Origin: Liolophura sinensis
Taxonomy: Eukaryota; Mollusca; Polyplacophora; Chitonida; Chitonidae
Length of the DNA stretch: 64,000 bases
Direction: 5' to 3'
Assembly (NCBI RefSeq): GCF_032854445.1
Contig: NC_088305.1
Span: forward strand, 7,753,606-7,817,605
Of the stretch, positions 1 through 64,000 are shown in pieces (within the stretch, counting starts at the first letter, position 1; every line of letters starts with the position of its first letter). The notes beneath the pieces are model-generated. The model saw nothing but the letters and a program-made list of their open reading frames with translations, did not search any database and was not told the DNA's origin. The position numbers were made by a program, and so were the translations under genes.

Positions 1-159
1 ATTACTCACAACGGTAAATATTTTCGAGTGTACATCATCTTCAACAAGATATGAATTAATGAGAACAAGGGAGTTAACTGCCATGGAGGCAGCAGCAAAC
101 GAGACTATCAGGATAGTGACGGACAAGACTGCGCGCTCAGGTAGAGCCCCGGACACCAT
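1..159 (-). CDS. Possible first coding exon of a membrane protein (GPCR TM1-like), cut by the window edge
   Basis: On the minus strand an ATG at 159 (A at -3, G at +4) opens 53 codons without a stop to the window edge. Residues about 11-34 form one hydrophobic helix with an Asn at position 29 followed by LVLI, then a charged loop and a second stretch beginning FTVVSN. Asn in the outer half of a first helix followed by a VSN start of a second helix is the pattern of TM1-loop-TM2 in class A receptors, so a receptor N-terminus is plausible. There is no signal peptide-like short n-region. The rest lies outside the window, so splice sites and identity cannot be checked; the frame could be chance. 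Confidence 0.33.
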   Translation of the reverse strand, partial: MVSGALPERAVLSVTILIVSFAAASMAVNSLVLINSYLVEDDVHSKIFTVVSN

Positions 160-827
160 TTTAGTTGTTATTGATGTTGTTGTCACAAAAGACTACATAC
201 CCTGTGGTATATCGAGACTCAGCTGGGCCACCGACCCTATGTCTGAAATAGTCTCAACAATTTGCTGAAATGTTTCAGGCGAAAGCAGTTAGCAAGAGTT
301 ACAGAAAAGACGAAGCAAACACAGGCGTCGATCGAAAGCGCACGCGCCAAGAGCGACTCCGCCTTTGTTCCCTGGACTCTATTTACTCACAATAGGAGGT
401 AATGGGCGTCAGAGTGTATACAAGGACGATCAAATGTTTGCGGACAAACATAAACCGTTCCGTATACTTTAACGATTAGCTATGAAGTTGAGTGAATTTA
501 TCAATGTAATGTATGAACAAGTAATCTATCACAAATTCAAGCCATTATCGGTATACGCGCATGACAACTGCATACCTGGGTATTTCGACAATTATGTTTT
601 GTATTGTGGAAGACGCAATCCTACCGAGCATGGCGAATAGCTACGCAGCTGTAAAAGTGATACGGGCAGAAAAAATTATAAATAGAAAAAAATATGGTTT
701 TAGTTATGTTAGTGAAGATGTCATGCGCACGACTTAATAAAGACCTCGAGGGCCCGAGATAACTGAACTATAGAAATGTACAATTATGTCGACTTAACGA
801 TCTTGTGCACACGACATAATTGTGTAA
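160..827. other. Spacer, no gene recognised
   Basis: Mixed-composition DNA without convincing coding frame, repeat or RNA gene. It may hold the promoter of the minus-strand exon at 1-159. Confidence 0.4.
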
Positions 828-1075
828 TTTATTTATTATTCATTTACTTATTCGATTGGAATATTACACCGTACTCAACAATATTTCACTCATACGATGG
901 CCAGCATTATGGTTGGAGGAAACCGGGCAAAGCCCGGAGGGAACTCAGGACCATCCGCAGATTGCTGGCAGACTACTTGAACCGGACTTGAACTCAGAGC
1001 GACTGCCTTGGTGAGAGGTTTCAGTGTCACTCCGCCGCGCTGGTGCGTTAACCACCTCGACCAGAGAGGCCCCCA
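828..1075 (-). mobile_element. SINE, nearly full length, diverged
   Basis: Tail TTTATTATTCATTTAC at left, GGCCAGCATTATGGTTGGAGG in the centre, TTGAACTCAGAGCGACTGCC (B box) and GACCAGAGAGGCCCC at the head end. Confidence 0.78.
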
Positions 1076-1260
1076 GATTAGATTTATTAATAAATTACTT
1101 AATTCTTTGGTTTATTGTTCAGCGATGCACGATTCATTGTTACACTAGGGTGGTCAGCATTAGGTTGAAGGATACTAGAGTGCCCACGGTTAAACCAATG
1201 GCGTTTGGCCAGTTACTGACGAACTTTCTCACGTGTGACGTACTGATATTTTTCATTAGC

Positions 1261-1523
1261 GCGCTCAGTTGGTTAGCGCGCTAGCGCAACGTAATGACCC
1301 TTGAGTCGCTCACCAATGCGGTTGCTGTAAGTTCAAGTCCAGCTTAAGGCTATTCGCCATGCTCTGGCCGTAATTAAGAAGGTCTGTCAGCAACCTCCGG
1401 ATGGAGGTAGGTATCTCCCGGACTTTGCCTGTTTTCCTCCCATCATAATGCTGATCGGCGTTGCATAAGTGAAATATTCTTGACTGCGGTGTAAAACACC
1501 AATCAAATAAATAAATAAATCAA
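1261..1523 (+). mobile_element. SINE, nearly full length, diverged
   Basis: Head GCTCAGTTGGTTAGCGCGC, B box GTAAGTTCAAGTCCAG, tail AAAACACCAATCAAATAAATA. It lies 190 bp after an inverted copy. Confidence 0.8.
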
Positions 1524-2816
1524 TCAGTCAAACTCATTTGGCATTTCACCAACTGGCGAAGTGAATCGGATTTTGTTAGTTTGAGGTTGAAGTAATAAGT
1601 CATAATAAAGTATGTTTTTATCGTCATATTTGTAAGCTTCACACGCAATTAGACCTCTTTGGTGGCTTAATTGTTTGAGCGTTCAGCGAGCTTTAGTTAG
1701 ATGTTCATAACATTGACTCTTTGAAGAGAAAGTCCAGTTTCGCAACTGAGAGAGTGCAAATTTCAGAGTAAAGGAGTTACGCCCCTTTGACTACCTTACA
1801 GGATGTTTACTGCTGGACGATTTTGATGTCATTCGCTAAGAGAGAGTGAGTGAGTGAGTGCTTGGGATTTAATGTCATTCGCTAAGACCATTCGCTAAAA
1901 TCTCGCATCATGCATACCGTCTACGACAATATAAGTCGCAGAAGAAAACAGCAACTTGGGGTTGCAGCCCAAGACACTGGAGTCCAGGGGTCACCCAAGA
2001 CCCGATATCCATTGACCCTCAGATGGCCCGAGATGCATTCTAAATGATTACCGTGGGAATAAAATGGGAATGACCTACGAATTCCGTTGCCTCCTGAATA
2101 CAGGTGCAGTTTTTCTTACGTATTTAAAACTATATCTAGCATATGAAAATTCTATTTATAGAACGTTTACCCTGGATTTTAATCACAGTGTTTGTTTGTT
2201 TTTGTTTTTGTTTTGTTTTGTTTTGTTTTCTTGTTTTTTTTAAATTGTTTTTAACTGTCATGCCAAAAGCAAATTATGTTTAAACCAAAAACTTAAACCA
2301 AAATATGAGTTTAAACCAAAATTTGCGCGCATATATAATAAAGTACTGACTGACTGCGATTATCAGGGGCATTAAACTGAGGACAGAGCAAATTGAACAG
2401 CAATGATATTAAAACCATTTAAACTAAATTATTAAACTGTATTTGTAAGTTAATGTGGCATGCTTGGACCTAGGCAGGTAAATATCAGAAATTTTTGAAA
2501 ACAGACCTCAACATTCAATTTAATTTTACTAGCTTGGACCTACAACACTACTAATATTGCCGGTAACACCCGCTTTCGAACTTAGACATTTAACGGATTT
2601 GTTTTAGTGAATAAAATCTAGTATGGTAAGCCGGGAAACGGCCACAATGCAAGGAACTGTGCACCTCAATACACGGAGCTGATTAAAACTGTCACTGAGG
2701 GCTTCTGACACCTTCGTAAGGCCGCTTCTTTTTTCAGAATTTTTTTTTGTTTTTTTTTTTTTTTGTTTTTAAAATAAATTTGAATATTTTGTTTCAATCT
2801 TCTATCAGATAGCCTC
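1524..2816. other. Spacer, no gene recognised
   Basis: Contains a short GAGT repeat at 1845-1862 followed by CTTGGGATTTAATGTC, a relic of family 2, and T-rich runs at 2195-2250 and 2740-2775. Nothing else seen. Confidence 0.4.
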
Positions 2817-2975
2817 TCGATCGATGTGAGCCCAAGCCCAGCTCATGCTGTCTTCCGGCTATACTTGGGAAGGTTTGCCTGCAATTTGCGGATGGTCGTG
2901 GGTTTCCTACCAGGCTCTGCCCGGTTTCCTCCCACCATAATACTGGCCGACATCAAATAAGTAAAATATTTTATG
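2817..2975 (+). mobile_element. SINE fragment without head
   Basis: Begins near GAGCCCAAGCCCAGCTCATG, contains GGATGGTCGTGGGTTTCC and CCACCATAATACTGG, and fades after AAGTAAAATATTTT; the final tail is lost. Confidence 0.7.
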
Positions 2976-4179
2976 GCCTCAATGAAATGGTGCAAGAATA
3001 GCGACTCGGGACTACTAGTATTTCTTGAATGAGACCACATAGATGGTATGCAGCTGTGACGTCAAGTTTTCGCCCAACCGGCGTTCCGTCGTAATGGCCA
3101 TCGGCTTGTGAACCCAAGCTAAAGATTTGATCTACTGTCAAGTAAAACAGTTCTGCAAACATAAGAACTGAGTTCTTAAAAGTGATGGCTGTATATCGAT
3201 AATCAATTAATAGGTGGTTGACTTTAGGACTTCCAGATGACGCTAAATGACGTCACTGAGCGTTCCGGTCTCTCTGTCTCTCAGTGGTTAAATATTATAT
3301 AATTTTACACAAGTGAGCACAGATTTGGAGATTTGTCTATCGACCGATAAAATTTCGTGAGTGAACAGAACCTCGTGTAGTACAGGTTCAATGTTTAACC
3401 ACGATTGATTGCTGCAAAGGAAAAGATCCGACTGTTGGATCGAGACCTTCTTGCTCTCAGTGAAGAAAGCTGCAACTATCGATTAAAAACGTAGAATGGA
3501 GAGAAAACGGCAGGGACATTTTAATGCTAGGCAAATATTTTAACAAAGTCACTATGCTCTCAGACTTTGTAAACAAGAGAGATTATTATCTGTACCCTGT
3601 CGGTTGTTCATGCGCCTCTGCCACTTAGCGATGCCACCAGGTCTTTTGTGGAAGAAGAATTTTCTCTGGAAATTAAAACAAAATTGGTTCAGAGAATTTT
3701 TTGGTCGATCAGTCGTTGTGTAACGTAGAAGACCATCCCGTCGGAAGGAAGATGGATCTAACAGACGAATCCCAGTTCAATAAACGTCGCCGCTTTTTCA
3801 GATTCAGGTACGGCTCATTCAACTCTCCCTTTCCACACGTTCCAGTGGAAAACGAATACCACTTTTGAAATCTGCTTTCAATGAAGTCATGAGCAAACGT
3901 AGTCTTTTCATCAAGTCGGTCAAAGACAAAATTAAATCGCCATCGGGCATGCAAGAGAAATGGTTTCTGACTTCGCATTTCTCGAACAATTTCTGAAACG
4001 TTGGTCCTGTTTTACATGGGTGAAGGATTATGCACGCCTATATCCCAAAGCTAATTTCTGCAGCGTTGGTTACCATGGCTATGTCGCACCAGTGGCATAT
4101 GTCATGTAGTGGTTTTCTCTTTAAAGGAAAAGCCGGCAAACAATACACACGTAGTATACCTCAAACACAAAAAATCATT
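2976..4179. other. Spacer, no gene recognised
   Basis: Short frames only; the longest (minus, 3709-3978) has no recognisable domain. Confidence 0.4.
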
Positions 4180-4432
4180 TATTGATTTATTTATTTAGTG
4201 TTTTACGCCGTACTCAAGAATATTTCACTTATTCGACGGCGGCCAGCATTATGGTGGGAGGAAACCGGACAGAAGCCCATGACTATACGCAGGTTGCTGA
4301 CAGACCTTTTCTTGTACGGCCGAAGGGGAAATCAGTCAGGTTGGACTTGAACACACATCGACCACATTGGTCAGAAGCTCCCGGGCCACTGCGCCGCGCT
4401 GGCACGTAAGCCACTTCGGATACGGAGCCCCC
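4180..4432 (-). mobile_element. SINE, nearly full length
   Basis: Tail TTGATTTATTTATTTAG, GGCCAGCATTATGGTGGGAGG, B box region GACTTGAACACACATCG, head CGGATACGGAGCCCC. It abuts the minisatellite that starts at 4444. Confidence 0.8.
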
Positions 4433-4443
4433 ACAGAAAAAAA

Positions 4444-5709
4444 ATGCAAACACATGCAGTATATGTAACATATCCCATAGACGACAGGTAATGGATATAC
4501 GTGTTGTGTGTAACCAAAGACAATAGGTAATGGATAGACCTGTGACATACCCCAAAGACAACAGATAATGGATATACAGGTTACGTGTAACCAGAGACAA
4601 CAAATAATGGATATACATGCCGTGTGTAACCAAAGATAACAAATAATCGATATACATGTTGTGTGTAACCAAAGACAATAGATAATGGATAGACAGCAGA
4701 CATTTAACGTACCCCAAAGACAGCAGATGAAGGATGTAATGGATGTTGTGTGTAACCAAAGACAACAGATAACGGATAAACATTTAACAAACCCCCAAAA
4801 CAGCAGATAATGGATAGACATGTAACATACCTCAAAGACAGTGGATAATGGATGGACGTGTTGTGTGTAACCAAAGACAATAGATAATGGATAGACCTGT
4901 GACATACCCCAAAGACAACAGATAATGGATATACATGTTGTTTGTAACCAAAGACAATAGATAATGGATAGACAGCAGACATTTAACGTACCCCAAAGAC
5001 AGCAGATGAAGGATGTAATGGATGTTGTGTGTAACCAAAGACAACAGATAACGGATAAACATTTAACATACCCCCAAAACAGCAGATAATGGATAGACGT
5101 GTAACATACCCCAAAGACAGCAGATAATGGATGTAAACGCTATGTGTAACAATAGACAGCAAATAATGGATATACACGTAGTATACCCCAAAGGCTATAG
5201 AGAAGGGATATGCATGCAGTATACCCCAAATGTAACAGGTAATGGACATAAATGTAGAATATAATCAAAGAGAGAAATGATGGATATAGGCGTAGTATAC
5301 CCTAAAACAACAAATAATGATGTATATTTAACATGTTCCCAAAGACAGAAAATACTTAGTAAACATGTGATATACATGTAATGGGGCCTCCCATGTTGGT
5401 TAGCGCGCTAGCGCAGCGTAATGACCCAGGATTCTCTCACCATTGCGATCGCTGTGAGTTCAAGTCCAGCTCATGCTTTCTTCCTCCTCCGGCCGTAAGT
5501 TCTGCAGTAACCTGCGGATGGTCGTGGGTTTCGCCCGGGCTCTGTCCGGTTTCCACCCACCATAATGCTGGCCACCGTCGTTTAAGTGAAATATTCTTGA
5601 GTTCGGCATAAAACACCAATCAAATAAATAAATATATATACATGTTATAAAATCCAAAGACAAGAAATAATGTATATACATGTAGTATACTCTCCAAGAC
5701 AGTGAAAAC
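4444..5709. repeat. Minisatellite, about 40-bp unit, with a 279-bp higher-order period
   Basis: Units resemble GTAACCAAAGACAACAGATA plus ATGGATATACATG. GACAGCAGACATTTAACGTA recurs at 4692 and 4971, and about 100 bp after each are nearly identical, giving a 279-bp (seven-unit) higher-order period. A SINE (5380-5635) interrupts it. Confidence 0.85.
5380..5635 (+). mobile_element. Full-length SINE inserted into a minisatellite
   Basis: Near-complete copy lacking part of the A box (GGTTAGCGCGCTAGCGC present). ATATACATGT at 5370-5379 and 5636-5645 is the target duplication. The minisatellite continues on its far side (5636-5709). Confidence 0.8.
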
Positions 5710-6318
5710 ATAAAAATCTTATAATAATTAAAATAATCTCTGAAAACTAATTTTTTAAATATAGTATAATAGTATGACTTATGACTGGTGACAGAATGGA
5801 TTGTGTGACAACATCATAACATTATGTTATGGACGATTGGCGCTCAGCACTGCTAGGTTAGAAGACACTGGACTGGTTGGCCCGGTATAAGTATAATGTG
5901 ATTGGGTAGGGTGTCATGTCAGGTGTCTTCGGCATGATACTTCACTGACGGCAGGGTCTTGGCAGCAGGAACTTGCCCCGCGACAAAGAGACACAGTGTA
6001 TATACTCACACCTAATGACTCTTTGTCATATGACTTTTCGCCACCCCCTTATTGAACAATCGTCTTAGGACCAGGCCTATGCAAGTTATGTAGCCACGGG
6101 CTAGACTGCACAAATGGTCACATAAGGGTCATCTACCACCTGTCATAACCCAGCCCCCATGATTCGTAAGAACGGGTTAATGTGCAAATTCTCTGACCAA
6201 GGAGTATGTTTACACCAGAACCTTGTGCATCCTAGCCATTGAAACGGGAAGCCCCATAACCATTCGGCAGTTGCCCGCTACCCCATGTACATAGAGCGGT
6301 TATTTTCAGATTTATTAC

Positions 6319-6484
6319 TCTTCGGTCGTACTTTGGAAGGTCTTCCAACAACCTGCGAATGGTCGTGTGTTTCCCCCGGCTCTGGCCGGTTTCTGGCCAC
6401 CATGGGTTGGCTGTCGTCGTATGTGAAATCTTACGACGTAATAGTCCGGCGCAAAATAACAATCAAGTAAATATTTAAATCAAT
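6319..6484 (+). mobile_element. SINE 3' part, diverged
   Basis: Contains CTTCGGTCGTACTTTGG, CAACCTGCGAATGGTCGTG, a changed centre CCACCATGGGTTGG and a tail AACAATCAAGTAAATA. Confidence 0.6.
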
Positions 6485-6504
6485 CCAACTTATTGAGAGT
6501 CGTG

Positions 6505-6830
6505 TGAGTGAGTGAGTGCTGCTTGGGCTTTAACGTCGTACTCAACAATTTGTCAGTCATATGACGACGAAGGAATTCTTAGAGTGCATGTAATGGGCCT
6601 CCTTGTTGTAGGACGGATTCCCACCGCTCTATAATCTAGTGCTGCTTCACTGAGACGACTTACAGAAGGCAAGTAAGACGCCCCGCCCGAGCCATTACAC
6701 TGGTACGGGTCAACCAATCGTTGCACTATCCCCTTTATGCTGAACGCCAAGCGAGGAAGTTACAACTTCCTCTTTTAAAGTCTTATTTGTACCAACTGCG
6801 CTATCCGGGTCAGTGCGAGTCGTGTGAAGA
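6505..6830 (+). repeat. Dispersed repeat family 2 (probable second SINE), long copy
   Basis: Starts GTGAGTGAGTG then CTTGGGCTTTAACGTCGTAC, CAGTCATATGACGACGAAGG, GTAGGACGGATTCCCACCGC, and ends with GCCAAGCGAGGAAGTTAC and a segment whose complement GGATAGCGCAGTTGGTAC resembles a tRNA A box. A shorter piece lies at 15152-15237 on the other strand. I recognise this as a common invertebrate repeat but cannot name it. Confidence 0.65.
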
Positions 6831-6937
6831 CTGGGTTTTTGACAAATAACAAATAAGTATTATTTTTAAACAGCACATATTATTCTGTAGCTCCAGTTGC
6901 TATTTTGTGTCTCGGAATAGTAGTAATTATTGCCTTT

Positions 6938-7553
6938 GAGTGAAATGTAATTTGGATGTAATATCAGGGATAACGCTGTGTTGTAATGTGGATGTCATAT
7001 CAGGGATAACGTTGCATTGTATTTTGGATGTCGTATCAGGAATACGCTATTTTTTTATTGTAATTTGGATGTCGTATAAGGGTTAACGCTGTATTATAAT
7101 TTGGGTATCGTTTCAGGGATAACGCTGTACTGTAATTTGGATATTTTATCAGGGGTAACGCTGTATTGTAAATTTGGATGTCGTATCAGGAATAACGCTG
7201 TGTTGTAATTTGGATATTCGTATCCGGGATAACTCTGTATTGTAATTTGGATATCGTTTCAGGGATAATGCTACATTGAAATTTAGATGTCGTATCGGTG
7301 ATAACGCTGTATTGTAATTTGAATGTCGTATCTGGGATAGCGCTGTATTGTAAGTTGGATGTCCTGTCTGAGATAACGCTGTATTGTAATTTGGATGTCG
7401 TATTAGGGATAATGCTGTATTGTAATTTGGATGTCGTATTAGGAATAACGCTGTATTGTAATTTGGATATCGTTTCAGGGATAACGCTATTTTGTAATTT
7501 GGATGTCGTATCTCGGATAACGCTGTATTGTAATTTGGATATCCTCCAAGAGA
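6938..7553. repeat. Minisatellite, 36-bp unit, about 17 copies
   Basis: Unit GTATTGTAATTTGGATGTCG plus TATCAGGGATAACGCT, with point changes. Open frames across it on both strands are a by-product. Confidence 0.88.
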
Positions 7554-7639
7554 AATCCACTGTGAACGGATATTCTGTGATCTGGATTTCGTGCCATGGA
7601 CAAATGTCCAAAATGACCCTTTGATCAGCAAAAAGTGAA

Positions 7640-9268
7640 ATACAGGGATAGCGTCCTAAAATATTACACCATAACGTCAGAATATTGCATTATGGATTGC
7701 TATGTATTAAACACGGCTTGAGACAGGAAGTATTTTTCCACTGTTTTGTAGAGATACATACCTCTCTCCAGGCATACCTTTGGGTTTGACCACCTTAGTG
7801 TTGGTAATTTAATGATCGTGACAGTGCGACAACAAAAGAGGCTGTTCGCATTGGCGTTAATGAAATTTACAAAGCAGCTGTTGATTGGATAATTTGGACG
7901 GGCGGCGAATGCGAAAAAGATGTGAATATTAAGGATGATTAGATGAGACAGTCGGTGACGAAGCCAAACGTGATGGGAATAAAACAGGCGAACAGGATGA
8001 CTGAGAAACACACGATTGTTCTTGTCAAAGAAAACAACCTACAGATTTGCCGCGGTTACCATGACAACATAATCGAATACGTCTGCAATTTTATGCTTAC
8101 CGACAGTGGAACTCTTGCTACTGTAACCGAGTTATTGGACGGGCCTGGATCAAACGACGGACGTAAACGAAGTTACAACGTCTACAAACGGAAATAACCG
8201 AGTCTTGGACAGTGGCATAATTGGGCTGCTCTGGTTAGAAACTCTCCGGCACAGCGGTAATTGTTTTATTCTTGAAGAATCAGCGCGTTTGTGTCCCATT
8301 CAGATCTACCTACTCAAGGCTGGATATGACACAGATGTGGTAAGGCTTGGTCGTGAGAATCTCCATGGCCGTGCATATTTTCGACTGATTGACTTACTGG
8401 TTAGAACTTAGAGCCAAGCACAAGAGTATTCCTCTCAATATCATACTGCGGCAGGAAACCGAGTATCCGGGCTAAACCACTGACCTTCGGCAAGTACCTG
8501 ATAAACTCCCTGACGTTAAGCCGCTGCCAAAACCGCAAGGGCTAGATTTGGGCATGGGACTTTATTGTTTAAGACCTGTTAGTAGTTACAAGCCGGCGCT
8601 TTACACTTCTGGCTCCTAGGTAACTTTGAATGCTCAGATGTATTTATTTATTTAATTGATAATTAATGCCATAATTAGAAAGGTTTGATTAATAGAACGA
8701 CGGTGAGGTTAATAAGTGGAGAAAACCGGAGAACCCGGAAAACCCGGAGTAACGTCAGATGTCAGATGGTGGACAAATAACATCTCACAATGTAAAACGG
8801 CATTCGAACCAGCCGACCTGGATTATAACATCAAGAGCCGGATGAGAGTCGAATTTTATTTGATTTATTTCCATATATCGACGAAGGGGTGTGGCTACAC
8901 TGAGCATATTGTACACAGGCCTGGTCATCTCTTTTCTAATATCAGTTGTCTTCGTCGACATACGCTTTAAGAAGAAAAATTACAAGTCTGAATTGCTCTT
9001 ACGTGCATTTGGTTGGTCAGCTGTTAACGTAACGACAGCTTAACCTATTAGATGCTCAGCTTTCTTTTTCACTTTCGTGGATGTCTCACGTTTTTGAATC
9101 TATACAAAACAAAGTTTTACTGATTTTGTGGCCTACCCATTTATCGATATCTATGTATGTAATAGGATGAAAAAACCAATACGGGCAAAATCAAAGAGGA
9201 AACCATAACGACTCATCCATATTAATTCTGAACTGACACGTATACTCTTATACTGAAAACATATTATC
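7640..9268. other. Spacer, no gene recognised
   Basis: Overlapping short frames at 7700-8411 on both strands lack domain, splice or composition support. AAACCACTGACCTTCGGCAAG at about 8475 matches a motif at 30178, a weak dispersed repeat. Confidence 0.4.
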
Positions 9269-9455
9269 CAATGTGAGTTCAAGTCCAGCTCATGTTGGCT
9301 ACCTCTCCGATCGTACATGGAAAGGTCCTTCCAGCAGCCTGCTGATGGTCGTTGGTTTCCCCTGGACTCCGCCCGGTTTCCTCCCACCATAATGCTGGCC
9401 CCCGTCGTATAAGTGATATATTTTTGAGTACGACGTAAAACACCAATCAAATTCT
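9269..9455 (+). mobile_element. SINE without A box
   Basis: Starts at GTGAGTTCAAGTCCAGCTC and ends AAAACACCAATCAAATTC. About 180 bp, well preserved. Confidence 0.8.
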
Positions 9456-10791
9456 AAAAAGATCAAACAAATTATTCAACGCTCTATAATAATGTAAAAC
9501 CATAATAACAAATTTGATACTTTTGATATTTCGCAATTTCATGAAAAACCAAACTGAATTCTCCACTCATTATTGATGGAAAAAAAATTAGACAATCAAA
9601 GAAATAACTTAAGCCGACATGTTTTTATTTGACACGTTGTTTAAAACCATCAGACATTTCCACAGATTCTAAAATTTCTGAAAAAAATCCTTTATAAACA
9701 CAATAGCACTTCATCGTGATGGATTGTCAAAATATTTGGATGTTTGATGAAGGATTTGTGACGTTTGTTTTTTTATATATGAAACCTGACAATACTTTGT
9801 CATATGATCAACACGTGACTCAGTGTGGGTGTGTTTTCCCTTCTCTTTACAAGCCGAATATTAAAAATGTATTTCACAGATATTAACCAATATACTTTTT
9901 GTGGACAAAATATTTTTTTCACTGTAACTATCCTGAAGATGACCATTTGATCCTGGACACGTCCTCATACGCATCCTTTCAGGACAGCTTCCGGCAGCAA
10001 ATGCAGGTTTTAATCAGTGTTAGCAGCCATTTTTTGCACAAGTATACAGGCTTTTTGGCTGGTCGTAACTCAGTTTTGGAGGTCACCATTCACTATAAAT
10101 CAGGAATAAAAACCATTGTCTGTAAACTTCCCAGAACACATCATATTATTTTCCATGTAAATCCAATCTGTTGGAATACCGTCATTTACACTATAGAGAC
10201 GGGCCAATGAGATTACAAGCCCTTAAACCGTAAAATCCTCTCATTTCGCCGGTTAAGGCCTATCGAGCTGACGGTTACGTCTATCAGAGAAAGCACGCTG
10301 ACTGAACATAATAACGTATTACGGCGAATGACATCCAAATACAGTGTATTGGCTCAGGACAGGCTGCATGGAAAATGGATTATTTCGTGAAAACTGGCCT
10401 ATAACAAAGTGCCCAAAGCAACGGAATCTTTTGCTCTCTTTGCTGTAGCTCACCAAAGTTTTCGTTGTATGTGTGGCCATAAAAAAGCACTGCAACGTAA
10501 CAGCAGAAAACGATGTGTTTTACTGCGACTTGGGCCTCTTTGTTTTGCCGTAGGAATCATTCATTTTGAAGCATAGTTTTCTCCTTGTGTTATAGAACTT
10601 GTAGGTGGAAAAAAAGGAGCACCATCTGACGTTCAAATTCAGTCAGAGCCGTTCTGTCATTTTGCCACCCGATCATTAAATATCAAATATTTAAAATATA
10701 TTCACAACGGAGCTGTACTTTCTAGAAAACACGGCTTAGCGTTAAATAGCCGTCTCCACGGTGGAATTCCGTTTGGTTTTGATGTGGACAC
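9456..10791. other. Downstream flank and probable 3' UTR of the GPCR gene
   Basis: The receptor stop codon is at 10792-10794 (minus). The flank is AT-rich with no clear polyadenylation signal identified and no other gene. Confidence 0.4.
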
Positions 10792-12289
10792 TCAGTTCCT
10801 GTTGGTCCAGTTCGTCGTCGCTGTCGGCACTGTGTATTTTTCCGGCCCGTCTGTGCCATCCGATGACGACAGACTGGAGTTTGATGAACTAAGTTTCTCA
10901 GACATGTATGATTCCCTGTTTTCCGCCGGCGGATTTGTATTGTTATCGGCAAGTGTCAGACTCCGCGTCCGTCTTTTGAGCCGTTTCGATTTTCCACCGT
11001 CCGAGTGTTTTCGCCTAAATCTATCCGTTTCTTCGTACCCACTGAGTTCTGAATGAACGGAAGTGTCAAAGGCGTGGTTTTGGAATCCACCCCTTATAGG
11101 CTTATCATGAAAGGACTTGGACTTCTTCAAATAATTTCGTGACCTTCGTATGTTGTCAAGGTCATCTGAGGCGTACAAGTGATGTTCACATGCTATAGCT
11201 GAAAGAAGAAAGAAGAAACTCATTTGCGTAACGCGTGAATAATTCTGCTGTTTCTCTTCACATAGTCACATGATTTTCTACTTTTCATTCTACTTTCACT
11301 AGGACAGTTTGTCAGATTCTTGCCAAAGCATAGTGGATAACTTCGTACCAGTTAGTGTGCTGACTCTTATAGTGTCACAGAGGTGGAGTCTTCATTTTTC
11401 TCAAATCTGGAATACTTTGGATAGTTACTTGCCAAATTAAGCCTTATTGTTTACTTCGGGTACTCTGGCTCCGTACACCTATAAGCGCGACTGCCTTCTT
11501 ATAAATGAGATGTACGATAGACTATATGAAAAAGTTTTCACCTTTACATTTTGATGTGACAAAAGTATGGGGAGAACTTTTTTTCAAAGCTCTGTGTGTA
11601 ATAGACGCCTGTATACCTCATATTTTGTAATAGACGTACTTTTGTTTTGTAATAGACGTCTGTCGATGTCTTGGTGTATTGCTTTCGTTTTTGTACTGTG
11701 CATCTGTCAACGTCTTGGTGCATTGCGTTCTTGTTTGTAATAGACACCTGTGTGCGTCATGGTGCATTATTTTCATTTTTGTAATAGACACATATCTGCG
11801 TCATGGTGCATTACTTTCAATTTTGTAATAGACACTTGTCTGCATCGTGTACATTAGTTTCCTTTATAACCATTTAAATTCTGCAAGAACGATTCCGAGA
11901 TCAGACACATTATCATTCCTATAAATCTGTCCACAATACACACAACGTTTTCTGAGAGTGTTTCACAGAACTGGATTTTGAATTTATTATTCCTAACCCC
12001 CCCCCCCCCCCCCCTTCACCCCGCCTATTGTAATGATTACCTGGGACCGGTTCGAAATCCCTCTTTGGACATTTGCATAGACATTTGGCAATGGCTGAGA
12101 TGATTTGCTTGTAGCCTCGCCTGTATGTCTTGGAGAACAGGCTGTAGATCAGAGGGTTCAGCAGACCTGTCAACGTTGTGCTCAGAAAGGCGTACAACAC
12201 GGCGACGTCACTGACGTTCAGCCCCGCTTTTTGTAGCGTCAGCATTATCTGGTGAGGGAAAAAATAATGCAATTAGTTGTACAGTCATG

Positions 12290-12355
<66 letters not shown>

Positions 12356-13352
12356 GAGTGATATATATATATATATATATATGAAGAGTTCATACGCAAA
12401 AACCGATAAACGCCATTCTGGGTAAATTTAACGTTAGCATGCCTCTACACATTTCGTACCGTCCCCTTCTTGTCTGTGAAGTCAGTTTTCCTGCAAAAGC
12501 CGATTAAGCCCTTCTGTCGAGCAGCAAAATATAACGATTGTTTTCAAACAGCGATAAGCGCCGCGATTTATTTTTAACAACTCCCGATGTATCCGTTCAG
12601 CCACTCAGCGGGTTGAATTGAGGTCACGTGTGTTGCAGTTTTGTACAAAATGGCAGCGCACATGTTTGGCCGACGTGTGACCGTTTGACAACACAAGTCG
12701 CTTCTAAAGTAACATAAACTGCGTGGATAATGGAAAACTTCGATGATATCCTTGAGCAAGTCATTCAGTCCCCAGGAGGACGGAAGCAAAAGCGGCTGCC
12801 AGGGAAATCTGCTCGAGCGATAGCGAAAAGGGTTCGTCATAGTGGGGATGAGAAAACGCCTGTGATATCTTGTAACCACAACAACCATAGTGTGTGCGTC
12901 GCAGCTTCTCTCTGAACACGACGTTAAACACCATTCATTCACTCACACACTCACTGGAAAGGAAGCTAGCTCTCGACAAACTTTGCTAAGAGGGCACCTT
13001 AAGCTCTCATGCACCGCCCTCGAAAAAGAAAATAATTCAACATTAATAATTAAACTAATTAATGCCATTGTTTAAACTGTTAAAAATCGACGAAAATGTG
13101 GATTTATCTGGATTTGATTAAAACGTACCATGGATATGTCTGTTTCTGACATGAAACAGACACTAGAAGTTAAGTTTACCTATTATTTCTCAAAGCTAGA
13201 TTTTTGATAATTTGGCTGTTTACTACATGGGTTGCACTCTTAAACTTACAATAGGTAATGTTTTACCAAGACTTGTGAAAATATGACGATCAGAAAACAA
13301 GAAATCTATCAAAATGGAAAAAATGGATTTATCTGCTTTTGCGTATGAACTC

Positions 13353-13420
<68 letters not shown>

Positions 13421-16400
13421 GTAACTCCAATAATGTGTCACTTGGATTTTCATTCCAATGCTGTTCTTGTTTCAGCAACAGTGTAATATATATACAGTCA
13501 GTGCGATGATATGAAGAATAGATATTACACTGGAAACTAGGATTATATATGCAACAGCGGACATTATAATGGACACCAATGTATAACTTCTACATTTTTT
13601 CTTCAGTTAACATGCTCTTAGGATCTACGCGCTCAAAAGAAGGCGATTGACAGAACCAATAAGAAATAATTGGCCTTTAATCTTTAGACTTAATAATGTC
13701 ACAGATTTATTTATTTGAAGTAGATTCAACGCCATATATAGGAGACAATGTATTTCTTTGTTATATATCGTATCACATTTATAACGATAAAAGAGTAAAC
13801 CCAGCTAGAAGGTTTCGGGCCATATCCTATGAAAGAAATCTTTCTCAGGAAGGATCAACTTAGTGTATTTGAAGCTTCAGTGCTTTGCTGGTTTTTATTT
13901 AACGTTAAAAGAGAAATCTCGTTACAAAGTATCTTGGGAGTGAATTTGCCTTGTGGGGAAAAGACAGCGTTTTATACCATTTCAGCGTGTAGCTGTTTCC
14001 AGGGTTGCGAGGGTATGAACATTTTCAGTCCAATTGCTAGCATAACCGGTTATACTGCCTAAAGAGCAGATTTGCGTAGAACACGGGTTCAAAACACGGC
14101 AGGTCTGTCAGACTGAAAGTTTGGTACATTATATTTGCTGCGTTGATTAGCCGGGTAAGAGTGTATTTGGTTTGAGGTCATATTCGGTGTCTTCTGCATG
14201 GGTTTTAACTAGTGATTGTATAGCTGTATAACAATGGGACTGGGGCGCTTCAAGGACTCAACTACATAATACAGCGGTGTTAATCAAAGAGTACACGTTC
14301 AGGTATTTCGTCTGTATGAGCCATGAGTTGATGAGTCAATCAACAGAGAAGATCGTACTATTCAAATTTGAAACTATCGATATATTTACGTCACCCCTGA
14401 GGTCAGTGCTATATGGGGAAGCAATAGAGTCATTGAGATCGATAGTATGCGTGTCTTGACAAAAGTAGATTAGAGTACGGTATAATTAAAGACGTACAGC
14501 ATTGAGAGTAAAACCAGAACATCGATGACAGGGTAATAGCTAGGAAATGGTCACAACTAACCGGTGAAATACAGCTCTTTGTCAATGTACCTCAGTTTGG
14601 GTTTATCTTAAGGACTACATTCACCTCATCCAGCTAACCGACGTCGGGTACTTATGCGTTGTGTTCATGTTATTTATTCATATATGTGATGGCAATACAG
14701 ATTTCGATTAGTTCTACGTCAAGTTTGATGTCTGTATATGTAGCGGTACGTCAAGTTTGGTGTCTTTGTATGTAGCGGTGTGTCAAGTTTGGTGTCTCAG
14801 TTTGTAGCGGTGTGTCCAATTTGGTGTCTATATATGTAGTACTGCGTCAAGTTTGATGTCTGCATATATAGCGGTACGTTAAGTTTAGTGTCTGCATTTG
14901 TGGCGGTATACCAAGACTGGTGTATACGTACATATGTATTCGTCAAGTTTGGTGCCTAATTTGTAACTGTGTAATTCTAGACCAGTGACGTCTTATAGAT
15001 TGTGATTTTTTGAATAATTTTACTTAAGCCATGATGTTAGAGGGTGTATAAGTTGCACTTGTTTGAAAAGCCTAAGTTGACATTGAGTTAAACTGACAAA
15101 AGGCCAGCAGTTACTTGTGGCCATTTGCCAGCTTTCACATCGTCGTTGACGGGTGTACCCTAAGGACTCCTTCGTCGCCATATGACTTAAAATTGTTAAA
15201 TACTACGTTAAACCCCAAGTGCTGACTCACTCACTGATCGTTGTCGCTACGCTGGATTAGTGTCTATACGGTTTTTATGGCGTAGGGGGGTTCATGGAGT
15301 AGAGGATACAGCTTGGGCGTCCAAATTCCCTTTAATCACCGAACTGAGAATCTATACAGCATCGCCTGGGAACAATGTCGGTATAGGCGGTTCAGGAGGC
15401 CTAACTACCAATCATGGCGAATTTGTCTTCGTTACGAAAAATAACTCATTCAGGGTGTGAACTTGTATTGTTTCTCCGACAAAACCTCCTATTTCTATAA
15501 TTTAGCACAGCGCTTAAGTTTCTTGTGGAGGGGTGGGGATGGGAGGTGGGGAAGTTAACGGGAGATAACCTTCCCCTTAACCGGGAAGCAATGTGGCAGA
15601 AATAATAGCCGGGTCTAGGGTAATAGCCATTGCTCACTGACAAGATCTCGGTCGGGCTATCTGAGAAAGTCATCGGCTCAACTGCTTCGTCGTTAAGGGT
15701 ATACAGCCGTGAAATTGGCATTTGGCTCAACTCCTAGGAGCAATTCGCCGTGAATAATAGAACAGATCACGACCCGATCTGATTGTGCGTTAACTAGGCA
15801 CTGTAACAATCCCCTGGTATTCTGTTCACTTTAATGGGATTTCAGGGCAAACGCTGCTGTGCCCCGTGGGATATGAGAAACGTGTGTTTAGCCGAGGAAA
15901 TGGAGAGTTTATCCCGGTGTTTGTTATTCAAGAATGCAGTTTGTTTAGAATACATTGTCATCCTAGAATTGTCATAATGTATCCTTAAATATGTGTGTCG
16001 TTATCCTAGGATGCGGTGTCGTTATCCTAGGATGCGGTGCCGTTATCCTGGAATATAGTCTGTCGTTATCCTATAGTCTTGGCGCACTATTTAATACACA
16101 GGCACCAGTTTTGACGCACTGCTATATACACAGACACTAATCTTAATGCACTACTATATACACAGACACCAGTCTTCACGCACTACTATACACACAGACA
16201 CCAATCTTGACGCACTACTAAATACGCAAACACCAATCCTGATGCACTGCTATATACACAGACACCAGCCTTAACGCACTACTATACACACAGACACCAA
16301 TCTTGACACACAACTATATACACAAACACCAGCCTTGACGCACTATGAAATACACAAACACCAATCTTGATGCACTACTTTATACACAGACAGCAATCTT

Positions 16401-18022
16401 GATGCACTGCTATATACGCAGACACCAATTTTCATGCACTGCTATATACGCAGACACCAATCCTGACGCTCTATGAAATACACAGACACCAGCCTTGACG
16501 TACTACTATATACGCAGACACCAGTCTAGACGCACTATTAAATACACAGACACCAATCTTGATGCACTAATATATACACAGACACCAGTCTTGATGCACT
16601 ACTATATACACCGACACCAATCTTGACGCACTGACATATACACAAACACCAGTACCGACGCACTACTTTGCACACAGACACCAATCTTGATGCACTGCTA
16701 TATACACAGACACCCATCGTTGCGTAGTACTATATACACAGACAGAAATCTTGACGCACTATTAAATACACACACAACAGTCTTGACGCACTACTACATA
16801 CACAGACACCAATCTTGATGCACTACTATATACGCAGACTCCAATCTTGATACACTATATATACACAAACACCAATCTTGGTGCACTACTAGGCTATATA
16901 CACAGACACGAAACTTGACGGACTACTATACACAGTCACCAGTCGTGACGCACTACTATATACACAGACACCGGGTTGGACACGCAGACACCAAAACTTG
17001 ACGTACCGCTACATAAACCAGCATCAAACTTGAGACACCACTAGATACACAAACATTAAACTTGATGCTTCACTACATACGCTTGTATACACCAAAGTTG
17101 ACGTAACAGGTCATACGTATCAGATATAAAACATAAATAAAACCTGCCGTAATATATCCATGACATAGAAGCGTTGGCTTCACATGAATTATCATGTAAT
17201 GAAATTTGTAAAACTATGAATACTTACTAAGGCAGGAAACCATGTCAAGTAGAAAAGAACGGCGACGGTCAGTGTCATCCAGCTGTATTCAAAGATAGTT
17301 TTCCGTTCTATCTGCAGTTCCGGTATGTGGTTAGCCACCGACCTTCCCCTCAACGGCTGCATTTTTCGCTTTAATTTCCACACCATCGATATAACACAGA
17401 TATTTAGCAGGATTACGATAAACATGTTCAAATAACCCAGCGACAAAACCGTCAAGTAAAAAGTCGCCTGCATTCGTGTGGCGGGCATGGCTGTGATCCA
17501 CGATTCGCACGAGTTCCTTGAGGCGGGGACAGGGGCTAAACCAGACACAGGCATGGACCCCACCACCAGGGAAACCCCGTACAGGATTAGAACGAAGAAT
17601 TTTACCTTGTCGGCGGAGTACACGCCGGTGGCTTTGTAGTAAAGAGCTTTTCGAAGGACAAGGAATCGATCCAAACACATGTAGGTGACGAGTAAGATGG
17701 ACACTGTCTGGAAACATTGAGTGGTCACTTGGAAGAAGATGCAGGTTTCGTAGCCACCTTGCCAGTGTTGGTCGAAGTAGGACATCAAGGCGATGGGCGT
17801 GGGAACCAGCACGCCCAGAATGTCCGTGATGCTCAAGGCCAACACCAGTTCGTCCGTCACCGTCCGTTCCTTGACTTTCTTCCCCCTCAGCACGACGAGA
17901 ATCGGGAAAAGGTTGACGACGACCAAGGCGGCTTCCACGATCAGGCTCAGGGTGCCGGATACGTCCTGCCAGGCGCTGGATTCTGACACCGGGGCTTTTG
18001 TCTCGTCTCTGCCGTTGGCCAT
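10792..18022 (-). CDS. Class A (rhodopsin-like) G-protein-coupled receptor, prostanoid receptor-like, 3 exons
   Basis: Exon 1 is 18022-17228, exon 2 is 12248-12041, exon 3 is 11198-10792 (stop TGA). Borders are GTAAGTA/CCCTCACCAG and GTAATC/TTCTTTCAG; phases 0 and 1 match, giving 469 residues without a break. Seen: TM1 about 22-46 with the conserved Asn; TM2 57-80 (LSITD); Cys94 and Cys172 for the extracellular disulfide; TM3 ending in DRF (118-120) in place of DRY; TM5 185-214; TM6 with TWFP (260-263); TM7 with NPLIY (296-300). The tail has a CLCKC cluster (321-325), possibly palmitoylated, and a Ser-rich stretch (438-447) suited to receptor kinases. TM2 followed by WQGG and Cys, and the second extracellular loop, resemble prostanoid (EP-type) receptors, but NPLIY differs from their usual DPWIY, so the ligand is uncertain. 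The start ATG has A at -3 and G at +4. It acts at the plasma membrane, coupling to a G protein (family knowledge). Confidence 0.88.
11598..11862. repeat. Minisatellite, about 44-bp unit, about 6 copies
   Basis: TTTTGTAATAGACACCTGTC and TGCGTCATGGTGCATTAC recur. It lies in intron 2 of the GPCR gene, between exons 2 and 3. Confidence 0.8.
12286..12381. repeat. (AT)n microsatellite
   Basis: Near-pure AT dinucleotides interrupted once by GAAGAGTG (12353-12360), a piece of the inverted repeat of the adjacent element. Confidence 0.9.
12382..13356. mobile_element. Non-autonomous DNA element with terminal inverted repeats, flanked by AT microsatellites
   Basis: TGAAGAGTTCATACGCAAAA at 12382-12401 is repeated exactly in inverse at 13337-13356; 27 of the first 29 terminal bases match. 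(AT)n follows on both outsides, consistent with insertion at TA. An internal reading frame at 12730-12915 (61 codons, MENFDDILEQV...) ends in a Cys/His-rich stretch (CNHNNHSVC) and could be a decayed transposase N-terminus; this is a guess. It lies in GPCR intron 1, 133 bp from the exon 2 acceptor. Confidence 0.7.
13357..13417. repeat. (TA)n microsatellite
   Basis: About 60 bp of uninterrupted AT dinucleotides on the right side of the 12382-13356 element. Confidence 0.9.
14697..14968. repeat. Minisatellite, about 32-bp unit, about 8 copies
   Basis: Unit GTAGCGGTGCGTCAAGTTTG plus GTGTCTGTATAT. In GPCR intron 1. Confidence 0.82.
15152..15237 (-). repeat. Dispersed repeat family 2, end fragment
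   Basis: GACTCCTTCGTCGCCATATG, TACTACGTTAAACCCCAAG and TGACTCACTCACTG are the complement of the start of the 6505 copy. It sits inside GPCR intron 1. Confidence 0.65.
15960..16072. repeat. Short tandem repeat, about 20-bp unit, about 5 copies
   Basis: GTCGTTATCCTAGGATGCG in direct repeats, next to the larger array at 16074. Confidence 0.75.
16074..17100. repeat. Minisatellite, about 33-bp unit, about 30 copies
   Basis: Unit ATACACAGACACCAATCTTG plus ACGCACTACTATA. It ends about 130 bp inside the intron from the GPCR exon 1 donor. Confidence 0.9.
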
Positions 18023-18029
18023 ATTGTAG

Positions 18030-20309
18030 GCCGATTGAGATGGATTAGTTACACCGTTGACACTTTATCAGGACAGTCCGGCTGAGATAGATTTTGCGGT
18101 ACTCGTCACTCGCCACTGACATTCACGTCGAATCAGAACCTCGGAATAACCGTGTGCTAAAACAGGTTTCTGTGACCTGGGGTATACTAACTTCAGCAAT
18201 GATAGTCGAAATCCACCATAGATTTTAATGAATACTAAGGACTGGTCTGGAAGGTGCCTTTCAGAGTTTTCTACTATCCTGACCAAAAAAGTAAGCCAGT
18301 TCCAGTTGATGTAACGTAAATATAATACGCCACGCTACTCGCCATGGTGTTCCGTTACGGTTTTTCAACCAGTATTTATTTAATCCCACGACAAACCACC
18401 ATCGTTCTTGTCACGAGGAAGAATTATTGCAGAATACTTCTATGTCGATGACCGTGAATTCTAGGCAATTCCAGAAAGGTCACGTTCACAGATTCTGTAA
18501 CAAATGAAAGTTCAGCATTTAAAGTACTTATTGTCAAATTTTTTAACGTGTGTCACATGTGACGTAACGTAAATAGTCAGCCTTCAGCGCAATCCTTGCA
18601 AGTTTTTCTCTGCTTGTTTTAGTCTGCGCAGAACATAATTAATGATCAGATTGGACGGTACTTAATTCGTAGGGCCAATATATTGGCTTAATTTCCCACA
18701 CTTTCCCAGCAAAGTTATTTTTTCTATTCAATTTAATTCAATTTATTCAATTTAATTTATTTCTAACGCCGCACAACCCTGAACGCATAACCTTGACCAT
18801 CGTCCTATATAGACAGGACAATTCTTTGTGTATCGTTTGAAACACTAATAAAAACAAACGATAAGTTGAAAAGTTCCGTCTGTAAGTCTACCCACCTACA
18901 GGATATCTTTCCTACTTTGTTTCATAAAATATCAGTTCCCGTCATGCATTTGTGGAAATATTGCAATGTACCGAAACCTAGACTGTGAAATATTTTCCAA
19001 ATCTTTTTCTTGAACATTTTGTATAAGGTTTCTTTGAAAAATCACTTTGAACAACAATTTAGATTGTAGAACAGTAAAGTGCCTTTTCCATCTCTAAAAA
19101 TTGTACTGAATGCATATATAGATTCACAACAGCCTGTCACAAAAGAAATAAATTCTTCGTGAATATCACCACAGCCGCTCACTTTGCAAGCGTCAACAAA
19201 AAACACAAAACTGTTTCTGTCAAATTGCCCTTCATATTGCAAAATGACGGATTTCGACAGGTGTCTGACTAAATGAAGCAAGCCTTTGAATAAGCTATCA
19301 ATCCGATAACGACAACGAACCGAAGGAATCACGCGTCGTGTACTTGAGACATCTCAGTTACCACCAGTACTACACATATACTTCTGAAGCAACACTGACG
19401 CTGGACGCCAAGACAAAATGCAGCCTAAAGAATAACGGTGTCTTACTTCCATTTAAAAAAAAATAAAATGAAACCATCCCAAACTATCTTTTCGCTTTCC
19501 GTGAATCGAACTAGTAAGCGAAAAAGTGAAATTATGATAAATCACATAAGCTTTGCTTCCCCAGCCGGTGTTACGTTCACATCGCTGAATCCACGACATC
19601 GTAAATCCATGCTTTACTTGCTATATCGGATGTCACGTCTGTGTGCCAGACAATGTTACCAAAAACATTCACTGTAGAAAGATAGATGTGCCGCATTGAC
19701 GGTACCGCCAGGGAATGGCTACTGTTCCCGAGCTAGGAAAATATACGAGTGCGTTGCCAAGGATATCCTGTAGTCGGACAGAATTTGTGGCATCGTTAGA
19801 CGAGCGACTGCAAAAGGTGCACAATCACTGGCACTTGGATCAATAATGGAGCAAAGAAGAAGTAAAACCCTTTTTTGCGCGGAGACAAAACACACTATTT
19901 AAGTCGAAGCAATATCCATTCTCCAAGGACAGGATGGTTTCAGTATTAGGTTAACATCGATACGATTGTCCCATGTCATGAAGAGTTTTACTACAAGCTA
20001 TTCAATCAATGTAAAAGATTACAACATAGACAGCAAAACCATAGCAACAGTGTGATAATTGGCGAATGGTCACATGGTTTCATCCGTCCTCTTGTCACCT
20101 TCTTGTACCTCTTCTACCTCAGTTAGGGTTAGTATTCTAGCTGTTCGTGTAATTGTGTAGATGGTAGCAACTTACATGCCCGCTAATACTTAGCAAAATT
20201 AGGTCAAAAAGTACAGTGATGGCAATAGCGACTTGTCAGGCGTCACTGATCTACAGTTACCGAACTCACAAAGCTGTGTTGTCATCAAATGTAAGAAATC
20301 TTAAAATAC
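18030..20309. other. Upstream flank of the GPCR gene
   Basis: Expected to hold its promoter and any non-coding first exon. No clear TATA box was picked out. A 96-codon minus frame at 19042-19332 resembles nothing known to me and is probably chance. Confidence 0.4.
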
Positions 20310-20425
20310 TCGCTGAGGTAAATTGACAAGAGACCGTATTTCACCGGTTACGTGTGACCATTTGCCAGCTAAGACACTGTCGTCGCTGTTTTGGTCTTAC
20401 TCTCTATGCTGTACATCTTAATTAT
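20310..20425 (+). repeat. Dispersed repeat family 3 (about 100 bp), copy
   Basis: GGTAAATTGACAAGAGACCG, CACCGGTTACGTGTGACC, ATTTGCCAGC and TACTCTCTATGCTGTAC. Other copies: 14545-14605 (minus), 15083-15150, 37318-37440, 38968-39064, 62085-62190. Confidence 0.65.
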
Positions 20426-20614
20426 GATCTTACCAGTTCATACACTAGTTAAAGCAAAACGTGGATTGTTTTCCTATAAATTATTATTTATGCTATTTCA
20501 AAATGTTGACAAGCACATAGCTGTGTTAAGATAAATATTGACGGTTTCCAAAATTGTTGCATCCATTTTTCGTGCAGAATTAATCCCCAATGGACCAGAC
20601 AACATTCTTACCAT

Positions 20615-21420
20615 AGAAGTTACCTGAAAAAACACACTTACCAAAAGGATTATCCGACAATAGGCTTGCCAATGGGCATGCCAGAGAGCAAGCTTTCCAA
20701 ACGCGTTTCCACAAAACAGGCTTACAAAAGAAGTTAACAGATAACAAGCTTTACCACAGAGGTTACCGAAACAACAGGCTTACCAGACAACAAATTTACC
20801 AAAGGAGTAACCGGGCAGCAGGCTTAGCAACGCGGCTACCAGACAATAGGCATCCATAAAGCTACAAGCCAGTATTCTTGTCAAAGATCTAACAGACAAC
20901 AAGCCGATCAGATGCGTTACCCAGATAGCAAGGTTATTGAAGCAATAACTAGACAAAACGCTAGCAAAGGGATTATCAGACAAGAAGTTTACACAACGAT
21001 TTTCGGACAACAAATTTCAAACTGGGCTACTGGAACAGCTTATAAAGAGATCACCATATAGCAGGCTTACCAAAGCGATTATCAGACATCAAGCTTATTA
21101 AAGAGGTTAATACCCGAAAAAGAGTTACCGAACAACTGGCTTGCCGAAGGAGTTGACAGACAACAAGCTCACCAGAGGAGTTACCAGACAAAGGGCTTGA
21201 CGAAGGAGATACCAGAAAACAGGCTTACTAAAGGGGTTACCAGATTTGTCGAAGGAGTTACCAGGCTTAGCAACCCGGTTACTGGACAATAAGATAACCA
21301 AAAAGCTATCAGCCAACATCCTTTTCAAAGAGGTCGCCAGACAACAAGCCTATCAAAGGGCTTACCCAGAAAGTAGGATTACTAAAGCAATTACTAGACA
21401 AAAAGCTGGAAGGGGAAACT
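20615..21420. repeat. Degenerate minisatellite, about 30-bp unit
   Basis: Recurring CAGGCTTACCAAAGGAGTTA and CCAGACAACAAGC with much drift, over 25 units. Confidence 0.8.
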
Positions 21421-22859
21421 TACAGCGGTCTTGAAGTACTGATGGCGATGAAAACACTTACTCGGTACAGAAATAAATTACTGCAGATGGTGGCGTTCAT
21501 CCATGTATATATACCTGTTCGATACATGCTGTTTGGGTAGCATCCTGCCACCCCTAGCACAATGTAGGCACGAAATAATTGCGTTGGGAAATGTTGACCA
21601 CTACCACTACTAATACCGCTGGCCAATCCACATTTCCATGAGACACAACGTTTTGTTTGCTGGTCATTGTTTTTTTGTTGAACTGGATGGGGAACACTTT
21701 AAGTAACACAAGCTAACGTTGGTCACAGTGATCAAAATTGATCAAATTTGTTGGCCAGTAAATATATCCTCAGATTTTTGTACTGTTAGCGGATAACTCC
21801 TGGCCGTTGAATACATCATAAGAGAAACTCTTAAAGAGATACCCCATATTAGTGTCTGTAACATTGCCTGTGTTTCACTTCATAGTTATGTTCCGATTGG
21901 ATGCCTTCATCAACATTAATAACGTTGGTTGGTATACCGGCCTGTGTGAATACAACTGAGCAGTAACCACATCAATCCGTGATGAGTGAATGATTAAGGC
22001 GTGCGGTCAAATCGGCAGTATTACAGTCATATCGCGGCAATGAATCCTTAATGACGACCTGGTGAATATTGGCTAATGACTTGAGTGTCCAGTTACTGCT
22101 GGTTACAATGTCCCGCGGCTCTGTGTGTATGAAATAGAGACAATACGAGCCTTTCTCCTCGTGCTGTTATGCCTGGGATAAACTCGTTAAATCCCCGAGG
22201 ACCCGAGCGCCGACCCTCTTCTCGCTTCACTCTCCTATATAGCAATCTCTAAGCAAGAAATATCCACGGGTTATTGACAGGGCTATTCTAAAGCGATCAC
22301 TGTCAGATAGCTTCACAGCCCTTGGGCTCGCTGGGGACGTCGTTGTCCAAAACGACGTATTCCTCATTTTACACGCTGCTGATTCGAGTCAAAGTTCAGT
22401 AAAGCGAACAGAGGAAAGAAGAGATAGTGGTCTTGTCAGCTCGGCTTCAACGTCCGGTTATGAAGCATGTAATAATTCTATCAGCCGACGGCAGGTTGCA
22501 AAAAAAAAATCGAATTACGTTTGGACTAGTTGCTGTCCTACAGAAAGTCCGTGTATAACATCTACCCGTGGAATCCAAGCTGTCTGTGGGTCAGATTTGG
22601 AGTCCATCCAAACATGAATGAGGAGCCCGAGCTTATCTCATATTGCCAAGACCACAGTTAATTCGTTCGAAATTCAAAAGTAACCAGTATAACATTACAG
22701 CTTAAACTTAAATAAAAGCCTCTAGAGGATTAGCAATGTCCATACTAACGCCATCAATCAATGAAACTATGTCCATCAATGCATTATTCACTCATTAATC
22801 AGGTTAAAGAAGACGCTACAGTTTGATCACAGTGTAACAACTATTATTCTTATTTATCC
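21421..22859. other. Spacer, no gene recognised
   Basis: No repeat array, SINE or convincing frame seen. Confidence 0.4.
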
Positions 22860-23308
22860 TGGCCCGGTTTCCTCCCACCATAATGCTGCCTGCCATCGTA
22901 TAAGTGAAATATACTTGAGTACAGCCTTAAAACACCAATCAAATAAATAAACAAATAAATCTCTTTGCAATGTTCAGCCAAAATATCGGTCTTTCAGCAA
23001 CCTGCGGATGGTCGTGGGTTTCCCCGTGCTCTGCCCGGTTTCCTTCCACCATAATGCTGGCCGCCGTCGTATAAGTGAAATATTCTTGAGTGCGGCGTAA
23101 AACACCAATCGATAAATAAATAAACAGAACGGTATCAATAAAGATTACGACCGTAAGTGGGAAGGTCTGCCAGCAACGTGAGGATAGTCGTGGGTTTCCC
23201 CCGGGCTCTGCCCGGTTTCCACCCACCATAATGCTGGCCGCAGTCGTATAAGTGAAATATTCTTGAGTGCGGCCTAAAACACCAATCAAATAAATAAATA
23301 AATAAATA
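22860..23308 (+). mobile_element. Three head-to-tail 5'-truncated SINE copies
   Basis: Copies at about 22860-22961, 22990-23125 and 23153-23308, all plus strand, each ending CACCAATC(A/G)A(A/T)AAATAAATAAA. They start at different internal points, so they are independent truncated pieces or a partly deleted tandem, not a simple duplication. Confidence 0.82.
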
Positions 23309-23527
23309 TTTATCCTGAGGTTTCACATTGTTATTAAGGTGGATAGAGAGATAAAAACAAATCCCGAATACGTCATCATTGGATGTGGCACTGAGAGCTG
23401 TTTACAGAAACATTTCCACTTGAGGGTTTTAAAACGTGGACTTTAAAACAAGAGAAGAATTATCTTTTTCGAAAGACGATCTACTGAAAAATCAAGCAAA
23501 GATTCAACCTAAACCCGTCGTTTTCTT

Positions 23528-23771
23528 ATTTATTCATTTATTTGATTGATGTTTTACGCCGTACTCAAGAATATTTCACTTATACAACGGCGGCCAGCAC
23601 TTATACAACGGCGGCCAGCATTATGGTGGTAAGAGAGCCCGGGGGAAACCCACGACCATCCGCAGGTTGCTGAGGGACCTTCCCACTTACGGCCGGAGAG
23701 GAAGCCAGCATGAGATGGACTTGAACTCACAGCGACCGCATTGGTGAGAGACTCCTGGGTCATTACGCCGT
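23528..23771 (-). mobile_element. SINE with an internal 21-bp duplication
   Basis: Nearly full length. ACTTATACAACGGCGGCCAGC occurs twice in a row at about 23579-23620. Confidence 0.82.
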
Positions 23772-23861
23772 CGTTTTCAGTTAGATAATTATTTATTCCT
23801 TTTTTGACACAGAGATCTCACAAGCTTCACAAAATGTAAATTTTCGACTTTTCGTATTTAA

Positions 23862-23975
23862 TTTATTTATTCAAGAATATTTCACTAATACGTCTGTGGT
23901 CACCATTATTGTTGTCAGAAATTGCGCAGAACCCGGGGTAAAACCCTTAGCCTTCCGAAGGTTGCTGGCAGACCA
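23862..23975 (-). mobile_element. Degenerate SINE 3' part
   Basis: TTTATTTATTCAAGAATATTTCAC, CACCATTATTGTTG and GGTTGCTGGCAGACCA remain recognisable. Confidence 0.55.
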
Positions 23976-24827
23976 GATAGGTGTTTTACTTGTATATACA
24001 AAGGAAATGGTGCAGAATGTCAAAGCTTAGACTGTAATGAGCGACAACTGAGGTAAATCTATAAACTTGTAGGATTTCCACAAATGGCTGGGTTCCATCA
24101 CTCTAGCATGTATAATCCAGGATATAACCTTCCAGCCCTCATCGCATTATGTTGTGTGTGCCAATGTTGACTGCATATCTATGGGATCGAATCTAATACC
24201 TGATTATATAGCAACGTTTTGAAGGCCAAATGGAGATGGCAGTGATATGGGTACCCGAGGCCTATGGTGACGGTAATTTTATGTCCTAGCAATCCGCCGT
24301 ATTATCCCCCTCCGCCAGCCTATCATTCCGCAATCTATAGCACGAGGACGCTCAAATCTATGGAAGCCTGGTGCAATCAGACTCTTTTGCCTGTAATGCG
24401 TTTTGTATGCAGCTCGACGATGAACCTGGGGAAATCATGATTTCAGTCGAAAGCATGTCAATATATTATTTTGGCATGAAGGCTGAGAAGTATTTTCTTT
24501 TACTGAATAAAGTTTACATCTTCACATTTAATTTCTTGTTTATGCTTGACCAAGAAACATACGCATGATCTAAAATGTTTTTAAGAAACTTGCATAAAAA
24601 ACTTTTACCTAACTAAACCCAAAAATGACATACAGCATTCAACATGAGCAATATCTTGATGTTGGCCTTCGGTCACCCATTGAAAGAGTGTAGGTTAGCC
24701 TGTTATGAGTGAAATGGTGTTGAAAGCTACTTTATACCCGGTCCATTTTGTCCAGAAAATCAGATATGCGCGTTTGATCCGCTAATCAGAGTGAATGTCA
24801 GTCTACCTCCAGGATCGTAAAGCAATT
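23976..24827. other. Spacer, no gene recognised
   Basis: A 65-codon frame at 24371-24568 has no recognisable domain. Nothing else. Confidence 0.4.
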
Positions 24828-25930
24828 ATGATCAAGGACAAGGATCAAGGATCAGGGACAACTACAACTGTAAATGTGTCCTAGACTGATTTACTCTGGC
24901 AGCGTCAAGGACAATTACAACTGTAAATGTGCCCTAGGCTGAGTTACTGTAGCTGTGACAAGAATATTTATAACTGTTAATGTGTTTTAGGCTGATTTAC
25001 TCTGGCAGCGGCAAGGACAATTACAACTGTAAATGTGTCCTAGATTGATTTACTCTGGCAGCGTCAAGGACAATTACAACTGTAAATGTGCCCTAGGCTG
25101 AGTTACTGTAGCTGTGACAAGGATATTTATAACTGTTAATGTGTTCTAGGCTGATTTACTCTGGCAGTGTCAAGGACAATTACAACTGTAAATGTGTCCT
25201 AGGCTGAGTTACAGTAGCAGTGACAAGGATATTTATAACTGTTAATGTGTTTTAGGCTGATTTACTCTGGCAGCGGCAAGGACAATTACAACTATAAATG
25301 TGTTCTAGGCTGATTTACTCTAGCAGCGTTAAAGACAATTACAACTGTAAATGTGTTCTAGGCTGACTTGCTCTGGCATCGTCAAGGATAATTACAACTG
25401 TAAATGTGTTCAAGGTTGATTTACTGTAGCAGCGACAAGGATATTTACGACTGCAAATGTGTCTTAGGCTGATTTACTGAAGCAGCAAGAAAGACAATTA
25501 CAACTGTAAATGTGTCTTAGTATGATTTACTCTGACAGTGTTAAGGATAATTACAAACTGTAAATGTGTCCAAGACCGATTTACTCTGGCAACTTCAAGG
25601 ACAACTACAACTGTAAATGTGTTCTAGGCTGATTTGCTCTAGCACCTTCAAGGACAATTACAACTGTAAATGTGTTCTAGACTGATTTACTGTTGCAGCG
25701 ACAAGGATATTTACGACTGTAAATGTGTTCTATGCTAATGTACTCCGGCAGCGTCAAGGACAATAACAACTGCAAATGTGTTCTAGGATGATTTACTCTG
25801 GCAGCGTCAAGGACTTTTACAACTGTAAATGTGTTCTAGGCTGATTTACTCTGGCAGCGTCAAGGATAATTAGAACTGTAAATGTGTCCTAGGCTGATTT
25901 TCTCCAGCAATTACAGCTGCAAATGTACCA
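24828..25930. repeat. Minisatellite, about 53-bp unit, about 20 copies
   Basis: Unit GTCAAGGACAATTACAACTG plus TAAATGTGTTCTAGGCTGAT and TTACTCTGGCAGC. Blocks of two to three units repeat nearly exactly (24880-25140), indicating recent multi-unit duplication. Confidence 0.9.
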
Positions 25931-26187
25931 CGGACACGGCTTTTCCCCAGGAACTTTTTAATTTCACAAAGTCTCTATTCTTTAATTCTCTACATTTTTC
26001 GTTTATTCTAAATAACATTTTCGGAAGCCGTTTGCAAGTGCCTATTTTATATGGTATCTAATCCAAATATAGTTTCCTAACATTTCTGGCAGGTCACTGG
26101 TATAGTATAGCGTTATTTTACCTTTAGCGATAAAAGAGTGCAAACTCAAAACTCCCCAATTGCAAATGTAAACAGCAACGTAATTTT

Positions 26188-26339
26188 TTTTATTTATGCC
26201 ATTGATGTTTTACGCCGTAGTCAAGAATATTCGCTTATACGACGTTGGTAGCATTATGGTGGGATGAAACCGACACCCGGTGGAGCCCGGTGGAAACCCA
26301 TCTGCAGGTTGCAGCCAGACCTTCCTACATACGGCGACA
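26188..26339 (-). mobile_element. SINE 3' part
   Basis: TTTATTTATGCCATTGATG, TTTTACGCCGTAGTCAAG, AGCATTATGGTGGGATG and CTGCAGGTTGC. Confidence 0.72.
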
Positions 26340-26494
26340 ACGTGATATTCTCCCAACAATCATAATATGCCTTACCCAAGACTACGCTGTTACCCAGTGT
26401 TATCATAAATACCTCTTTTTTGTATTCCTGTGTCGTGTCAGGTCAAGATTTAAAACTGCGTACTGAGATATCAGCTTTTCTGGAACATAAAAGC

Positions 26495-27005
26495 GTATGT
26501 CTCGTCAGCAGGCGCCGTGGTCATATTGCCCGTCTCGTCAGCGGGCAGCGTGGTTAGAGCGTCTGTCTTGTCAGCGGCCGACTTGGTCAACACGTTCGCT
26601 CGTCAGTGGGCTGCGTTGTTAGAGCGTATGTCTTGTCAGCTAGAGGCTTGCTCAAAACGTTCGTCTCATCAGCAGGCAGCGTGGTTAGAGCGCCTGTCTT
26701 GTCAGCAGCCGACTTGGTCAAAACGTTCGCTCGTCAGCGGGCAGTGTTGTTGGACCGTTTGTCTTGTCAGCTGGAGGCTTGCTCAAAACGTTCGTCTCAT
26801 CAGCGGCCGACTTGGTCGAAACGTTTGTCTCGTCAGCGCTGTGGTAAGAGTGTTTGTCTCGTCAGACGTCAGCGTGGTCAGGATGTCCGCCTCGTCAGTG
26901 GGCGGCATGGTTAGAGTGTCCGTGTCGTCAGCAAGTGGTGTGATCAGAGTGTTCGTCTCATCAGACGGCGACTTGGTCAAAATGTCTGTCTCGTCAGAGA
27001 GATGG
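26495..27005. repeat. Minisatellite, CTCGTCAGC-based units of about 30 bp
   Basis: CTTGTCAGCAGCCGACTTGG, TCAAAACGTTCG and CTCGTCAGCGGGCAGCG alternate. The long open frames here encode repeats only. Confidence 0.85.
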
Positions 27006-27159
27006 CTTGTTGTTATCAGGTGATACCATGATTAATGGACGTTTTGTTTTAACACTCAAGTGGACAGCATCCTGCTCTTAAATTCAACACCCACTTGAAA
27101 TATCAGACAAATCCGTGATTGACTTTTAAGAAATTATCTCACTACATCTTTGCTGAAGT

Positions 27160-27305
27160 GCGCCAGGCGTTAGTGGAGGCACTAATTTATCGGCCATTTG
27201 TAAAAGTAAGACGACGGATAACAAATTTGCAGATAACCGATGAATAAAACATGACAAATGTTCAATCAAATGATAAACTGCAGGATATCACGCCGAACTT
27301 TTTAC
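27160..27305 (+). repeat. Dispersed repeat family 4, copy A
   Basis: GGATAACAAATTTGCAGATA, GATGAATAAAACATGACAA and CAAATGATAAACTGCAGG align in order with 30665-30830 (GATAACAAATTTATTGAG, GATGAATAAAACATGGCC, CGAATGATAAATTGTCGG). Confidence 0.5.
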
Positions 27306-28570
27306 ATGGATGATAATATTTAACGTTTATTTTTCCTTCATTCTGGAGCTGCTGTTGGAGATTGATGTTGGCTGTGGTTGGATGGGATTAAACTATACAT
27401 TTATTGATGAATAGATTATATGCTGATTCACTGAATTCTTTAATCACATCCCTGTAATCAAAACGATGCTTAATTTGAATATAAGAAGAGATTCGTTATT
27501 AGTGCACGAAAAAAAAAATCTGTGAAGCTCGATACTTAATTTGACGTTTACATTCGAAGATGGTCTCGCTTGTCTTTTACCCTGCTTCAAAAATAGTCCA
27601 TATTGGGAATTAAACCAAGAAGAAAGCGTTATTGTTAGAGTACCCATCAACAAACACAGGAATACAGCCCAGTCTGGATGACGACACTGTTTTAACTCTT
27701 CCATGACAATGAGCCTCAGAAATCGATGGCCGTCGTTTTAAACAGTCCCCTAAGGAAATGAACCTAGGGGCATTGTGACCAATAATCGTATTACTCACTG
27801 TCATCCATATCTGATGTCAGATAGGAGAAAAGAACGACGCGCCAAAAAGATCACATAGCTTTGACATCGAGGCAGTGGGAGATGGGTGTAAAGTCTCTAG
27901 GGAGACTCCCATCAACACTGCAGATCGGTAAAACGGCAAAAATTGCATCTTAAGGGAGAAATTTTACGATCATGCTCTACGCGGAAACATCACTATCTGA
28001 GAGAGTTGGAGAAAAAATCGAAATACTGTCATTCTTCTGTCTGATAACCTGTATTTTTTCGTACTATATTTTAGCTCATGACTGGTTTTTGAGGTTGCCT
28101 GTTTTAGATGAAATATGCCTTTAGGGTTTGAATAAGTAGCGCATTGGGTTCTGGGGGCCCGTGTTATCTTTTGTTTTTGTGTGTGTCATATACATACATG
28201 GAAGCCGACAGAGGACCTAACCCCAACTCACTACATCGCCCTTGTATTACAAACGTCTACGTAGCGAGGTGGTTATAGATCCTATATCGGCTTCCAAATC
28301 CTAGTAAGTAGTAGATTGTTATTTCAAATCAACATTTAAAACAGGAATAGTTTGTCATTTGAACTGAATTTTACGCCGCACTTGAAAACATGTGACATGT
28401 ACATGTAACGTGGCCTTCATGCAGATGTAGGCGTGGTAAAACAGCCTAAGATACATCCTGATGCATAATAGAATTCCGTCAGCAGCGCAGTATTTATAGA
28501 GATTCATTACGCCATTACTTTTCCTTGATCGCCAACACGATTATTACAAGAAATTGTTCAAAACCCAGAT

Positions 28571-28668
28571 GGCTCACTTTGACAAATCTGCCTCCATTTG
28601 AGAAATCTGCCTCGCTTTGACAAATCTGCCTCGCTTTGACAAATCTTATTTCACCTTGACACATCTAC
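28571..28668. repeat. Short tandem repeat, about 19-bp unit, 5 copies
   Basis: TTTGACAAATCTGCCTCGC repeated with small changes. Confidence 0.8.
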
Positions 28669-28689
28669 AAATTCTCTAATCATGTTTTC

Positions 28690-28821
28690 TCTGCCGTACG
28701 TGGGGAGGTCTGGCAGCAACCTGCGGATGGTCCTGGGTTTCCTCCCACCAAAATGCTGCCCGCCGTTGTAGAAGTGAAATATTCTTGAGTACAGAGTGAA
28801 ACACCAATCAAATAAATAAAT
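28690..28821 (+). mobile_element. SINE 3' part
   Basis: GCAGCAACCTGCGGATGGTC joined to TTTCCTCCCACCAAAATGC with the GGGCTCTGCCCGG piece deleted, then the standard tail. Confidence 0.75.
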
Positions 28822-29337
28822 TAAGAAATAAAGTGAATGTAGGTCTATAATTGAAAAACATCCACGGCTTCTACTTCGTCCCGAAACCTTTTTCAAGCAT
28901 TATACTACGAGTTATACGTTTATGCGTTTAAAATGTGCGAAAATGTGAAGTTGGCTTATAAAACGGTTGTGATAGTTTCCATTTAATAGCTTGCCACTGG
29001 CACGATTATTGTCTTCTCTAAAATCTCATACTGATTGGGTCATTTCCCTGGGTTAACTACATGTATAATGTGGTGACTCTATCCAGGAATATAACTACGA
29101 GCGCAGGATATCATTATGAAGCAGAGAAACATAGTCCCTACGTCAAAATCACAAGCGGAATGGCTAAAACAGCGATTATCGATCTACTGGGAAATAGCTC
29201 CCTAAAAGTTGCCAAAAAATTACACGGTCTGCAACAGACTTATATAGAGGTGAAAACAATGCCACGAAACAAAAGCGAATCTTATGTTTAAAACTTATCA
29301 CAGAACTCTGGCCATCAGGAGCAATAAGTCCAATTCT

Positions 29338-29515
29338 GCGTCAAGCTCATGCTGGCTTCCTCTCCGGCCGTATGTGGGAAGGTCACCAGCAACCTGCGGA
29401 TGATCGTGGGTTTTCCCTTTGCTCTGCCCGGTTTCCTCCCACCATAATGCTGGCCGCCGTCGTATAAGTGAAAGATTCTTGAGTAGCGCCTAAAACACCA
29501 ATCAAATAAATAAGA
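29338..29515 (+). mobile_element. SINE without head
   Basis: GCTCATGCTGGCTTCCTCTC to AACACCAATCAAATAAATAA, close to the reference copy. Confidence 0.82.
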
Positions 29516-29519
29516 AAAT

Positions 29520-30664
29520 AAATTACGGTAGGAATTACCAATAGACTACATAGCTTGGACTTTTTTAGGCGGGAAACGTTTTCCGTACAATGCAGTATGG
29601 TGCTGGGGGCATTTATTTATACTGGTTATGGCATTATTGGTTTACAAAAAAAATGCACCGTTGGCTGAATTCATAACTTAAACCATCATATTTCATCCTA
29701 TCGTCATTCAAGACAAAAGAAAGTTTAAATATTTTGAGGTTTATATGTACAAATCAATAATTTTGCAAAACTGTATAAAAAAAGTAAATACATCATTCTT
29801 TGGTGCATTAAAAAAATACCAGAAAGCATTTACCAAAAACTGTGGCACTCAGACATTTGAAAACAAAAAGGCTTTTTCGCAATATTGTGATAAAATTAGT
29901 GATTGTATGGTTTCATGTGGATGTAAGATTTATGCATTTTTTTGCCCAACATTTATCCCTCTGAGAGCATGGGAAAATAGTCATTACTTTTATACTTCCA
30001 CAGGTGTAATGTCCACACTGAAAAAAGGCAAAAAGCATGTGACTTCGTGTGTGGGCTGGTACACCTCTGACATCAATGACTTTCAAATATCAATCAATAT
30101 TATTGTTACTTAACGCCGTAAAGTTTTCATTTTATATTTGACAGCGGTGGATTTTGTAGATGTAGAAACCGGAGTATTCAGGGTATAGGACCGACCTTTG
30201 GCAAGTAACTGACGGACTTTCCTACGTGCGTTCTGCACGTGCAGTATCGGTGGAAGATAAATGAAGTGAGTAAACATCTACAAGAGTATGGTCGATCGCT
30301 TACCCACACGATAACTGCATGGCCACAGGATCTGTGGGAACGAGGGAACCTCTAAATTCACTGCTCCTGTCTGCCAAACCCGCTCCCAAAAATGATGAAA
30401 TGTTTAAACTTTATGGGTAATAGATCAAGTTATTGTCAACTAAATATATTTAACTACTCTCCATTTTATTCCCCAGGTAATATCGTATATAACATCGTCG
30501 CTACCGCATTCATTATCTGAAGAGCTGGTGTTCGCATCGGGTATTGACAGACAAATGATAAAAAAACTGAAGCCAATAACTTTGGCGTCTTAGGTGCTGC
30601 GTGAATTCATTTTAGAAAAGGGTAAAATATTTTGTGGATAGCAAAAAAATGAGATCATCGCTCT
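29520..30664. other. Spacer with one unidentified 122-codon frame
   Basis: Plus-strand frame 29745-30113 is Lys- and Cys-containing (NCIKK, NCGTQ, YCDKISDC, CGCK) and the longest non-repetitive frame of the spacer regions. No domain is recognised and no splice context helps; chance is likely in this AT-rich stretch. Confidence 0.25.
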
Positions 30665-30830
30665 TGTAAATATAAATGAAGGCGTTATCGGATGCATTTA
30701 TTTAATTCTGACCTGTGAAAGTTGAAGGCCTGATAACAAATTTATTGAGTAAAGATGAATAAAACATGGCCGAAACTCAAGCGAATGATAAATTGTCGGT
30801 AAATATTAAACTGATCCGTTATGCGGGTAT
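30665..30830 (+). repeat. Dispersed repeat family 4, copy B
   Basis: Partner of 27160-27305. No inverted termini or coding frame seen. Confidence 0.5.
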
Positions 30831-31018
30831 GGCTTCTTTTTGATTTCTCCTTTGACAATGTATCACTTTTATGACATTGTGACACTTATAGGGGGCAATT
30901 TGTTCACAGCAAAACTGTGTGGATACTTAATGGTTCCAGCAAGAAATGTCCACCCTCAATGACGCACATTTGTAAACTAGCTTTGTAAAAATAGCTCCTA
31001 CAAGCTCCGAACAGGATT

Positions 31019-31500
31019 TCCATGGTACGGCTGCTGCACGGTACTGTATGGTAACCAGGACACTGTAAGGCTGCTGTACGGTACTGTGTTGTAAACGGGA
31101 CACTACCCGGCTGCTTCAACGTACAGTGTTGTAAACAGGACACTGTCCTTGCTGCTGCACGGTACTGTGTGGTAACCAGGACACTGTGCGGCTGCTGCAC
31201 GGTTCTGTGTGGTAACCAGGACACTGTCCGGCTGTTGCACGATACTCTGTGGTAGCCACGACACTGTACGCCTGCTGCACGGTTCTGTGTGGTAACCAGG
31301 ACACTGCCCGGCTGCTGCTCGGTAGCCCTGTGTGGTAGCCAGGACACTGTCCGGCTGCTGCACGATACTGTGTGGTAGCCAGGACACTGTCCGGCTGCTG
31401 AACGATACTGTGTGGTAGCCAGGACACTGTCCGGCTACTGAACGATACTGTGTGGTAACCAGGAAACTGCCCGACTGCCGCTCGGTACTGTGTGGCTGTT
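31019..31500. repeat. Minisatellite, about 40-bp unit, about 12 copies
   Basis: Unit GTGTGGTAACCAGGACACTG plus TCCGGCTGCTGCACGGTACT. It gives open frames on the minus strand that are repeat-only. Confidence 0.9.
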
Positions 31501-31534
31501 AGGCTCTTCAGCAGTACCAAAAGGCTCATTACTC

Positions 31535-31825
31535 GTTCCTTTGTCTGTCTGTCTGTATGTTCCTTTGTTTCATTCTATGTCTAGATGTTCCTTCGTTTTA
31601 CTGTCTATCTGTATGTTTCTTTGTCTCACTGTCGATCTGCATGTTCCTTTGTCTCACTGTCTATCTGCATCTTCCTTTGTCTTTCTGTCTATCTGCATGT
31701 TTCTTTGTCTTTCTGTATGTCTGTATGTTAGTTTATCTCTTTTTTTGTTCCTTTATCTCTCTGAATGTCTGTATGATCCTTTGTCTCACTGTCTCTTTTT
31801 ATGTTCCTTTGTCTCACGGTCCTAT
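31535..31825. repeat. Minisatellite, about 29-bp unit, about 9 copies
   Basis: TGTTCCTTTGTCTCACTGTC plus TATCTGCA. Directly adjacent to the unrelated array ending at 31500. Confidence 0.85.
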
Positions 31826-32096
31826 CCACTCTCTTTTTCACTCTGTCAGTAGGTCTGTCTCTTTATCTCTCTGGTTAAAAAACATACTATAACAGTTACA
31901 CTCAGTTCAGCCCCTGATCAGTGTAGCGCACCATCGGTCTCTGGAACGGGACCTTTGTCGCTACAATTTATTTATTTATTTATATAGGTTAACCTGTGCT
32001 TCTTTTTTTCTTTTCTTCATTAAATTTGTGATCTAGATTGTTCAGTCTATAATAAATAATTATATATTCATATATTTATACATTTATTCATTTATT

Positions 32097-32470
32097 CATT
32101 TATTTATTTATTTGATTCGTATTTTATACCGTACTCAATAATTATTCTGGCTCAGTTGGTTAGCGCGCTAGCGCAGCGTAATGACCCAGGAGTCTCTCAC
32201 CAATGCGGTCGCTGTGAGATCAAGTCCAGCTCATGCTGGCTTCCTCTCCGGCCATAAGTGAGAAGGTCTGGCAGCAACCTGCGGATGGTCGTGGGTTATC
32301 CCCGGGCTCTGCCCGGTTTCCGCCCACCATAATGCTGGCCGCCGTCGTATAAGTGAAATATTCTTGAGTACGGCGTAAAACACCAATCCAAAAAAAAAAT
32401 AAAATAAAATAATTATTCACTTATACGACGACGTCCACCATTACGGTGGAAGGAAACCGTGCCCATGGAA
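32097..32470 (-). mobile_element. Older inverted SINE fragment, split by a younger copy
   Basis: Left half has the TTTATTTATTTGATT tail and CCGTACTCAATAATTATTC; right half resumes ATTCACTTATACGACGACG and CCACCATTACGGTGGAAGG. Together they read as one continuous 3' part interrupted at 32148-32407. Confidence 0.8.
32148..32407 (+). mobile_element. Full-length SINE nested in an older SINE
   Basis: Starts CTGGCTCAGTTGG and ends in an A-rich tail. Perfect 11-bp duplication AATAATTATTC at 32137-32147 and 32408-32418. It split an inverted SINE whose halves are 32097-32147 and 32408-32470. Confidence 0.88.
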
Positions 32471-33005
32471 GCTCACAGCTCGCTACTAAATATGTTTCAA
32501 AGCTTTAGTGTCGAAAATCATCATTTCCAGTTTTGAATGTAAAGAATGTAAAGTTTTGAATGAAAAGAACGATAACAAAAACTCGTGCTGAAATGTTGTT
32601 GTGTACCCTTGCTATTAAATGCTCTTCGTTTATGCACAAACGATGGTGCGTCCTCAGAGTTATGTCCCTTGAATCCCCATGGATATTCACAATGTACTGG
32701 GTTAGTGGGGTTGTTTTTCAGATTTGGATTAAGAGGGATTTTCATGCTAATTTATTGTCTCAGAATGAAATCAGAAGATCGGGAATAGGGGAATAGGGAT
32801 GAAGTAACTACATGTAAGTAACTTTAGCTACATCCTTGTGATACGAATTATGTCTGAACCATTACGACAATGACAACTAGGGACAATAACCAACTTTACT
32901 GGGAACTGGGTTTTGTGTTTACAAAACGCGAAATATTTACGAACGTATTGAATATAGAAACAGAATATGTACACATGACGACATCTCGCAGAAACACAGA
33001 AGAAG

Positions 33006-33250
33006 TACGCTCAACAAAAAAAATTCTGTTAAATTCAAGAGAAAGTTATCTGAGTGATGTTAAAACGCATCCTTTTATTGTGGCAGATTATTCTGTTAAA
33101 TATAGTACACACATTCTATTATTGCAACTCAAAGATTGCATGACACTATCATATTAATGTTTTGAATATAGCAAAGTACCATATATGATAACAACAGAAT
33201 ATATTCCAGCACCACTCAGACAACAGACTTTCTGACAAAATTAACAGATT
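33006..33250. mobile_element. MITE-like element, copy B (diverged)
   Basis: Collinear with 39339-39576: CTCAACAAAAAAAATTCTG, GAAAGTTATCTGAGTGATG, GGCAGATTATTCTG, CACTCAGACAACAGACTTTC. The right terminus is degraded. Confidence 0.55.
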
Positions 33251-33284
33251 TAGGGACGTGCACTTTCACCACTATTTTGTATTT

Positions 33285-33449
33285 ACTTATTTATTTACTT
33301 GATTGGGGTTTTACGCCGTACTCAAGAATATTGCACTTATACGACGGCAGCCAGCATTATGGTGGAAGAAAACCAGGCAGAGCCACGGGAAAACCCACGA
33401 ACATCCGCAGCTAGCTTCCAGACCTCCCCACGTACGGCCGGAGAGGAAC
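33285..33449 (-). mobile_element. SINE 3' part
   Basis: TTTACTTATTTATTTACTTG, GGGGTTTTACGCCGTACTC and GTACGGCCGGAGAGGAA. Confidence 0.78.
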
Positions 33450-34482
33450 ACTATTTTGTAATTCTGATCAGTATTTATTTATTTACATATTTATATCAAC
33501 GGTGTTTTAGGTACTTTAAAAAATTATCATGTTATGTGATGGCCGTCAGTTTTATACGTCCCGGAGAAACGACCGCATCTTACCAGTACCTAATAAACCG
33601 ACCGACTTTAAACCGCAGCCGAAACTGCTTGTCTGGATATCAATCTGCCTGGATGGTTGTTAGCCAAGAGTAAAACTGCTTAGGAATCGACTGACCCAGT
33701 GAAATAAAATATGGAGTTTACCTCAAAGGAAATGACGTAAAAAAACAAACAATGAACTAAATAAATGAATAATTAAGGAAACAAATCAAGTTTGTAAGAC
33801 TTTCCCTTGGAGTTCAGCACTTATATAGAACATTATATTATCGTATATGTAAGGTAACTATCACTCAACGCCCCTCACCCCATCTACTTTAACATTTCGC
33901 GCAGTGTTTCTAGCGCCTCCCGTCGTTGCATGGCCTATAAGCCACCACGTGACTGGTCGCATTCAATGAATTTACGTTTTTATGCAGAATTTATTTACCC
34001 TCTATAACAACAGATAATTTCTGCCTAGGCTGTAATATGTGATAGCTATGCATGTGTATAGGATATATTGCTAACCCAAACTCTGCCCACCGTCGAACTC
34101 GTTGGTTCTGATAGCTTAAGCACGATGCCACTATGACGAACATACCATAAGGTCACGAGTTCGAATCCACCTCTCGCTTTTCCTTGTGCGAAGTTAAGGC
34201 AAGATGTTTGTCACTTCCTTGTGAATTTCGGGGGGTTACTCCGGGAATACCGCTTCCGACCACCCATAAACCTGACTGTCTCCATATAGGCTTAACCTCT
34301 TATGAATGAAATGTTATAGATATATATTTATGTAGACATATATTTGTACAATAAGGTTAAAACCAAAATTTTGACAGTGTTGGAGAAGGGCAAGCGTTTG
34401 TAACGTTTGCGTGGCATTTTCTGAAGTGTTAGAAATCGAGCAAAATGCTTATAACTAACATTTAATAATTTATTTAACTAAC

Positions 34483-34539
34483 GGTCGTGTAAGTGAAATA
34501 TTATTGAGTACGGCGCAAAACACCAATCAAATAAATACA
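34483..34539 (+). mobile_element. SINE 3' end only
   Basis: GTAAGTGAAATATTATTGAG and AACACCAATCAAATAAATAC, 57 bp, in opposite orientation to the nested pair that follows. Confidence 0.65.
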
Positions 34540-34550
34540 TATATAAAAAC

Positions 34551-34985
34551 TTAATTGGCGTTTAACGCCGTACTCAGTAATATTTTCCATAAGACAGTGG
34601 ACGGCAGAGTTTTGGGAAAACCCACGATCATACGTAAGTTGTTGTCAGACCTTCTCACGTATGATTTATTTATTTATTTATTTGATTGGTGTTTTACGCC
34701 GGACTCAAGAATATTTCACTTATACGACGGCGGCCAGCATTATGGTGGGTGGAAACCGGGCACAGCCCGGGGAAAACCGACGACCATCCGCAGGTTGCTG
34801 TCAGACCTTCCCACATACGGCCGGAGAGGAAGCCAGCATGAGCTGGACTTGAACTTACAGCGACCGCATTGGTGATGTCACGTATGACGGTGGAGAGGAA
34901 GCCAGCATGAGAGGAAGACTTGAACTCACAGTCATCGCATTGGAGAGCGGTTCTTGGTTGACTGTGTTGAGCTAGTACGTTAACT
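34551..34985 (-). mobile_element. Older SINE, same orientation, split by the copy at 34665-34877
   Basis: The left part (34551-34664) runs from GGCGTTTAACGCCGTACTCAG to the TTCTCACGTATGA position. The right part (34878-34985) resumes with GGTGGAGAGGAAGCCAGCATGAG and the tRNA-like B-box region. The element is diverged. Confidence 0.75.
34665..34877 (-). mobile_element. SINE, 5'-truncated, nested in another SINE
   Basis: Reads TTTATT tail, GATTGGTGTTTTACGCCG, through GAACTTACAGCGACCGCATTGG. Flanked by the 10-bp duplication TCACGTATGA at 34655-34664 and 34878-34887, which lies inside the older copy. Confidence 0.85.
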
Positions 34986-35138
34986 CTTTATAACCTTATG
35001 AAGATGCTGTATAGCCTGCATGTACCATTATCTCAGAGTGATCTCAATTCATTTCATATCATTTGTTTACCATAAAATAGATTTTGTTTGCAATAATTTA
35101 TACAAACACAATAGGCGGAACCTGTTCTATCCCTAGTT

Positions 35139-35405
35139 AGGGGCCTCGGTGGCTCAGTCGGTTAGCGCGCTAGCGCAGCGTAATGACCCAGGAGTCTCTC
35201 ATCAATGCGGTCGCTGTGAGTTCAAGTCCAGCTCATGCTGTCTTCCTCTCCGGCCGTACGTGGGAAGGTCTGACAGCAACCTGCGGATGGTCACTGGTTT
35301 CCCCCGGGCTGTGCCCGGTTTCCTCCCACCATAATGCTGGCCGCCGTCGTATAAGTGAAATATTCTTGAGTACGGCGTAAAACACCAATCAAATAAATAA
35401 ATAAA
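35139..35405 (+). mobile_element. Full-length tRNA-derived SINE (reference copy)
   Basis: The copy begins GGGGCCTCGGTGGCTCAGTCGG (box A at TGGCTCAGTCGG, 35150-35161), has box B-like GAGTTCAAGTCCAG at 35218-35231, a central part with CCTGCGGATGGTC and CCTCCCACCATAATGCTGG, and ends ACACCAATCAAATAAATAAA. It is flanked by a perfect 13-bp target duplication TCTATCCCTAGTT at 35126-35138 and 35406-35418. This shows LINE-type retrotransposition of a polymerase III transcript. It has no coding capacity. All other SINE entries below are compared with this copy. Confidence 0.9.
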
Positions 35406-35689
35406 TCTATCCCTAGTTTATAAGAACAAATAAGTCCGGTGAATATCGTGTATACATATTTAACGGTGAGTAACAAAGCAGTCATGGACAGGTGTAAACA
35501 TTAAAATAAAAACGGCAATGGTACTGCAGTACCACACGGTCGCCACATTAATTTGTGTTACTGGGGGAAAGGCAAGCACAATTTTCAAATACATGATTTT
35601 GAATAAATGACATAAAAAGTGACATTCATTGAACTGATTTGAGGTTTGAGGTTCGTGTTGAACTAAACACTTGTATACATGCTGGTGTG

Positions 35690-35948
35690 TTTCGCACTTT
35701 CGCACTTCAGCACTTCATCATGCGTCGATGTGTTCCGCACTTCATCGTGCGTCATTGTGTTCCACACTTCATCACGCGTCATTGTGTTCCGTACTTCCGC
35801 ACTTCATCAGGCGTGGTTGTCTTTCGCACTTCATCATGCTTCGTTGTCTTTCGCACTTTATCATGTGTCGTTGTGATCCACACTTTATCATGCATCGTTG
35901 TCATCCGCACTTCATCATGCCTGGTTGGGTTCCGCACTTGATCACGCG
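35690..35948. repeat. Minisatellite, about 27-bp unit, about 9 copies
   Basis: CGCACTTCATCATGCGTCGT plus TGTGTTC. Confidence 0.88.
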
Positions 35949-36050
35949 TGGTTAACTGGTTGACCTGGTGTCAATATCATGTGACTAAGTGGGGTGTCAT
36001 GTCCGGTGTCTTCGGCATGAGACTCCAGTGGCGTCATAAATGCCACAAGA

Positions 36051-36197
36051 TTTATTTGATTGGTGTTTTACGCCGTACTCAAGAATATTTCACTTTTACG
36101 ACGGCGGCCAACATTATGGTGCGTGGAAACCGGGCACAGCCCGGGGGAAACCCACGACCATCCGCAGGTTGCTGACAGACCTTCCCACTTACGTCTG
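36051..36197 (-). mobile_element. SINE, 5'-truncated, with 14-bp target duplication
   Basis: Only the 3' 147 bp are present. TAAATGCCACAAGA flanks it at 36037-36050 and 36198-36211, so truncation happened at insertion, as is usual for target-primed reverse transcription. Confidence 0.87.
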
Positions 36198-36375
36198 TAA
36201 ATGCCACAAGAAGACACAGTATACGTAAACTCGTCATATGACTGATAAATTATGAAATATGACGTAAAAACCCAAGCATGCGAACACTGTACTGTTATAT
36301 GGACATGGTGTATGAACATTTCCCGCCTACAAAATACGTTTTCAAGTTGTAGGCCTGTAAACGCTCACCATTCTC

Positions 36376-36640
36376 TGCTGTGACGCTGCTGTGACGCTGC
36401 TGTGACGCTGCTGTGATTCTGAACTACTTTTTGTGTAGTAGTATTCGGGTAATTCGGTGCATCATTCTTGCTAGCTTCTGCAGGGCTGACTTATTTACTT
36501 CTTTCTGCAGGTGTGACTTTTTTGCTAGGTTCTGCAAGAGTGACATACATGTTTTTGCTAGTGTCTGCAGGTGTGACATCTTTGCTAGTGCCTGCAGATG
36601 TGACATCTTTGCTAGTTTCTGCAGGTGTGGCATTCTTTAA
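36376..36640. repeat. Two adjacent short arrays: 11-bp and 29-bp units
   Basis: TGCTGTGACGC four times at 36376-36418, then GTTTCTGCAGGTGTGACATC plus TTTGCTA about six times at 36470-36640. Confidence 0.82.
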
Positions 36641-37317
36641 AAGCGATTGATTTTTCCTACTGGGCTTTGATTTTAGTTTGAAATTTCATTTTGCTTATAA
36701 ATCGTTTGTATCCTTGAGGAAGGACGTTATTAAATGTCCTGACAACACAATATTCTGAGTATTTCTAGACCAGTGACGTGTGATAAACAGCATTTGTTCG
36801 CTTAAGATCTGTAACGCTCGTCATTTTCGAACTGTATCTAATACCGCTTAACCTAGGGGCCGTAAAGGCAGCCACGCTCATCACATCTGCATGATGCCTT
36901 TATGAACAGCAATCAAAGCGCGACTGAGATACCTTGTTTAATTGTTATTTGACCTGGAACTCATCCATCGACTAAGAATTTGAACTTCGATATGGAATTC
37001 ATGCCTGGAATATCAACTGTCTGCCCGGCATCATTAGAAACTGATGACCGCTTCTTTCTTGTGTGTTACCGGCTTTATTTCCTTTTTGTATAATTTCTTA
37101 CATAGCTTTGTCTTTGGGAGATAGTGTTAAACGTTGGTTTGGAAATGGATCATGCGATTATCGACTTGGAACGCCCTTTACGGACTACGAATGGTATATG
37201 AATGTCGCATATGACCTTTACATTTGATATCGCTACAGTTTTTTTACGTAATTCTGCATTTGAAAGCAATGTTTTTTGGGTTAAGTTGCTACTTTTCAGC
37301 ATTTACCTCAACAGTTA

Positions 37318-37440
37318 GAATAAAACCCTAAGAGCGATAAACCGACAAGGGACCCTGTGTCACCGGTTACGTGTGACCATTTGCCAATAATCACTCTGTC
37401 GTCACTTCTCAGGATTTACTCTCTATGTTGCAGCCTTTCA
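37318..37440 (+). repeat. Dispersed repeat family 3, copy
   Basis: GAATAAAACCCTAAGAGCG, CACCGGTTACGTGTGACC, GATTTACTCTCTATGTTGC. The first 17 bp are shared with the copy at 38968. Confidence 0.65.
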
Positions 37441-37971
37441 TGCTGAGAGAGACAGTATTATTATAGCCCATTATAGCCCAACCTACAGTGTTCATTCAAG
37501 AGGACATATTAGCCATTTATCGTGGTCAGATATTGGCAGCGCGCGTGTGCACAAGTGTGCACGTGTGTACGCGTGATGTGCGTGTTTGTGTGCAGTACAT
37601 GTCAACATATTTAAACGACCAATATTATGAATCAATCAAATTCCTTAAGTCTTGAAAAGTAGAAGACTAAACTGTTTGCTTTTTACCTGTCCTTCCACAC
37701 GCGGTATCATTATTCCCCGCCCGTAAGCGTCACTACAACAGGTTTGAATGACAGTTGGCAACACGCCTTTCTGACAAACTGATTTGCATTCGATATATCA
37801 AAACGAACTAAGCAACCTGGATAAAAGGACAGGGTTTTTTTTTGTTTTTAGTACACTACATGAGTCCAGATAAAAGGATAGGTACCTTAATAACTCAAAC
37901 ACAGCAGGTCTCCGACAAAACAGGCTGGGAAGAACATCAAATATTATTTTATGCGTTCACTATCCTTTTTT

Positions 37972-38062
37972 TCTGCTCCCACCATAATGCTAGCAGCCAA
38001 AGTATAAGAGAAATATTCTTAAGTAAGACACATGTAAAACACCAAACAAATAATTTAAAGTA
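37972..38062 (+). mobile_element. SINE 3' end, diverged
   Basis: CTCCCACCATAATGCTAGC, GAGAAATATTCTTAAG and AAACACCAAACAAAT. Confidence 0.6.
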
Positions 38063-38167
38063 ATTACTTTTTTTCTGCTTTGGCATAATTCTAAACAACA
38101 TGCACAGACCGAGTTTTTTAATACGCCTTTTTTAATACTGAGGTGGATAATGTATAAAATCAGGGGA

Positions 38168-38960
38168 ATTGTACAAAGGGGAAAGGGTAGGGTAAGTAGA
38201 CGGAATGGGAAGGGGAAAGGTAGGGTAAGCAGATGGAATGGGAAGGGGAAAGGTACGGTAAGGAAACAGAATGGGAAAGGTTGGGAAAAGATGCGGAATG
38301 GGAAAGGGTAAGGGGAAAGGTACGCTAAGGAAACGGAATGGGAAAGATTCGGAAAAAGTTGCTGAATGGCAAAGGGTAAGGGGAAAGGTACGGTAAGGAG
38401 ACGGCATGGGAATGGGGAAAGGGAAAGGTTAGGAAAGGAGGCGGAAAGGGAAAGGGGAAAGTATGCAGAATGGGAAAGGGTAAGGGAAAAGGTACAGTAA
38501 GGAGACGCAATGGGAAAAGGGAAAAGATGCAGAATGGGAAAGGGTAAGGGAAAAGGTACAGTAAGGAAACGCAATGTGAAAGGGGAAAGGTACGGTAAGG
38601 AGACGCAAATGGGAAAGGGGAAAGGTACGGTAAGGAGACGTAAATGGGAAAGGGGAAGGGGAAAAGCTGGGAAAGAAGGCCGAATGTGAAAGGGGAAATG
38701 TTGGGAAAGGATGCAGAATGGGAAAGAGTAAGGGAAAAGGTACGGTAAGGGGACGCAAATGGGATAAGGGAAAGGTACGGTAAGGAGACGCAAATGGGAA
38801 AGGGGAAAGGTACGGTAAGGAGACGGCGTGGGAAAATGGAAAGGTAGGGTAAGGAGACGGAATGGGAAAGGGGAAAGGGAAGGTTGAAAAAGAAGGCAGA
38901 ATGGGAAAGGTTGGGGGGGAGGGTAAGGAGACGGAATATGAAAGGGGAAGGGGAAAGAAT
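38168..38960. repeat. Purine-rich minisatellite, about 38-bp unit, about 20 copies
   Basis: Units such as GGGAAAGGGGAAAGGTACGG plus TAAGGAGACGCAAAT. The plus strand is overwhelmingly A and G with repeated GGG runs, so triplex or quadruplex formation is plausible. The 326-codon minus-strand frame is a Pro/Phe/Ser repeat made by this composition, not a protein gene. Confidence 0.9.
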
Positions 38961-38967
38961 AAAGACG

Positions 38968-39064
38968 CATTAGAATAAAACCCTAAGTGAGGTAAAGTGA
39001 CAATTACGTGTGACCATTTGCCAACTATCACACTGGATTTACTCTCTATGATGTACGTCTTTTA
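38968..39064 (+). repeat. Dispersed repeat family 3, copy
   Basis: AGAATAAAACCCTAAGTGAG, ACGTGTGACCATTTGCC, GGATTTACTCTCTATGATG. It directly follows the purine-rich minisatellite. Confidence 0.62.
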
Positions 39065-39338
39065 CAGTATGGAATGGGAAACGTGTACTTCCTTTACGTG
39101 TAATGTTATTTCCAACATTATTTAACACCGATGTCGGTTCGTATAAGGCCGATTCCAATACTGACATATTTATTATGCTGTGCATCACTAAAGACGAATA
39201 TATCAAAAGTGAAAGCCGCGATATATCCATTGAGATTTGGATTAGAATTCGCGCCTTCAAAGCAGAGAAAGTGGTGACCGACGAGCGTATATTGAAGTCA
39301 TGTGGGACAGCAACGGGTAAACCAAACAATAGACGCTT

Positions 39339-39576
39339 ACACTCAAAAAATTAATCTGTTAATTTTAAAAGAAAGAATATTATCTGGGTTATGCCAGAAT
39401 GTATTCTGCTGTTGTAGCAGATATAACATACATATTCTATTAATTCAACATAAAATTTCTGTCGCGATAACTAAGACATTATGTTGAAAATGACAGAATA
39501 TTAAGTTATACTACCAGAATACATTCTAGCCTCCCTCAGACAACAGGCTTTCTGGTATTCTTTGTTTTTTTAGTGT
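39339..39576. mobile_element. MITE-like element, copy A
   Basis: Termini ACACTCAAAAAA and TTTTTTTAGTGT are near-perfect inverted repeats. The body (CTGTTAATTTTAAAAGAAAG, CCCTCAGACAACAGGCTTTC) matches the segment at 33006-33250. Confidence 0.6.
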
Positions 39577-40382
39577 ACGCTCTTATTAATGCAATCAAAT
39601 CCTTTGCAAACAGAACACCTACTTTTGTGTTGCTTTCCACATTTGCGCCTTTTTCTTTATTGGATATTCATCCTGAAGTTTGAAAAATATAGTGCTGTCA
39701 TTTGAAAGTGATGAAATATAATGCTGTCATTTTAAAGCGATGAAATATACTATATTGTTCGTTCACTTACACGGTTAAACGGCTCTCGCTGCGGCTTTTT
39801 GTCAATGAGGTCGCTTGCCTGATTCTGTCTCACACTCTGTGGTCTGCGACTTTAAGCTTTAAGGTTTCTTTCAGTTACCTGAATAAGTTCGGTGGTTTTC
39901 GAACGGCACTCTCGTTTCCGTCACCCAGATGTCTCAGTGATATTGATAAAGTGTTAATCCAATTAAAGTTACGGAAGACTCATTTATATAGGTTACATGA
40001 GCGCTCTGATATTCCTTATTGTTTATGTAAGGCCTTGTCAACTTCAAAAACTTCAAAAATATATACCCCCGTAAGTATGAAAGGGGGGAGGGGGTGACAT
40101 TTTTTTAGCTGCGGCTGTCGGAAGTGAAGTCATAGTATTTTCTTACCTTGTTGACCTTCAAGAGGGGCGAGTAATAATACTGGACACAAAGTTTTCAGTT
40201 CCATCCAAAACAGACAAAACTAGGATATATTTAAACCAAATGTAAAATAGCAGTGCAGAAATTTATAGTGCTCCATCAAGCTGAAATGTCTGTGTGGAAG
40301 TATTATCCAATCATTGCTCCTTTCTTTCTCCTTTGGGTGGCAAATCTTGGTACCAGTGTCCCGAATTGTTCACGTGTAGCCT

Positions 40383-40787
40383 ACACTGTAAGGATTGAAT
40401 GCAAAATTACAGCCTGAAGCACAGTGTATTGTTACAGTAAAACATGTTGTAAATATTTTACCCTATTCTCCAGCGCAATTCTGCACCTTTGTGGTATAAT
40501 TATACTCTAGTCGATGTGTATTTACAGTATTGTCTGTAAAACTGTAACGGTTTGACCATTCACAGTGCACTTTACTGTAAATGTACACTGGTTTCCTTGG
40601 TAGATATGTAGATTTTGTTAATTTACAATGAAGTTAACTGATTATTTACAATAGTGTATGTGGAAATATACTACTATTTTGGGTGTGAATATTAAAAAGC
40701 ACATCTTGTAATCTACAGTGAAAAGAACTGGTCACAAAATTGCCAGCAATTTTCACTGTAAAATTACAGTATAATTTTTTACAGTGT
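40383..40787. mobile_element. MITE-like element with ACACTGTA termini
   Basis: Begins ACACTGTA and ends TACAGTGT, with many internal TTACAGT/ACTGTAA motifs in both directions. Size (405 bp), termini and AT-rich non-coding interior fit a miniature inverted-repeat element. Confidence 0.55.
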
Positions 40788-41497
40788 ATAGAATATGCCC
40801 TAACATATTTTTAATAAAATCAAAAGGTTTTCACACCACCTCAGCATTTTTCTCATATCACATCGATTGAGGAAAGTGGTTTATTTTTTGTTTACTTTGA
40901 TTGACGTATCTTATATGCTCCAGAACACATGTTGCTGAAAAAAGCAGGTGATCTATTTGCACTTCAGAAAGTTCTTGTCGATAACTGCGTTTTACCTGAT
41001 GTCTGATTGTTTGGAGCCAGATCAAGGCGATATCACAGGACCTATACAGAGCCCAGATGTAGATGATATGTAATCGTTGTGGCAAATACAAAAAGGCGTC
41101 AGTTATAGAAGAGGTCATTTATTTGTCAAATGAGGTATATTAATACCTACCTCAAAATAATGACACGTTTTCATAGTGATATTTTACGAGGAGGGGTGGA
41201 GCATACCCCCTAAACATGACCAGTCTGAGATTCAAACCTACAAGTATAGGTTTTCACGTAGGATGCTTTTGCTCGCTGGGCCATCGCAGTTTATGCCTAC
41301 CCAGTGCCATCTTCAACATAGCCTAATCATCCATGACATGATTAATAATGATGAATTTAGTCCAGTCAAAATTTGAAAGCCTCTTAATAAAATATGTCCA
41401 ATATCATCAAACACTCGTATAATCTTCAGCAGTTAAGATGAAATAATGAAATTACATCTAGCCATGCTCATTCATACGCAGGTGCCTTCTACAATTT

Positions 41498-41708
41498 ATT
41501 TATTTATTTATTTGTATATTTGATGGTTGTTCGACGCCGTAAACCGGAATATTTCACTTATTCGGGCCCGGGGGACACCCACAACCATCCGTACGCTGCT
41601 GGAAGACCTTCCCACGAGCAGCACTTGAACTCACAGGGATTGCGTTTGTGAGAGGCTCCAATATCACTGCGCCACGTTGACATACTAACCAATCGGCCAC
41701 GAATGCCT
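41498..41708 (-). mobile_element. SINE, diverged with internal deletion
   Basis: TTTATTTATTTATTTATTTG tail, GGAATATTTCACTTATTCGG joined to CCCGGGGGACACCC (the ACCATAATGC part is missing), ACTTGAACTCACAGGG and head GGCCACGAATGCCTC. Confidence 0.7.
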
Positions 41709-41709
41709 C

Positions 41710-44700
41710 TAATAATATATACTGTCTTTTCATGTATATCAAAATAAAAGTTTTTGTTTCATTTTCTCCACATATATTCACCGTCACCCGTAACACACAA
41801 AACTGATTGGCATAATAAAATAGCGGAATTCCCGGAATGTGGCTTAAATCCGCAAAATACATCAACAAATTATCAGCCTTTTTGGGAGTACACAGTACTG
41901 CGTGAAAGAAACGACTGAGGATTCATGTGAAATGTATGATGATGGTTTTATTACAGGCCTTTGCAATTCCTCTGCATATAGAGAATTAGAGATTAGATAT
42001 AGGCCTATTAGCTCACGTCTATACAAAATACTCAGACAAAACAATTATCAGTGATTAAATGCACAATTTCAATATTCATGCTGTATATTCAAGAATATTT
42101 GTCTTATATAACGGGGGTCAGGGTCACGTATAACCCCCCGACATTTGGCGTGTTACTGACGAGCTGTCTGACTGAAAGTTCCAGCTCAGCGTGAAACAAC
42201 AGATTAAAGAAAATTGGTTTCTTGTGGTGGCTACCCTAATAATTCTACAACTAGCAAGAGTCTCTTTGCTGGTTATATTTATATAAACAGTGGAAAATTT
42301 CTTTACACACACTCCCTCGCTCCTGACTGCATCCTACCACACACCCCAAACCAACCCACCATGGCGATTTCTTAAGAATTCACCAAACTGTTACACCCAT
42401 GGTTCAAAAGGCCAACAATTCGTCTTTTTCTGTAAAAATGTTTAATGATCGAAAAAAAACAAAGAAAAAGGAGAATAAAATAAAAGTCGCATTAATATTT
42501 CATTTATATAATTGTTGCTCGACGCATCCAATCAATAGGCCTTCAGCCAACAGAAAACTGTTTTCGCTACCGCTTAAATACAATCCTGACAAGGTCATCT
42601 TTATAAGCTATTGATGTTGAAATATAGAATATTCATATTCATCCAGTCATTTATCAGTTCCTGAGCGCTTCATTAGTTGAGAGTATTTCGTTCAAAATTA
42701 AAATTTAATGTACTGGAACACAGTTTCAGTATATATGGAAGGAGACTGAAGACCTTTCGATACCTCCCTTCCTCCACCTTTTCAGTACATGCCAAGGTAC
42801 AGCGCGGCAGCGTGGCTGCGATATATGGTAGAGATATAGTAGTGATAGAATGTCGCGATACCAGGTAGCGATTTGAGTCTCGCTACCTCTCCCCCCCGAT
42901 CTTTTGCAGTACAGCGTGAGGTAGCACGGTAACGAAGTAACGAGGTAGCTAAAGTCCTCTGTTGGGTTCCATATTTCAGCCTGTCGTTTATGTTCAAAAC
43001 TTTTCCCCCATTATCTGCCTTGTTCGTCTTAAGTGCTTACACCCTTATCTGACCTTCATTCGCCTTATATAGGCCTAACGGTTTACATGGGCTGCGAATA
43101 TCACTCTGTCAGGTTCACGTAAAAGTTGCATGGGATACACATGCATTATTTACACCAAAGATCCTAAAGTAATGAATTGTAGCATTTCGAGTGGTTTTAG
43201 TCAGCATGTTTACACGATCAGTTCATGTTGAAACAAACCCTTGGCGCTGGTCGCTTCATATACTTAGACATTCTCGTATCAAATTTAAGCCGTTGTATAC
43301 CAAAGGCCGCCTCGGGTTGAACTTTACAAGAAAATCCTTCTGATCAAATCCCCGCTATTTCGCACTTCAACTACTTCACTTTAAGCGCAAACATAAAACC
43401 CTTATAAGATCGATTTGAAGCGATATATGACGCCGTCTACGGGGGGTCTTTTTGTGTAATGCAAAGGTAAGCATTCCAGTGTAGCCACACATTAGGCTTA
43501 GCAAGCTGATGTAATTGTTAGTTCGAAATATACGATAGATCGAATATCGATAAAAACAACCTTGGTTTCCAATCAATCACACGGACTGCTGACGTCTAGA
43601 TAAGTGCCGTATCAGAGCAAGCAACGGAATCGATACTGGACACACACACTCAGGTTTATATTGTAGGTACTGTGAGCTTATTTAAGATATACCAATCCAT
43701 GAAGGCTAATCTGTAGAGCGTCAGGTCCGACGTTCATATACCACCAGTAGACCATTATTAAATGAGCGGTTTAAATCAATAGTCGCAGGACCCTTTTCCA
43801 AATGCCAGACTTTCCTGTTGAACATAGGCTATAACTGTATTGTCATCCACATCATCCGCAATAGTACTGCCATTCTAGCTGGATTCTTATTGTCGAATTA
43901 TTTTATTTAGGCCCCCTAATATTTTCGAATAAAACTTTTTTTTTCTCCGATAGCGTGAAATCCATAATCAATGCATATTCAAAATACTACATGTACACTT
44001 TGCAAAGTAGATGTTTTGGAATAGGGGAGTTTGGAGTTGGAACTCTTTTATCATCGAAGGTAGACAACGTCCAACTGTCTCATGTGGCCTTGTCAGAAAT
44101 GTTAGGCAACTACTTTTGATCACATTCACCATAAGAAGGGCGTCTCAAAAAAGAGTCATAAAAAGCAATTTAAAGTGGATGGATGACAGAGAAGATTGAG
44201 AATCTAAATGTTTGTGAACTTGAGAAGTTTCTAGAGGAAAGAGGTGTCATTTCTGCGACTTGAAAAGGTTGCGACAGGTGATCAGTAAAATAATGTCAAC
44301 AAAGGTTGCTGTTTTTACCTTTGATGACAAAAGAGTGCCAACTCAAATCTCCATTATTGTCGTTATAGCACTGGATTCAATCTGAAGTTCACATAAAGTG
44401 TAAAATGATGTGAAAAGGGCTTAAATAAAGAGCACACATATAATACAAATACATTAAGCGCACAAAAATGAATTAAAATTCGGTTAAAATGTAAAATAAT
44501 GCCCACATATAGCCTATATGTATATAAAGTTTAAAATAATGTTCACGGTAAAGCCCAAATTAACTGAAATGAAAGACTTCCCACCAAAAAACAAAGACAG
44601 CAAAAGACTTCCTGTTAACTTCCTGTGCAGAGACAGTCACCAAATGTCGTGTCATCTTAAAAATAGTTATTTAACACTCAGTAGTCTTATAATTTTCTGT

Positions 44701-44879
44701 TTTAGTTGGTAAACGGGATGTCAGCTTTATTGTTACATACTTAATGAGTCTGGTCAGGGTAGCCTGAAACTAAGTCTGTTCTTTTTCTGTTTCAGTTGTT
44801 AACCTGGATGTCTAATAACCTTCAACGTCCATGAACGTGGTCCTATATGAAGTTTCTAGTTAAAAATCGTTTGTCTTTG
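41710..44879. other. Spacer, no gene recognised
   Basis: AT-rich, short frames only. 44305-44350 (TTTTACCTTTGATGACAAAA) matches 26118-26160, a small dispersed repeat. Confidence 0.4.
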
Positions 44880-45142
44880 ATTTATTTATTTATTTATTTG
44901 GTGTTTTACGCCGTACTCAAGAATGTTTACTTATACGACGGTGGCCAGCATTAGGGAGGAAACCGGGCACAGCCCGGTGGAAACCAGTGGCCATCCGCAG
45001 GTTGCTGCAGGCCTTCACAACTATGGCCGGAGAGGAAGCCATCATGAAATGGTCTTGAACTCACAGTGACTGCATTGGAAGGAGGCTCCCGGGCCATTGC
45101 GCCCTGCTGGCGATCTAACCACTTCGGCCACGGAGGTCCTCC
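44880..45142 (-). mobile_element. SINE, nearly full length
   Basis: TTTATTTATTTATTTATTTG, GCCAGCATTAGGGAGGAAAC, TTGAACTCACAGTGACTGC and head GGCCACGGAGGTCC. Confidence 0.82.
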
Positions 45143-45628
45143 ATATAAGCATACATCGAAATCCATTCTGTCATCTGAAGACATTTTCTGGAAGGAAATC
45201 CATGCAGACCGTACTTCTTAGCCCATTTTGTCGACTGATGACTTCAGTGAAAGTTTTGATAACGGATTTGTAAGCGTCGTCAGATAATGTTCAATCCTGT
45301 ATGTTTCTGATCCGGGATTTGACCATGTGGTAACAAAACTCACATGCTATCGATTTTATCGTGGCGTCCGTTTGGCTAATGCTGTACCAAACATTTCGTT
45401 CTGTTGGTTCATGATGGATTGGGTATCTTCCAACCAAGTTGGACTGATCGCTGTTCTGTTGTGACACATGAGTAATACATTACCAGTTTGCCCACAAATT
45501 GTCATGGCAAAGCAATGAACAATATCCTACACACCTATGCCCACAAATTATTTTAGTCCCAAAAGCAACTAAAACAGAAAGAAAATTGGACAAGCACTGA
45601 AAGATCATCATTATCCCTATTGGCTGAA

Positions 45629-45716
45629 GGCACCGTGGCCTAAAGGGGTTTGCACGCCAGCGCGGCGCACTGACCCAGGAGCCCTTCACTAATGCAGTTG
45701 CTGTGAATTTAAATGA
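45629..45716 (+). mobile_element. SINE head only
   Basis: GCACCGTGGCCTAAAGGGG through GCAGTTGCTGTGAATTTAAA; ends at the B box. With 46060 this is one of two head-only pieces within 500 bp. Confidence 0.62.
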
Positions 45717-46059
45717 CGAACGCCATTAGCTGCTGTTCTGCCATTGTATATCGGCTATGAGAAGATTGCATTTGAAAGATTGCCTAAATTATTACCATTA
45801 TAGTTTAGAGACGACGGAAACTGTATTCATGCGACAAGTATAAGCCTGTCCATATTCTTTTTTATTACTGGAATTAGTACTTCTCCTCCATTGTTAAAAC
45901 TGCATATACATTTTAACAAGCAAAACTTTGCAGCACTTAGGTGCGACACCCCTCACCCCACTTACGCTACCCTTATAGAGATTCGTGCCACCTTGCACCC
46001 AAGTCAGTAGGCCCGTATTATAATTAATAAAACGTCAAACATTTTTTTGGGGTGGAGGA

Positions 46060-46158
46060 TGGGCTCCGTGGCTAAGTCGGTTGGCGCGCCAGCGCAGCTT
46101 AATGACCCAGGAGCCTCTCGCCAATGCGGTCGCTGTGAGCTCTGGCTACCTCTCCTCG
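46060..46158 (+). mobile_element. SINE head only
   Basis: GGCTCCGTGGCTAAGTCGG, GGCGCGCCAGCGCAGC, AATGCGGTCGCTGTGAGC, then a jump to CTACCTCTCC. Confidence 0.68.
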
Positions 46159-46159
46159 T

Positions 46160-47124
46160 AACATGACTGACTGACCTACAGATATACAAACAGAACAAAG
46201 GACTTACAGTGCTTTTAAGTTGCATTTAATAACCGATATCAAACTTTTCCACCCACCTGTATGGTCAGATGGTTATTGCCTCTAAAACGATGCAATTGTT
46301 GGTTCAAATAATGGAATTGTCGAATTTCACCTATCTCATTTGGATTGTCGTGGAAGTATGTGTAAGTTGTTTAAGCCGTGGGTAATTAATCCAAGAAATA
46401 CCGGCTTAAATAATCAGATAATTATGTAAATTAAGGGATACGTCAAAACGAGGATTATAATTTTAAGGAAAATGAAGAAAAAAAAACGGCAAAACAATTA
46501 GAATTTTTTTGAGGCATATTTTATATTTTTTGATAACCCCTGTATTCTATGCATATTTTCCATCAGTGGTTGGAAATATTCGGAAATGACGTCATCGATG
46601 AACATACTTGGAGCGCGGAATTAGCTTAGTGCCTCCAATCCGTCCTCTCCGCGCAACAAAATTCTTTTCATAGCTGTCACCGTTGTCGTTACCTCAACAA
46701 GCCACTTAATTTCCGGATTAACCGTTGAGACCATAAGAAAACTGTAGTTTAAAGCCATTTTTACTCACCCAAGACAGTTGAGATATATATGCTGAGCCAT
46801 CTGTTATACTCCGTTTCACACAGTGTTTCATATAAACATTTAAATAATTGGAATATTAAAAATATGTATACCACCCCAAGAGAGATTTTCTACACTGGAA
46901 GTCCTATTAAAACATGTAGCTTTCAGTTATGTTTGTGAAACACTGTCTGCTTTATACTTTACGATATTCCAGTTTACACTGAATGAAATGTGTCACTGCA
47001 ATTTCAGATAAAACGTTTTCAATCATAGTTGCCATGGATATGCACACCGAGATAACAAGACAACACGTAAGGTTATACAAGCCCTCGAAAACCGCACCAT
47101 AACTGAAATCCTGGCCATCAGATC
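46160..47124. other. Spacer, no gene recognised
   Basis: AT-rich DNA before the 31-bp minisatellite. Nothing supported. Confidence 0.4.
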
Positions 47125-47692
47125 TACAGCATTATGCCTACTGATGAATCACATTTATAGCATTGTGCCTACTGGTGTATCCGATTTATAGCATTGTGCC
47201 TACTGGTGTATCCGATTTATAGCATTGTGCCTACTGGTGTATCCGATTTATAGCATTGTGCCTACTGGTGTGTCCGATTTATAGCATTGTGCCTACTGGT
47301 GTATCCCATTTATAGCATTGTACCTACTGGTGTATCCCATTTATAGCATTATGCCGCCTGGTGTATCAGATTTATAGTATTGTGTCGCCTGGTTTATCAG
47401 ATTTATAGTATTGTGCCTCCTGGTGTATCCGATTTATACTATTGTGCCTACTGGTGTATCCGATTTATACTATTGTGCCTACTGGTGTATCAGATTTATA
47501 TGTTGAGCATGTTGGTGCATCAGGTTTATAGCATTGTGCCTACTGGTGCATCAGCCTTACAGTATTGTACCTTCTGGTGCATCAGATTTATAATATTGTG
47601 CCTACAGGTGCATCAGATTTACAGTATTGTGCCTACCGGTGTATCAGATTTATATGTTGAGCATACTGGTGCATCAGATTTATAGTATTGCG
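47125..47692. repeat. Minisatellite, 31-bp unit, about 18 copies
   Basis: Unit AGCATTGTGCCTACTGGTGT plus ATCCGATTTAT; the first five copies are nearly identical. It lies about 1 kb upstream of the VWD gene promoter. Confidence 0.92.
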
Positions 47693-47889
47693 CCCAAGGC
47701 AAATAGGATGGTTTCTTAGTTCTGGAAGGCCTACTTTGGTTTCCGTCATCCATAAACCTGGTCGACGTAATGAAACTGCCAGGTTCTTGTGCTCAATGCT
47801 ACACAAATGAATATGAATTCAGACAAACCATTATTGTCCTAATTCTATAATCATTCTTTCCAAAGAATGACAAACGCGATGGTTGTGAA

Positions 47890-47936
47890 AATGATGATGA
47901 TGATGACGATGTTGACGATGATGACGATGATGATAA
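47890..47936. repeat. (GATGAC/GAT)n microsatellite
   Basis: GATGATGATGATGACGATG trinucleotide array. Confidence 0.85.
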
Positions 47937-48490
47937 AAGTTTTCCAGATATTTATTCTTGGTTAAACCGATGGATTTTAGACTGAAATTAGCAATTCTGT
48001 CTTACGTTTATGTTTTGGATGAACGTAATACAAGGCAAGGCGTGCTTTGAACTCAGTAAAGAAAAAGTAACAAGAAGCTGAAACCCAAGCAGAGTTCCGT
48101 TTCAGATAACAACATAATATATTCTTACACAGACGAATCAATGTAGTTGATCAAAGGAATTCAGCGCTAAAGTATTAGCGACAAACGACATAGGTGTAGA
48201 ACTGTACTTGATAAACGAGGCACGTTAATTGGAAATAAACACCTGTGCAGACACAATGTCAAAAACTTCAGGTACTAACTTTAACTATCAGGTATATGCA
48301 TGTGATGGCTGTTCCGATAAGAAAGAGTTATCGATTAACTTATCAAGGAATCGATAATGTCAAACTTCAACAAAAATTATACCAACACTGCAAAAATGTT
48401 GTATGGGGTCGATTAAAGTACAGCTCAAGCTGGTCAAAGTGTCACGCCAATTTTAAAAGCACACCCTTAGTCAACACAAACTAGGCTTTG

Positions 48491-48556
48491 ATTGGCTAAT
48501 ATCTTAGCTCATTCATTTTGATTGGTTTCTTGTACGAAGCAGTAGCCAGTATAAAT
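48491..48556 (+). promoter_or_regulatory. Core promoter candidate of the VWD/C8/TIL gene: two inverted CCAAT boxes and TATA box
   Basis: ATTGG occurs at 48491-48495 and 48521-48525, 30 bp apart, each within GATTGG, the reverse of CCAAT. TATAAAT lies at 48550-48556. A start about 30 bp downstream would leave a 5' leader of roughly 120 bases before the ATG at 48701. Order and spacing fit a strong, regulated NF-Y/TATA promoter; transcription itself is not shown. Confidence 0.55.
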
Positions 48557-48700
48557 TAGACACGCAAAAGATCTGCCTCTAGGGCCATCCAGAGATTTTT
48601 CGCCCGAATTCTTCTCAAGAGAGGAATTGTTGTTTTACTTTGGCCCAACTTCATTGAAAACTTCCGAAGAACTTTGACAAAGAACGACAAAAACGTTGCC

Positions 48701-63149
<14,449 letters not shown>

Positions 63150-63160
<11 letters not shown>

Positions 63161-64000
63161 GTAAGTATGACCAATCAACCATCAGTTGTGTAGTATGACC
63201 AATCGATCTTCATTTACTGAGTACACATGTAAGTATGACCCATCGACTTTCAGTTATGTAGTAAGTATGACCCATTGACTTTCAGTTATGTAGTAAATAT
63301 GACCAGTCGGCCTTCAGTTGTGTAGTATGACCAATTGACCTTCCGTTGTGTAGTAAGTATGACCAATCGACCTTCAGTTGTGTAGTAAGTATGACCAATT
63401 GACCTTCAGTTGTGTAGTAAATATGACCAATTGACCTTCAGTTGTGTAGTAAGTATGACCAATTGACCTTCAGTTGTGTAGTAAGTATGACCAGTCGACC
63501 TTCAGTTGTGTAGTAAGTATGACCAATTGACCTTCAGTTGTGTAGTAAGTATGACCAATTGACCTTCAGTTGTGTAGTAAGTATGACCAATTGACCTTCA
63601 GTTGTGTAGTAAGTTTGACCAATTGACCTTCAGTTGTGTAGTAAGTTTGACCAATTGACCTTCAGTTGTGTAGTAAGTATGACCAATTGACCTTCAGTTG
63701 TGTAGTAAGTTTGACCAATTGACCTTCAGTTGTGTAGTAAGTATGACCAATTGACCTTCAGTTGTGTAGTAAGTATGACCAATCGACTTTCAGTTGTGCA
63801 GTAAGTATGACCAATTGACCTTCAGTTGTGTAGTAAGTATGACCAATTGACCTTCAGTTGTGTAGTAAGTTTGACCAATTGACCTTCAGTTGTGTAGTAT
63901 GACCAATCGACTTTCAGTTGTGTAGTAAGTATGAACAATCGACTGTCATTTGTGTAGTAAGTATGACCAATTGACCTTCAGTTGTGTAGTAAGTATGACC
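63150..64000. repeat. 32-bp minisatellite starting on the exon 14/intron junction
   Basis: Unit GTAAGTATGACCAATTGACC plus TTCAGTTGTGTA, about 26 copies and running off the window. The first copy overlaps the exon end TTATGTA and the donor GTAAGTATG. Confidence 0.92.

Follow-up and report, generated by a model that had tools for sequence, protein, structure and literature searches.

The minisatellite of human IFI6 (6-16, G1P3) was reportedly found by Turri, Cuin and Porter in 1995 to give the gene multiple splice donor sites. In an excerpt of PMC4526556, two downstream repeat units of IFI6 are described as acting as donors, giving rise to three mRNAs. A second system is intron gain by tandem genomic duplication, in which a new intron arises from the duplication of an exonic AGGT (reviewed in PMC3443670); PMC4974935 deals with the same topic. 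Judging mostly by titles and the starts of abstracts, we found no report in the open literature of genome-wide recurrence of arrays built from exon/intron junctions, and nothing closer to the present case than work citing the 1995 IFI6 paper (an excerpt of PMC2915984 included). Human IFI6 is the known precedent for the locus described here, and the mechanism here is ordinary.

We analyzed a window of 64,000 nucleotides (the whole stretch of DNA under study; C11:7753606-7817605) in a 609-Mb genome, in which a 32-bp tandem array begins at the 3' end of an exon. Our data indicate that this array is very probably a minisatellite born from the exon/intron junction itself, which has lengthened on its intron side through slippage or unequal exchange and is tolerated as neutral. 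The likeness to IFI6, as excerpted in PMC4526556, lies in minisatellite repeats that would supply multiple donor sites: the first unit is an exon/donor junction, and several units (22/27) match the donor consensus. The focal array differs from that of IFI6 in its 32-bp unit (12 bp in IFI6) and in the stop codon met on reading through it. Donor use in IFI6 is seen in transcripts, and for the focal junction we infer transcript use from the reading frame and from paralogs. The locus also resembles intron gain by tandem genomic duplication in that a segment with splice-site sequence appears to have been duplicated in tandem. It differs in outcome, since the old intron is kept and lengthened and no new intron arises at an intronless site.

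The gene lies on the plus strand and encodes C8 and TIL domains; an EGF-like match upstream is barely above the Pfam cut-off, and a Sushi match upstream falls under it. Exon 14 (62990-63160, +; 171 nt), which carries a number taken from the count of an earlier, sequence-only reading of this DNA, encodes most of a C8 domain. Its last codons are TTA TGT A, so that it ends with the last Cys codon of the C8 domain plus one nucleotide (phase 1), and they are followed by the 5' splice site GTAAGTATG (63161-63169, +). Splicing exon 14 in silico to exon 15, the TIL exon that starts at L001 position 1156, ~1 kb past the window, leaves the frame open (...NVSLC-MLSCPGGQ...), and the joined peptide matches both domains in Pfam (C8, E = 4e-14; TIL, E = 1.3e-11).

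A genome search for the C8 family yielded 31 matches; 30 of them were retrieved and compared, with a donor called where a Cys codon plus one base was followed by a donor-like GT, in frame and near the end of the match. By this rule 29 of the 30 C8 loci share one codon position for the donor (28 of 29 when the focal locus is set aside; L024 is the exception), and these 29 loci are not independent, several being near-identical duplicates on contig C4. The donors are mostly GTAAG or GTGAG, with GTATGT in L017 and L026 and GTCAGT in L020. Because the splice to exon 15 is in frame and the donor position is shared by 29 of 30 C8 exons, we take 63160 to be the genuine end of exon 14, in agreement with the sequence-only reading, which had placed the exon end at TTATGTA plus donor. 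The junction also appears to be old, since its position is common to these loci. Creation of a new intron by the duplication was considered and rejected, as the donor occupies that position in 28 of the 29 other C8 loci.

While the exon end is common to C8 exons, the array is not. TRF reported an array starting at the C8 junction at one of the 30 loci, the focal one. The same gene contains an earlier C8 module (L021) and a later one (L002); in the earlier exon, the C8 match up to the exon end (58227-58380, +) is followed by a GTAAGT that occupies the shared codon position, with no array over that junction according to TRF. We also aligned 33 donor junctions to their own introns. The focal junction scored 54 against its intron, where none of the 32 other junctions exceeded 22, and it was the only one of the 33 to beat all others in this way.

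TRF placed the 32-bp array at 63229-64000 (24.4 copies, 92% matches). Anchored by hand, it comprises 27 head-to-tail units, as in a minisatellite, running on the plus strand from 63154 through the end of the window at 64000, with the last unit ending near 64013, ~13 bp outside; the sequence-only reading had estimated about 26 or more. Unit 1 (63154-63185, +) consists of 7 exonic and 25 intronic bases, and units 2 and 3 (63186-63253, +) are irregular. GTAAGT is intact in 22 of the 27 units, the real donor included, and four of these read GTAAGTTTG. It is missing from the other five: in unit 2 and in the 28-bp units 6 (63318-63345, +) and 24 (63890-63917, +) through a 4-bp loss at that place (GTAGTATG), and in two more units that read GTAAAT. 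The description of near-consensus donors in tandem stands, with the small correction that units 2 and 3 are irregular. Among the 23 regular 32-bp units, units 1, 4, 5, 25 and 27 show three to six differences from the consensus and the rest zero to two, nine of them being identical to it, as expected of an array turning over in its interior. The exact 16-mer TTGTGTAGTAAGTATG has 14 matches in the genome, all inside the array. Next to the 32-bp array, on its 3' side, lies an AT-rich 61-bp array with a different sequence.

Two further observations concern the array and its surroundings. Most units (63154-64013) end in TTGACCTTCAG or a close variant, so that their layout resembles a branch point plus acceptor, 7 nt and a donor; the array may thereby amount to a series of very small pseudo-exons. 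The window is dense in minisatellites between 4463 and 60497, with units of 20-70 bp (79 partly overlapping TRF rows in the 64 kb).

Unit 1 matches the array consensus at 28 of 32 positions, including 22 of the 26 outside GTAAGT and six of the seven exonic sites. As controls, 37 other GTAAGT sites (in the window before 62990, on both strands) matched at no more than 10 of the 26 positions outside GTAAGT, and 28 other C8 donors at no more than 13. Because unit 1 reaches 22/26 where these 37 sites reach at most 10, it is homologous to the array, and the array was seeded at the exon 14 junction; the sequence-only reading had likewise called the real junction unit one. Units 4 and 5 carry the exon's TTATGTA, and the other interior regular 32-bp units have G at the variable site. 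The exon-side state therefore looks the older one, which points to a direction from exon to array.

Whether donor copies are kept is tested more clearly by related arrays on contig C4 than by variation within the focal array. In L016, a probably VWD-like exon upstream of a C8 exon ends in CATTTCCA with GTAAGTTG directly across the boundary, and is followed by a junction-derived array (L016:595-840) of seven units including the junction, five of them with GTRAGT, at unit spacings of 34 and 36. L086 is a paralog that shares the exon end and donor of L016 (ungapped alignment of 176 bases); GTRAGT survives in one of its 12 recognised units, namely the first, which is the real donor. In L085, of the same gene family, GTRAGT is present in 1 of 26 template matches, some of which are spurious, and the exon was not found in the piece fetched. 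In this family the donor copies decay and the array stays.

Junction-derived arrays occur at other genes too. Tandem arrays containing four donor words gave 416 (GTAAGTAT), 973, 358 and 746 hits, for which about 100 places were listed, mostly on contig C1. Among the matches listed, we fetched 53 of 60 clusters (20/24 for GTAAGTAT, 13/13 for GTGAGTAT, and 20/23 for GTAAGTTT and GTGAGTTT together), and 5 of these 53 sampled arrays (L036, L039, L043, L056 and L059) have units containing 10-33 bases of an exon end, with exon calls made by eye and unblinded. Their first units match the TRF consensus at 36/41, 35/35, 32/32, 46/47 and 32/35 positions, respectively, whereas the best placements within the 600 bases upstream reach 16 to 22 matches. 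Like the focal array, these five and the L016/L086 pair have units that span an exon end and its donor, with the junction as first unit; they differ from it in lying at other exons, with units of 32-47 bp that include 10-33 exonic bases.

Three of the five exons resemble known proteins in searches of PDB sequences: L043 a uridine phosphorylase (E = 5.8e-10, residues 1-54 of 55), L059 a PRPP-synthetase-associated protein (E = 5.6e-21, residues 2-58 of 59) and L056 a glutamate receptor (E = 1.2e-12, residues 15-72 of 87). The L056 alignment stops before the repeated stretch, which continues in the same open frame. The exon calls at L036 and L039 are based on an open frame and an acceptor, their matches to PDB sequences being at chance level (E = 0.35 and 0.19), and Pfam returned nothing at E = 1 for the exon pieces of L036, L039, L040, L043 and L047. 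Three weaker arrays (L054, L074 and L081) start at or beside a probable donor and take in few exonic bases, if any; PDB sequences gave a weak match for L081 (E = 0.41) and none for L074. At L049 and L060 the array reaches the end of the fetched piece and its 5' edge lies outside, and the third of the samples, with 20 arrays, contained none that qualified fully. At L043 (C1:86961435-86963300) the exon end recurs in ~13 copies of a 32-bp unit with GTAAGTATGG, and at L056 (C1:6222000-6223300) 33 exonic bases are repeated in a 47-bp array with the donor GTGAGTATC.

Within the focal gene, an acceptor junction is also repeated. The junction of the exon that starts at L001 position 5052 recurs upstream, its best copy matching at 29 of 34 bases across the junction with a score of 43, compared with at most 29 in 300 shuffles. 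This case sits at the far end of an array of 49-bp units (L001:4741-5085; C11:7822240-7822584), which include the acceptor and the start of the exon and bear CAGGATCCGCAGATTTC or a variant of it. Eroded copies of ~65 bp start at the donor of exon 17 (L001:4300-4460), a weak case whose score was reached by 1 in 1000 shuffles. The exon 17 donor and most acceptors were scored against shuffles, as the cross-junction control (top control score 90) was unusable there because neighbouring exons lie within the searched stretch.

Two ideas about these arrays were dropped. An excess of donor-word arrays could not be established, as the words vary too much: GTAAGTAT gave fewer tandem pattern hits than its reversed word (866) and is also the rarer of the two singly (27,222 vs 40,025), yet hand-counted array clusters over the whole of contig C1 number 21 vs 7. 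In the first 57.06 Mb of C1 there are 10 clusters for GTAAGTAT, 11 for GTGAGTAT, 5 for GTAAGTTT and 7 for GTGAGTTT, compared with 2 and 10 for the control words TATGAATG and ATAGTGAT, the latter occurring 21,600 times singly. Counting against the neutral reading, the 21 vs 7 for GTAAGTAT may reflect arrays being born or retained preferentially when they contain donor words, although the excess is absent for other words. The second idea concerned repeat periods: 32 in the focal array and 41, 35, 32, 47 and 35 in the five junction arrays identified first, all of them 2 mod 3. This was tested on new donor words set beforehand, two of the three named words being run; no fully qualifying new array turned up in that sample, and two weaker donor-edge arrays have periods of 33 and 27, both 0 mod 3. 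We dropped the rule as post hoc, and L016, found by another route, is spaced at 34 and 36.

If the array did not derive from the junction, it could be an independent intronic minisatellite that now abuts the exon and resembles the junction by chance. The region is indeed rich in minisatellites, as its 79 TRF rows indicate, but chance resemblance to an unrelated array was rejected on the 22/26 match of unit 1 outside the donor hexamer, which includes six of the seven exonic bases, and the exon-like TTATGTA of units 4 and 5 speaks against it as well; we regard this origin as extremely improbable unless exon and array were secondarily converted. A separate matter is whether the extra donors act. 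Over 12 nt, fifteen copies match the real donor exactly, with equal matrix scores and equal computed U1 pairing (-8.2 kcal/mol). Compared with 28 other C8 donors, the real donor falls inside their spread both of U1 pairing (-2.1 to -11.8 kcal/mol) and of scores in a matrix built from those 28. Local sequence alone would not separate the real donor from these 15 copies. Together with the 22 units that keep GTAAGT, and with the human IFI6 transcripts that use downstream units as donors in the excerpt of PMC4526556, this would favor the donor slippage raised in the sequence-only reading, in which downstream units are partly used, lengthening exon 14 in 32-nt blocks and leading to nonsense-mediated decay. 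Such slippage could be passive or a regulated damping of the gene, and either would be compatible with a neutral origin. Against it, a transcript that continues beyond the real donor enters unit 2 and meets an in-frame TGA (63196-63198, +): of the 21 downstream GTAAGT donors, seven were spliced in silico and all seven carry the TGA, and the other 14 lie beyond it. Use of downstream donors would therefore be disruptive, amounting to loss of function, and donor copies are nearly all gone from the paralogous L086 array. We consider measurable slippage possible, if rather doubtful.

A further proposal, in line with the titration of U1 snRNP suggested in the sequence-only reading, is that the row of U1 sites is kept as a decoy or for telescripting, recruiting U1 snRNP to protect or delay processing of the intron. 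Many strong U1-complementary sites do stand at the start of this intron, but no such array exists at the 29 other C8 loci, and donors have been lost from 5 of 27 units here and from 11 of 12 in L086, where GTRAGT was scored. In 21 regular interior units the hexamer shows two differences and no significant extra conservation (permutation over sites, P = 0.28, leaving out units 1, 2, 3, 6, 24 and 27, three of which had lost the donor). As descriptive figures, the donor 9-mer has 0.33 differences per site vs 0.91 for the rest; lower variability would also be expected of a selected donor and to that extent counts against the neutral reading, and weak constraint on the donors may exist. With these losses and this P value, we did not find donors maintained by selection, the titration proposal was not supported, and a decoy function is very improbable.

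We therefore return to a minisatellite born from the junction and tolerated as neutral. The first step would have been a tandem duplication of ~32 bp that took in the last bases of exon 14 together with the 5' splice site, and copy number would then have grown into the intron, presumably through slippage or unequal exchange. The duplication would have been tolerated because, at the outermost copy, an intact exon still meets an intact donor; splicing probably uses this first donor, the extra copies would be removed together with the intron, and the extra donors would have little effect. Of the possibilities raised in the sequence-only reading, the one that fits best is a neutral relic left by duplication that began at the junction, in view of the donor losses here (5/27) and in L086 (11/12) and the recurrence at other genes.

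More speculatively, exon/intron junctions in minisatellite-rich genomes may be captured repeatedly as founding units, on both donor and acceptor sides, creating a lasting, length-variable reservoir of tandem pseudo-splice sites that alters splicing efficiency between individuals and occasionally supplies new exon ends, an extension that we think unlikely. The finding is of some interest in that it recurs within a single genome and provides a natural setting in which to test how donors are chosen. Junction arrays are natural experiments with up to two dozen like donors, only the first of which lies beside the exon; if transcripts use the first donor alone, then position or exon context decides, and not site strength. 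Their recurrence also suggests that a simple neutral process can lengthen introns from their ends and let cryptic splice sites accumulate.
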